Origin: Bacteroidaceae bacterium
GTDB taxonomy: Bacteria > Bacteroidota > Bacteroidia > Bacteroidales > Bacteroidaceae
Assembly (NCBI GenBank): GCA_017483665.1
Contig: JAFUVM010000027.1
Coordinates: 1 to 47,868, forward strand
Reading direction: 5' to 3'
DNA length: 47,868 nt
Below, in pieces: positions 1 to 47,868 of the stretch (the stretch's first letter is position 1; each line of letters starts with the position of its first letter). Below the pieces are notes generated by a model that was given only the letters and a program-made list of their open reading frames with translations, did no database searches and was not told the DNA's origin. The translations under genes were made by a program, and so were the position numbers.

Positions 1-123
1 AATGAGGAACTGGAGAAATGGCATACCGATAGGAACAACAGGCAAAAGGGAGTGGACTGGCAGTTTACGAATGAAGAGGCAAGGGTTAAACTAAAACACT
101 TGTACCCTTTAGTCAACTTTTAG
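1..123 (+). CDS. Transposase C-terminal fragment (IS630-like), partial
   Basis: An open frame enters from the left edge and ends at TAG 121-123, giving 40 residues. The end contains VDWQFTNEEARVKLKHLYP, which resembles the extreme C terminus of Bacteroidetes IS630-family DDE transposases (from memory, no search). No terminal inverted repeat is recognisable in the 45 bases before the next gene. It could be the end of an intact element lying mostly outside the window, or a remnant. The family call is moderate. Confidence 0.5.
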   Translation, partial: NEELEKWHTDRNNRQKGVDWQFTNEEARVKLKHLYPLVNF

Positions 124-168
124 ACTTTACAGACTACTAGCTGTCATTCAACTTTATCCATCATTTAT

Positions 169-1215
169 ATGCACAAAATTATTATTTTCATGCAGCGATT
201 GCTGCTCATGGTGGTTGGCCTCGCGTGTGCCGCCCAAGTCAGTGCCTATGATTTCAAGGCAGAGAACGAAGATGGTGTAACCATTTATTACAACATTGAC
301 GGAACGAATGCTATTGTGACCTCGGGAGACGGCGAGTACGTTGGCGATGTGAAAATCCCGGCTACAGTGGTGGCAGGTGGTATAACATATAGAGTGACAA
401 CCATCGGAAGCAAAGCCTTCTACAACTGCCAGTCTCTGACATCCATAGAGATTCCCAGCAGCGTGACTTCCATCGGGTCTAATGCCTTCTATTCGTGTAG
501 GAAACTCAACGAAGTAATCTCACACATTATAACCCCATTCAAAATAGAGTCATCTGTATTTAGTTACGTTCATAATAATGCCATCCTTTATGTTCCTGCC
601 GGCACAAAAGAATCATATGAGAGTACTAACGGATGGAAAGGAAACTTTTCTAATATCGTCGAGAGTTTAGAGGTAATTGAATTTGCCTCTTCTTCTATGA
701 GGACGTTCTGCTCTGAGTATGCTCTTGACTTTTCCAATGTAAATAATCTGAAGGCTTATATTGCCAGCGGATTCAGTGTTGAGACAGGAGATGTCATTAT
801 GTTGAGAGTAGACAAGGTGCCAGCAAGGACAGGTCTCTTGATAGTAGGACGGCCTAACATGAGTTATGAGGTACCCTTCGCTGAGACGGACTTTATCTAC
901 TCCAATTTGTTCGTTGGTGTTACTGAAGACACAGACATAACGAGTGGCTATGTATTCATCCCGGAGGGTTCATTGTTCGAGGCTGTTAATGAAAGTCAGA
1001 CAGTCAATGCTGGCGAGGCTTATCTGAACATACCGTCTGGTGCCAAAAAGCAGTTGAGCATAAGGCTCACAGACACTACCACTGGCGTTGAGGATCTGAA
1101 GATGGAGGCTGACGACGAAATTGGCTGGTACTCGCTGCAAGGCACTCGTCTTGCTGACAAGCCTGCGCAGCCTGGTATATATCTGCATGGAGGGAAGAAA
1201 GTGCTGGTGAAGTGA
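169..1215 (+). CDS. BspA-like leucine-rich-repeat secreted protein with short C-terminal tail
   Basis: A 348-residue protein with an N-terminal signal peptide, cleavage probably after VSA near residue 26. Residues about 60-115 hold one to two LRR_5/BspA-type repeats (TTIGSKAFYNCQSLTSIEIP and a second copy ending NAFYSCRKL), followed by the LYVPAGTKESYES step typical of the end of such repeat blocks. The middle (about 170-310) is a beta-rich region I do not recognise. The end, YSLQGTRLADK then GIYLHGGKKVLVK, matches the short tail seen on many Prevotella/Bacteroides secreted proteins and on two other proteins here. It is probably exported and surface-associated. BspA-type proteins often take part in adhesion, but nothing here shows a partner. 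A later in-frame Met at 190 could be the start. Confidence 0.7.
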   Translation: MHKIIIFMQRLLLMVVGLACAAQVSAYDFKAENEDGVTIYYNIDGTNAIVTSGDGEYVGDVKIPATVVAGGITYRVTTIGSKAFYNCQSLTSIEIPSSVTSIGSNAFYSCRKLNEVISHIITPFKIESSVFSYVHNNAILYVPAGTKESYESTNGWKGNFSNIVESLEVIEFASSSMRTFCSEYALDFSNVNNLKAYIASGFSVETGDVIMLRVDKVPARTGLLIVGRPNMSYEVPFAETDFIYSNLFVGVTEDTDITSGYVFIPEGSLFEAVNESQTVNAGEAYLNIPSGAKKQLSIRLTDTTTGVEDLKMEADDEIGWYSLQGTRLADKPAQPGIYLHGGKKVLVK

Positions 1216-1263
1216 TTATTTGCAATAATAATTAGGTTCGATACAATATAATTGTGTAACTTT

Positions 1264-1308
1264 GCAGCCGGGTGCGGGTGGCGTGCTTACAGGCTTGCGC
1301 CCGGCTGC
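1264..1308 (+). other. Inverted repeat abutting a -7 promoter element
   Basis: GCAGCCGGG at 1264-1272 pairs with CCCGGCTGC at 1300-1308. With a G-T pair and two more bases the stem reaches about 12 bp around a 21-base loop. The left arm begins on the last base of TAACTTTG (1257-1264), a perfect -7 element. No good -33 TTG lies at the usual distance. It may end the LRR gene's transcript, since a T-rich stretch follows, or form a structured leader for the gene at 1380. Confidence 0.45.
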
Positions 1309-1379
1309 ATTTCTCTTTAGTGTTTTATTTGTACTTGGCCGAAGGGCCTGGATGTTTAATCTTTACAATCGAAAGGAAC

Positions 1380-1877
1380 ATGAATATGACTATCGACGAC
1401 GTGATGAAAAAGAATTACGAGACGCTGATGTCCTATCCGGACAAGAAGGATTATTACTATATCTTAGACTTGGGATGCGGAATGGTCAGGTATCGTGCAA
1501 AGTATAACAAGGAGCTGATATTTGTGGACGAGGAGGCCAAACGTGCCTATCCCATTGTGTCTAGTGACAGATTTGTTTGGGGGCTGTATAGTCTGAAGGA
1601 TGTCGTGCCGGAGTGTCGCTACTGGGTTGGGAGGAAAGATGGGACTCTGTGGGTACTCTACCACATCACGGTGGAGCGCTTTGAGAATGGCGTGGCTGAA
1701 ATTATATGGTTGGTTCATGTCGATAGGGAAGAACGGGAGGATGTATACTTCTATTCGGCTATCGACAGGAAATGCCGTCTGCTTAGTCCTTTTTCGACAG
1801 AAAGATGCATAGACCGCATAAACCGCCCCATATCTATTTACTTTCCAGGGGATCTTCAAGACCTCAATGAGGTGTGA
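1380..1877 (+). CDS. Hypothetical protein
   Basis: A 165-residue protein I do not recognise. The start chosen is ATG 1380, which follows AAAGGAAC. The open frame runs upstream to 1272, but that part crosses the inverted repeat and reads like non-coding sequence. A second Met lies two codons later. There is no signal peptide or membrane segment. The sequence is rich in acidic and aromatic residues (DYYYILDLGCG near the N terminus) and looks like a small cytosolic alpha/beta protein. It stands alone between the LRR gene and the 3' end of gldN, which converges on it. Confidence 0.6.
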   Translation: MNMTIDDVMKKNYETLMSYPDKKDYYYILDLGCGMVRYRAKYNKELIFVDEEAKRAYPIVSSDRFVWGLYSLKDVVPECRYWVGRKDGTLWVLYHITVERFENGVAEIIWLVHVDREEREDVYFYSAIDRKCRLLSPFSTERCIDRINRPISIYFPGDLQDLNEV

Positions 1878-1951
1878 AAAAACCATGTTTTGACACACCT
1901 CCTTATGGACAGTGAAACGACATTTTCCGGGTGATACCCGGGTGGAAGCGT

Positions 1952-3046
1952 TTATCTTCTCTGGCGGCGGGCACTGACGCGGGGGGCGGAGCTGGCCGAG
2001 GATGCGCCCTTTTCCTTCTTTGGTGCTGCGGCAGATGCCGTGCTGCGGGCCGGTGCAGTGGCTTCGGCTTCGCTCTTGCTGCCCTTGCTGCGTCCGAAGA
2101 GGAGTCCCTTGGCGGGCTTCTTCTCGCCGGCCTGCAATTCGGTGTCGAGGCTGTCCTTCTTCGTCGTGTCGGGCAGGAAGCCGCTGCCCCAGACGTTCTT
2201 CTCGAAGTCGCTGATCTGCTTCTCGATGCGTGTCTGCTCTGCCACCATGTCGCTGTCGGTCTCGCAGTAGTTCTGCAGCACCTTGCCCTGCATGTTGTTG
2301 GTCTTGTAGATCTTGCCTTCGTAGCGGTTCATGGCGAAGAAGTCGTCGGCCGTCATGTTGGTGACGTTGTTGAGGTTGCTTGCCATCATGGGGAGCTTTG
2401 CGAGCCAGGGTGCTACGTCGTCGTACTTCACCCAGAAGAGGGGGTAGGGCGTTGCTTCGCTGCTGAACTCGTCGGCGCCTCGCATGAGGATGGGGCAGAG
2501 GGCGGTCACCTTTGTGGTGAAGGTGCCTGTGCGCTGGTCCATGTAGATGCTTTCCTTGAGGTAGTAGCGTGTGGCTTCGGCGCTCGGCACGTCGCTGTCG
2601 GCCACGGTGAGCTTGCCGCCGTTCTCCTCGTAATAGATGCCGTAGCGCTCCAGCATGTCCTTCACGGCGAGCTTGTCCTTTTCGTCGAACGACTCGTTGC
2701 CGTCCAGCTTATAGGTGTAGGCGCTGACGCGTCCGGTGAGGATAAGGCGGAAGAGGTAGGTGAAGAGGTTCACCTGCCTGCCCATCGGTTCTACGGGGTA
2801 GTACATGGGAGCGTTCTTGTCCTTTGTCAGGTCGAGCTGCCGGTAGATGTCGCGTTTCCATACGACGTCGTCGGGCATGGCAGTCGATGTGGGAAACATG
2901 AGCGATGCGCGGTCGGTGCCAGTGGCAGCAGGCTTGGCGGCCTGTTCGGTCTTTTCGGGTGTGGCAACACGACGCTTCGCCGGCTGGGCCTGTACGGCAC
3001 TTGTCGCCAAGAGCGTGACCGTTATGAGAGAAAGTATGCGCTTCAT
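1952..3046 (-). CDS. gldN: Type IX secretion / gliding protein GldN (PorN)
   Basis: GldN/PorN is a periplasmic partner of the outer-membrane lipoprotein GldK, and together they form the ring of the type IX secretion system. The 364-residue protein has a signal peptide ending near AVQAQ. Its core (about 45-285) has family features such as DDVVWKRDIYRQLDL, NLFTYLFRLI and the KNVWGSGFLP segment near the end. The last 70 residues are a low-complexity Lys/Ser/Ala/Arg tail longer than the core fold needs. It is the last gene of porP-gldK-gldL-gldM-gldN, 84 bp after gldM, with a 7-bp word repeat in that gap. Confidence 0.93.
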   Translation of the reverse strand: MKRILSLITVTLLATSAVQAQPAKRRVATPEKTEQAAKPAATGTDRASLMFPTSTAMPDDVVWKRDIYRQLDLTKDKNAPMYYPVEPMGRQVNLFTYLFRLILTGRVSAYTYKLDGNESFDEKDKLAVKDMLERYGIYYEENGGKLTVADSDVPSAEATRYYLKESIYMDQRTGTFTTKVTALCPILMRGADEFSSEATPYPLFWVKYDDVAPWLAKLPMMASNLNNVTNMTADDFFAMNRYEGKIYKTNNMQGKVLQNYCETDSDMVAEQTRIEKQISDFEKNVWGSGFLPDTTKKDSLDTELQAGEKKPAKGLLFGRSKGSKSEAEATAPARSTASAAAPKKEKGASSASSAPRVSARRQRR

Positions 3047-3049
3047 ATA

Positions 3050-3081
3050 TTTACTATTTACTATTTACCATTTACGATTTA
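3050..3081. repeat. 7-bp word array in the gldM-gldN gap
   Basis: Four tandem copies of TTTACNA (tttacta, tttacta, tttacca, tttacga) fill part of the spacer just upstream of gldN. This is the single-armed form of the short-word elements seen elsewhere in the window. Confidence 0.7.
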
Positions 3082-3130
3082 TTTCTTCCTCCTCCTCGAT
3101 GGAGGGACGGGGCGGGGTGGCGGGCTTACT

Positions 3131-4696
3131 TTATTTGATGATGACCTCCATGACGCCGTTCAGTGTGCGCTCTATGCCGTCGGGGCCTGTGGCATGGATG
3201 TCTCTGATGAAGAGATGCTTGTTGCGAGCCAGTCCGCGCATCTGAGCCTTCTGCTGGTCGGAAAAGTTTGCGCCGTTGCTCTTGTAGGGTACGGCATTGC
3301 CCATTGCGTCGAAGAGGAGCATCTCGAAGCTGCTGACGCGGAATGCGATGTTGAGCAGGCCGTCGTCGATGGCGGCGCCGATGCCTTCGGTGCCCATGAG
3401 AATCTGCTTGGAGAGCGAGCCGCCCGTGAAGTGTTCCTCGCCGCCGCCCTCAGCCGCGTAGGCGATGTAGGCCGTCGGGTCGGGAAGCTTGCGAACGCGG
3501 AAGGTGAACTTGCCCATCTCCTGCATGCGGCCCTCCCTCTCTGCGGAGACAGTGATGACAGCTTCTGTGCCAGGTGTCGAAGGCTTGGCAATGAACTTGC
3601 CTTCGCCTTTCTGCTCGAAGCTGCCGCCCGTCATGCTGACGCGCAGCTTGCTGCTCGGTACGCCGGGCACCGAGACGCTCATCGGGTTGTCGTAACCTGC
3701 GTAGAGCACATTCATGATGTCCGCGCTGACAGTCGCGCTTGGGGCCACGACGCTATACTTCTGCGAGAAGTCGCGACGCACCTTTTCGCCCGAGCCGTTC
3801 AGCATTTCGATGTAGCCGCTGAAGGTGAAGTCGCCCGTCTTGCTGCACACCGTTTCGTAGTAGCCCTTGTCGCTCTGTATCTGCTTGCCGCCGATGTAGA
3901 TGGTGGGGCGGCGCGTGGTGTCGACGGCGGCCATGATGATCTGTGCGCTGAAGCGTCCGCCCTGCACGACGGTCTGGGCGTTGGGTATGACGTAGGCATT
4001 GAGCTGGTTCACGCGTATGTCCTTCACGTCGACGTTGCTGATGAGGTTGTGCAGGACTTCGCCCTCGGCGTAGCGTACGTCGTTCTGCAGCTTGGTCAGA
4101 AGCGTCACGGCAGCTGCTGTAGGCATGTTCTCGAAGGAGTATTCCTGCCAGTTCTTGCCCAGAACCTTAGCCTGGGTCGGCACCTCGGTGTCGAGGTTGC
4201 TGGTGATGATTTCCTTCTTTTCTTTGTCCGTCACCATGCGTACGATGCGGTCGCGGTAGCTGTTGATGGCTTTGTAGAGTTCCTCGCCGCGCCCTGTGCC
4301 CGGGGCAAGCATCACCTGTGTGCTGGCTTCCAGGTCCTCGCGGTTATGGATGTTGTTGACGTCGGCGTCCTTGCCGTCGCTCTTGCGTACGATGGCCTCC
4401 TTGAGCTCCTCTGCCAGATTGAAGAGGGAGTCGCTCATGCCGCGAACGTATTGTGCCTTCTCGTACCATTCCTTCACCTTTGCAGGGTTGTCCTTCATCT
4501 GCTGGTCGAAGGTGCTGTAGATGCCCTGATTGACCTTCGAGGCATTCTCGGTACTCTTCTTCAACCCGTCAGCCACAAGCGAGAACCCGTTCAGTACGTC
4601 GCTCGACACGTTGAGTGCAAGCATGGCCAGCAGGACCAGGTACATCAGGTTGATCATCTTCTGACGCGGGGAGACTCTTTTCTTCTTTATAGGCAT
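3131..4696 (-). CDS. gldM: Type IX secretion motor protein GldM (PorM)
   Basis: GldM/PorM is anchored in the inner membrane by one helix and reaches through the periplasm to the GldK/GldN ring. With GldL it forms the proton-driven motor of the type IX system. The 521-residue protein begins with a short basic stretch (MPIKKKRVSPRQK) and a single membrane helix at about 14-32 (MINLMYLVLLAMLALNVSSD), the family hallmark. The rest matches the long periplasmic part, helical at about 35-220 and beta-sandwich domains to the C terminus. The length is normal for the family. It lies 68 bp after gldL and 84 bp before gldN in the same operon. Confidence 0.96.
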   Translation of the reverse strand: MPIKKKRVSPRQKMINLMYLVLLAMLALNVSSDVLNGFSLVADGLKKSTENASKVNQGIYSTFDQQMKDNPAKVKEWYEKAQYVRGMSDSLFNLAEELKEAIVRKSDGKDADVNNIHNREDLEASTQVMLAPGTGRGEELYKAINSYRDRIVRMVTDKEKKEIITSNLDTEVPTQAKVLGKNWQEYSFENMPTAAAVTLLTKLQNDVRYAEGEVLHNLISNVDVKDIRVNQLNAYVIPNAQTVVQGGRFSAQIIMAAVDTTRRPTIYIGGKQIQSDKGYYETVCSKTGDFTFSGYIEMLNGSGEKVRRDFSQKYSVVAPSATVSADIMNVLYAGYDNPMSVSVPGVPSSKLRVSMTGGSFEQKGEGKFIAKPSTPGTEAVITVSAEREGRMQEMGKFTFRVRKLPDPTAYIAYAAEGGGEEHFTGGSLSKQILMGTEGIGAAIDDGLLNIAFRVSSFEMLLFDAMGNAVPYKSNGANFSDQQKAQMRGLARNKHLFIRDIHATGPDGIERTLNGVMEVIIK

Positions 4697-4764
4697 TGTT
4701 TTCTGAATAATCGTGTTATTCTGAATGGTCGGAATACTTTGATTTCTCGGAGTACTCTGAGCTG

Positions 4765-5628
4765 TTATTTCTCGCTTTGTGCTGTGCCGGGCACGCTGCC
4801 CATGTTGATGGTGAGGGCGCCGATCATGCGTGCATAGACGTTGTTGAGCTCTTCAATCTGCTGTGCCATGCGGCGTGTTTGCTCGTCGATTTGCTCGATG
4901 GTGCCCACCTGCTTGCTGATGTTACGCAGCTGAAGCTCGTAGACGGTGGCGATGCCTGTGAGCGAACGGTTGAGGTTCTCCATCTCGTCGCTGTCGGTGG
5001 TCATGCGCTCAGCCTGCTTCCTGACGCGTGCCAGCACGTCGGTGAGTTCGGTGAGCTCCTCGGCGTAGTTCTTGACAGCCTCTTCGATGGCAGCGGGGTC
5101 GGTGGCCTTGATCTGGTTGGGGTCCACGGCCGGACCGCCATTTTGTATCTGTTCGAGGGCGAGCTGAGCCTGTGCTGCGGCCTGACCTGCTGCGGCGAGG
5201 TTGGCTGCAGCGGCGCTCAGGCCGGTGCCTGCGGCCAGTGCGTCGGGGTCGATGTTGCCTGCGGCAGCCACTGCACCGCCAGCCACGACGGGTGCTCCGC
5301 CGCCGATGACGATGGGACCTTCAGGTATCTCGGCGCCTTCGGGAAGTGCCGTGCCGCCAGCCACTACGATTTGCTGTCCAGCCAGGGCTGTGCCTTCGCT
5401 TTCCTCGCGGGCTGTCTTGTCGTAGGGTTTTTCGAAGCCGGAGATGAAGAAGACGAGCACCTCGGTGAGCATACTTACGAACAGTATCTCGTTGGCTCCG
5501 GGGATGTGTGTCAGCTTGAACAGTGCACCTAATACCACGACTGCTGCACCCCAGCTGTAGGCGTAGTTCATAAATACTTGGCCGGATGGGGAGTCCATCC
5601 ACTTCTGCAATTTTGCTATAGGATTCAT
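4765..5628 (-). CDS. gldL: Type IX secretion motor protein GldL (PorL)
   Basis: GldL is the inner-membrane pentamer that surrounds the GldM helices and uses the proton gradient. The 287-residue protein has two membrane helices at about 19-38 and 47-64. Y24, K38 and H41 (FKLTHIPG) and E56 (TEVLVFFISGFEKP) fall at the positions of the conserved polar and charged intramembrane residues known in Flavobacterium GldL. After the helices comes an Ala/Gly-rich linker (about 85-165) and a predicted coiled-coil C terminus (about 175-275). It lies 46 bp after gldK. Confidence 0.96.
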   Translation of the reverse strand: MNPIAKLQKWMDSPSGQVFMNYAYSWGAAVVVLGALFKLTHIPGANEILFVSMLTEVLVFFISGFEKPYDKTAREESEGTALAGQQIVVAGGTALPEGAEIPEGPIVIGGGAPVVAGGAVAAAGNIDPDALAAGTGLSAAAANLAAAGQAAAQAQLALEQIQNGGPAVDPNQIKATDPAAIEEAVKNYAEELTELTDVLARVRKQAERMTTDSDEMENLNRSLTGIATVYELQLRNISKQVGTIEQIDEQTRRMAQQIEELNNVYARMIGALTINMGSVPGTAQSEK

Positions 5629-5674
5629 GATGTGTGTATCTTTTCTATGTGTTAGTTATGCTGTTGGATGTGTG

Positions 5675-7198
5675 TTAGCGGCGTGTCTTGCGTGTGCTGA
5701 TTGTTTGTCCTGTCGAGGAGCTTCTTGGGCTCTTCTTGCTGCCTTTGGCTGAGCTGCCGGAGGCTTTGTTTGTGCCGGACCTGTCGTTGACCATGGTGCG
5801 GACGCAGCGGAAGCCGACGAAGCTCCGGGGCTGGTTCTGGTATTCATAGGAGCGCCATGCGCTGCGTATCATGCTCTCGGGGTCTTTCCAGGAACCGCCG
5901 CGCACGGACTTCTTCTTCAGGCGGTAGGGGTCCTCCTTGGCTGCGTTGTAGGAGAGTTCGGGGTTCATGTCGGCCATGCTCTCTACGCCGGCTTCGGTGT
6001 AGACGGTGCTGGTCCATTCGGCCACGTTGCCGGCCATGTCGTAGAGTCCGTTGCTGTTGGCGGAGAAGATGCCGCACTTCGAGGTGATGAGCGAGCCGTC
6101 CTGCGTGTAGTTGCCGCGGTCGGGCTTGAAGTTGGCGTAGTAGCATCCCTTGTCGCTCTTCACTTCGAGGCTTTCCCAGGGGAAGGGGTTTCCTTCCTTG
6201 CCGCGGGCGGCGAACTCCCATTCCACTTCGGTGGGGAGGCGATAGCGCTGTATCTGCTTGGCATATCCGCCGAGGCCTTTCATGAGGAAGTCTGTGCGCC
6301 AGGCGCAGAAGGCGTTGGCCTGTTCCCATGTGATGCCCACTACGGGGTAGTCGTCGAAGGCGGGGTTGGAGAAGTAGAGCTTCATGTAGCGCTCGTTGTT
6401 GGCGTTCTGGAAGTCGTTGACCCAGCAGGTGGTGTCGGGGTATATATTAATAATGTATGTGTTCAGGAAGTCCCAGGGTCCGGAAAGGGGCCGTGTGATG
6501 GTCTGGCGCTGGATGTTGCCGTCGTCGTCGATCCATGCGGTGTCCTTGCTGATGATGACCTGTTCGGTGGGGATGGCGTGGTCGGTGTTGAGGTCGCGCT
6601 CCTCGGGGTTGAGCCTGTACTTACGCTGTGCGGCAGCCACGTAGTCGTAGACTTCGTAGCGGTAGTTCATCTGGCTTGCGTCGAGCATCTTAGTGCCGTC
6701 GATGGGATGTATGACGTAGACGCTCTGTATGGCGCGGTCCTCGTCCTCGTTGGCTTTGCGCCAGGGTATGCTCTTGCTCCAGTCGAGGTGGGGAGTGACG
6801 GGGTTGCCCTCTTTGTCTTCCTCGATTTTGTATGTCTCGTCGCCGCCGTATGCGGGGTCGGCCAGACGTTCGCGGATGATGCTGTCGCGCACCCAGTTGA
6901 CGAACTGGCGGTACTTGGCGTTGCTCACCTCATGCTGGTCCATCCAGAATCCGTCGACGCTGATGTTGCGCAGTGGGAACTCTGTGCCCCAGAGGGTGTC
7001 GTTCCTTTCGAGGCCAATCTTGAGCGAGCCTTTGTGTATGGGCACCATGCCGAAGGGAGTGGGTTCCGAGAGGGCGGAGCCTCTGACGCCTGTCAGTTCG
7101 CCTCCCACGGCGTTGGCCGATGAGCTGGAGCCGAGGCAGGAGCCGAGGGCAAGGCAGCTGACGGCTGCAACCACTAAAAACAGACTTTTTGTCTTCAT
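5675..7198 (-). CDS. gldK: Type IX secretion lipoprotein GldK (PorK)
   Basis: GldK/PorK is an outer-membrane lipoprotein that forms the periplasmic ring with GldN. The 507-residue protein has a lipobox, LALGSC, with the lipidated Cys at residue 21. A formylglycine-generating-enzyme-like (FGE-sulfatase) domain covers about 45-465, with EVEWEFAARG, LYDMAGNVAEW and VRGGSWKD near its end. In GldK this fold is structural, not enzymatic. The last 40 residues are a basic Ser/Lys/Arg tail. It is second in the operon, 45 bp after porP. The spacer before it carries a stretch (CATAAGACCTATAAGAC on the minus strand) of the same 9-bp word family found before aspS. Confidence 0.95.
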   Translation of the reverse strand: MKTKSLFLVVAAVSCLALGSCLGSSSSANAVGGELTGVRGSALSEPTPFGMVPIHKGSLKIGLERNDTLWGTEFPLRNISVDGFWMDQHEVSNAKYRQFVNWVRDSIIRERLADPAYGGDETYKIEEDKEGNPVTPHLDWSKSIPWRKANEDEDRAIQSVYVIHPIDGTKMLDASQMNYRYEVYDYVAAAQRKYRLNPEERDLNTDHAIPTEQVIISKDTAWIDDDGNIQRQTITRPLSGPWDFLNTYIINIYPDTTCWVNDFQNANNERYMKLYFSNPAFDDYPVVGITWEQANAFCAWRTDFLMKGLGGYAKQIQRYRLPTEVEWEFAARGKEGNPFPWESLEVKSDKGCYYANFKPDRGNYTQDGSLITSKCGIFSANSNGLYDMAGNVAEWTSTVYTEAGVESMADMNPELSYNAAKEDPYRLKKKSVRGGSWKDPESMIRSAWRSYEYQNQPRSFVGFRCVRTMVNDRSGTNKASGSSAKGSKKSPRSSSTGQTISTRKTRR

Positions 7199-7243
7199 AT
7201 TGTATAATGTGTGTGTTATGTGTCTTATAGGTCTTATGGGACT

Positions 7244-8182
7244 TTACAGCAGCCGGACGGACTTGTGGAGGTTTTTGCCTTTTTTGAATACGTCCAGGTC
7301 GTGCTGGTATCCGATGAGTATTTCGTGTGTTCCGTTGAGGGCTCCTATGCCGCCTGTGTAGACTTCGTAGGAGTATCCGATGTTGATGCCGTGGAAGTCG
7401 AAGCCGAGCAGGAGGCCGACGCTGATGGTGGGGCTGTACATGAGTCCGCCGTAGAGCTTGTGCTTTTCTCCGTCGTAGAGCAGTCGCAGGTCGATGTCGC
7501 CTCGCCAGTTCATGAGGTCGGAGCGCACCATGGCATCCATTGCTATCTTGTAGCGCGGGTGGCGGAGTGCGAGGTTGTAGCCTCCCTGCACTTGGAATGT
7601 CGGGTCGACGCTCACCTCGTGTGTCTTGTCGTCGCCCAGCTTGACTTTCGGTCCGAGCAGGTGTATGACGCTGGCTCCGGCGTACCAGAGCTTCTTGTAG
7701 GTGTAGCGCAGTCCGATGTCGAAGTCGAATGCGTTGCCTTTCACGTCGCTCGAGGCGAAGGCGGGGTCGCTGGCATCGACGGCATCCAGTTCCGAGCCGT
7801 CGAATCCGACCATGAGCAACGTTGGGCGTATGCCGATGCTTGCCCGGCCTCCCCATAGTTTCTGGTGGAAGGCGTACTCGAGCTGTATCTTCTTGTTCGA
7901 GAAGGCTCCGATGTTGTCGTTCGTGAAGCTCAGTCCGGCGCCGTGCTTGGGTCCGAAGAAGAAGAGCGGCATGTCGGCATTGATGAGCATCGTCTTGGGT
8001 GCTCCCTCGAATCCCACCATCTGCATGCTGTAGGCGCCTTGTACATTTAGCTTGCTGTCCAGCCCCGCCGCTGCGGGGTTGTGGTAGGACTGCAGCGCCC
8101 AGGTGTTGGTAAACGCCGCGTCGAACTGTGCCCTTGCTGTGAGGGTCACGATGAGCATACCTATCCAGAGCAGTCTTTTCAT
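7244..8182 (-). CDS. porP: PorP/SprF family type IX secretion outer-membrane protein
   Basis: PorP/SprF proteins are outer-membrane beta barrels that work with the GldKLMN machine, in anchoring or in secretion of adhesins. The 312-residue protein starts with a signal peptide (MKRLLWIGMLIVTLTARAQF). Family features include NTWALQSYHNPAAAGLD near the mature N terminus, strand-like aromatic stretches such as LWYAGASVIHLLGP, and the final IGYQHDLDVFKKGKNLHKS. It is the first gene of the porP-gldKLMN operon, 55-60 bases below a canonical promoter at 8244-8274. Confidence 0.93.
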   Translation of the reverse strand: MKRLLWIGMLIVTLTARAQFDAAFTNTWALQSYHNPAAAGLDSKLNVQGAYSMQMVGFEGAPKTMLINADMPLFFFGPKHGAGLSFTNDNIGAFSNKKIQLEYAFHQKLWGGRASIGIRPTLLMVGFDGSELDAVDASDPAFASSDVKGNAFDFDIGLRYTYKKLWYAGASVIHLLGPKVKLGDDKTHEVSVDPTFQVQGGYNLALRHPRYKIAMDAMVRSDLMNWRGDIDLRLLYDGEKHKLYGGLMYSPTISVGLLLGFDFHGINIGYSYEVYTGGIGALNGTHEILIGYQHDLDVFKKGKNLHKSVRLL

Positions 8183-8243
8183 CCTACAATTAATAACGTG
8201 AATCGTGTGTGCTTTATTGTGTCAGCCACTGCATAATTTTTTG

Positions 8244-8274
8244 CAAAGGTACGATTTTTATTCCATTCGGGCAA
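8244..8274 (-). promoter_or_regulatory. Promoter of the porP-gldKLMN operon
   Basis: On the minus strand TTG (8272-8274) is followed by 20 bases and TACCTTTG (8244-8251), the Bacteroidetes -33/-7 consensus. It lies about 60 bases before the porP ATG, and no other promoter of this quality is seen inside the operon. Confidence 0.8.
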
Positions 8275-8310
8275 ATAGCGTGGTTTTGTTTTTGCCTTAC
8301 AAGTGTGTAT

Positions 8311-8425
8311 CGGAAGCTTCGGCACGGAGTCTTGCCCGGAAGCGCACGCTCTTATGCCCGGAAGCGCACGCTCTTATGCCCGGAAGCGCACGCTCTTCTT
8401 GCCATAAGCGCACGCTCTTTCTTGC
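8311..8425. repeat. 22-bp palindromic repeat array A
   Basis: Three contiguous units of cggaagcgcacgctcttatg plus cc (22 bp; 8337-8358, 8359-8380, 8381-8402) sit between a degenerate unit on the left and one on the right. Each unit holds AAGCGC facing GCTCTT, a near-palindrome. It occupies the 392-bp gap between porP and the next minus-strand gene. The remaining 150 bases to 8574 show no other feature apart from a GC-rich stretch. Confidence 0.85.
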
Positions 8426-8574
8426 CGCACGGCCTGCGCCTTTTGCAGGAGCTTCAGTATGAGACGTTTGCGGGGACGGGCAAAAAGCACGTCCGCTGCC
8501 GTGACACCCGATGGTGACGCGACGGCGGACGTGTCTTGCTTTTTCTCAGCTTGAGGCCGTTGGCAGGTTTTTTC

Positions 8575-9267
8575 CTACGGCTTGCGGAAGTCTTCCCAGC
8601 CCTCGAGGTCTTCGAAGTAGGTGGCTTCCTGGTTGGGCAGTACCTGCTCGTACTCTTCCTTGGTCACTTCGCTGAGGACGGAGTCGGTCTGCAACATGTA
8701 GTGCATGCCTTCCGACACCATTTCGTTGCCCTTCAGCGAGAATGCCTCCTTGACGGCTCCGGAAGCGCCCTTCATGCTGTTATTCAGCTTGATGAACTGC
8801 ATCATGTAGTCGCCTTTGCTGCTGGCACCGCTGCGCATGATGACACCGTCCGAGGTGATGCCGAGGCCCATCTTGAACTGGTCGACAAAGGTGATGAGGT
8901 GCAGTGTGTCGCCCACAAAGGAGAAGATGGCGGCGTAGGGTTCGGCTCCGCGCAGCAGCACCTCGGTGTTGCCGTCCTTGTCCAGGTCGGTGGAGATGAA
9001 TAGGGTGGGGGTGTTCTGCCTGTAGTCGATGGTCTTTGTGTGAGGGCGCTCTACGGTGCCTATCTGCTTCCAGGCGGCCTGCAGCGCTTCCTTCGAGCAG
9101 GGCAGGGGCTTAGGCGCAAGTTCCACGAAGGTAAAGCCCTCTTCGGGCATTAGGGTCTCTTCTTCCGTAGCTTCCGTGTTTTCTTTGTCAGTGGCTTGCT
9201 TCACGTCGCAACCTGTCATAATCAGGGCGGCTGTCGCAAAGATGACGCTTGCATGTACCAATTTCAT
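8575..9267 (-). CDS. Hypothetical lipoprotein
   Basis: A 230-residue protein of unknown role. The start is placed at ATG 9267 because it gives a clean lipoprotein signal (MKLVHASVIFATAALIMTGC, Cys 20). The open frame extends to 9411, but that part crosses the promoter. An acidic linker (about 25-45) follows, then a globular domain with FISTDLDKDGNTEVLLRG, which resembles the Asp-rich loops of FG-GAP/VCBS-like folds, although only one copy is visible. It is probably anchored in a membrane facing the periplasm. It diverges from glyS. Confidence 0.75.
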   Translation of the reverse strand: MKLVHASVIFATAALIMTGCDVKQATDKENTEATEEETLMPEEGFTFVELAPKPLPCSKEALQAAWKQIGTVERPHTKTIDYRQNTPTLFISTDLDKDGNTEVLLRGAEPYAAIFSFVGDTLHLITFVDQFKMGLGITSDGVIMRSGASSKGDYMMQFIKLNNSMKGASGAVKEAFSLKGNEMVSEGMHYMLQTDSVLSEVTKEEYEQVLPNQEATYFEDLEGWEDFRKP

Positions 9268-9299
9268 GTCGGTATGTATGGGTTTAATGATAACTGCGG

Positions 9300-9330
9300 C
9301 AAAGTTACGACTTCTTTTCTTCCCAAGCAA
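9300..9330 (-). promoter_or_regulatory. Promoter of the lipoprotein gene
   Basis: Minus-strand TTG (9328-9330), 20 bases, then TAACTTTG (9300-9307) gives a full Bacteroidetes promoter 33 bases before the chosen ATG at 9267. This supports that start over the longer frame. Confidence 0.8.
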
Positions 9331-9411
9331 GGAAAGCGGCAAAAAAATGCGGCAATGCGGCGTCAAACAATAAAATATGCGGATTATGCGCCTACTTTCA
9401 GCTTTTTTCAT

Positions 9412-9419
9412 TATCTTTG
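9412..9419 (+). promoter_or_regulatory. -7 element of the glyS promoter
   Basis: TATCTTTG matches TAnnTTTG and lies 42 bases before the glyS ATG. The -33 region has only a weak TTTC at about the right distance. Confidence 0.6.
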
Positions 9420-9461
9420 CAGCCGAAAATCAACACATATATATAATAAGGTATAACAGAC

Positions 9462-11015
9462 ATGGCACAACAAGAAGATGTTTTCAAGAAAATCGTGTCG
9501 CACTGCAAGGAGTACGGCTTCGTTTTCCCCTCAAGTGATATCTACGACGGACTCGGCGCCGTCTACGACTACGGACAGAACGGCGTAGAGCTGAAGAACA
9601 ACATCAAGCAGTACTGGTGGCAGTCGATGGTGCTCCTGCACGAGAACATCGTGGGCATCGACGCCGCTATCTTCATGCACCCCACGACGTGGAAGGCCAG
9701 CGGACACGTGGACGCCTTCAACGACCCCCTCATTGACAACCGCGACTCGAAGAAGCGCTACCGTGCCGACGTCCTCATTGAGGACCAGATGGCAAAGTAC
9801 GAGGACAAGATACAGAAGGAAATAGAGAAAGCCCGCAAGCGCTTCGGCGACCGCTTCGACGAGGCACAGTTCCGCGCCACAAACGAGCGCGTGCTGGAGA
9901 ATCAGGCTAAGTTCGACAACCTGCACCACCGCTATCAGGAGGCCATGAATGCACAGGGCGGCATCGACCTCGAGGCGCTCAAGCAGATTATCCTCGACGA
10001 GGAAATCGTCTGCCCCATCAGCGGCACACGCAACTGGACCGACGTCCGCCAGTTCAATCTCATGTTCAAGACCGAGATGGGCAGCGTGGCCGACGGAGCC
10101 TCCACCATCTACCTCCGTCCCGAAACGGCACAGGGCATCTTCGTCAACTACCTCAACGTCCAGAAGACAGGCCGCATGAAGCTCCCCTTCGGCATCGCTC
10201 AGATAGGCAAGGCTTTCCGTAATGAAATCGTCGCCAGACAGTTCATCTTCCGCATGCGCGAATTTGAGCAGATGGAGATGCAGTTCTTCATCCAGCCCGG
10301 CACAGAGCTCGACTGGTTCGCCAAGTGGAAGGAGACCCGCATGAAGTGGCACCAGAACCTGGGATTCGGCGCAGAGAACTACCGCTTCCACGACCATGAC
10401 AAACTGGCTCACTACGCCAATGCAGCCACCGACATCGAGTTCCGCATGCCCTTCGGCTTCAAGGAGGTGGAAGGCATACACAGCCGTACGAACTTCGACC
10501 TCTCGCAGCATGCTAAGTACAGCGGCAAGAAGATAGAGTACTTCGACCCCGAGACGAACCAGAGCTACACACCCTACGTCATCGAGACCTCCATCGGCGT
10601 GGACCGCATGTTCCTCTCCATCATGTGTCACAGCTACGAGGAGCAGCAGCTGCCCGACGGACAGACACGCACCGTGCTCCACCTGCCCGCAGCCCTCGCG
10701 CCCGTCAAGCTCGCCGTCTTCCCCTTGACCAAGAAGGACGGAATGCCCGAGAAAGCGCAGGAAATCATCAACGACCTCCGCTTCCACTTCAACTGCAAGT
10801 ACGAGGAAAAGGACCAGATAGGCAAGCGCTACCGCCGCATGGACGCCATCGGATGCCCCTACTGTGTCACCGTAGACCCGCAGACACTCGAGGACAACAC
10901 CGTGACCCTCCGCGACCGCGACACCATGGAACAGCACCGCGTCGCCATCAGCGAGCTGCGCAGCATCATCGAGGACAAGGTGAGCATCACTTCCCTCCTC
11001 AAGAAACTCCTCTGA
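9462..11015 (+). CDS. glyS: Glycine--tRNA ligase
   Basis: Class II glycyl-tRNA synthetase of the single-chain (alpha2, eukaryote/archaea-like) type, which charges tRNA-Gly in the cytosol. The 517-residue length is usual for Bacteroidetes. Visible features are FMHPTTWKASGHVDAFNDPL near the N terminus, RPETAQGIFVNY, motif 2 FRNEIVARQFIFRMREFEQM, motif 3 VDRMFLSIM, and the C-terminal anticodon-binding domain from about residue 400. The gene symbol varies for this type (glyQS/glyS). It has its own -7 element and is followed after 2 bases by an FKBP lipoprotein gene, so the two are probably co-transcribed. Confidence 0.97.
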   Translation: MAQQEDVFKKIVSHCKEYGFVFPSSDIYDGLGAVYDYGQNGVELKNNIKQYWWQSMVLLHENIVGIDAAIFMHPTTWKASGHVDAFNDPLIDNRDSKKRYRADVLIEDQMAKYEDKIQKEIEKARKRFGDRFDEAQFRATNERVLENQAKFDNLHHRYQEAMNAQGGIDLEALKQIILDEEIVCPISGTRNWTDVRQFNLMFKTEMGSVADGASTIYLRPETAQGIFVNYLNVQKTGRMKLPFGIAQIGKAFRNEIVARQFIFRMREFEQMEMQFFIQPGTELDWFAKWKETRMKWHQNLGFGAENYRFHDHDKLAHYANAATDIEFRMPFGFKEVEGIHSRTNFDLSQHAKYSGKKIEYFDPETNQSYTPYVIETSIGVDRMFLSIMCHSYEEQQLPDGQTRTVLHLPAALAPVKLAVFPLTKKDGMPEKAQEIINDLRFHFNCKYEEKDQIGKRYRRMDAIGCPYCVTVDPQTLEDNTVTLRDRDTMEQHRVAISELRSIIEDKVSITSLLKKLL

Positions 11016-11017
11016 GA

Positions 11018-11674
11018 ATGATGAAACACACGCTGATAGCCATCCTCGTCTGCCCGTTGCTCGTCCTGGCCTCGTGCCGCAGCAGCGAAGAGGTCGACGA
11101 TACGCGTCACGACTGGCAGGCACGCAACGTCCTGTGGTTTGCCGAGAAGTACGACTCGGCACAGGTCGCCATTGCAGCAGCCAAGGCAGCATATCCTGCC
11201 GGCAACGACTGGCAGCAGCATTGCAACTGGCGCATCCTCCGCACCCTGCTCAAGAGCCCCGATGCGGAAGGAGCCACTACGGACAACATCGTCTGCAAGA
11301 TAATCCAGCGCGGCGACGGCGACATTAGTTCGGCCTACACCGACAGCGTTCGCCTCTATTACCGCGCCTGGCTCATGGACGACAACTACCCCTTGAGCAA
11401 GACCGACCTGACCATCTTCAGCCAGTCGTACTACGGCGACTTCGACGAGAAAACGGCCGCCCCTGTCGCAATGGCTACGTCGTCGGTCGTAGAAGGCTTC
11501 ATGACGGCCCTGCAGTACATGGTCAAGGGCGACGACTGGCTCATCTATATCCCGCAGGAGCTGGGCTACAAGGGAACTGAGTCCGATGCCGTTCCTGCCT
11601 ACAGCACCTTGCTCTACCGTGTCCGCGTCGAACGTGTTCACAAGAGCGGCACGGGGCTTCCGGGCTGGAGGTAG
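11018..11674 (+). CDS. FKBP-type peptidyl-prolyl isomerase lipoprotein
   Basis: A 218-residue protein starting 2 bases after the glyS stop. The start Met-Met-Lys leads into a lipoprotein signal with lipobox LVLASC. The N-terminal part (about 20-90) is Ala/Asp-rich. The C-terminal 120 residues fit a divergent FKBP domain (VKGDDWLIYIPQELGYKG, then LLYRVRVERV). Proteins of this kind assist folding in the periplasm, attached to a membrane. The domain is shorter and less conserved than in classical FKBP, so isomerase activity is inferred. A long convergent stem-loop follows. Confidence 0.8.
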   Translation: MMKHTLIAILVCPLLVLASCRSSEEVDDTRHDWQARNVLWFAEKYDSAQVAIAAAKAAYPAGNDWQQHCNWRILRTLLKSPDAEGATTDNIVCKIIQRGDGDISSAYTDSVRLYYRAWLMDDNYPLSKTDLTIFSQSYYGDFDEKTAAPVAMATSSVVEGFMTALQYMVKGDDWLIYIPQELGYKGTESDAVPAYSTLLYRVRVERVHKSGTGLPGWR

Positions 11675-11694
11675 CGGTCTACCGTCATTTACCG

Positions 11695-11762
11695 TTTAGC
11701 CATTTACCATTTTGTCTTAGTCGCTTCGGGTTCCGTAGCGTGACAAATGGTAAATGGCTAAA
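11695..11762. terminator. Long inverted repeat between convergent genes
   Basis: TTTAGCCATTTACCATTTTG plus TC (11695-11716) pairs with 11742-11762, a 21-22 bp stem with one bulged base. It lies between the FKBP gene (plus) and tyrA (minus). The arms are built on a TTTACCA-type word. It may act as a terminator in both directions, though neither side has a long T run. Confidence 0.55.
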
Positions 11763-11798
11763 TTGTGTATGGACGGTGACTAAATGGCGAATGGCAGC

Positions 11799-12572
11799 TC
11801 ACTTGATGTTGCCACGAATCTTAGTCAAGTAGGCATTCAGCGCCTCCTCGTCGCGGTTGTCGATAATCTGTATTAAGTCTTTCAGCTCGGAGCGAATGCC
11901 TTCGACGTGCGCCTTGGTGCGCGGGTTGAAGAGAATCTCGCGCAGCAGCGTGTCGTCCTCGCTCAGGACACCCTTCGCTATCTTCAGGTGTCGCTTGAAC
12001 GTCGTGCCGGGAGCGTCCTGATGCTTCATGACGGCCGAGAAGACGAAGGTGCTCACGAAGGGAACCGACAGGCTGTAGGCCATCGCTTCGTCGTGCTCGT
12101 CGAAGCTGTACTCGTGGACGTTCAGCCCGAGACGGCGGTAAAGGTCGAGGAAGAAGATGCGCCCCATGTAGTCACCCTCGTTGATGACGATGGCATTCTC
12201 CGTGGAGAGTGCCCCGAGGTTGGCAAACGTGGGACCGAACATCGGGTGCGTCGAGACGTAGCGCATCCCGGTTCCCTCGTAGAATTCTTTCAGCCCGGTC
12301 TTTACCGAAGCGATGTCCGAGATGATGCAGTCCGCGGGCAGGCAGGGGATGACCTGCTCGAAGACAGCAGTTGTGTACTTCAGTGTGACGGCATTGATAA
12401 CGAGCTCCGGGCGGAAATCGCGTATCTCGTCGAGCGTCGTGAAGCGCTGCGTGTTGTAGAGGAAGCGCATCCGGCGGGCGTCAATCTCGTAGACGGCGCA
12501 TTCATGGTCGAAGGAAAGGACGTCCGTGAAAAAGGAGCCCATCTTGCCTGCGCCAAGGATAAGTATTCTCAT
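11799..12572 (-). CDS. tyrA: Prephenate dehydrogenase
   Basis: Oxidises prephenate to 4-hydroxyphenylpyruvate with NAD(P)+, the Tyr branch. The 257-residue protein has an N-terminal Rossmann fold with GAGKMGSFF at residues 7-15 and the conserved STHPMFGPT with the catalytic-region His. A helical dimerisation domain forms the C-terminal half. It lacks the ACT or chorismate mutase part found in some TyrA proteins. It is the last gene of the aromatic operon. The stretch just before its ATG is AGGAGGGGTCTT, the end of an inverted repeat element that could act as a ribosome binding site. Confidence 0.93.
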   Translation of the reverse strand: MRILILGAGKMGSFFTDVLSFDHECAVYEIDARRMRFLYNTQRFTTLDEIRDFRPELVINAVTLKYTTAVFEQVIPCLPADCIISDIASVKTGLKEFYEGTGMRYVSTHPMFGPTFANLGALSTENAIVINEGDYMGRIFFLDLYRRLGLNVHEYSFDEHDEAMAYSLSVPFVSTFVFSAVMKHQDAPGTTFKRHLKIAKGVLSEDDTLLREILFNPRTKAHVEGIRSELKDLIQIIDNRDEEALNAYLTKIRGNIK

Positions 12573-12707
12573 AAGACCCCTCCTAACCTTCCCTTAAAGG
12601 GGAGGGAATCCCCTTGTGAGCAGTGTGTGTTGTTATACATAGATATTCGTTTTATGTCGCCCCCCTCCTTTCTCCCTCCCTTTAAGGGAGGGTTGGGGTG
12701 GGTCTTT
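12573..12707. repeat. Inverted CTCCC/GGGAGG element between aroG-type gene and tyrA
   Basis: The left arm (12573-12607) and right arm (12674-12707) are imperfect inverted copies beginning AAGACCC and holding CCCTTTAAGGGAGGG-type sequence. The right arm touches the stop codon of the upstream gene and the left arm touches the tyrA start codon, so the element fills the spacer inside the operon. A related element is at 47464-47563. Confidence 0.75.
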
Positions 12708-13770
12708 ACTTGTTAATAATCTCCATCTGTTGGCGGACGCTCTCTTCGTGGATGTGCTCGAAGATGTTCTTGATGCACTGTGTGTCGATGCCCAGCAGGG
12801 AGCCTTGTGCGCCACGCTTGTCCAAAATCTCGCTATAGCGGCGCGTCTGCACGATGGTCATGCCGCTTTCCTTCTTGTATTCGCCTATGCTTCGGCAAAT
12901 CTTCATGCGCTTTGCAAGCAGATCGATGAGCTCATTGTCGAGTTCGTCTATTTCGTGCCGGTAGTCCTTGAGTTTGTCGGGATGTTCCGAGGTGTCGCGG
13001 AAGACGAGGCGCGACACGATGAAGTCGAGCACTTCGGGCGTCACTTGCTGTGCTGCGTCGCTCCATGCCTTGTCGGGGTCGCAGTGGCTCTCTACGATGA
13101 GGCCATCGAAGCCGAGATCCATCGCCTCCTGGCAGAGCGAGGCAATCAGGTCGCGCCGGCCGCTGATGTGGCTCGGGTCGCACACGATGGGCAGCAGAGG
13201 CAGCCGACGCTTCAGCTCGATGGGAATCTGCCACATCGGGTCGTTGCGGTAAAGTTTCTTCTCGTAGCTGCTGAAGCCGCGGTGGATGGCGCCGAGTTTC
13301 TGTATGCCGGCACCGTTGATGCGCTCCAGTGCGCCTATCCACAGCTCGATGTCGGGGTTGACGGGGTTCTTGACGAGCACGGTCGTGTCGGTCCCTTTCA
13401 GGGCATCGGCCAGTTCCTGTACGGCGAAGGGGTTGGCCGTGGTGCGTGCACCTACCCAGAGGATGTCGACACCATACTTGAGGGCCAGCTCCACGTGCTT
13501 GGGAGTTGCCACTTCCGTGGCGGTGAGCATGCCCGTTTCCTTCTTGACGTTGACCAGCCAGGGCAGTGCGGGTTCGCCGTGACCTTCGAAGCCTCCGGGC
13601 TTGGTGCGCGGTTTCCATACTCCCGCACGGAAGATGTGGCAGCCTTTTCCGGCCAGCTGCTTGGCGGTGGTCATCACTTGTTCTTCTGTCTCGGCGCTGC
13701 ATGGACCGGCGATGATGAATGCTCGCTCTTGGTCGCTCGGCAGGTTCAGGGGTTGTAGTTGGAGTTCCAT
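12706..13770 (-). CDS. aroF: Bifunctional DAHP synthase / chorismate mutase
   Basis: Catalyses the first step of the shikimate pathway (PEP plus erythrose 4-phosphate to DAHP) and also chorismate to prephenate. Residues about 15-255 are a type I-beta DAHP synthase, seen in FIIAGPCSAETEEQVM, the Arg/Lys-rich RAGVWKPRTKPGGFEG and CDPSHISGRRDLI. Residues about 265-354 are an AroQ-type chorismate mutase (ELIDLLAKRMKICRSIGEYK). This fusion order is usual in Bacteroidetes; the name aroF/aroG-pheB varies. The mutase domain often mediates feedback on the synthase, but that is not shown here. It is third in the operon. Confidence 0.93.
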   Translation of the reverse strand: MELQLQPLNLPSDQERAFIIAGPCSAETEEQVMTTAKQLAGKGCHIFRAGVWKPRTKPGGFEGHGEPALPWLVNVKKETGMLTATEVATPKHVELALKYGVDILWVGARTTANPFAVQELADALKGTDTTVLVKNPVNPDIELWIGALERINGAGIQKLGAIHRGFSSYEKKLYRNDPMWQIPIELKRRLPLLPIVCDPSHISGRRDLIASLCQEAMDLGFDGLIVESHCDPDKAWSDAAQQVTPEVLDFIVSRLVFRDTSEHPDKLKDYRHEIDELDNELIDLLAKRMKICRSIGEYKKESGMTIVQTRRYSEILDKRGAQGSLLGIDTQCIKNIFEHIHEESVRQQMEIINK

Positions 13771-13796
13771 ATTATTTAATTATTCTATGTCTCTTG

Positions 13797-13917
13797 TGGT
13801 TAGGGGTGAGTGGTTAGGGGTTAGGGGTTAGAGGTTAGTGGTTAGAGGAATGTTTTTGGATGTTGATTAGGAGCCAGAGGTATTCTCTCACCTCTAACCT
13901 CTAACCACTAACCTCTT
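13797..13917. repeat. Inverted GGTTAGAGG word element, copy 1
   Basis: The left arm (about 13797-13848) is a run of 7-bp words GGTTAGN. The right arm (13891-13917) is their inverse. The core between them contains GAGGAATGT, GGATGTT and TATTCTCT. An exact 18-bp inverted pair is 13831-13848 with 13898-13915. The right arm runs into the aminotransferase gene and supplies its last four codons and stop. Confidence 0.85.
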
Positions 13918-15100
13918 TAAGTCTTTTGATGCGTCGGAGTGCTTCCTGCATCTTTTCCTCCTTGGCGCAGAGGCTGATGCGTATGTAGCGTTTGCCGTTC
14001 GAGCCGAAGATGAAGCCGGGTGTGATGAACACTCTTGCTTCGTGCAGCACGCGCTCCGTGAGTTCTTCCACGTCGGTGTAGCGGTCCGGGATGCGCCCCC
14101 AGAGGAACATGCCTGTCTGCTGCGGGTCGAACTGGCAGCCGAGGGCTTGCATAATCTCCTCTGCGTAGCGGCGGCGCGGCGTGTAGGTCTCTACGTTGGC
14201 CTGCCGGTGCCAGAGGTCGGTGTTGTCGTAGGCTTGTGCTGCGGCGAGCTGTAGGGCGCGGAAGGTCCCGCTGTCGATGTTCGACTTCACCTTCAGAATC
14301 CACTGTACGAACTGCGCGTTGGTGGCAAGCAGACCGACGCGCCAGCCGGGCATGTTGTGGCTTTTTGACATGGAGTTGAACTCGATGCAGCATTCTTTGG
14401 CCCGCGGCACCTGCAGGATGGAGATGCGTTCGCCTTGGCTCAGTATGAAGCTGTAGGGATTGTCGTTGACCACGATGATGCCGTGGCGCAGGGCAAAGTC
14501 GACGAGGCGTTCGTAGGTCTCGCGCCTGGCCTTTGCTCCGGTGGGCATGTTCGGATAGTTCGTCCAGAGGAGCTTGACGCGGCTCAGGTCCATCCGCTCG
14601 AGTGCGTCGAAGTCCGGCTGCCAGTTGTTCTCGGGCAGGAGGTCGTAGTTGACGATTTTGGCGCCGAGCAGTTTGGAGAGACTCGTGTAGGTGGGGTAGC
14701 CGGGGTTGGGGACGAGAACCTCGTCGCCGGGGTTGACGAAGGCGAGGGTGACGTGCAGGATGCCCTCTTTGCTGCCGATGAGGGGCTGAATCTCGGTGGC
14801 CGGGTCGAGCTCGACGCCGAACCATCTCCGATAGAAGCCTGCCATGGCCTGTCGCAGTTCGGGGATGCCAACGGTGGGCTGATAGCCGTGTGCCGTGGGG
14901 TTCTGTGCTTCGCGGCAGAGGGTCTCGATGGTTTCGGGCGAGGGCGGCATGTCGGGGCTTCCGATGGCAAGGCTGATGATGTCCTTTCCAGCGGCATTCA
15001 TGGCAGCCACTTCCTTCAGCTTTCGGCTGAAGTAGTACTCGCTGACGTCGGCAAGTCTGTCTGCCGGACGGATGCTAAATGCTTTGTCTTCCGTTTTCAT
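13901..15100 (-). CDS. PLP-dependent aminotransferase of the aromatic operon
   Basis: A class I/II fold-type I aminotransferase of 399 residues. In this operon it probably makes Phe and Tyr from phenylpyruvate and 4-hydroxyphenylpyruvate, although LL-diaminopimelate-type or broader substrates cannot be excluded. GYQPTVGIPELR is near residue 72, and the PLP-binding lysine is K246 in SMSKSHNMPGWRVG. The start chosen is ATG 15100 (MKTEDKAF), which overlaps the end of pheA by 26 bp and suggests translational coupling. The longer frame to 15145 lies wholly inside pheA. The last residues EVSG and the TAG stop are encoded by an inverted repeat element. Confidence 0.88.
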   Translation of the reverse strand: MKTEDKAFSIRPADRLADVSEYYFSRKLKEVAAMNAAGKDIISLAIGSPDMPPSPETIETLCREAQNPTAHGYQPTVGIPELRQAMAGFYRRWFGVELDPATEIQPLIGSKEGILHVTLAFVNPGDEVLVPNPGYPTYTSLSKLLGAKIVNYDLLPENNWQPDFDALERMDLSRVKLLWTNYPNMPTGAKARRETYERLVDFALRHGIIVVNDNPYSFILSQGERISILQVPRAKECCIEFNSMSKSHNMPGWRVGLLATNAQFVQWILKVKSNIDSGTFRALQLAAAQAYDNTDLWHRQANVETYTPRRRYAEEIMQALGCQFDPQQTGMFLWGRIPDRYTDVEELTERVLHEARVFITPGFIFGSNGKRYIRISLCAKEEKMQEALRRIKRLKEVSG

Positions 15101-15926
15101 ATGTGCCAAGTTGTTTGAGTTCGCGTGTGAGGGGGGTGATGGCATTGAGGGCCTGGCGGTAGCGCTTCTCGTCGGCGAAGGAGAGGTCGATGTAGAACAT
15201 GTACTGCCACTCCTGTCCGATGATGGGCAGACTCTGTATCTTTGTCAGGTTGAGCTTATAGAAAGAGAGCACGGAGAGTATGGCGCTGAGGCTGCCTTCC
15301 TCGTGGGGCAGGGTGAAGACGAGGCTGGCCTTGTTGATGATGCCGCGGCTTCGGATGGCGGTTGCTTTCTCGGGGTGGGCCAGGACGAGGAAGCGCGTGA
15401 AGTTGTGCTTGTTCGTCTCTATGCCTTCCTGCAGCACCTTCATGCCGTAGATGCGGGCTGCATCGCGGTGGCAGATGGCGGCGTGTCCGTGCCTCTGCTC
15501 GCGGCTGATGTCGGCGGCGGCGCCTGCGGTGTCGGCCACTTCCACCACCTTCAGCCCTGGATGGCGGGAGAGAAAGTTGCGGCACTGCATGAGTGCCACG
15601 GGGTGTGAGTTCACTTCGCGGAGGTCCTCCCAGTCTTCGTCGGGCAGGCACATGATGCTGTGGCTGATGCGCAGCTTGTGTTCGCCCACGATGGTCATGC
15701 CGCTGTCGCGCAGCAGTTCGTAGTTGTGGAGCAGGCTTCCGGCAATGGTGTTCTCGATGGCAACGACAGCCACTGTGTCGTGGTCGTCGTGGAGGCTGCT
15801 GAAGACCTGCTCGAAGGTGTCGCAGCAGACCAGCTCCACCTGTTCGTCCTCGAAGTAGCGGTGGGCGGCGATGTCGTGGAAGCTGCCCTTGATGCCCTGT
15901 ATTGCTATCCGTCTAACTTTAGTCAT
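15075..15926 (-). CDS. pheA: Prephenate dehydratase
   Basis: Converts prephenate to phenylpyruvate, the Phe branch. The start at ATG 15926 (MTKVRRIAIQG) is preferred; the longer frame begins at a TTG at 15965. The protein has 283 residues. The dehydratase domain (about 5-185) has AIENTIAGSL and ETNKHNFTRF, the latter holding the catalytic Thr-Arg-Phe motif. A C-terminal ACT domain (about 195-275) has KASLVFTLPHEEGSL, but the usual ESRP Phe-binding motif reads QSLP. It is the first gene of the aromatic operon, after the leader attenuator and a 22-bp repeat array. Confidence 0.94.
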   Translation of the reverse strand: MTKVRRIAIQGIKGSFHDIAAHRYFEDEQVELVCCDTFEQVFSSLHDDHDTVAVVAIENTIAGSLLHNYELLRDSGMTIVGEHKLRISHSIMCLPDEDWEDLREVNSHPVALMQCRNFLSRHPGLKVVEVADTAGAAADISREQRHGHAAICHRDAARIYGMKVLQEGIETNKHNFTRFLVLAHPEKATAIRSRGIINKASLVFTLPHEEGSLSAILSVLSFYKLNLTKIQSLPIIGQEWQYMFYIDLSFADEKRYRQALNAITPLTRELKQLGTYENGRQSI

Positions 15927-15993
15927 CTTTTCTGGTTTGTTCGTGTCTTGTGAGTCCGTTTGCAAGTCCGGTGTCTTTACCCCGCCGTAGGCT

Positions 15994-16081
15994 TCCGGAA
16001 AACACGGCGTGCTCTTATGGCCAACACGGCGTGCTCTTATGGAATAAGCGCCGTGCTCTTCCTAAATAAGCGCGTGGCGTG
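15994..16081. repeat. 22-bp palindromic repeat array B
   Basis: About three and a half units in the pheA leader region, downstream of the attenuator terminator. Examples are ccaacacggcgtgctcttat plus gg (22 bp) and aataagcgccgtgctcttcc plus ta (22 bp). Both orientations of the unit seem to be present. It would be transcribed in the pheA mRNA 5' region whenever the attenuator is read through. Confidence 0.75.
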
Positions 16082-16164
16082 GTGTCTGTCTTTGCATTCG
16101 GTGTCTCATCCTTGTCTGTCCTATGTTCGTTTATACCTTGTCTTCCTGCACGTGACGTGCCATT

Positions 16165-16197
16165 ATGAAAAATCCCGCTTCACTGGGTGAGCGGGAT
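16165..16197 (-). terminator. Attenuator terminator of the aromatic operon
   Basis: On the minus strand AUCCCGCUCACCC (16197-16185) pairs with AGUGAAGCGGGAU (16184-16172). The stem has 8 bp plus 3 bp around one bulged A, with a CCA loop, and a run of five U follows. It is an intrinsic terminator 240 bases before pheA and 60 bases after the leader peptide. Its 3' arm is repeated at 16247-16257, beside the leader stop codon. Confidence 0.88.
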
Positions 16198-16244
16198 GCT
16201 TCTGTATGTAATGTTTCCTTTATTCCTTATTTATATATATAGAC

Positions 16245-16257
16245 AACCCGCTTCACT
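16245..16257 (-). promoter_or_regulatory. Antiterminator segment (region 2) of the attenuator
   Basis: AGUGAAGCGGG at 16257-16247 is an exact 11-base copy of the terminator's 3' arm (16184-16174), so it can pair with the terminator's 5' arm (16197-16187) instead. It begins on the base after the leader TGA. A ribosome that reaches the stop codon would cover it, and one stalled on the earlier Tyr/Phe codons would leave it free. Confidence 0.82.
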
Positions 16258-16314
16258 TCATTTGCTAAAGTAAAAGTAATAGTAAAAACCGAAGTAGAGG
16301 TTGTAGTTCTTCAT
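16258..16314 (-). CDS. Phe/Tyr-rich leader peptide of the aromatic operon
   Basis: An 18-codon frame, MKNYNLYFGFYYYFYFSK, starts at ATG 16314 and ends with TGA 16260-16258. Six residues are Tyr and four are Phe, with seven aromatic codons in a row (residues 10-16). It starts about 20 bases below a canonical promoter and lies directly before two competing hairpin segments. By analogy with the pheA and trp leaders of enterobacteria, its translation would sense charged tRNA-Phe and tRNA-Tyr and set read-through into pheA-tyrA. The composition and position are seen in the sequence; the mechanism is inferred. Confidence 0.88.
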   Translation of the reverse strand: MKNYNLYFGFYYYFYFSK

Positions 16315-16334
16315 TGTTCTGTCTTTTTCGTCTG

Positions 16335-16365
16335 CAAAGGTAGGTCTTTTCTTTCTTTCTGCCAA
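16335..16365 (-). promoter_or_regulatory. Promoter of the aromatic amino acid operon
   Basis: Minus-strand TTG (16363-16365), 20 bases, TACCTTTG (16335-16342). Transcription would begin near 16325-16330, only 10-16 bases before the leader peptide ATG. It lies between the transporter stop and the leader. Confidence 0.85.
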
Positions 16366-16415
16366 GGAAATGCCAGATTATTTTGCTTTTTTCTGCAAAA
16401 AACTGCGTGTGACGG

Positions 16416-17384
16416 CTAAATGTCTTTCTCCTGTGCGCCGTCGTGCCGTGCTTTTCTGTACAGTTGCCAGGAGTTGTAGACGTTGTGCCAGATGCTGTAG
16501 AAGCCGCCGGCCAGAGCCGTGAGCGGATGCAGGAAGGTGTAGCCCACCCAGATGGCAAGGATGGTGTTCTTCTGTCCGCACGCCTGGGCCGCGCTGATGT
16601 CGTCGCCGTAATGCCGCCCCGCCATTCGGCCTGCGGCAAATTGTACGGCACAGGCCACGACAGAGCCCAACGCAATGACGAGGCACGCCGAGAGCGTCAC
16701 GTCGGCATGCACGATGATGCGGGTGGTGACGGCGATGGCCAGCGAGAGCGACACCGTCCAGATGTAGAAGGGCAGGTCGGGGACGGTCGTGAGCACACGC
16801 AGCAGCCCCGGGAAGGCATGCCGGATGAAGAAGGCGACCAACAACGGGAAGATGAGCAACGGAAAGACGCGGCAGACGATGAGGCGGAAGGAGAGCCAGA
16901 AGCTCATGTCCTCCGCAGGGTTGACCAGCGGGATGAGTGCCGGGAAGAGCAGCGCGGCACAGAGGTTGACGAGCAGCGTGTAGGCTGTCAGCGTGCCGGC
17001 GTTGCCGCCCAGCTTCGTCGTGACGACAGCGGCAGCCGTGGCCGTCGGGCACAGGAAACAGAGCATGGCGCTCTGCAGGAGGAGGCGGGCCGTCTCGTCG
17101 TGCATGAACCCGTGCAGCAGGCAGAGGAGCACGGCGGTGCCTGCCTGGAGCAACAGCAGCCAGCCCTGCCAGCCGCGCAGCCGCATGTCGCTGGGACGGA
17201 TGCGGCAGAAGGTGAGCGTCAGCATGCAGAAGATAAGCGCGGGCTGCACGTACGAAATGCTCTCGCGTATCTGCTCCCGCAGCATCGGCGCAAGGGGCAG
17301 ACTGCGGCAGACAAAATAGCCCAGCGCACCCGTCACCATGCTCAGCGGCAGAGCCCAATCCTTGACAAATCTCTTCGCTTTCAT
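16416..17384 (-). CDS. BASS-family (bile acid:sodium symporter-like) transporter
   Basis: A 322-residue inner-membrane protein with about nine to ten hydrophobic segments. Family-like features are CPTATAAAVVTTKLGGN (about 112-128), in the position of the conserved substrate/Na+ region, and AQACGQKNTILAIWVGY near residue 270, which matches the second conserved motif of bile acid:Na+ symporter-like transporters. The natural substrate is unknown; many bacterial members carry organic acids rather than bile acids. A possible -7 element, TAATTTTG, is at 17410-17417. It diverges from the gene at 17522. Confidence 0.8.
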   Translation of the reverse strand: MKAKRFVKDWALPLSMVTGALGYFVCRSLPLAPMLREQIRESISYVQPALIFCMLTLTFCRIRPSDMRLRGWQGWLLLLQAGTAVLLCLLHGFMHDETARLLLQSAMLCFLCPTATAAAVVTTKLGGNAGTLTAYTLLVNLCAALLFPALIPLVNPAEDMSFWLSFRLIVCRVFPLLIFPLLVAFFIRHAFPGLLRVLTTVPDLPFYIWTVSLSLAIAVTTRIIVHADVTLSACLVIALGSVVACAVQFAAGRMAGRHYGDDISAAQACGQKNTILAIWVGYTFLHPLTALAGGFYSIWHNVYNSWQLYRKARHDGAQEKDI

Positions 17385-17521
17385 CCTTCCCGTTCCTCCT
17401 TTCGGCGTGCAAAATTAACCAAAATCTTTCGCATAGCAGGTTTTTGTACCGCTAAAATTTCGCTATCTGCTCCCTTTTTCTTACTTTTGTGGGCGCATTA
17501 ACTGTAACATATCAAAAAGAA

Positions 17522-18055
17522 ATGAATCTTTATATTAGATATTTCGATGACGAGACACTCGTCTATAGTGTAGAAGAAGCCGTCAACTTCCTTTCCTCGC
17601 TGGAGGACGTGGAGGTCAACGAGACAATGGTCGACGAGCTGAAGAAGTTCTGGAGCAGCAGCGTCATGTACCCCAAGCACATTAAGGTGCACGCCCGTTC
17701 CTTTTTCATTGCCATCAAGACAACGGCCGGCACGATGGAGGAATTCAAGGCCAAGGGAGCCAGCCAGAACAAGGTGGAGAAGGCTGCCCAGAAGGAAGCC
17801 CTGGCACAGTACAGCCTGCCGCAGCCCGGGTGGTACAAGGTGAAGATGACCTTCAAGCGCGTCATCTCGCTGCCCGATGTGCAGAAGTGCCACTACGTGG
17901 ACACCGTCTTCGTTGCCAAGGTGAACGCCGAGAGCATACAGGACAGCTACGACAGGGTGGTGAACCACCTGCGCAACCGCCAGGACGTGGACGTGCGCAG
18001 TCAGTTCCCCAGCATCAAAGGCCCGAACTTCGAGTTCGAATACCTGGGAGCCTGA
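17522..18055 (+). CDS. Conserved hypothetical protein
   Basis: A 177-residue cytosolic protein I do not recognise by family. The start is ATG 17522 (MNLYIRYFDDETLVYS), 33 bases below a -7 element TACTTTTG (17482-17489). The first 100 residues are helical and basic. The last 80 (PGWYKVKMTFKRVISLPDV to GPNFEFEYLG) look like a beta-rich domain. It leads a plus-strand group with a GH25 lysozyme and two deoxynucleoside kinases, but this order gives no clear clue to its role. Confidence 0.75.
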   Translation: MNLYIRYFDDETLVYSVEEAVNFLSSLEDVEVNETMVDELKKFWSSSVMYPKHIKVHARSFFIAIKTTAGTMEEFKAKGASQNKVEKAAQKEALAQYSLPQPGWYKVKMTFKRVISLPDVQKCHYVDTVFVAKVNAESIQDSYDRVVNHLRNRQDVDVRSQFPSIKGPNFEFEYLGA

Positions 18056-18108
18056 CGCCCCGCCGGGAGAAGCTTCCAAGAGCGACGGACCATTTTCAAC
18101 TCTCCTCC

Positions 18109-18918
18109 ATGCGGTTCCACGTCACGGTTTTGTTTGTGTTGCTGCTTGCTGTGGCGGCAACGGCATCTGCCGACAAGAAGAAAAAGACGTCGTCGGGGCA
18201 GGTGGAGCCCATCTATGCACTCCCCGAACCGGAGGTCTTGTGGGCAGCCCCGCAGCCGGACAGCCCCCTGCCAGTCCCTCCGGAGCTCCGGCCCCTGATT
18301 CGTCACACCGTGAACAAACAGCAGGGCATCGACGTCTCGCACTATCAGGGATACATCAGATGGGACGAAGTGGCACGCGACGACAAGGTGCAGTTCGTCT
18401 ACATCAAGGCCACAGAGTCCTCCGGCTACGTGGACGACTTCTACCTGCGCAACCTCTATGGGGCCAAGCAGGCCGGCATTCCCGTAGGCGTCTACCACTT
18501 CTTCAGCCCGACGGCCAGCGCCCTGACGCAGCTCGAGAACTTCCGAACGAACGTCGACCCGCGGCAGCAGGACCTCATCCCCGTGGTCGACGTCGAGAAA
18601 CGCGGCAGGGGATCGCTCTCACAGTTCCACGGTCGCCTGCGTGCCTTCCTTGAGGGCGTGGAGCGCATCTACGGCGTCCGCCCCATCATCTACACCGGCG
18701 TCAACTTCTATGCCAAATACCTCGAAGGCAAATTCACGCAGTACCGCTTCATGGTGGCACGCTATGCCGACGAGTTCCCCGGGCTGAGCGAGGACGTACC
18801 CATCGTCCTGTGGCAGTACAGCTGCACGGGCAGCGTGAGCGGCATCAAGGGAGATGTGGACTGCAGCGTCTTCCTCGACAGGTACAGCGTAGCAGACATC
18901 ATGTTAAACAAGAAATGA
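18109..18918 (+). CDS. GH25 lysozyme (N-acetylmuramidase), secreted
   Basis: Hydrolyses the beta-1,4 bond between MurNAc and GlcNAc in peptidoglycan. The 269-residue protein has a signal peptide (MRFHVTVLFVLLLAVAATASA), a Pro-rich linker (about 25-60), and a glycoside hydrolase family 25 domain from about 70. Motifs seen are GIDVSHYQGYIRW, FVYIKATESSGYVD, GVYHFF, and the catalytic Asp-x-Glu in IPVVDVEKRG, with IVLWQYS near the end. ATG 18109 is chosen because it gives the signal peptide. The stop overlaps the next gene's start as ATGA. It may act in cell-wall turnover or against other bacteria. Confidence 0.9.
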   Translation: MRFHVTVLFVLLLAVAATASADKKKKTSSGQVEPIYALPEPEVLWAAPQPDSPLPVPPELRPLIRHTVNKQQGIDVSHYQGYIRWDEVARDDKVQFVYIKATESSGYVDDFYLRNLYGAKQAGIPVGVYHFFSPTASALTQLENFRTNVDPRQQDLIPVVDVEKRGRGSLSQFHGRLRAFLEGVERIYGVRPIIYTGVNFYAKYLEGKFTQYRFMVARYADEFPGLSEDVPIVLWQYSCTGSVSGIKGDVDCSVFLDRYSVADIMLNKK

Positions 18919-19541
18919 GGCACATCGCAATAGCTGGAAACATAGGCAGCGGAAAGACCACGCTGACAGAGATGCTCGCACGGCACTACCATTGGGAGCC
19001 GAAGTACGAGCAGGTGACCTTCAACCCCTATCTGGAGGATTACTATCGCGACATCGAGCGATGGTCGTTTCCCATGGAGGTGTTCTTCCTCAAGGAACGC
19101 TTTCGCGACATCATGGAGATGCAGAAGAGCGGCAAGGACACCATCCAGGACCGCAGCATCTACGAGGGTGTGTACGTCTTCGTGGCCAACAACAAACGCA
19201 TGGGGCACCTCAGCGACCGCGACTTCGACACCTACATGGAGCTCTTCGGACACATGACGGACATCGTGCGCTACCCCGACCTGATGATTTACCTGCGTGC
19301 CAGCATCCCGCACCTCGTGGCCAACATCCAAAAGCGAGGCCGCGACTACGAGCAGGCCATACAGCTCGAATATCTGCGCGGACTGAACGAACTCTACGAG
19401 GACTTCATCTACAACAAGTACAAGGGTCGGGTGCTGACCATTGAGGTGGACGGCATCGACTACCAGCACAATCCGAAAGACTTCAAGGACATAACCGACA
19501 AGATAGACAGCCTTCTGTACGGCATGTTCCCGCTCTCTTAA
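18915..19541 (+). CDS. Deoxynucleoside kinase 1
   Basis: Phosphorylates deoxynucleosides to their 5'-monophosphates for salvage. The 208-residue protein has the P-loop GNIGSGKTT at 7-15, the DRS motif in QDRSIYEGVYVF, and the Arg-rich lid KRGRDYEQ. It belongs to the dCK/dGK/TK2-like family, and which base it prefers cannot be read from the sequence. The start ATG overlaps the GH25 stop by 4 bases. The next gene is a paralogue, close to half identical by eye. Confidence 0.9.
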   Translation: MRHIAIAGNIGSGKTTLTEMLARHYHWEPKYEQVTFNPYLEDYYRDIERWSFPMEVFFLKERFRDIMEMQKSGKDTIQDRSIYEGVYVFVANNKRMGHLSDRDFDTYMELFGHMTDIVRYPDLMIYLRASIPHLVANIQKRGRDYEQAIQLEYLRGLNELYEDFIYNKYKGRVLTIEVDGIDYQHNPKDFKDITDKIDSLLYGMFPLS

Positions 19542-19637
19542 ATGAAGAATGAAGAGTGAAGAATTTGCTGCCGCCCTTAGCTTTGGATGACAAATCGTAA
19601 ACCATTTTCCATCGTAAATAAATTGTAAATTAGGATT
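19542..19637. repeat. Short-word spacer between the two kinase genes
   Basis: The 96-bp gap holds ATGAAGA/GTGAAGA words at its start and ATCGTAAA, AATTGTAAAT words at its end. The latter are shared with the spacer at 29312-29345. There is no clear stem-loop or promoter, so the second kinase is probably read from the same transcript. Confidence 0.45.
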
Positions 19638-20258
19638 ATGCACATCGCTATTGCCGGAAACATAGGGTGTGGCAAGACCACCCTGACAAAGTTGCTCGTC
19701 AAGCGCTACGGCTGGACACCGCGCTTCGAGCCTGTTGAGACAAATCCCTATCTCGATGACTTCTATCAGGACATGAATCGCTGGAGCTTCAACCTGCAGG
19801 TCTACTTCCTGAACAAGCGTTTCCGCGATGTCGTCGAGATATCAAAGAGCACGGACACCATCATCCAGGACCGCACCATCTTCGAGGACGCACGCATCTT
19901 CGCCCCGAACCTCCATGCACAGGGCTACATGAGCGACCGCGACTTTAAGAACTACACGGACCTCTTCGACCTGATGATGTCGCTCGTTGGGCTGCCCGAC
20001 CTGCTCATCTACATCCGCAGCACCATCCCCAACCTCATCGCCCAGATCAGCAAGCGCGGCCGCGAGTACGAGCAAAGCATCCGCATCGACTACCTCACCG
20101 GCTTGAACGAGCGCTACGAGGAATGGATAAAGAACTATCCCGGCAAACTCCTCATCGTGGATGGCGACACGCTGAAGTTCGAATCGAATGTGGCCGACTT
20201 CCAGCGCATCACAGAGCAAATCGACGCCAAGCTCTACGGCCTATTCCCGGAAGAGTAG
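19638..20258 (+). CDS. Deoxynucleoside kinase 2
   Basis: A 206-residue paralogue of the preceding kinase with P-loop GNIGCGKTT at 6-14, QDRTIFEDARIF and the lid SKRGREYEQ. Differences from its neighbour cluster in the base-binding region between residues 70 and 110 (VANNKRMGHL against APNLHAQGYM), which fits different base preferences such as a dAK/dGK split. It follows a 96-bp repeat-rich spacer and is probably in the same operon. Confidence 0.9.
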   Translation: MHIAIAGNIGCGKTTLTKLLVKRYGWTPRFEPVETNPYLDDFYQDMNRWSFNLQVYFLNKRFRDVVEISKSTDTIIQDRTIFEDARIFAPNLHAQGYMSDRDFKNYTDLFDLMMSLVGLPDLLIYIRSTIPNLIAQISKRGREYEQSIRIDYLTGLNERYEEWIKNYPGKLLIVDGDTLKFESNVADFQRITEQIDAKLYGLFPEE

Positions 20259-20337
20259 CAGCCGACGTTTGCTGCAATTGGAGATAACAGAACAGAGAAA
20301 GATTCATATATCATTTTATCAGTAACAGAGTGACGCT

Positions 20338-22668
20338 ATGAGACGTATATTCCTTTTCCCCATCCTGTTCGTCTGCCTCGCTGCTATGGCCGACGACAAG
20401 CAGAGCCCGATGGGTGCCAATGTGCTGCCGCAGTGGGCTATCGGCGGTTTCACGCGGCCTGAAGGCAAAAACCCGATGGTGAGCCCCCTCACAGACAATC
20501 TCTTCTACTGCCCCATGAAGAAGGCACAGGTCAAGTGGGAATGTGCCGACACGTTCAACCCTGCCGCCGTGGAGAAGGATGGCAAGGTCTGTGTGCTCTA
20601 CCGCGCCGAGGACGACCCGGATGTGGGCATTGGCAAACGCACCTCGCGCATCGGTCTGGTGGAGAGTGCCGACGGCATCACGATAGACTACCGCTCGCCG
20701 TCGCCCGTCATGTACCCCGACCAGTCGGCCGTCTCGAAGGAATACGAATGGCCGGGCGGCACGGAGGACCCGCGTGTAGTGGAGGCCGAAGTGGACGGCA
20801 AGCCGCTCTACGTGATGACCTTCACATCGTGGAACCGTTCCGTTGCCCGTCTGAGCGTGGCCACCAGTCGCGACCTGCGGACGTGGACGCACCACGGCCC
20901 TTGTTTCCGCACGGCATACGACGGCAAGTTCGCCAATATGTTCTGCAAGTCGGGGTCCATCGTGACAGAGGTGAAAGACGGACGCCTGCAGGCCACGAAG
21001 ATAATGGTCGGCGGCGAGGAGAAGTACTTCATGTACTGGGGCGAGAGCTGGGTGTGCGGCGCAACGAGCGACGACCTCATCACCTGGACGCCCATCGTGG
21101 ACGCAAACAAGGAACTGCTCTATCTGGTGAAGCCCCGCAAGGGATTCTTCGACAGTCTGCTCACCGAGTGCGGCCCTCCGGCAGTCCGTACGGCAGACGG
21201 CATCGTGCTTATCTACAACGGCAAGAACGCCAGCGGCAATAATGGCGACGGCTGTTATGCCGCCAACACTTATGCGGCAGGGCAGATGCTCTTCGACAGA
21301 GAGAATCCGCTCGTGCTCCTCGACCGCCTCGACAAACCCTTCTTCCGGCCGATGGACGCCTTCGAGAAGAGCGGACAGTATGCGGCCGGCACGGTCTTTA
21401 CCGAGGGGCTTGTCTACCATCAGGGCAAATGGTTCCTCTACTACGGCTGTGCCGATTCGTTCGTCGGCGTGGCAGTCTGCGACCCTGCAACAGCCCTCCA
21501 CGAAGGCGACCCTGTCCTCAGCGTGCAGGTGCCAGAGGGTGTCGTCAGTCAGCAGACAGGTATCGGCACGGGCAAGGTGCGTTGCTTCGTCAACTCCTGC
21601 AGCGGCTATGCTGCCGAGGGCGAACGTCCGGCCAACATGCTCATGAGCTACATCTACCCGGGCCGCAAGTGGTGCGACACGAGCACCGAGCAGCCCTGGC
21701 TCATCCTGGAGTTCACGGGCATCTACGAAGTGGACCGCCTCGTCTTCCGCGACGTGGGGAAACGCGAGGCAAACTGCGGCAATGTGCCTGAGTACTGGGT
21801 GTATGGCCGCATGAAGACGAACGAGGACTGGACGCTGCTGGCACATGAGAACGGTGTGGAAGGCAAGGACGAGAAGGACATCAGCTTCCCGGCTACCGAG
21901 GTGCGCTACCTGAAGCTCGTCTTCCGGCGCGGCATACGTCCCAGCGGCGTAGCCGACAATGCCATCCGCCTCTACGGGTGCGACGTCTATGGTCGCCTCG
22001 TGAACGAACTGACCCGCACGGACGACAACGTCAGCATCGGCAAGACCATCCTTGCGGCCTACGATGCACCCGATGCCGCCTGCAGCGCCATGAACCTGCT
22101 CACCGGACTGCCTGCTGCCGAACGGCCCTGGCGACCTTCGACACCCGTTCAGGGTTCAGACCCGTACCGTTACGTCATCGTCGACCTGGAACAGACATAC
22201 GACATCCGTCGCCTGCTGCTTTGGGATGCCAAAAGCATCGACGGCGAGGCCACCAACATGAATGCCTATCAGTGCCTCGTCAGTCCTGAGCAACCGGACC
22301 TCAGCCTTATCACCAAAGGCGGAGATGCCAACACCTGCTGGACACAAGTGGCCGACAAGAAGAATGCCGGCAGCATCAGCAAGAAGACACTCACCCTCAC
22401 ATCGCCCGTCCGCGGACGCTATGTCAAGCTGGTCTTTCCGCGCACCTCCGCCAGCATGAACAATGTGGAGCAGCCCGCACTCTATGCCCTGCATGTCTAT
22501 GGCAAGGCTGTGGACGACGGGGACGGCATCAGCCAGATGAAAACCGGGAAGTTGAGCGTTGACAATGGCGTCTATGACCTCAGCGGCCGCAAGGTCGGTC
22601 GTGGCAACGCTTACGGTTTCCCAAAAGGGCTGTACATAAAGTCCGGACGCAAAGTGGCAGTCAGGTAG
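20338..22668 (+). CDS. Secreted GH130-like enzyme with C-terminal discoidin-type domains
   Basis: A 776-residue protein with a signal peptide (to about A16). Residues about 25-420 fit the five-bladed GH130 fold (mannoside phosphorylases and beta-1,2-mannosidases), with FNPAAV at 73-78, GGTEDPRVV at 140-148 (D144 in the position of the catalytic acid), ECGPPAV and YYGCADSFVGVAV. Two F5/8 type C-like domains follow (about 430-555 and 570-735; YPGRKWCDTSTEQPWLILEF opens the first). The C terminus, YDLSGRKVGRG then GLYIKSGRKVAVR, is a short secretion-type tail. Export suggests hydrolysis of mannosides outside the cytosol rather than cytosolic phosphorolysis. The substrate is not shown. Confidence 0.82.
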   Translation: MRRIFLFPILFVCLAAMADDKQSPMGANVLPQWAIGGFTRPEGKNPMVSPLTDNLFYCPMKKAQVKWECADTFNPAAVEKDGKVCVLYRAEDDPDVGIGKRTSRIGLVESADGITIDYRSPSPVMYPDQSAVSKEYEWPGGTEDPRVVEAEVDGKPLYVMTFTSWNRSVARLSVATSRDLRTWTHHGPCFRTAYDGKFANMFCKSGSIVTEVKDGRLQATKIMVGGEEKYFMYWGESWVCGATSDDLITWTPIVDANKELLYLVKPRKGFFDSLLTECGPPAVRTADGIVLIYNGKNASGNNGDGCYAANTYAAGQMLFDRENPLVLLDRLDKPFFRPMDAFEKSGQYAAGTVFTEGLVYHQGKWFLYYGCADSFVGVAVCDPATALHEGDPVLSVQVPEGVVSQQTGIGTGKVRCFVNSCSGYAAEGERPANMLMSYIYPGRKWCDTSTEQPWLILEFTGIYEVDRLVFRDVGKREANCGNVPEYWVYGRMKTNEDWTLLAHENGVEGKDEKDISFPATEVRYLKLVFRRGIRPSGVADNAIRLYGCDVYGRLVNELTRTDDNVSIGKTILAAYDAPDAACSAMNLLTGLPAAERPWRPSTPVQGSDPYRYVIVDLEQTYDIRRLLLWDAKSIDGEATNMNAYQCLVSPEQPDLSLITKGGDANTCWTQVADKKNAGSISKKTLTLTSPVRGRYVKLVFPRTSASMNNVEQPALYALHVYGKAVDDGDGISQMKTGKLSVDNGVYDLSGRKVGRGNAYGFPKGLYIKSGRKVAVR

Positions 22669-22685
22669 AAGCTCCGTGCCGCTAC

Positions 22686-22771
22686 AAAATAAGCGCCCTG
22701 CGCTTCTGAAATAAGCACGAGGCGCTTCCGAGATAAGCGCAGGGCGCTTCCGGCAGAAGAGCGTGGCGCGA
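22686..22771. repeat. 22-bp palindromic repeat array C (inverted)
   Basis: About four units reading aaataagcgccctgcgcttc plus a two-base end, the reverse complement of the unit in arrays D and E. It lies just after the GH130-like gene, between convergent genes. Confidence 0.85.
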
Positions 22772-22800
22772 TGCACAAAAGAGGATGTGCCAAAACTAAA

Positions 22801-22882
22801 AACAACGGATTCCACGAATTCCACGGATTGGCTTATTTGCTATCAGCATTGCCTGAATCCGTGAAATCTGTGGAATTCGTTG
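22801..22882. repeat. Inverted GAATTCCAC word element
   Basis: Arms 22801-22829 and 22854-22882 are imperfect inverted copies about 28 bp long built on the 9-bp word GAATTCCAC, with a 24-base core. It lies between the convergent GH130-like and porin genes, where it could end transcription from both sides. A related element is at 32521-32612. Confidence 0.75.
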
Positions 22883-22964
22883 TCTTATTATACTGTTTGT
22901 GTTTAGATGTACCCCTTGTCGTATGTGTATTGTGGAACGGCCCAATGGGTTGTTGCCGCGTTGG

Positions 22965-24581
22965 TCAGAACTTGAAGCCCAGCGTGCAGGTGATGGCGTG
23001 GCGCGTCAGGTTCACGTCCACCGGGTCGATGGTTCTGTCGGCAAGGTTTGTCCCATTCAGTGCATCGTGCCGCAGGAAAACAGGGTCGCCAGTTTCGCTA
23101 TTAGTGAAGTTTGTGTCGAAAGCGTAGAAGTCAGCAAACTGGTTGCGGAGCTTGTAGGCAAGGTCAATATAGAAGCTCTTTGCGCGATAGCCAACACCAA
23201 GTGTCAGAATGTTGGTAGCTCCCATGCGCATATAGCTGGTGGTCGTGGAGTAGTCGATTGCTGTCTTCTGAAGATTGTGTTCCTTGATGTTCTCGTAATC
23301 AATTTGGTATTGGTCGAAGCTGACATTCTTTTCGTAAGCTGATGTGCTCAGATTGTAGCCCAAACGGAAAGCAAGGTTTTTTGTGGCATTCCACTCCATT
23401 CCTGCACGCAGGGTATGGACGCCGCGCAGGGTATGACGGGTATGGTTATTCATTGCCACATCCTTGTAGCTGCTTGTGTTGATGTCGTAGGGGTAGTAGT
23501 TATCATCGTTGGGATATCCCATCCGGATACCGGCGTAGGCTGCATATTCGTAGTCAATGTCCCATGCAAAGCTCGTACCTACCGTGCTGCCGATGCTGGC
23601 GCGAACCTTCCAGGGTGAACTGAGCTTAAACTTCAGGTAGCTTTCCCATCCATTGTCCACATTGTTTGAATAGTCAAATAGCGTGCTGTTCCTGAGTCTG
23701 TACCAAGTCGGTGTCTCAACAACAAGGCCGAAGCGGAAGGGACTATTCTCAATTGGGCGAATGATGGTTCCAAGCTTGACATTCACTCCGGTACCCGTAA
23801 TCTTGTAATCGTTGCTCAGGTCGTAGTTGGGGCCGCTGCCATCCATGAAGTTCTCCATGTAATAGCTCCATCCGCGATACCGCATATTATCCACTCCAAT
23901 CGTAAGGCCAAGGAATGCCCGGTCGTTAATGTTGGTGCTGAGGTTGAAGTCGAAAGATTGAACCGAACCCTCGCTGTGATGTTTGTAGATATAGCTTGAG
24001 GATGAGAAATCGTTGTATAAATCTCCATTACCATCTCTTTTGAAGAATATCCGGTCTTCCCCTCTCTGTTCGGCATCGTAATCGTATTGCATAGCCAATC
24101 CCACATGATTATTCTGCCAATTGTCATCCCACTCTGTAAGCTCTGCCAACTGGTCCATCTGACTTAGTCCTCCCAGGTTGTTGTTGGCATAGAAGTTGTG
24201 GTTGAAGTTTATCTTCTTCTGATAGTTGAAGGAGAAGTTGACGTAGGGGCAGGACTCGCTGCCGGTCGGTATGTTGTAGACGAAGCCGGCCTGGTCGACG
24301 GTTCCTTTGCCACGGTTCTCCTCTGCGATGGACGACTTGCCCCACAGACCGCCGAAGGTAAAGGCGATGTCGTTCTTGCGGTACAGGCCGATGCCTGCAG
24401 GGTTCCAACTGATGACGCTGATGTCTGCGCCGAGAGCGCCGAGAGCGCCGCCCATGCCGACGTAGCGAGCTGTGCCGATGACGTCGCTGGAGTTGTTCGT
24501 GATGCGTTCGTTCATGTAGGTGTCCTGTGCCTGTGCCGTCAGAGCAGCTGCAAGGAATGGAAGGATGATATAGCGTTTCAT
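22965..24581 (-). CDS. OmpP1/FadL-family outer-membrane porin
   Basis: A 538-residue outer-membrane beta-barrel protein with a signal peptide ending at AQAQD. The family's N-terminal region is clear: GTARYVGMGGALGALGADIS followed by NPAGIGLYRKNDIAFT, the hatch segment of FadL/TodX transporters, which carry hydrophobic compounds. The rest alternates aromatic strands and loops and ends in TLGFKF with a terminal Phe, as in barrel proteins. The substrate is unknown. It is probably co-transcribed with the Gly/Arg/Ser-rich protein gene 66 bp upstream. Confidence 0.9.
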   Translation of the reverse strand: MKRYIILPFLAAALTAQAQDTYMNERITNNSSDVIGTARYVGMGGALGALGADISVISWNPAGIGLYRKNDIAFTFGGLWGKSSIAEENRGKGTVDQAGFVYNIPTGSESCPYVNFSFNYQKKINFNHNFYANNNLGGLSQMDQLAELTEWDDNWQNNHVGLAMQYDYDAEQRGEDRIFFKRDGNGDLYNDFSSSSYIYKHHSEGSVQSFDFNLSTNINDRAFLGLTIGVDNMRYRGWSYYMENFMDGSGPNYDLSNDYKITGTGVNVKLGTIIRPIENSPFRFGLVVETPTWYRLRNSTLFDYSNNVDNGWESYLKFKLSSPWKVRASIGSTVGTSFAWDIDYEYAAYAGIRMGYPNDDNYYPYDINTSSYKDVAMNNHTRHTLRGVHTLRAGMEWNATKNLAFRLGYNLSTSAYEKNVSFDQYQIDYENIKEHNLQKTAIDYSTTTSYMRMGATNILTLGVGYRAKSFYIDLAYKLRNQFADFYAFDTNFTNSETGDPVFLRHDALNGTNLADRTIDPVDVNLTRHAITCTLGFKF

Positions 24582-24647
24582 AGCTTTATTAAGTCAGTGT
24601 CGTAAATTAATCGTTCATGAATCAGGGAAGTCTTATCTGCGTCCGTC

Positions 24648-25787
24648 TTATCTGCGTCCGCCGCCGCGAGAGCCACCGCCACCGCCGCTGAAGCCACCTC
24701 CGCGTGAGCCGCCGCTGAAACCGCCGCCGCCACTGAAGCCACCGCTTCGGCTGTTGCTGAAGCCTGCTGCACTTCCGCTATTGTATCCGCGTGAGCCACT
24801 GCTGGTGCTGCTTCCACGTGAGCTGCTTCCGCTGTAATTGCTTACGCTGCTCCTCGTGCTGCTGTTGGTGAAACTGTTCCTGCTTGCTGCGCTGCGGGAT
24901 GTGCTGACGTTGTTGCTACGTGAAGTACCGACATTGCCGCGCGAAGTGCCGACGTTGCCGCGCGAGGTAACTGTGCCACGGCTGCTCGTGACGTTGCCAC
25001 GGGACATGCCGGTCGTGGTCTGACGCATGCCGTCGGTTCTCGTTACGCCGCGTGAGCCGGAATATGTTGAGCGGGAGATGCCTCCAGAACGGCCATAGTC
25101 TGTTCCGCGTCTGCTTGCTCTGCCGTTGTAGGTGGCCGAACGGTTGCTGAGTGTGCGGCTTCCCGTTGTCCGGCGATGTCCGTCATAATATCCACCATGG
25201 TGTCCGCCATAGTAGCCACCGTAGTAGTGCGGGTGATACCATCCGCCGTACCAGCCGTAGTTGTGCCAGCCCCAGCCCCAGCTGCTGTAACCGTAGTAGG
25301 GACGGTACCAGCCGTACCAGGGGTCATACCAGGGGTCGTACCATCCGAAGGTGATGTCCCAGATGAAGGGGTCGTAGAGGCGGAAGCCACGATAGCGGGC
25401 CAAGCGGGCCGTGTAGGTGAAGTCGCCGTCGTAGAGGCCATCGTAGTAGCCGTCGCTGTAACCTTCGTTGTAGGTGATGGCATCCTGCTTCGCAGATTGC
25501 TTGGAATCAACGTAGAGCGTATCGCCCTCCAGCCTGATGGAAGGTGCATCGTCTGCCTGTACCGAGCCGCGACGATTGTATTCGTCTACGTCGCGCAGCT
25601 GCCCGATGTGGTAGTCGGCATCCGCTTCATCGTCCGCATCATTATAAACAGTAGCAGAGCTGACCCTTGCGGGTGCAGTCTTCTGGGCCTTCTTCTTGGA
25701 GGACATGAAGTACATGTCGTCGTCCTGTGCTTGTGCGTTGAAGCAGAACACAGAGAGGAAAAGGAGGGTCAGAATGTTTGTTTTCAT
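24648..25787 (-). CDS. Secreted Gly/Arg/Ser-rich low-complexity protein
   Basis: A 379-residue protein of unknown function. It has a signal peptide (to about A20), an acidic N-terminal third (21-110), a Trp/Tyr/Gly/His-rich block at about 145-205 (many YYGG and WYDPWY steps), and a 170-residue tail of Ser, Arg, Gly and Thr with tandem SRGNVGT units and final SGGGG/RGGG clusters. It is likely disordered and sticky outside the cytosol. The tail coding sequence is repetitive and prone to slippage. A canonical promoter is at 25813-25843, and the porin gene follows. Confidence 0.8.
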   Translation of the reverse strand: MKTNILTLLFLSVFCFNAQAQDDDMYFMSSKKKAQKTAPARVSSATVYNDADDEADADYHIGQLRDVDEYNRRGSVQADDAPSIRLEGDTLYVDSKQSAKQDAITYNEGYSDGYYDGLYDGDFTYTARLARYRGFRLYDPFIWDITFGWYDPWYDPWYGWYRPYYGYSSWGWGWHNYGWYGGWYHPHYYGGYYGGHHGGYYDGHRRTTGSRTLSNRSATYNGRASRRGTDYGRSGGISRSTYSGSRGVTRTDGMRQTTTGMSRGNVTSSRGTVTSRGNVGTSRGNVGTSRSNNVSTSRSAASRNSFTNSSTRSSVSNYSGSSSRGSSTSSGSRGYNSGSAAGFSNSRSGGFSGGGGFSGGSRGGGFSGGGGGSRGGGRR

Positions 25788-25812
25788 AGGTCTTTCAGTT
25801 TTATTTCTGTTG

Positions 25813-25843
25813 CAAAGTTACGGCCTTCTGGTGAAATATCCAA
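25813..25843 (-). promoter_or_regulatory. Promoter of the low-complexity protein / porin pair
   Basis: Minus-strand TTG (25841-25843), 20 bases, TAACTTTG (25813-25820), 26 bases before the ATG. A plus-strand -7 element TACATTTG at 25895-25902 serves the divergent prmA. Confidence 0.82.
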
Positions 25844-25922
25844 AGGGAAAAACCTATTTTGCCGAGGAAATTTCCCCATGTGAGGAAAAAGAGCTACATT
25901 TGCAGACATAAATGATAAAACG

Positions 25923-26795
25923 ATGAAGTATTACGAAGTGAATTGTTCGCTGAAGCCTTTCAGCCAAGAGGCAGCGGACTTGCTGTCGGCAACGCTCTCG
26001 GAGATCGGCTTCGAGGCCTTCTCGCAGACCGAAGACGGGCTGACGGCCTACATCCAGCAAAGCGTGTGGAACGAAGATGCGATGCGGCAGGCGGTGCAGG
26101 ACTTCTTTCTGCCCGGTGTCAGCATCTGTTATTCATGTGCGGAAGCTCCCGACGAAGACTGGAACCAGGTCTGGGAGGAAGAGGGCTTTCAGCCTGTAGT
26201 GATAGGTGATGAGGTTGTGGTCCACGACGTGAAGCACACCGACGTGCCGCCCGCCCGCTACGACATTCTCATCACGCCGCGCCTGGCGTTCGGCACCGGA
26301 AGCCACGAGACGACGCGGCTCATCCTGCGCACCTTGGCGCACCTCGACCTGGAGGGCAGCCGCGTCGTCGACGCCGGAACGGGCACAGGCATCCTGTCCA
26401 TCATGGCGGTGAAGCGCGGTGCGGCCCATGTTCTTGCCTACGACATCGACGAGTGGAGCGTGGAGAACACCCGCGACAACCTTTTGCTGAACCATATATA
26501 TAATAATGTAGTGGAGGTGCAGAGCGGCGACAGTTCCGTCCTGGAGGGTAGGGAACCGGCCGACCTCCTCCTTGCCAACATCAACCGCAACATCCTGCTT
26601 GCCGACTTGCCGCGTTTCGCGAAAGCCGTTCGCAAAGGCGGCAGGATGATATTGAGCGGGTTCTATCTGGCGGATGTTCCCGTCCTTGTGGATGCTGCCG
26701 CGCAGTACGGGTTCTCTCTGCGCGAATCGAAAAACGAGGAGGAATGGGCGATGCTCCTATTCGAAGCGGATGCTCTTGGCGGGCGTGATGTGTGA
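25923..26795 (+). CDS. prmA: Ribosomal protein L11 methyltransferase
   Basis: Methylates ribosomal protein L11 with S-adenosylmethionine. The 290-residue protein has the short N-terminal substrate-binding domain (1-100) and a Rossmann methyltransferase domain with LAFGTGSHETTRL, motif I VDAGTGTGILSIMAVKRGA, and LLLANINRNILL. The start is ATG 25923, below a -7 element TACATTTG. Its last 39 bases overlap the 3' end of the convergent permease gene. Confidence 0.95.
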   Translation: MKYYEVNCSLKPFSQEAADLLSATLSEIGFEAFSQTEDGLTAYIQQSVWNEDAMRQAVQDFFLPGVSICYSCAEAPDEDWNQVWEEEGFQPVVIGDEVVVHDVKHTDVPPARYDILITPRLAFGTGSHETTRLILRTLAHLDLEGSRVVDAGTGTGILSIMAVKRGAAHVLAYDIDEWSVENTRDNLLLNHIYNNVVEVQSGDSSVLEGREPADLLLANINRNILLADLPRFAKAVRKGGRMILSGFYLADVPVLVDAAAQYGFSLRESKNEEEWAMLLFEADALGGRDV

Positions 26796-27998
26796 TATCA
26801 CGAAACTCGGCACAATCATCGACAGGGCGCAGACAACGAGTGTGCCCACATCGATGGCTGCCACCCACCACCAGTTTACGAGGACTGGCACGGCCTCGAC
26901 ATAGTAAACTTCCGGGTCGAGCGTGATGAGGCCGGTGTATTTCTGCACGAAAATGAGTGCAAAGGCCAGGACGTTGCCCAGCACGATGCCGCGGACGATA
27001 ATCAGCGAAGCGAGCCCCAGGAAGATGCGGCGCACTTGTCGGCTTGGTGCACCGAGGGCTTTCATGATGCCGATGAAGTTGGTGCGCTCCAGAATGATGA
27101 TGAGCAGTCCGCTGACAGCCGTGAAGACCGAGATGCAAACCATCAGGATGAGAATGACTACGATGTCCATGTCGAGGAGTTGCAGCCAGCCGAATATCTG
27201 CGGATGCTCCATGCGGATGCTCATGCTGGAGTAGTATTCGCCGTAGGCATCCTGCTTGTGGTTGACTTCGTTCACGACTTCGGCCAATGTCTCGTCGAGG
27301 CGGTCGAAGTCGTGCAGCCTTATCTCTGCGCCGCCGTACTGCTGGCTGTCCCACCCCAGGAGGCGGTGGATGGTGCAGAGGTCGGTGTAGGCAAAGTTCT
27401 TGTCGAAGTCGGTGAGGTTCGTGCGGTAAATGCCGGAGACGGTGAACTTCCTTGCCCTGACGGTCTGTTCGAAGAAGTATGCGTAGATGGTCTGCCCGAC
27501 GTCCACCTGCATCTCGCGTGCCGTGGCTTGCGATATGACGAGCTTTCCCGAGCTGACCGAATCGGTGAACTGTGGCATCTCGCCTTTCACGATGTGGCTG
27601 CTGATGAAGCTTTGGTCGTAGTCCTGCCCGATGCCTTGTATGGCTATGCCGCGGAAGTTGGCGTCGGTCTTCAGCATGCCCGGCTTGATGCAGAAGCGTG
27701 CTACGGAAGCCACGCCCGGGATGGCGGCGAGTCGCGCCGTGAGGGAGTCGTCGACGATGATGGGCGAGAGTTCCCTTTGGCCGATGCTTTTGTAGTTGAG
27801 CACCTTGATGTGTGCGCCGAAGCCCAGCACCTTGTCCTGCACCTCGCGTTGGAATCCGAGCACGATAGCCACGCTGATGAGCATCACGCAGAGGCCGATG
27901 GCAACGCCCGTTGTGGCGATGCCTGTGGCAAGCCGCGAAGCGCGTCCGCTGCTGCCGCCTTCGGCATAGAGTCGTTTAGCGACGAACCAGGAGAACAT
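26757..27998 (-). CDS. LolC/LolE-family (FtsX-like) ABC transporter permease
   Basis: An inner-membrane permease of 413 residues that would work with a LolD-type ATPase to release lipoproteins from the inner membrane. Membrane helices are at about 25-48, 275-300, 320-350 and 370-400, with a large periplasmic domain between the first two. MFSWFVAKRLYAEG and the VAIGLCVMLISVAIVLGFQ helix match the family start. No ATPase gene is next to it, so the partner must be elsewhere. The 3' end overlaps prmA by 39 bp on the other strand. A word-repeat element lies upstream, between it and the aminotransferase. Confidence 0.9.
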   Translation of the reverse strand: MFSWFVAKRLYAEGGSSGRASRLATGIATTGVAIGLCVMLISVAIVLGFQREVQDKVLGFGAHIKVLNYKSIGQRELSPIIVDDSLTARLAAIPGVASVARFCIKPGMLKTDANFRGIAIQGIGQDYDQSFISSHIVKGEMPQFTDSVSSGKLVISQATAREMQVDVGQTIYAYFFEQTVRARKFTVSGIYRTNLTDFDKNFAYTDLCTIHRLLGWDSQQYGGAEIRLHDFDRLDETLAEVVNEVNHKQDAYGEYYSSMSIRMEHPQIFGWLQLLDMDIVVILILMVCISVFTAVSGLLIIILERTNFIGIMKALGAPSRQVRRIFLGLASLIIVRGIVLGNVLAFALIFVQKYTGLITLDPEVYYVEAVPVLVNWWWVAAIDVGTLVVCALSMIVPSFVISHITPAKSIRFE

Positions 27999-28010
27999 CT
28001 TTTCTGGTTT

Positions 28011-28112
28011 TGGTGGTTAGTGGTTGGTGGTTAGTGGTTAGAGGAATGTGTGGGATGTTTGGCTTGGACATTATGTATTCTCTAACCTCTAACCCCTAAC
28101 CTCTAACCCCTC
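28011..28112. repeat. Inverted GGTTAGAGG word element, copy 2
   Basis: Left arm 28011-28044 (7-bp words GGTTAGN), right arm 28080-28112 (inverse words). The core keeps GAGGAATGT, GGATGTTTGG and TATTCTCT as in copy 1 at 13797-13917. The right arm encodes the last seven residues and the stop of the aminotransferase gene. Confidence 0.85.
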
Positions 28113-29306
28113 GGTTTTTCCCGGGTACGCCTCGAGTGCTTTCCTGAGCACAAACAAGGCGCGGGTGAGGTCTTCCTTCTTGAGGACGTAGGCCAGACGG
28201 ACTTCGTTCTTGCCTGCTCCGGGCGTGGTGTAGAAGCCGGCGGCCGGGGCGAGCATGACGGTCTCGCCTTCGTAGTTGAAGTCGCTCAGGCACCATGCGC
28301 AGAACTTCTCTGCGTCGTCGACGGGCAGCTTCGCTACGGTGTAGAACGCTCCCATCGGGATGGGACTGTAGACACCCGGGATGCGGTTGAGCCCGTCGAT
28401 GAGGCATTTGCGCCTCTCGACGTATTCATCGTAGACCTCGCGCCCGTACTCCTCGGGTTCGTCGAGCGAGGCTTCGGCTGCAATCTGACCGATGAGGGGC
28501 GGGCTGAGACGTGCCTGGCAGAACTTCATCACAGCCTTGCGCACCTCCTGGTTCTTGGTGATGAGGGCGCCGATGCGGATGCCGCACTCGCTGTAACGCT
28601 TGCTGACGCTGTCGATGAGCACGACGTTGTTCTCGATGCCTTCCAGGTGGCAGGCGCTGATGTAGGGGCTGCCCGTGTAGATGAACTCGCGGTAGACCTC
28701 GTCGCTGAAGAGGTAGAGGTCGTACTTCTTGACGAGGTCGCGTATCTGGTTCATTTCGCGACGGGTATAGAGGTAGCCTGTGGGGTTGTTCGGGTTGCAG
28801 ATGAGGATGGCCCGCGTCTTTTCGTTGATGAGTTCCTCGAACTTCTCGACCTTGGGCAGCGAGAAGCCTTCGTCGATGGTGGTCGTGATGGTGCGGATGA
28901 CGGCGCCTGCCGAGATGGCGAACGCCATGTAGTTGGCGTAGGCGGGCTCCGGCACGATGATTTCGTCGCCGGGGTTCAGGCAGGCCAGGAACGAGAAGAG
29001 CACGGCCTCGCTGCCGCCGCTGGTGATGATGATGTCGTCGGGCGTGAGGTTGATGTTGTACTTCTTGTAGTAGCCGACCAGCTTTTTGCGATAGCTCAGA
29101 TAGCCTTGGCTGGGGCTGTACTCCAGGATGTTGCGGTCGATGTTCCTGATGGCGTCGATGGCCGCCTTGGGTGTCGGCAGGTCGGGCTGACCGATGTTCA
29201 GGTGGTAGACGTGTATTCCGCGGTCCTTGGCTGCGTAGGCCAGGGGAGCCAGCTTGCGGATGGGCGACTCGGGCATCTCAACGCCTCGTACGGAAATCTG
29301 TGGCAT
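28089..29306 (-). CDS. Aspartate/aromatic-type PLP-dependent aminotransferase
   Basis: A class I/II aminotransferase of 405 residues, probably an aspartate aminotransferase of the type common in Bacteroidetes. Key features are HLNIGQPDLPTP at 35-46, EYSPSQGYLSYRK, CNPNNPTGYLYTRRE at 170-184, and the PLP lysine K236 in DSVSKRYSECGIRIG. The final residues EGLEVRG and TAG are encoded by a repeat arm and are not expected in the family. A -7 element CAAAGGTA (minus TACCTTTG) at 29396-29403 may drive it. It probably leads a two-gene unit with the permease. Confidence 0.9.
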   Translation of the reverse strand: MPQISVRGVEMPESPIRKLAPLAYAAKDRGIHVYHLNIGQPDLPTPKAAIDAIRNIDRNILEYSPSQGYLSYRKKLVGYYKKYNINLTPDDIIITSGGSEAVLFSFLACLNPGDEIIVPEPAYANYMAFAISAGAVIRTITTTIDEGFSLPKVEKFEELINEKTRAILICNPNNPTGYLYTRREMNQIRDLVKKYDLYLFSDEVYREFIYTGSPYISACHLEGIENNVVLIDSVSKRYSECGIRIGALITKNQEVRKAVMKFCQARLSPPLIGQIAAEASLDEPEEYGREVYDEYVERRKCLIDGLNRIPGVYSPIPMGAFYTVAKLPVDDAEKFCAWCLSDFNYEGETVMLAPAAGFYTTPGAGKNEVRLAYVLKKEDLTRALFVLRKALEAYPGKTEGLEVRG

Positions 29307-29448
29307 CTCTTTATTTACAATTTTACGATTTACAATTTATTATTTCATTTCTCCCTAACGGAGACGGAAGGGTGCTTCGTTTACTATTCCGCGTGCAAAG
29401 GTACGACAAATAATTCATAGTTTGTACTATTTTAGTGGAGAAGTTTAT

Positions 29449-29482
29449 AATTATGAATTGAGAATTATGAATTATGAATTAA
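29449..29482. repeat. AATTATG word array before the AraC gene
   Basis: AATTATG words with a period of 7 lie directly upstream of a -7 element TACTTTTG (29489-29496), so the array covers the -33 region of the AraC gene's likely promoter. Confidence 0.6.
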
Positions 29483-29522
29483 AATAAGTACTTTTGCATC
29501 GGTAAAATGTTTAAGACACAGC

Positions 29523-30260
29523 ATGCAGCAACAGATTCTCCACCTTCTCTGCACAGCCGGAACGTGCCGTCTTCATTTCTCCGGGCACGAGCATGTGCTG
29601 CGGCCTGGCTGCTGCATGATAGCGATGGCGAGCCATGTGGGGCACATCGAACCGTCGGACGACTGCCGGCTGAGCCGTCTGCTCCTGCCCGCCGAGCAGC
29701 AGGTGGCCTGCATGCCGCACAGCAGTTACGGCACTTGCGGCTGGCTGCATCTGTTCATGCACCCCATCTTCCGGCTTGAAGGCGAAGCGCTTGCCATGCT
29801 CAGGCGCGACTTCGAGGACGTGGCTTTCCGCCTTGAACACACGCCCGAGGCTTACCGTCAGGAGGCCGTCCTGCAAAGCATGCGCCTGCTTTATCTTGAC
29901 GTCATGAACGCCCACGCCGCTCTCTTCGAGCACGAGGAGGTGACGCAACGGGCTGCCGACATCATGTCGCGCTTCATCCGCATGCTGGAGGACGGAAGCT
30001 ATCGTCAGCACCGCACCGTAGCCTACTACGCCGAACAGCTCTGCGTGACGTCCAAACACCTGCATCGCGTCTCGGCGCAGGTGAGCGGCCGCGCCCCGAG
30101 CTATTGGATTCAGCAGTTCACCGTGATGGAGATTCATCACTTGCTCCGGCACGGGAAGCTGACGGCAAAGGAGGTGGCGACGCGTATGAACTTCGACAGC
30201 ATGTCGCACTTCAGCCGATACATCAAAGGGGAAATCTCGGCAACACATAGCGAAGTTTAG
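29523..30260 (+). CDS. AraC-family transcriptional regulator
   Basis: A 245-residue regulator. The N-terminal 130 residues resemble a compact AraC ligand-binding/cupin-like domain with several Cys and His residues (LHFSGHEHVLRPGCC, CRLSRLLLP). The C-terminal 85 residues hold the two helix-turn-helix units: TVAYYAEQLCVTSKHLHRVS and LTAKEVATRMNFDSMSHFSR. The last helix ends with SEV, in the place of the usual SEF/SEYR. The gene lies 77 bp before a TonB-dependent receptor, which it may control. The inducer is unknown. Confidence 0.88.
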   Translation: MQQQILHLLCTAGTCRLHFSGHEHVLRPGCCMIAMASHVGHIEPSDDCRLSRLLLPAEQQVACMPHSSYGTCGWLHLFMHPIFRLEGEALAMLRRDFEDVAFRLEHTPEAYRQEAVLQSMRLLYLDVMNAHAALFEHEEVTQRAADIMSRFIRMLEDGSYRQHRTVAYYAEQLCVTSKHLHRVSAQVSGRAPSYWIQQFTVMEIHHLLRHGKLTAKEVATRMNFDSMSHFSRYIKGEISATHSEV

Positions 30261-30262
30261 GC

Positions 30263-30294
30263 TTGCGCGTATGCGTACATTGTTCGTACCTTTG
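30263..30294 (+). promoter_or_regulatory. Promoter of the TonB-dependent receptor
   Basis: TTG (30263-30265), 21 bases, TACCTTTG (30287-30294), starting 3 bases after the AraC stop. The receptor ATG is 43 bases further on. It suggests the receptor has its own start of transcription. Confidence 0.78.
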
Positions 30295-30337
30295 CAGCGG
30301 AATTTTGAACAATGTAAAGCAGCAAACACTAAAAGCT

Positions 30338-32224
30338 ATGCAAGTACGTACGTTTTTATTCTTAGCTACCTGTGCTGCAGGCCTTTCCCTGCAGGCAGAA
30401 GAAACGCTTCGCGACACCACACGCATGGACGAAGTGGTCGTCACTGGCACACGTAACGCCACAGACGCCCGGCATCTGCCCCTCACCGTCACCAGCATTT
30501 CGAACGAGACGCTGAACCAGCACTACCGTTCCTCCATCCTGCCCACCGTCATGGAGCAGACACCGGGACTCTTCACCACCAGCCGCGGCATGCTGGGCTA
30601 CGGCGTGAACAACGGCGCAGGCAACATCAAGGTGCGCGGCGTGGGCAGCGGCGCCCAGCTCCTCGTGCTGATCGACGGGCAGCCGCAGTACGCAGGTCTC
30701 ATGGGACATCCCATCCCCGACGTCTACCAGACCCTGATGACGGAGAAGGTGGAGGTGCTTCGCGGTCCGGCGAGCCTGCTGTACGGCAGCAACGCGATGG
30801 CCGGCGTGGTGAACATTGTCACGCGCCAGATGAACCAGGACGGCTGCAAGACCAACATCCGACTGCAGGGCGGCAGCTACGGAACCTTTGAGGCCGACGG
30901 CGTGAACCGCTTCCGCAAGGACAAGTTCAGCAGCGTCGTGGGCGCTCAGTACCAGCGCAGCGACGGCCACAGACCCGACAGCAAGTTCGAGCAGTTCGGC
31001 GGCTATGTGAAGTTCGGCTACGAGTTCTCCGACAAGTGGAAGGCTTTTGCCGATGCCAACGTCACACACTTCAACGCCAGCAACCCCGGCCCCGTCACGG
31101 CACCTCTCATCGACAACGATGCCCGCATCACACGCGGCCTGGCAAGCATCAGCCTGAGCAACGACTACGGATGCACGAGCGGAACCCTGCGTCTCTTCTG
31201 CGACTGGGGACATCACGACATCGATGACGGCTACAATCCCGGTGCAGCTCCCAAGACTGCACTCTACAAGCACGACGACTACATCGCTGGTCTCACCTGG
31301 TATCAGAGCATGCATTTCTTCCAGGGGAATACCGTCACGGTCGGCGTCGACTGGCAGCACTTCGGCGGCAGCGCATGGAATGCCGACAAGACGACCGGCG
31401 CGAAGACTTATCTCGTTAAGGACCAGGACGGCAACATCGTGGAGAGTCAGCACGCCGACGAGGTGGGAACCTACGTCGACTTCCGCCAGGACATCTGGAA
31501 GTGGCTGAGCGTGGACGCCGGACTGCGCGTCGACTGGCACTCCGTCATTGGCACCGAGCTCGTTCCGCAAGGGGGTCTCGCCTTCCATCCCACGCGCAAT
31601 GCCGATATCAAGGTGTTGGTGAGCAAGGGCTTCCGCAATCCCATCATCCGCGAGATGTACATGTTTCCGCCTGCCACGACCGACCTCAAGCCCGAAAGCA
31701 TGATGAACTACGAGCTCGCTTATACGCAGCGCATCGGTTCACGCGTCCGCATCGGCGCCAACATCTTCTACATTAAGGGCAAGAATCTCATCAACACAGT
31801 CAGGGTGGGAGGCCGTCCGCGCAACGTCAACACGGGTGAGTTCGAGAACTGGGGACTGGAGCTTTCCGCCGACTACATTATTAATAAGTATTGGAGCGTC
31901 AACGGCAACTACTCCTTCCTGCGCATGGACACGCCCATCGAAGGCGCTCCGGAAGGCAAGCTCTACCTTGGTGCCACCTTCCACAAGGACCGTTGGACCG
32001 CCTCGGCCGGCCTGCAGAACATCAGCGGTCTCTACATCGCCACGGGCGACAACCCGCAGAAGGAGAACTTCACCCTGCTGAACGCCACGGTCGGCTTCAA
32101 GGTGCTTCCCTGGCTGACGGCCTTCGTCAAGGGCGAGAACCTCCTGGCCGAGCGCTACCAGACCTACGCCGGCTATCCGATGCCCAAGGCAACCTTCATG
32201 GGCGGCGTCAGCCTCGACTTCTGA
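30338..32224 (+). CDS. TonB-dependent outer-membrane receptor
   Basis: A 628-residue receptor that takes up a substrate across the outer membrane with TonB energy. The start is ATG 30338 (MQVRTFLFLATCAAGLSLQA signal). The TonB box is near DEVVVTGTRN (mature N terminus). The plug domain (about 45-160) has IKVRGVGSGAQLLVLIDGQP and VEVLRGPASLLYGSNAMAGV. The barrel fills the rest and ends in GGVSLDF with terminal Phe. It lacks the N-terminal carboxypeptidase-like domain of SusC proteins and no SusD follows, so siderophore, haem or cobalamin-type cargo is more likely than a glycan. It ends with a strong terminator. Confidence 0.93.
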   Translation: MQVRTFLFLATCAAGLSLQAEETLRDTTRMDEVVVTGTRNATDARHLPLTVTSISNETLNQHYRSSILPTVMEQTPGLFTTSRGMLGYGVNNGAGNIKVRGVGSGAQLLVLIDGQPQYAGLMGHPIPDVYQTLMTEKVEVLRGPASLLYGSNAMAGVVNIVTRQMNQDGCKTNIRLQGGSYGTFEADGVNRFRKDKFSSVVGAQYQRSDGHRPDSKFEQFGGYVKFGYEFSDKWKAFADANVTHFNASNPGPVTAPLIDNDARITRGLASISLSNDYGCTSGTLRLFCDWGHHDIDDGYNPGAAPKTALYKHDDYIAGLTWYQSMHFFQGNTVTVGVDWQHFGGSAWNADKTTGAKTYLVKDQDGNIVESQHADEVGTYVDFRQDIWKWLSVDAGLRVDWHSVIGTELVPQGGLAFHPTRNADIKVLVSKGFRNPIIREMYMFPPATTDLKPESMMNYELAYTQRIGSRVRIGANIFYIKGKNLINTVRVGGRPRNVNTGEFENWGLELSADYIINKYWSVNGNYSFLRMDTPIEGAPEGKLYLGATFHKDRWTASAGLQNISGLYIATGDNPQKENFTLLNATVGFKVLPWLTAFVKGENLLAERYQTYAGYPMPKATFMGGVSLDF

Positions 32225-32238
32225 CCTCCGCGCTTCCC

Positions 32239-32268
32239 AAAGTGCCGCGACTCGCGGCACTTTTTTTG
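32239..32268 (+). terminator. Intrinsic terminator of the TonB receptor gene
   Basis: AAAGTGCCGC pairs with GCGGCACTTT around a GACTC loop and runs into a T tract at 32261-32267. It starts 15 bases after the stop codon. Confidence 0.92.
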
Positions 32269-32274
32269 TTTTCC

Positions 32275-32408
32275 CACGTGAACAAATCCTTTGCCCCGCG
32301 GATAAAAACTATTTCAGTGGCTCTGAAATTTATTTCAAAGGCTTGGAAATATATTTCAGAACCACTAAAATATATTTCCAAGCCTTTGAAAAAGTTTTGT
32401 TCCACGTG
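32275..32408. repeat. Nested palindrome bounded by CACGTG
   Basis: A perfect 24-bp inverted repeat (32333-32356 with 32368-32391) surrounds an 11-base loop. Outer arms CACGTGAACAAA (32275-32286) and TTTTGTTCCACGTG (32395-32408) also pair. A segment at 32311-32328 can pair instead with the loop side (32352-32369), so alternative folds exist. It lies in the 446-bp gap between convergent genes. Confidence 0.8.
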
Positions 32409-32430
32409 ATGAGGAAGTTTGTTCCCTGTG

Positions 32431-32451
32431 GCGAAGGATTTTCTCCTTCGC
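32431..32451. other. Small perfect hairpin
   Basis: GCGAAGGA and TCCTTCGC pair around TTTTC. A mildly T-rich stretch follows on the plus strand. It could be a second terminator for either convergent gene. Confidence 0.5.
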
Positions 32452-32520
32452 ATTTCCGGCTTTTTCTGCACGCTGAAATAGCTTTCGGCCTGTAGTGAAA
32501 GCAGCTCCAGCCCTAAACAA

Positions 32521-32612
32521 AAAACCGCGAACTGCACGGATTACACGTTCCGACGATGCCTTTTGCGGCATGCAAGGATACGTGCAATTCGTGCAGTTCG
32601 TGGTTAAAACCG
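32521..32612. repeat. Inverted GAATTGCAC word element
   Basis: Arms 32521-32549 and 32579-32608 are imperfect inverted copies built on 9-bp words of the form GAATTNCAC/GTGCAGTTC, related to the element at 22801-22882. Both lie between convergent genes. Confidence 0.75.
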
Positions 32613-32670
32613 TGTGCCGGAGTACGGGCTGTTCTCTTGTCCTCCCCTCAGAGGGGCGTCGGAGAAAGCC

Positions 32671-35220
32671 TTACTTCATCTTGTCGGCCAGGACTTTCAT
32701 CCAGTAGCCGCCAATGACGGAGCGGGCCTTGAAGCCAATCATGCTGCCGGTCTTCGTGTCGTGCCAGTCGGAGATAGGCACGCGGCTCGGGGTCTCGTTG
32801 ATGTATTTGTAGAGGGGGTCAACGAAGGCCTGGAAGTCCTTGTCGGTGTCGGCCATTGCTGCGCTCCACATGATCCAGTCGCTCTTCGTGTAGTCCTTGC
32901 GGACGTCAAGCGGCAGGCCGTACTTGTTCTGCTTCTTCAGGTAGTATTTGATCTCGGTCTGCATGGCGCCATTGGGTATGATGCCGGTCTTCCAGAGCTT
33001 GTCCCAAACCATGTTGTACTTCTGGCTCCAAGTGTCGGCACCTGCGCCGTAAGCCAGTTCGTAGTGGTCCTTCACCTTGGTTTCCTTTTCCCAGGCGGCA
33101 GCCATCTCCTTGGCCTTGGCGTTATACTTGCTGTAGACGTCGTCCTTGCCCATCATCTTTGCAATCTCGGCATAGCCTGCAACGCCCATGATGGCCTTGA
33201 TGGCGAGGTTACAGTTGCCGGCCCAGTGGCCTGCGAAGTCGTCGGTGCAGAGCTGGTTGGCGGGGTGCAAGCCGTTCTCTACCAGGTAGTCAGCCCAGGT
33301 TGTCATGATGTCGAAATACTTCTGGACGTAGGCTGTGTTGCCGTCGAGCATGCAGATGGTGGCAGCCAGGGTAATCATGTTGCCGGCTTCCTCCAGCGAC
33401 ATGTCGCCGCCGTACACCTGACCGTTGGCGCGGGGATATGTGCCGAGGTCGTGAGCGGCGAAGGGCTTGATCCAGCGACCCGTGAGGCTGTAGTCGAAGA
33501 TGCTGGTCATCATGGCCTTCTGCAGCTCAGGATTATAGACGAGGAAAAGGGGAGCTTCGGGATAAGTGAGGTCGACGGTGTTGACACAGCCGTTGGAGTT
33601 GTTCTCCTTCGAGAACCAGAGCAGGTTGCCGTCCTTGTCCTCGAAGAGCTTGTGGGCAGCCATCACATGGCGGTAGGAACCGCTGAGAATCTCGGCATAC
33701 TGCTTGCCGCCTGCCTTCATGCCGTCGTCGTAGATCATCTTGTCGAACTGGCGGCAACGCTGCATGATGCCTGCGTAGCGGCTCTGCATGCTCTTGAATG
33801 CCTGGAAGATGCTGACGCTTCCGCCGTGAGCCCAGTAGCCTTTGTAGCGATTGTAGAAGTATTCGATGTCCTCAATCTCGTCGTAACCCATCATCATGAA
33901 GCTGGTGGCCGTCTCGACGGAGCCGAAGTCGTGGGTGTAAGCAAGCACGGGCATGTCGGCAGCCTTACGGGCTGTGATGCCGCGGAACCAGTTCATACCA
34001 CGACCGCCCTGTCCGCGTCCGCCCTGTCCGCGCTGGGGAAGTATCTTTCCGCTCTGAGCGAAGGCATCTTCTACTTCAGAAGGTGCGCCCATCATGACCT
34101 GTCCGTTGATGGCAGGCATGTAGAAGTAACCCCAGTCGATGCAGATGCCGTCGCCCGTCTTGGCAAGGATGGGCTGCTCGATGGTGCCGGTGCGGACGTA
34201 GCGGACGTCTTCCTCGTTGCCCATCGTGGTGATGGTTGCCTGCGTGTCCTTATTGACGGCCAGCAGGGGAGAGGCGCCGAAGTAGATCTGCACGTCGTGC
34301 TTCTTCCCGTCGGTTGCCCTTACCTGATAGGAAACGTAGTTAATCGGCATGGAAATCAGGTCGTAGTCGTCGATGAGCATGGGCGCGGTGAAGACGAGGT
34401 CGAGCTCAACCGGACCGCACGAGAAGGTGTAGTAGGTGTTCGTGGCAAGCACGTCGATGCTCTTCTGCTCGGCCAGCTTGACGTCCTGACCTTTAGGCTT
34501 TGTGTTCTTGTAGAGACCGAAGTCTGCGTAGGCGCCGCCTGTCGTGTTGTGGCAATGAGCGGCAATCGTGTTGCTGCCCGAATGCAGGAGTTTCTTCAGG
34601 TCGCCGTCGAGGTGGAGCACCACGCCGTTGACCCAGGTCTCGCCCGTATCGGCCACCTTGGTGCCGTTGACGTAGAGTTCGAACACATCGTCGTGGCTAT
34701 ACTTCAGATAGAGGTCTTCCTGCATGTCGAAGTCGCTCAGGTTGACGCTGCGACGGATGTAGATGTCGCGGGCCTGCTGCCCCCAGCGGCTGCGGATGTT
34801 CTCGCCTTCGGTGCCCCAGGCAGCCTTTTCCGTCTTCCAGGAGCTGTCGTCGAACGAGGGCTTTGTCCAGCTTTCGCCGCTCTGCTTCTCGCGGAGGACC
34901 TTGCCTTCCCACGCTTCTTCGTCGGACATTGGGGCAATGGAGGAGAGGATGTACTCCTGCTGTGCGCCCATGAAGCGATAGGTGGTGCCGTCCACGCGGA
35001 GCAGTCCGAGCAGCGGCTTCTCGTCGTTTGTCCAGTGGCGCGTCGTGCCGTCGGTGAGCTTGTCGTACGGGCTCCAGATGGAGAAATAGGGGTCGTTGAC
35101 AATCAAGGGTACGGAGGGCAGCCGCAGGTCGGTCGCCGCGTAGGGCTTGAAGAGGTCGGCTGTCTGTGCGCAAGCTGTGGCAGCTACTGCCAAGAGCGCG
35201 GAGAGGAATAGTTTTCTCAT
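32671..35220 (-). CDS. Secreted DUF4965/glutaminase A-type protein with jelly-roll insert
   Basis: An 849-residue exported protein (signal MRKLFLSALLAVAATACAQ). The arrangement fits the family with DUF5127/DUF4964, DUF4965 and DUF1793 parts: LRLPSVPLIVNDPYFSIWSP at the start, SYRHVMAAHKL and NSNGCVNTVDLTYPEAPLF in the middle, and SDWIMWSAAMAD near the C terminus. Fungal members are glutaminases and other bacterial ones are thought to act on glycans, so the activity here is open. Residues about 105-245 look like a beta-galactosidase-type jelly roll (YIRRSVNL, SHDDVFELYVNGTKV) inserted in the N-terminal domain and shared with the 1225-residue protein. An RGQGGRGQGGRG stretch is near residue 400. 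Confidence 0.85.
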   Translation of the reverse strand: MRKLFLSALLAVAATACAQTADLFKPYAATDLRLPSVPLIVNDPYFSIWSPYDKLTDGTTRHWTNDEKPLLGLLRVDGTTYRFMGAQQEYILSSIAPMSDEEAWEGKVLREKQSGESWTKPSFDDSSWKTEKAAWGTEGENIRSRWGQQARDIYIRRSVNLSDFDMQEDLYLKYSHDDVFELYVNGTKVADTGETWVNGVVLHLDGDLKKLLHSGSNTIAAHCHNTTGGAYADFGLYKNTKPKGQDVKLAEQKSIDVLATNTYYTFSCGPVELDLVFTAPMLIDDYDLISMPINYVSYQVRATDGKKHDVQIYFGASPLLAVNKDTQATITTMGNEEDVRYVRTGTIEQPILAKTGDGICIDWGYFYMPAINGQVMMGAPSEVEDAFAQSGKILPQRGQGGRGQGGRGMNWFRGITARKAADMPVLAYTHDFGSVETATSFMMMGYDEIEDIEYFYNRYKGYWAHGGSVSIFQAFKSMQSRYAGIMQRCRQFDKMIYDDGMKAGGKQYAEILSGSYRHVMAAHKLFEDKDGNLLWFSKENNSNGCVNTVDLTYPEAPLFLVYNPELQKAMMTSIFDYSLTGRWIKPFAAHDLGTYPRANGQVYGGDMSLEEAGNMITLAATICMLDGNTAYVQKYFDIMTTWADYLVENGLHPANQLCTDDFAGHWAGNCNLAIKAIMGVAGYAEIAKMMGKDDVYSKYNAKAKEMAAAWEKETKVKDHYELAYGAGADTWSQKYNMVWDKLWKTGIIPNGAMQTEIKYYLKKQNKYGLPLDVRKDYTKSDWIMWSAAMADTDKDFQAFVDPLYKYINETPSRVPISDWHDTKTGSMIGFKARSVIGGYWMKVLADKMK

Positions 35221-35261
35221 TGTTTGTTGTTTATTATGGTTTGGTTGTTATTATTTAGGGG

Positions 35262-35407
35262 AAGTTAAAGAAGTTAAGGGAGTTAAAGAAGTTAAAGGAC
35301 GATACCTTTGGGAGCTTGGAAAATGACGGACGCATCCAAAATCTGTTGTCCTTTAACTTCCCAAGCGAGCAAAGCGAGCTAAATTCCTTTAACTTCTTTA
35401 ACTTCTT
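35262..35407. repeat. Inverted GTTAAAGAA word element with core, copy 1
   Basis: The left arm (35262-35299) is 9-bp words GTTAAAGAA. The right arm (35349-35407) holds TTCCTTTAACTTCTTTAACTTC. The core has GGACGATA, TTGTCCTTTAACTTCC and AGCGAGCAAAGCGAGC. It fills the gap between the DUF4965-type gene and the GH127 gene and covers the latter's stop codon. A copy with a similar core is at 46437-46607. Confidence 0.8.
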
Positions 35408-37433
35408 ATCTCATTGGCGGGAACGCCGAGATGCGCAGCCTTGCGGCGCCCATGGGGATGAGCGTGATTTCCTGCGACTTGCCGCGGGGTGCGTCGGCAT
35501 CGGGCAGTATCTGGCAGAGGCCGGTGGCGTCCATGCCCCAGCCCTCGACGCGTGCGCCCTTGGCCTTGACCGTGAGGGGCGTGCCTTCGTGGTTCCAGGG
35601 ATAGTTGTTCTCGGGCCAGGCTCCCAGCTCAACCTTCATGCCGTCGAGGTTGCCGTGGAGTGCATAGTTCCAGGGCGAGTCGGCGTAGATTTCGTAGGTC
35701 GGCCATTTGCTCGGGTCGGCGGTGGCTTGCCAATGCGAGTCGCCGATGGCGGTCTTGCGGCTGTCCTTCTCTTCGTAGCGTTCCTTTATCTTCAGGCTCA
35801 GGGTGATAGGGCCGTAGTTCACGGAGATGGAGTTCTTGTTGAGCGTCCAGACGCGCTTCGTCAAGCGCATGGGGAAGTGCAGGCAAACCTCGTCGCCCTC
35901 TGCCCATTGGCGGTTGATGCGGAGCAGCCCTGCCTTCACCGTGTGGTCAACGGTTTCCCCGTTGACAGTCACGTGTGCCCCTTCGGTCCACGTGGGGATG
36001 CGCAGGTAGAGCGGGAAGGTGGCCGTCTTCTTCTTGAGGCCGGAGACTGTGACCTTGATGTCTTCGCTGAAGGGGTAGTGCGTCTGTTCGTCGAGCACAA
36101 CTTCCTGTCCGTCTGCGACCTTGACCTTGGCTGTGCAGTCGCCGTAGATGAGCAGGGCTGCTCCGCCGTCGGCACTGGCCAGGACGAGGTTCTCGGCATA
36201 GTACGGCCAGCCCATCGAATGGTTGTGCTGGCAGCAACGCGAGCTGAAGGGGTTCATGCAGAAGAACGGTCCGCCGTTGTCTACGCCCGGGTGATGGTTG
36301 TTGGAGTCGGCCTGCACCTGATTGGGGCAGGTCAGGTAGCGCAGGGCCCGCATGTCCTCGGTCAGGGCTGCGGGATAGTCGTTGAAGGCCACGTCCTCGA
36401 GGTTCTCCATCCAGAGGAGGTCGCCGGTCTGTGCCATGAGTATCTCGTCGCTGAGCATCTGCTCCACGAAGCCGCAGGTCTCGGTGCCCTGGCGCGGGTC
36501 GATGTAGCCGTGGCGGCAGTTCTCGTCGCTTCCGAACATGCCGCCGGGCACCTGTCCGTAGATGCGGCGGATGAGCCAGTAGTCGTTGTATGTGGCTTTG
36601 AGGGCCGCTTTGTCTCCGCTGACGAGGTACCATTCGGCAGGCTCGCGGAAGCACTCTGCCACGTTGACGTTATGCCAGTTGGGCAGCCCGCTCTCCTGCA
36701 TCCAGTTGGCCGTGCAACGGTGTATCTTCTTGCAGAGCTCGAGCAGGAACTCGTCGCCGGTGCGGTTGTAGAGCCAGATGACGGAGAGCAGGTTGTCGCC
36801 GCCGCGCGAGTTCTCCCAGTAGTCGCGCAGGAATTTCTCGTCGGGGTACTGGAGCTGCCACTTGTAGTAAGCGGTGAGGACGGGCAGGACGCGCTCGTCG
36901 CCGCACCATTCGTAGTAGTCCTGCAGGATTTGCAGGGCAAGCATGTTGGCCCAAAGCTCGCGCCGTCCGTCCTTGTTCTCATTGACGGGACCGAGGAAAC
37001 CGTCGGCCTGACTGCTGCGGAGGATGCCTTCTATCCAGAACTTCGTCTCGTCTATCATCGCCTTGTCATTCAGGATGTAGGCAAGATTGGCATAGCCTCG
37101 GAGCCAGTAGGGCACTTCTTCCCAGCCGTGACCGCCGCCGGGTTCGAGCCACGCGTTGCCTTTCTTGTCGAGCCAGTCGCTGATCTCGCCGAGCTGACCG
37201 CTCAGTCCGTTCTTCTGCCTCGTGAGCATCTCGCCGATCCAGCCGCGTGGTGTGACGGCCGCGGGGGCCAGCTTGATGAAGGGGTTGGCAGGCAGGGGAG
37301 CCCGGTTGTTGACGTAGAGGGTACTCGTCGGCTTGATGTCGGCTGGCGACACCATCTGCGATTCTTGTGCCACGAGCGGCAAATGCAGCGTCACGGCTGC
37401 CACGAAAAGGAAGGTTTTTGCTTGCATTATCAT
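35406..37433 (-). CDS. Secreted GH127-family (DUF1680) glycoside hydrolase
   Basis: A 675-residue exported enzyme of the beta-L-arabinofuranosidase type (GH127/DUF1680). The start is placed at ATG 37433 (another Met at 37427), giving a signal ending PLVAQE. The catalytic domain is an alpha/alpha barrel (about 50-440) with PYWLRGYANLAYILND, E318-x-C320 in GTETCGFVEQ and C400-C401 in SRCCQHNHSMGWPYYAENL. These match the Glu and Zn-binding Cys residues of characterised GH127 enzymes. Beta domains follow to the C terminus. The substrate may be an arabinofuranoside in plant cell-wall glycans. It shares its strand and region with two other secreted proteins. Confidence 0.9.
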   Translation of the reverse strand: MIMQAKTFLFVAAVTLHLPLVAQESQMVSPADIKPTSTLYVNNRAPLPANPFIKLAPAAVTPRGWIGEMLTRQKNGLSGQLGEISDWLDKKGNAWLEPGGGHGWEEVPYWLRGYANLAYILNDKAMIDETKFWIEGILRSSQADGFLGPVNENKDGRRELWANMLALQILQDYYEWCGDERVLPVLTAYYKWQLQYPDEKFLRDYWENSRGGDNLLSVIWLYNRTGDEFLLELCKKIHRCTANWMQESGLPNWHNVNVAECFREPAEWYLVSGDKAALKATYNDYWLIRRIYGQVPGGMFGSDENCRHGYIDPRQGTETCGFVEQMLSDEILMAQTGDLLWMENLEDVAFNDYPAALTEDMRALRYLTCPNQVQADSNNHHPGVDNGGPFFCMNPFSSRCCQHNHSMGWPYYAENLVLASADGGAALLIYGDCTAKVKVADGQEVVLDEQTHYPFSEDIKVTVSGLKKKTATFPLYLRIPTWTEGAHVTVNGETVDHTVKAGLLRINRQWAEGDEVCLHFPMRLTKRVWTLNKNSISVNYGPITLSLKIKERYEEKDSRKTAIGDSHWQATADPSKWPTYEIYADSPWNYALHGNLDGMKVELGAWPENNYPWNHEGTPLTVKAKGARVEGWGMDATGLCQILPDADAPRGKSQEITLIPMGAARLRISAFPPMR

Positions 37434-37454
37434 TGATTTTGAACAAATAGTGTG

Positions 37455-37485
37455 TAAAGGTACGACTTTTTTTGCAAAAACGCAA
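37455..37485 (-). promoter_or_regulatory. Promoter of the GH127 gene
   Basis: Minus-strand TTG (37483-37485), 20 bases, TACCTTTA (37455-37462), one base from the -7 consensus, 22 bases before the chosen ATG. It supports the short start over the frame reaching 37568. Confidence 0.7.
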
Positions 37486-37575
37486 GCACAGGCCATGTTT
37501 TCTTGGCAAAATGTCTTATGAAAGTCCTCGACAGGCCCGAAAACCTGCAAATCTGCAACTCGCGACAAACAATCC

Positions 37576-37726
37576 CTCGCTCTTATTTCAGAAGCGGCAG
37601 GCTCTCATTTCAGAAGCGCCCGGCGTTTATTCCAGAAGCGGCAGGCTCTTATTTCATAAGCGCCCGGCTCTTATTCCGGAAGCGCAGGGCGTTTATTCCG
37701 GAAGCGCGAGGCGCTTATTTCGGAGA
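37576..37726. repeat. 22-bp palindromic repeat array D
   Basis: Six contiguous 22-bp units (37592-37613, then every 22 bases to 37723) with partial units at each end. The consensus is AAGCGCnnGGCTCTTATTTCNG, each with facing AAGC and GCTT half-sites. It occupies the gap between the GH127 gene and the large protein gene. The last 60 bases before 37824 contain a GC-rich possible hairpin (gggtgcg/cgcaccc at about 37772-37798). Confidence 0.9.
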
Positions 37727-37823
37727 GGCACTGCTGTGTCGGGTTGCTCTCCGTGCGGATACAAAAAGAGGGGTGCGCCGTGTTGCCCGACGCACCCCTC
37801 CGAGAGAGTTTATACGAAGTGTA

Positions 37824-40800
37824 TTACTTCTTGATAATCTTCTTGCCGCCGACGATGTTCACGCCCCTCTGGGTCTTGCTCATCTTCTGGCCCAAGAGGT
37901 TGTAGATGCCCTTGTCGGCCTTGGTGTCCCTGTTAATCTCGTCGGAAACAATACCCTTGATGGCATCGGGGTCGTTGATGGGCTGGTTGCCGTAGTACTT
38001 CAGGCGCCAGTTGTCCATTACAATCCAGTCACCGCCAAGTCTCTCTTCGGAGTAAGCCTTGTTGATACCGATGGACAGATGACCGGGATCATCCTCAGGA
38101 ATCGTGAAGGCAAGCTTGTTCTGATAGAGTCCGCAGGGGAAGTATTCAGTAGCAGCCTGGTCGCAAGCAGAGAAGGGCTGGCCGTTGTAGGTGCCGGGCA
38201 TGCTCAGACCACCGAAGGTGAAACCGATGCCGGGAACCTTGTTAGCCTCGATGTGGATAGGCATAAGAGGTATGGTGTTCTCGGAACCTTCGTAGAAGTC
38301 GGGGTCGTCGTAGTACAGAGACGGACCGGCATAGATGAGGGCACGCTCCAGGATTTGTTCGCCTGCGAGTACCTTCTCCACGTGCTTCTGCTCGATACCG
38401 TCGCGATAGTAACCCTGTACGCTCAGCACGTATGTACCTGCGGGCAGTGCCTTATCCTCTTCCTCGGGCCAGATGTCCTGAGAGTTGTCGAAGTCATCAG
38501 AGTTGTAGGACTCGAGAACGAAGTTCGAGTGGTTAGCGCCGCGACCGAAGACGCTACCGTTGGTGAACATCCAGTTGTCGATGCTCCAGCGCTGGTCATA
38601 GCCGGGGTTGTCGATGAGGAAGGAGAGGTCGACGGGGTTCGTCTCGCTTGCAGTAGCGATGAAGCTGAGCAGCTCCTCGCGAGTGATGAACATCCACTGG
38701 TTGGTCTCCAGTTCGGGAGACTTGCAGTCGGTGTCGATGAGGTAGTAAGAGGGAGCGAATATGTTGTCGCCATTGTCGCCACGCAGGCCGAGCAGCTTCT
38801 TGCCGCCGCCGGTGACAATCTCCTCGCCTTCTTCCGTCGTGGTTGTGACGGTCGGGAAGGTCTGGCCGTACTGAGCAATGTAGTAGACGTTCTCCTTGCC
38901 CTCAACGGGGATGATCTCCCAGAGGTTGTTGCCACGACTTACGTCCACGAAGCCGTTCCAGCCCAGGAAGTCCATTTCGCCATAGCTGCCGTTGGGACGG
39001 AAGGTCTCAATGTAGTATGCGCCTTCGATTTCTGCCTCTTCGCCAGTGGGCTCGCCGTCTTCGTCGAGAACCTCACTTGTTGCCTGGAGAATCATCATCG
39101 GGTTAGAGATGTACTCGAGAGCCATGTGTGCACCCCAAGCTTCGCCGCCACCCAGGAAGTTCTTTGCGCCTACATTATATATATAGTAGCGAGGCAGCTC
39201 GGGATCATCAGCCGGCTGAAGGCCGGCGTTCTCCATGCTGGTAGCCTCGGGAACGCTGCCCTTATAATTCTCAGTGTGGCGCTCCATAGCTGTTGCCTTG
39301 CGAGCGTCGCGCAGAGCCGTGATGAAGGGGTTGAGCTGGCTTGCGGTGGCGCAAGTGTCGAGCGCTGCAGCCACGTCTGTGAGAGCAGTGCCCCAATAGC
39401 CCTTGTCTTCCAGCTTAGTGCAGATGTCGTAGGTATCCTTCAGGGTCTTCACGCTGCTGCTGTATGCAAAGATAGCATTTACGGCGGGAGTCAGCTCGCG
39501 AGCCAGGTTCCTGATCTCGGCGGGGTCGTTCTTGTTCTCTTCGAAGGCCTGCTTAGCCTCGTCGATGATAGCCTGCACGTCGGCATGCATCCTGTTGGTC
39601 AGCAGCGTGTCGGTCTGAGCATAGGCGAGAGCATCGTTGAACAGCTTCACGCACTCTTCGTAGTTAACCTCGGTGACGTTGATACCGCAGTCGTAGAAGT
39701 AGCCGCCCCAGTTCTGCTGGATGTAGGTGGCGATAACGTTCTTGCCGACATTGAGGTACTTGGCAGGGATGTGAACCTGTACGGGATTCTTGCCGTTGGT
39801 CCAGCCCACGTTCTTCTGCAGCAGGTGGCCGTTGACGTATGTCTCGTAGACGTCATCGTGGCAGACGTTCAGTTCGTAGGACAGACGGTCGTTGATCTTG
39901 TCGAGCTCGAAGTTGCGGCGGATCCAGTAGTTAGAGCTCCGTTCGGTATCTTCCAGGATGCCAGAGGGCCAGATGGTCTGCAACTCAGACATGTAGCCAG
40001 CGCTGCCGGTAGGCATCATCTGTTCGTCCCACATAGAGTCGTCGAAGTCAGCCTGAGTCCAAGCCAGGGTCTCTACGCGGCCTTCAATCTCGGGAGCGTC
40101 GGCAAGCTCGTAGGAAACTTCCAGCTCAGCCCATTCCTTCTCATCCTCGGTGGCGTCGCGATAGCCGCCTTCGCCGTCGTTGAGGTCTTCATCCCAAATC
40201 AGGTACTTCTCGATGCGGTTGTTCATGGAGATGAAGTTGAAGTAGTGTGTGCCGACCCAGAGTTCATTGTTGTCGTCGTCGGTGTCAATCAGAGACATCT
40301 CCTTGATGGTGACCTTGGTGCTGTCCTCACCGCCGCCGAAGTCGAATGCAACCTTGAAGTTGCTGACCTCCATGCCGCTGAAGTCCATCTCGACCTCTGT
40401 GGGTTCCTCGGTATTAATCTCGAATTCCTCGTATGCCAGCTCGATGTCGTCGTCGTCGTTGTCGGTGAGCTTCACGATAACGGTGCTGAACGGCTTGTCT
40501 GCTTCCAGCTTAGCCTTGAAGCTGTAGCTGTGGTCTTCCTGAATCCTGATGGGAGTCTTGAAGTGGAGCTGCTGCATCCAGGGATCTTCCTCGGTGCTGT
40601 GGCCGGGGATGACGAAGGAGTAGACGTCGCCTTCCTGAGCCTCGTAGAGAGCAGACCAGGGGTGCTTGGGGTTGTTGCTGGGAGAACGTCCGTCGCGGTT
40701 GTAGCCGCCGGTGTTGTTGAAGAGCACCTTGCCCTCCCACGGTGTGCTGTAGCCCATGTCGAGGCCACCCTCAGCCTTGGTGTAGAGACCGCAGTCGGCG

Positions 40801-41501
40801 AAGGCGCCGCCCCAGTTCTGGTGAACGTGGAATGCGAGGACGTTCTCCTCGCCGCCGAGCTTGATGAGAGCCTTCTGCTCGTCGGTCAGCAGGATGTACT
40901 CTGCATTGTTCCAACCGTTGATGATGTTGCCGTTCTCGTTTGTCTCATAGCCAGTACGGGCGAAAATAGTGTCGCCGTTGAGGAAATACTCGCAGGGAGC
41001 ATCGTCGTGGCCGCAAGCCAGGTAGACGGGACCGGCAAGGAGCCGGTCGGTCGTGAATGTGCGGCGAACGTAGATGTCGGCCATGATGCTACCGGTTGTC
41101 CACTGGTAGGATGTGCGTCCGTTCCAGGGGTTGTCGGAGCTGAAGGGAGCTGTGTGCTCTTCCCATACGATTGGTGTGGGGTTACCCTCTTCATCGAAAA
41201 CGTCGAAGTTCTTGTCGTCTTCCTTGGGACCCATGTCGAAGCCGGGCTCGTACCATTCGCGGCCTTCGGCATCAGGCTCGGGGGCACCGACAACCATGTT
41301 GTAGTTGGGGTTGTCTGTGTTCCAATCGCCATAGCTCTGTCCTGAGTTGTAAACCCATGTCCATGCCTTCCACTCGATGTCATTGTCCCAATAGGAAGAA
41401 GGCAACAGAATGACGTTGGCACCTTCGGCGGTTAGTCCGTCGCCTGCGCTTGCCATCATGGAGAACAGCGCAGCTGCACAAAGTAGTAGTGATTTCTTCA
41501 T
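37824..41501 (-). CDS. Large secreted multi-domain protein with two jelly-roll domains and C-terminal tail
   Basis: A 1225-residue exported protein (signal to about A19) without a catalytic domain I can name. Two beta-galactosidase-type jelly rolls are visible, at about 135-260 (DIYVRRTFTTDRLLAG, ACGHDDAPCEYFLNGD) and 515-640 (YWIRRNFELDKINDRLSYEL, CHDDVYETYVNGHLL). Between them is a carbohydrate-binding-like beta domain (about 290-430). A helical stretch follows (about 650-780), then long beta-rich regions with many Asp/Glu. The end, IYNLLGQKMSKTQRG then NIVGGKKIIKK, is a short secretion-type tail. A glycan-binding or glycan-processing surface role is inferred. The strand bias toward Asp/Glu suggests Ca2+ sites or an acidic surface. 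Confidence 0.78.
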   Translation of the reverse strand: MKKSLLLCAAALFSMMASAGDGLTAEGANVILLPSSYWDNDIEWKAWTWVYNSGQSYGDWNTDNPNYNMVVGAPEPDAEGREWYEPGFDMGPKEDDKNFDVFDEEGNPTPIVWEEHTAPFSSDNPWNGRTSYQWTTGSIMADIYVRRTFTTDRLLAGPVYLACGHDDAPCEYFLNGDTIFARTGYETNENGNIINGWNNAEYILLTDEQKALIKLGGEENVLAFHVHQNWGGAFADCGLYTKAEGGLDMGYSTPWEGKVLFNNTGGYNRDGRSPSNNPKHPWSALYEAQEGDVYSFVIPGHSTEEDPWMQQLHFKTPIRIQEDHSYSFKAKLEADKPFSTVIVKLTDNDDDDIELAYEEFEINTEEPTEVEMDFSGMEVSNFKVAFDFGGGEDSTKVTIKEMSLIDTDDDNNELWVGTHYFNFISMNNRIEKYLIWDEDLNDGEGGYRDATEDEKEWAELEVSYELADAPEIEGRVETLAWTQADFDDSMWDEQMMPTGSAGYMSELQTIWPSGILEDTERSSNYWIRRNFELDKINDRLSYELNVCHDDVYETYVNGHLLQKNVGWTNGKNPVQVHIPAKYLNVGKNVIATYIQQNWGGYFYDCGINVTEVNYEECVKLFNDALAYAQTDTLLTNRMHADVQAIIDEAKQAFEENKNDPAEIRNLARELTPAVNAIFAYSSSVKTLKDTYDICTKLEDKGYWGTALTDVAAALDTCATASQLNPFITALRDARKATAMERHTENYKGSVPEATSMENAGLQPADDPELPRYYIYNVGAKNFLGGGEAWGAHMALEYISNPMMILQATSEVLDEDGEPTGEEAEIEGAYYIETFRPNGSYGEMDFLGWNGFVDVSRGNNLWEIIPVEGKENVYYIAQYGQTFPTVTTTTEEGEEIVTGGGKKLLGLRGDNGDNIFAPSYYLIDTDCKSPELETNQWMFITREELLSFIATASETNPVDLSFLIDNPGYDQRWSIDNWMFTNGSVFGRGANHSNFVLESYNSDDFDNSQDIWPEEEDKALPAGTYVLSVQGYYRDGIEQKHVEKVLAGEQILERALIYAGPSLYYDDPDFYEGSENTIPLMPIHIEANKVPGIGFTFGGLSMPGTYNGQPFSACDQAATEYFPCGLYQNKLAFTIPEDDPGHLSIGINKAYSEERLGGDWIVMDNWRLKYYGNQPINDPDAIKGIVSDEINRDTKADKGIYNLLGQKMSKTQRGVNIVGGKKIIKK

Positions 41502-41551
41502 TTGTGTTAAGTTTAATTGTTAATAAGGTTAAATTAATCGCTTTCTGCTTG

Positions 41552-41581
41552 CAAATTTAATGAAATTCCGATAAATGTCAA
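41552..41581 (-). promoter_or_regulatory. Promoter of the 1225-residue protein
   Basis: Minus-strand TTG (41579-41581), 19 bases, TAAATTTG (41552-41559), about 50 bases before the ATG. Confidence 0.78.
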
Positions 41582-41694
41582 AGCGAAAGGCGTGTTTTTT
41601 TCCGTGGAAGGCAAGAAAAAGTGCATAAAAGTGCCGTTCTGCTGTCTCGGGAGAATAAAAATGACAGGTAAACAATATAAATATACCCAAAAGT

Positions 41695-41725
41695 TTGCAT
41701 TATTCTATCTTTTCCCTTAACTTTG
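41695..41725 (+). promoter_or_regulatory. Promoter of the WalJ-type hydrolase
   Basis: TTG (41695-41697), 20 bases, TAACTTTG (41718-41725), 22 bases before the ATG at 41748. Confidence 0.82.
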
Positions 41726-41747
41726 TGCTTGAAAATAACAACGAAAG

Positions 41748-42551
41748 ATGAAATTCATGTCACTGGGTTCTGGTAGCAGCGGAAACTGCTACCTGCTTCA
41801 GTCGGGTGATACATCTATCCTGCTCGATGCAGGCATCAGCACCCGAACCCTGAAGAAGCATCTCAAGGACAACGGAATCAGTTTGGAGGAAGACATAGAT
41901 GCAGTGTTCATTACGCATGACCATGCAGACCACATCAAGGCTGTGGGTAGTCTTGCTACGGACTATGGCAAAACCATCCATGCAACGCAGCTGGTGCATG
42001 AAGGCATTGCCATCAACCGTTGCCTGAAGATAAAGGTGCCTGCCTTGCGTATGTCGGTCTTCGAGAAGGGGACGACGCTGGAGGTGGGGAACTTGCGCGT
42101 GACGTCGTTCGATGTGCCGCACGACAGTCGCGACTGTGTGGGCTATGTCGTGGAGGCCGACGGCGTTCGCTTCTGCCTTATCACCGATGTGGGGCACATC
42201 ACAGACACCATACGCGAGCAGGTCGGTCTGGCCAACTATCTGGTGCTGGAGGCGAACCACGACATCAACATGCTCATGATGGGCAAGTACTCGCCTTTCC
42301 TGAAGGAACGCATCAGCAGCGACCGCGGTCACCTGAACAACGAGCAGGCGGCGGGCCTGCTGGCCGAGTACGCCACGCCGCAGCTCCGGCACGTCTGGCT
42401 CTGCCACCTGAGCGAGGAGAACAATCATCCCGAGCTTGCCCGCAAGACGGTGGAGGCCATTCTGCGACAGCACGGCATCATCCCCGGAGTGGACTTCGGG
42501 CTGGACATCTTGAAACGTACGACGCCCTCGCAGATGTATTCTCTCGCATAG
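41748..42551 (+). CDS. MBL-fold metallo-hydrolase, YycJ/WalJ type
   Basis: A 267-residue metallo-beta-lactamase-fold enzyme of the YycJ/WalJ group, which has been tied to cell-wall or DNA-end processing in other bacteria. Visible features are the start MKFMSLGSGSSGNCYLLQSG, the metal-binding THDHADHIK motif (HxHxDH), later metal ligands in DVPHDS and LITDVGHITDT, and CHLSEENNHPE near the C terminus. It is a full-length cytosolic protein. It has its own promoter and precedes two tRNA genes. Confidence 0.92.
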   Translation: MKFMSLGSGSSGNCYLLQSGDTSILLDAGISTRTLKKHLKDNGISLEEDIDAVFITHDHADHIKAVGSLATDYGKTIHATQLVHEGIAINRCLKIKVPALRMSVFEKGTTLEVGNLRVTSFDVPHDSRDCVGYVVEADGVRFCLITDVGHITDTIREQVGLANYLVLEANHDINMLMMGKYSPFLKERISSDRGHLNNEQAAGLLAEYATPQLRHVWLCHLSEENNHPELARKTVEAILRQHGIIPGVDFGLDILKRTTPSQMYSLA

Positions 42552-42575
42552 AAGCAAAAAAATACGGGAAAACAT

Positions 42576-42606
42576 TTGGCAGATTGAAGAAAAGTTCATA
42601 CCTTTG
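42576..42606 (+). promoter_or_regulatory. Promoter of the tRNA-Lys pair (and probably aspS)
   Basis: TTG (42576-42578), 20 bases, TACCTTTG (42599-42606), 24 bases before the first tRNA. No other promoter is seen before aspS. Confidence 0.82.
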
Positions 42607-42629
42607 CACCCGCAAAACATCAAAGACAT

Positions 42630-42702
42630 GCGTCCTTAGCTCAGTTGGTAGAGCAATTGACTCTTAATCAATGGGTCCAGGGTTCGAGCCCCTGAGGGCG
42701 TA
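42630..42702 (+). tRNA. tRNA-Lys(CTT), copy 1
   Basis: A full cloverleaf: acceptor GCGTCCT/AGGGCGT, D stem GCTC/GAGC, anticodon stem ATTGA/TCAAT with loop CTCTTAA (anticodon CTT), and T arm CAGGG-TTCGAGC-CCCTG. The first acceptor pair would be G-U. CCA is not encoded; the gene is followed by CAGAGAAGG. Confidence 0.95.
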
Positions 42703-42724
42703 CAGAGAAGGAAGAGTTTTGCAT

Positions 42725-42797
42725 GCGTCCTTAGCTCAGTTGGTAGAGCAATTGACTCTTAATCAATGGGTCCAGGGTTCGAGCCCCTGAGGGCGTA
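42725..42797 (+). tRNA. tRNA-Lys(CTT), copy 2
   Basis: Identical to the copy 95 bases upstream, including three bases before it (CAT) and two after it (CA), so it arose by recent tandem duplication or is kept identical by gene conversion. CCA is not encoded. Confidence 0.95.
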
Positions 42798-42870
42798 CAA
42801 GGAAGAAGGATGAGCTGGATAACGGTTCATCCTTTTCCTTTAGCAAAGGAGCACCCCAGCAGGGGACAGA

Positions 42871-42950
42871 ACCTATAAGACTTATGAGACCTATAGGACC
42901 TATAAGACTTATAAGACCTATAGGACCTATGAGACCAATAAGACTAATAA
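42871..42950. repeat. 9-bp word array GACYTATRR in the aspS leader
   Basis: About nine tandem 9-bp words (gacttatga, gacctatag, gacctataa and variants) end 11 bases before the aspS ATG, so they lie in the mRNA leader. The same word family occurs in one short stretch before gldK (about 7219-7240). Confidence 0.85.
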
Positions 42951-42960
42951 ATAATATATA

Positions 42961-44748
42961 ATGTATAGAAGTAAGACTTGCGGCGAGTTGCGACTCGCCA
43001 ACATCGGGGAGAAGGTTACCCTGGCAGGTTGGGTGCAGAGCGTGCACAACCTGGGCGCGCTGACATTCGTCGACCTGCGCGACCGTTACGGTATCACACA
43101 GCTGGCCTTCAACGAGGATGCTCCCGAGGCACTCCGGCAGCAGGCCGGACGTCTGGGGCGCGAATTCGTTGTGCAGGCAACCGGCACCGTGGCCGAGCGT
43201 TATTCCAAGAACAAGAACTTGCCGACGGGCGACATCGAGATTCTCGTCAGCGAGCTGAACATATTGAACGAGAGCCTGACGCCTCCCTTCACCATCGAGG
43301 AGGAAAGTGACGGCGGCGACGACCTCCGCATGAAGTACCGCTACCTGGACCTGCGCCGTCCCTGCGTGCGCAAGAACCTGGAGCTGCGCCATAAGTTCGC
43401 CTTCGAGGTGCGCCGCTACCTGGACCAGCACGGCTTCCTCGAGATAGAGACGCCCGTACTGGTGAACAGCACGCCGGAGGGCGCCCGCGACTTCGTGGTG
43501 CCCAGTCGCATGAACCCCGGCCAGTTCTACGCCCTGCCGCAAAGCCCGCAGACGCTGAAACAGCTGCTCATGGTCTCCGGCATGGACAGGTACTTCCAGA
43601 TTGTGAAGTGCTTCCGCGACGAGGACTTGCGTGCCGACCGTCAGCCCGAGTTCACGCAGATTGACTGCGAGATGTCGTTCGTGGAGCAGGAGGACATCCT
43701 GCAGATGTTCGAAGGAATGAGCCGTCATCTCTTCAAGACGCTGAAGGGCATCGACATCCCCGAACTGCCGCGCATGACGTGGGCCGACGCCATGAAGTAC
43801 TACGGCAGCGACAAACCCGACACGCGCTTCGGCATGAAGTTCGTGGAACTGAAGAACCAGCAGCCCGACAACGCTTCGCGCGAAACGGTGGAGAGCATCT
43901 TCCCGACGGGCTTCCCGGTGTTCGACGAGGCAGCCTACATCGGTGCCATCTGCTGCGAGGGCCAGGCCGTCTATACACGCAAGCAGCTTGACCAGCTGAC
44001 CGACTTCGTGAAGCGTCCGCAGGTAGGGGCCAAGGGTCTCGTCTATGCTCGCGTGCAGGACGACGGCAGCGTCAAGAGCTCCGTGGACAAATTCTACACG
44101 CCTGAGACACTCGAGGTGCTCGGGGAGAAGATGAACGCCAAGCCGGGTGACCTCATCCTCATCCTCTGTGGCCCCGATGCCATGAAGGTCCGCAAGCAGT
44201 TGAGCGAGCTCCGTCTGGAGATGGGCAACCGCATGGGACTGCGCGACAAGAGCAAGTACTCGTGCCTGTGGGTCATCGATTTCCCGATGTACGAGTGGAG
44301 CGACGAGGAGCAGCGCCTGATGGCTATGCACCATCCGTTCACCTCGCCCAAGCCCGAGGACATACCTCTGCTCGACACCGACCCCGCCAGCGTACGCGCC
44401 AATGCCTACGACATGGTGGTGAACGGCGTTGAGGTGGGCGGCGGCAGCATCCGTATCCACGACGCCAAGCTGCAGCAGAAGATATTCGAGATACTGGGCT
44501 TCACGCCTGAACAGGCGCAGCAGAAGTTCGGCTTCCTGATGAATGCCTTCAAGTACGGCGCACCCCCACACGGCGGACTGGCCTACGGTCTGGACCGCTT
44601 CGTCAGCCTCTTCGCCGAGCTCGACAGCATCCGCGACTGCATCGCCTTCCCGAAGAACAACAGCGGACGCGACGTCATGCTGGATGCTCCCGGTCCCATC
44701 GACCAGCAGCAGCTCGACGAATTGCGAATCGTCGTCAAGGGTTCCTGA
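42961..44748 (+). CDS. aspS: Aspartate--tRNA ligase
   Basis: Class IIb aspartyl-tRNA synthetase of 595 residues, the usual bacterial length, which charges tRNA-Asp in the cytosol. Domains in order are the N-terminal OB-fold anticodon-binding domain (1-105, [20 protein letters not shown]), the catalytic domain with motif 2 [20 protein letters not shown], the inserted GAD domain (about 300-420), and motif 3 [13 protein letters not shown] near the C terminus. Whether it charges tRNA-Asp only or also tRNA-Asn cannot be told from this. Its leader is a 9-bp word array that follows the tRNA-Lys pair. Confidence 0.97.
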
Positions 44749-44754
44749 AAACAC

Positions 44755-44960
44755 CGCGTGCGCTTCTTCCGGAAGCACAAGGCGCTTATTTCGGAAGCGC
44801 AGGGCGCTTATCCCGGAAGCGCAGGGCGCTTATTTCGGAAGCACAAGGCGCTTATTTCGGAAGCGCAGGGCGCTTATCCCGGAAGCGGCACGCTCTTATT
44901 TCGGAAGCACCGTGCTCTTATAAAATAAGCGCAGGGCTTTCTGCCAGACACGGCAGGGAG
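44755..44960. repeat. 22-bp palindromic repeat array E
   Basis: The longest array, with eight contiguous 22-bp units starting at 44773 and ending near 44948. The typical unit is AAGCGCAGGGCGCTTATTTC plus GG, a perfect AAGCGC/GCGCTT palindrome around AGG. Units 1-2 and 4-5 are identical pairs, so duplication also took place in blocks. It lies between convergent aspS and the MATE gene. Confidence 0.92.
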
Positions 44961-44979
44961 CTCTGCGCTTTTTCTTGTT

Positions 44980-46419
44980 CTATTTCTGTGAAAACTTCTT
45001 GAGCCATCCGTCGCCGCGGAACCTGATGAGGAAGATGATGCCGCGGAAACAAAGCTCGACGGCCATTGCAATCCACACGCCGCGCAGTCCCATTGTGGAG
45101 GCCAGGAAGTAGGCCAGGACGATGCGCACCACCCAGATGCTAGACAGATTCATCGTGCAGGGAATGAGCGTGTCGCGGGCTCCGACGAAGATGCCGTAGC
45201 AGACAATGCTGGCGGCAAACATAGGTTCGGCGAATGCCTCGATGCGAAGAATCTCGACCGTCAGTCGCTGTACGTCCACGTCGGGCGTCATGAGCGTCAT
45301 CAGGGCAGGCGATGTGGTGTACATCACCACGGCCATGAGCGTCATCATGCCTATGCCCATCGAGAGCGTGATGCGTCCGAAGCTGCGTGCCAGGAAACGA
45401 CGGCCGGCCCCGAGGCTCTGTCCGACGAGCGTCGTGGCAGCGTCCGAGATGCCGTAGCCCGGCATGTAGCACAGCGCTTCCACCGTGATGCCGAAGCTGT
45501 TGGCAGCAATCGCCACCGTGCCCAGCGGTGCGACGATGAGCGTGCTCACTATCTGTGCGCCGCACAGGATGACGTGCTCCACGGCAATGGGCAGTGCGAT
45601 GCGGATGCTCTCGCGCAGGGTGTCGAGTTGCGGGATAAATGTGCCGCTGTCCTGCCGCAGCGAGAGTTCCTTGCTCCGGACAACCGTGAAGTAGCACATC
45701 AGGCCCGAACAGATGGCGTAGGCAAAGGCCGTGCCCAGGACGGCGCCTGTCACACCGAGACCTGCGCCGGGGATGCTTATTGACCATTGACTATTGACCA
45801 TTGACCATTGATAGGTGCGGGTGGGGAAGATGAGCAGCCAGTTGAAGACGACGTCGAGCAGGCACATGCCCATGTTCAGCAGGCTCGGTATGTGCATGTT
45901 GCCGCTGCATCGGAGCATGCCGGCACAGAGCGAGTTGAGCATCGAAAAGGGCAGGCACAGGGAGAAGAACATGAAGTAGAGGCTCGCGTCGCGGCAAATG
46001 TCCTCGCCTCCGCCCAGCCAATGGGGCAGATAGCTGCTGATGCCCACTCCGATGCAACAGAGCACGAGGGCAAAGAGTATGCACGCGAGGAAGCTCTGCC
46101 TGAGCACCTGGCGCGCTCCGGCAAAGTCGCATGCACCGATTCTGTGCGCCACCTGGACGTAGAAGCCCACGCTGGCTGCCGAGCAGAGACTGCCGAAGAG
46201 CCATATCGTGGTGCTCACCAGTCCGATGCTGGCACTGGCGCTGGCGCCGAGGCTGCCCACCATGCTGGCATCGATGTACTGCATCAGGATGTGCACCATC
46301 TGTGCCAGCATGCTTGGGAAACTGAGCAAGGCGGCAAGCCTGACCTGCGATATCGTGTCAAGCTTGCCGCCTTCGCGTATGAGCGAGAGCAGTTGGTCTT
46401 TACTCTGCGTGTAGTTCAT
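44980..46419 (-). CDS. MATE-family multidrug efflux protein
   Basis: A 479-residue inner-membrane antiporter with twelve hydrophobic segments in two MatE halves (about 20-200 and 250-450). It moves drugs or metabolites out using Na+ or H+. Features seen are PSMLAQMVHILMQYIDASMVG at the first helix and GISDAATTLVGQSLGAGR near residue 330. Between helices 5/6, about residues 203-214 (YQWSMVNSQWSIS) are encoded by a 7-bp word repeat in frame and are not expected in the family. No premature stop is present, so the protein could still be made. The specificity is unknown. Confidence 0.9.
   Translation of the reverse strand: MNYTQSKDQLLSLIREGGKLDTISQVRLAALLSFPSMLAQMVHILMQYIDASMVGSLGASASASIGLVSTTIWLFGSLCSAASVGFYVQVAHRIGACDFAGARQVLRQSFLACILFALVLCCIGVGISSYLPHWLGGGEDICRDASLYFMFFSLCLPFSMLNSLCAGMLRCSGNMHIPSLLNMGMCLLDVVFNWLLIFPTRTYQWSMVNSQWSISIPGAGLGVTGAVLGTAFAYAICSGLMCYFTVVRSKELSLRQDSGTFIPQLDTLRESIRIALPIAVEHVILCGAQIVSTLIVAPLGTVAIAANSFGITVEALCYMPGYGISDAATTLVGQSLGAGRRFLARSFGRITLSMGIGMMTLMAVVMYTTSPALMTLMTPDVDVQRLTVEILRIEAFAEPMFAASIVCYGIFVGARDTLIPCTMNLSSIWVVRIVLAYFLASTMGLRGVWIAMAVELCFRGIIFLIRFRGDGWLKKFSQK
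45779..45813. repeat. In-frame ATTGACC word array inside the MATE gene
   Basis: Five 7-bp words (attgacc, attgact, attgacc, attgacc, attgata) form an uninterrupted array inside the coding sequence. The same words are typical of spacer elements. The 35-bp length keeps the frame open together with its flanks and encodes a loop between helices. Confidence 0.85.
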
Positions 46420-46436
46420 GAAATGAAAAATCGGGA

Positions 46437-46607
46437 GTTAAAATGGGAGTTAAAGTGGGAGTTAAGCCTGCAAGCAGGCTGGAAGTGAAGCACTACGTGC
46501 TGGACGATAGAGATGGAAGCTGAATGCGAGTATGGTATTGTCCTTTTTAACTTCCATGAGCGTAGCGAATTATCTTCCATTTTAACTTCCTCTTTTAACT
46601 TCCAACA
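46437..46607. repeat. Inverted GGAGTTAAA word element with core, copy 2
   Basis: The left arm has GGGAGTTAAA words (46437-46464). The right arm has AACTTCC words (46549-46605). The core has CTGCAAGCAGG, GGACGATA, TTGTCCTTTTTAACTTCC and GAGCGTAGCGAA, in the same order as the core parts of copy 1 (35262-35407). It fills the gap between the MATE gene start and the DUF3737 gene end, and encodes the last residues and TAA stop of the latter. Confidence 0.8.
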
Positions 46608-47452
46608 GCAGAATCTTTGATTGTACAGTCTGCCGGTGCCTTCTGATTCTCATCAATGATAACCTCCCCGATGTGCCCTTCGACGGTGATGTGGCCGCTC
46701 GTCGGGTTCTTGATGCTGTGGACGTCTCCCTTGATGCTCGCCTCCACGGTGCTGTACTCGAGCATCAGGTTGGCATCTTCGCCAAAGGTGCAGTCCACAA
46801 GAGTCAGGTCCTCGCAGTAGCACAGCGGCTGCTCGCCCGTGATGTGGCAGCGGATGAGGGTCAGGCCCTTGCTGTACCAGGCGAGGTATTCGCCGTTGAT
46901 TTCGCTGTCGGTGATTGTGACGTTCTCGCATTCCCAAAGGGCATCCTTCGTGTTGAGCACGGAGTTCTTTATCTCCACGTTCTTGCTGTACTGGAAGTCG
47001 TAGTTGCCGTCGAGGTGCAGACCGTCGATGCGGACGTTGTCGGTGTGCATGCCGAAGTAGTCGGCATTCTGTATCTGACAGTTGCGGATGCTGACGCGGT
47101 CGCAGTCCCACAGCGTTTCCTGCGCATCGGTGAAACGGCAGTTCTCCAGTTCGATGCCCTTCATGCGGCGGAACATCTTCGGCGCGTCCACCAGACAATC
47201 GGTGAGCTTTCCGTTCTCGCTGTACCAGAGCGACGAGCGTGCCGACGCTTCGAAGCGGCAGTTCTTCACCTTGAAGCCGCGGCACTCCCAGAAGACATAC
47301 TTGCCCTGGAACGTGCAGTCCTCGGCCTCGATGTTGCCGCTCTCCTTGATGCTCGACTCGCCCAAGTGGATGGTGACGCGTTCCAGTCGGGCATCATGCA
47401 AAGTGTATAGCGGCCTCTCGCCGCCGTATTCTTTATCTTTTATTATAGTCAT
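46595..47452 (-). CDS. DUF3737 right-handed beta-helix protein
   Basis: A 285-residue protein of the DUF3737 family, function unknown. About ten turns of roughly 20 residues follow each other with a pattern of Asn/Cys/Asp at turns (ELENCRFTDAQETLWDCDRV, ENVTITDSEINGEYLAWYS), typical of a short parallel beta-helix. There is no signal peptide, so it is cytosolic as read. It starts at ATG 47452, right after a word element. The last residues (VGS) and the stop come from another element. Confidence 0.85.
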   Translation of the reverse strand: MTIIKDKEYGGERPLYTLHDARLERVTIHLGESSIKESGNIEAEDCTFQGKYVFWECRGFKVKNCRFEASARSSLWYSENGKLTDCLVDAPKMFRRMKGIELENCRFTDAQETLWDCDRVSIRNCQIQNADYFGMHTDNVRIDGLHLDGNYDFQYSKNVEIKNSVLNTKDALWECENVTITDSEINGEYLAWYSKGLTLIRCHITGEQPLCYCEDLTLVDCTFGEDANLMLEYSTVEASIKGDVHSIKNPTSGHITVEGHIGEVIIDENQKAPADCTIKDSAVGS

Positions 47453-47463
47453 ATTACTCTACC

Positions 47464-47563
47464 GGACCCTCTCCCAACCTCTCCCTTGCAGGGAGAGGAG
47501 TGAATACCCTTCTCGTTTGTATCTGCTCCTCTCCCTACAAGGGAGAGGTCGGGAGAGGGTCTG
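47464..47563. repeat. Inverted CTCTCCC element between ettA and DUF3737
   Basis: Arms around 47464-47499 and 47528-47563 are inverted copies with CTCTCCCTTGCAGGGAGAGG-type inner palindromes and an outer ACCCTCTCCC. The element begins three bases after the EttA stop (minus strand) and ends about 10 bases before the DUF3737 start. It resembles the one at 12573-12707. Confidence 0.75.
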
Positions 47564-47566
47564 TCT

Positions 47567-47868
47567 TTATTCCATCAGTTTCCTATATCTTATGCGCTTC
47601 GGTTCTTCCAGTCCCAGGCGCTTGAGCTTGTTCGCCTCGTAATCGGTGTAGCTGCCTTCGAAGTAGAAGACGTTGCCGTCACCCTCGTAGGCAAGGATGT
47701 GGGTGCAGATGCGGTCGAGGAACCAACGGTCGTGGCTGATGACTACAGCACAACCGGCGAAGTTCTCCAAGCCTTCTTCGAGAGCACGCAAGGTGTTGAC
47801 GTCGATGTCGTTCGTCGGCTCGTCGAGCAGCAGCACGTTGCCTTCCTGCTTGAGCGCCATGGCGAGGT
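47567..47868 (-). CDS. ettA: EttA-type ABC-F protein, C-terminal end (partial)
   Basis: Only the last 99 or so codons are in the window; the gene continues beyond the right edge. The piece covers the Walker B region of the second ATPase domain ([20 protein letters not shown]), the switch His in [20 protein letters not shown], and the EttA-like end [18 protein letters not shown] followed by YRKLME. EttA binds the ribosome exit site and gates translation according to ATP/ADP. Other ABC-F subtypes are possible, but the [16 protein letters not shown] stretch fits EttA best. Confidence 0.88.

Follow-up and report, generated by a model that had tools for sequence, protein, structure and literature searches.

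What is the function of the short reading frame, crowded with phenylalanine and tyrosine codons, that lies between a promoter and a terminator upstream of pheA in a Bacteroidaceae bacterium? We examined it in the window (the whole stretch of 47,868 nucleotides analysed here), taking up an earlier note, made from the letters alone, that had read the region as a leader-peptide attenuator. Comparison with relatives makes us highly confident in predicting a ribosome-mediated transcription attenuator that would sense charged tRNA-Phe and tRNA-Tyr and control the Phe/Tyr biosynthesis operon.

All parts of the element lie on the minus strand. The promoter is of the Bacteroidetes type (16335..16365), with TTGGCA at 16365-16360 followed after 17 bases by the -7 box TACCTTTG (16342-16335). 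The leader ORF, MKNYNLYFGFYYYFYFSK (16258..16314), begins with an ATG at 16314, 20 nt downstream of the -7 box and without an evident Shine-Dalgarno sequence, and ends in a TGA stop codon (16260-16258); its 18 codons include six for Tyr and four for Phe, and it is kept in relatives. A first copy of AGTGAAGCGGG (16257-16247) stands immediately 3' of the stop codon. It is separated by an A+T-rich spacer from a terminator hairpin whose 3' arm holds the second copy (16184-16174), followed by five T (16172-16168). Segment 1 (TTTTACTTTA, 16266..16275) is the end of the aromatic codon run and has segment 2 as its partner in the predicted fold, a possible third helix (1:2) overlapping the end of the ORF. 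Segment 2 (TGA plus AGTGAAGCGGG, 16247..16260) can pair with either segment 1 or segment 3, and segment 3 (ATCCCGCTCACC, 16186..16197), the 5' arm of the terminator, with either segment 2 or segment 4. Segment 4 (AGTGAAGCGGGAT, 16184-16172) and the five-T tail complete the intrinsic terminator (16168..16184). The promoter, the ORF with its ten aromatic residues and the post-stop segment had been placed correctly to the base in the earlier note, and the repeat of 11 bases in the 3' arm and the five-U end that it had claimed for the terminator are both present in the sequence.

About 240 nt separate the terminator from the probable ATG of pheA at 15926. The four genes of the operon, also on the minus strand, encode prephenate dehydratase (pheA, 15075..15926; Pfam PF00800, E 3.6e-58), a class I/II aminotransferase (13901..15145, its true start probably nearer 15100; PF00155, E 1e-63), a DAHP synthase fused to chorismate mutase (12706..13770; PF00793 and PF01817) and prephenate dehydrogenase (tyrA, 11799..12572; PF02153, E 1.3e-8, with the NCBIfam prephenate dehydrogenase models matching below their cut-offs). 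The stretch between terminator and pheA contains genome-wide repeats: two copies of AAGAGCACGCCGTGTT (16001..16038, minus strand), a sequence found at 27 places in the same genome with at most one mismatch and at none for the reversed control, are probably not part of the switch. By eye, other repeated sequences lie near the same leader in relatives L003, L005, L009 and L020. The gene upstream of the leader (16416-17384, minus strand) resembles the SBF bile-acid/sodium symporter family, at 20.5 bits against a Pfam cut-off of 24.3.

Only 3 of 200 dinucleotide shuffles fold as well as the region from 16330 to 16165, and the Phe+Tyr fraction of the ORF (0.56) is the highest among the 655 ATG-started ORFs of 10-40 codons in the window, the runner-up reaching 0.32. 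A bare seven-codon Phe/Tyr run was rejected as evidence, being not rare (nine pattern matches in the genome versus five for the reversed control). The significance lies in the combination of features and in their conservation, not in the run.

Conservation was assessed at pheA loci drawn from relatives in the genus, family, order, class and phylum, and at 80 named loci from a second collection that includes Phocaeicola vulgatus ATCC 8482, Bacteroides fragilis and Xylanibacter ruminicola. The loci are a part of the matches, at most 30 being taken from each search (in the family, for example, 220 of 251 genomes matched, more than were retrieved; from outside the class the sample is 11 loci), and the counts leave out genomes without a pheA match (16/61, 31/251 and 85/119 in three searched sets). 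Two of the 226 loci examined were dropped because their upstream sequence was too short, and 224 were scored for a frame upstream of pheA with a start codon and at least six, or at least seven, aromatic codons in ten. The lower threshold was reached at 201/224 loci versus 25/1120 dinucleotide shuffles and the higher at 196/224 versus 2/1120. Among the fetched loci, a leader precedes pheA in 174/178 from Bacteroidales, 25/35 from other orders of the class and 2/11 from outside the class but within the phylum. It is missing from four of the 178 Bacteroidales loci (L002 and L147, which are one locus, L020 and L174) and from ten of the 35 in other orders of the class. The loci are not independent, since some genomes occur twice (e.g. 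L002/L147) and many are close relatives; 189 of the 201 leaders are distinct. The N-terminal sequence and the length of the peptide vary widely.

Tandem leaders, with two separate aromatic ORFs upstream of pheA, were seen at 15 of 108 loci. Setting aside L078, L083 and L318, where the first ORF looks like a chance occurrence, leaves 12 (L089, L290-L293, L306, L307, L327, L330, L332, L354 and L357); in L290-L293, each ORF appears by eye to have its own terminator.

A TAnnTTTG site, which we take to be the promoter type of the phylum Bacteroidetes, was found by a scan at a usable distance from the leader start in 164 of the 189 distinct leaders (median 26.5 nt; 25 without a site). In the window, the arrangement of TAnnTTTG, 20 nt and then ATG is present twice, against 0.21 expected. 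A sigma-70 promoter scan found no promoter, and a terminator scan run alongside it reported the stem for the plus strand alone. The start codon of the 164 leaders is ATG in 159 and GTG in five; an SD-like 4-mer is present in only four, and A occupies position -3 in 98. Judged from these sequences, the leader is apparently translated without Shine-Dalgarno pairing, in a phylum that mostly initiates without it. Elsewhere in the window, two adjacent tRNA-Lys(CTT) genes (42630-42798) follow a TACCTTTG promoter-like site whose end is at 42606.

The two competing helices are widely kept. A search maximising pairing, which has no control of its own, gave at least six of seven pairs in both the 2:3 and the 3:4 7-mers in 177 of the 189 distinct leaders; the terminator finder failed in 8 of the 189 and four more had 5/7 pairs in 2:3 (the earlier terminator finder failed for 8 loci). 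When the terminator was chosen by 3:4 pairing alone, it was found in 173/189 (16 failures), a count that retains several wrong or partial hairpins (e.g. L031, L040, L063, L093, L158, L191 and L224). Of 146 Bacteroidales leaders, 135 have a 2:3 duplex that outdoes 95 or more of 100 shuffles, as do 16 of the 27 others. In the most stringent test, on the 61 leaders without CCCGC in segment 3, the leader's own 2:3 duplex averages -14.2 kcal/mol versus -9.1 (sd 0.41) with permuted arms, and none of 5000 permutations was as good. Segments 2, 3 and 4 change jointly, as illustrated by ACCGGGA/TCCCGGT/ACCGGGA, GAGGCTT/AAGCCTC/GAGGCTT and GAAGCAG/CTGCTTC/GAAGCAG.

Covariation was measured in alignment A2, 42 sequences hand-picked for diversity from the 189. 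Helix 3:4 has 94.9% of its cells paired and 29 double-change cells versus 11.0 in shuffles; helix 2:3 has 90.8% paired and 19 versus 5.8. Changes on both sides affect six of the nine pairs of 3:4 and six of the eight of 2:3, above shuffles and slides; on one of five measures, the number of pair types, 2:3 does not exceed shuffles (125/500). Helix 1:2 has 91.8% of its cells paired and five double-change cells versus 2.1; its covariation score was reached by 11/500 shuffles, and it beats 95% of shuffles in 61 of 162 leaders. Its support is weaker than that of 2:3 and 3:4, and its modest covariation is only suggestive. Little sequence is conserved across the alignment in the spacer that joins segments 2 and 3. 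The earlier note had claimed that 2:3 and 3:4 are mutually exclusive and had proposed to align the leaders upstream of pheA, naming the absence of a conserved ORF or of covariation as grounds against its reading. We carried out this comparison, in which the aromatic-rich ORF proved to be conserved and both helices to co-vary, 1:2 less clearly.

A covariance model of the leader, R1, was rejected as a census tool: it matched 58 of 197 genomes of the order, false matches included. Two of its weak matches, L304 and L333, prove to be plain terminators with no aromatic genes in the neighbourhood, which is what makes it poor for this purpose; L300 and L317 are matches at contig ends or in short stretches.

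The position of segment 2 is also constrained. In 100 of 153 leaders its best-pairing 7-mer begins 13 or 14 nt past the final codon of the aromatic run. Given the size of the ribosome footprint, a ribosome stalled on that codon would have its front edge at about this point.

Selection on the ORF itself was examined in 162 Bacteroidales leaders by counting codons back from the end of the aromatic run. The last three hardly deviate from TTT TAC TTT, third base included (150, 154 and 154 of 162), and the run end YFYF is kept in 147, 148, 149 and 154. The fourth codon is Tyr in 147/162, with C as third base in 123, and the fifth is Phe/Tyr in 94/61, with third base mostly T (139). Further back there is switching: the sixth and seventh codons are Phe/Tyr in 57/63 and 83/65, with third base T/C in 89/64 and 67/92, and the eighth is non-aromatic in 53/162. 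Such switching is as predicted if selection acts on the encoded residues, and near-fixed last codons are as expected if they also form strand 1 of an RNA switch. Outside Bacteroidales (27 leaders) the fixed pattern is lost, while most positions are still Phe or Tyr. The end of the stop codon falls 9-15 nt past the run in 51 of the 162 leaders, 18-24 nt in six and 27-57 nt in 105.

We scored run codons and genes at 110 leader loci with longer downstream sequence, taking the longest run with gaps of at most four residues (Tyr codons beyond it, in the tails of L296 and L397, are uncounted). A gene was counted if it lay in the retrieved sequence on the leader's strand, whether or not the two share one transcript. 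Outside the 110 are L085 (contig end), L294 (tyrA unrecognised), L339, L367 and L368, scored without a leader, and L300, L304, L317 and L333, without any of the genes. Every one of the 100 leaders before pheA with DAHP synthase and/or tyrA has at least two Phe and at least two Tyr codons (Tyr share 0.25-0.67); three further loci were scored as pheA plus aminotransferase only. The two lone-pheA leaders among the 110 have seven and nine Phe and zero Tyr within the run, and a third, L397 from a sister genome of one of these, has a run that is also Phe-only (about 1.5 kb was seen past its pheA). At the pooled frequency of 0.562, 16 Phe out of 16 has a chance of about 1e-4, for only two independent lineages. 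The five pheA-less operons among the 110 have a Tyr share of 0.56-0.67, and a sixth, in genome G054 (tyrA, DAHP synthase and more genes), has a leader of six Tyr and four Phe counted from the promoter-proximal ATG.

The split operons of G054 (L078, L294) and G532 (L295, L296) have a leader for each part, with a Phe-only run before pheA and a Tyr majority before tyrA/DAHP synthase, whereas all 17 pheA loci of the relatives in the G054 family (L375-L391, 16 genomes) have mixed leaders. The prediction that a genome with a pheA-less tyrA operon carries a Phe-only pheA leader elsewhere held in G054 and G532, and the pheA leader of a sister genome, G719, is also Phe-only. As a general rule the prediction failed: seven split pheA genes, in G606, G637 and five more genomes of the G532 family (L392-L396), are leaderless. 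G582 and G645 have no pheA match, yet their pheA-less leaders retain Phe codons. Taken together, the comparisons indicate that codon identity tracks the genes downstream and matches the products of the operon, which lends the attenuator reading a kind of support that the earlier note had not anticipated.

We propose the following mechanism. The sequences show its parts, how these are conserved, the joint changes in the competing helices and the match of codons to downstream genes; where transcription begins, that the ORF is translated, that ribosomes stall and polymerase reads through, and that charged tRNA is the signal are what we infer. RNA polymerase probably starts less than 20 nt upstream of the leader ORF, and a ribosome would load without Shine-Dalgarno pairing. 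When Phe or Tyr is short, the ribosome would stall within the aromatic run and leave segment 2 free to pair with segment 3 before segment 4 is synthesized; the terminator would not form and the operon would be transcribed. When both are plentiful, the ribosome would reach the stop codon and, in the window leader, cover segment 2; where the ORF runs past segment 2, this may refold with segment 1 behind the ribosome. With segment 2 sequestered, 3:4 would form and transcription would terminate.

To explore this scheme, we folded the leaders with the bases under a ribosome masked, its footprint being roughly set at 15 nt behind the A site and 12 nt from it onwards. In the window leader, transcribed as far as segment 3, helix 2:3 has a probability of 0.84 when no ribosome is present; a stalled ribosome gives 0.81-0.84 and one at the stop codon 0.01. 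The corresponding means for 153 leaders are 0.63, 0.89-0.91 and 0.30. Since 2:3 is already this probable without a ribosome, helix 1:2 protects little in the window leader. In 71 of the 153, 2:3 gains more than 0.1 from stalling relative to the ribosome-free state, and in 113 it does so relative to a ribosome at the stop. With a rough footprint, a ribosome at the stop overlaps segment 2 by at least 3 nt in 97/153. Where the stop lies past segment 2 (99/153), it leaves the mean 2:3 probability at 0.47, and in these leaders helix 1:2 re-forming behind the ribosome presumably contributes to the block. With segment 4 added to the transcript, the terminator wins in every state (2:3 about 0 in the window leader and on average at most 0.15 in the 153), so anti-termination must be kinetic, occurring while segment 4 is unmade.

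A switchable terminator in front of a biosynthesis operon could in principle be controlled by a metabolite- or tRNA-binding RNA (a riboswitch or T-box), with the ORF as an incidental U-rich sequence; near fixation of the last three aromatic codons at the nucleotide level is what such an RNA constraint would give. The codons before them vary as Phe/Tyr codons with T or C in the third base, codon identity tracks the downstream genes and the 2-3 spacer shows little conservation, all of which speak against it. Nor is there a T-box or riboswitch among the Rfam matches: at gathering score, the window contains two tRNAs only, and at a permissive threshold the leader has four sub-threshold matches up to E 10, none from such a family. 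Rfam Trp_leader (RF00513) scores 15.1 bits versus 41 needed, and Thr_leader (RF00506) 18.6 versus 55. We regard control by a riboswitch or T-box as very improbable.

The strongly kept YFYF run end within Bacteroidales might instead reflect stalling by the nascent leader peptide itself, not a readout of tRNA charging. The last three codons are nearly fixed at their synonymous positions too, something that peptide arrest would not require; the motif is lost in the 27 leaders outside the order while Phe/Tyr content is mostly retained, and stand-alone pheA leaders are Phe-only within the run. We give this explanation hardly any credence. The same holds for a plain terminator governed by a TRAP- or TyrR-like protein, with an ORF that aids translation or encodes a small hydrophobic protein. 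Such regulators and small proteins exist in general, but the N-terminal sequence and length of this peptide vary widely, segment 2 stays complementary to segment 3 through changes, and its 7-mer keeps its 13 or 14 nt spacing in 100 of the 153 leaders; neither a plain terminator nor a small protein needs that complementarity or that spacing.

Leader-peptide attenuators are familiar from enterobacteria (E. coli pheA/pheL, pheST, trp, his, thr and ilv), and those of thr and ilv respond to more than one amino acid. The Phe/Tyr leader resembles them in its short ORF of cognate codons, its mutually exclusive helices, its intrinsic terminator and the cognate amino-acid operon that follows. It differs in the phylum, in using Phe and Tyr codons together, in lacking a Shine-Dalgarno sequence, in preceding pheA, DAHP synthase and tyrA in one operon, and in a stop codon near or past segment 2. 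Vitreschak et al. reportedly described some attenuators in Bacteroidetes/Chlorobi in 2004.

For Flavobacterium psychrophilum, strong clues have been presented that leader-peptide attenuators precede amino-acid operons, together with a pheA 5' element that has no Rfam hit and is common to other Flavobacteriaceae genera (PMC9723704). This element shares phylum and gene with the Bacteroidales leader; the portions of that paper available to us describe it without sequence, codon content, helices or distribution beyond Flavobacteriaceae. We consider the two probably the same ancestral element. The earlier note knew of no described attenuator for a combined Phe-plus-Tyr operon in Bacteroidales, and we found none among the papers listed in searches of the open-licence literature, supplements aside; in the phylum, leader-peptide attenuation has a precedent in these flavobacterial clues and pheA element. 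From the available text of PMC8632094, the uORFC-13-1 motif of Acholeplasma aroF (24 representatives) is alike in placing a uORF with Phe codons before a terminator and a DAHP synthase gene, and different in phylum and in requiring at least one Phe codon only. Short ORFs reminiscent of leader peptides, such as BT_4401, are mentioned for B. thetaiotaomicron in the part of PMC7366714 available to us, and leader genes are treated generally in the accessible part of PMC4833913. All in all, the Phe/Tyr attenuator is very probably classical by design and new in being bispecific, spread through Bacteroidia and without an Rfam family.

Two other amino-acid systems were noted in passing. His-rich short ORFs (e.g. 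MRFYSRHRVHHHHHHLSG) lie upstream of hisG at five of 17 loci (L260, L262, L265, L273 and L276), with weaker matches at L264 and L268 and none in the genome of the window (L270); the sequences suggest His attenuators that are absent in part of the genus. Bacteroid-trp (RF01692), linked by its name to trp genes, was found neither at gathering score in the window nor among the four leader matches up to E 10. Under strict filters, it occurs in 3 of 61 genomes (two over the cut-off) and in none of the 37 of the same genus, the genome of the window included. It is listed among the cis-regulatory RNAs of Bacteroidetes in the available part of PMC2864571.

We lean towards a single ancestral aromatic attenuator that was kept through Bacteroidia, re-tuned in its codons when genes departed (to Phe-only for a lone pheA and to a Tyr majority where an operon has tyrA/DAHP synthase but no pheA) and, in some lineages, doubled into tandem copies. 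The split operons would be natural codon-swap experiments. If the attenuator operates as proposed, it needs a ribosome close behind RNA polymerase, and its conservation would therefore imply tight coupling of transcription and translation; where Shine-Dalgarno pairing is little used, the attenuator makes such coupling directly testable. For the class that holds Bacteroides, Phocaeicola and Prevotella, common gut bacteria among them, this would amount to a general Phe/Tyr switch.
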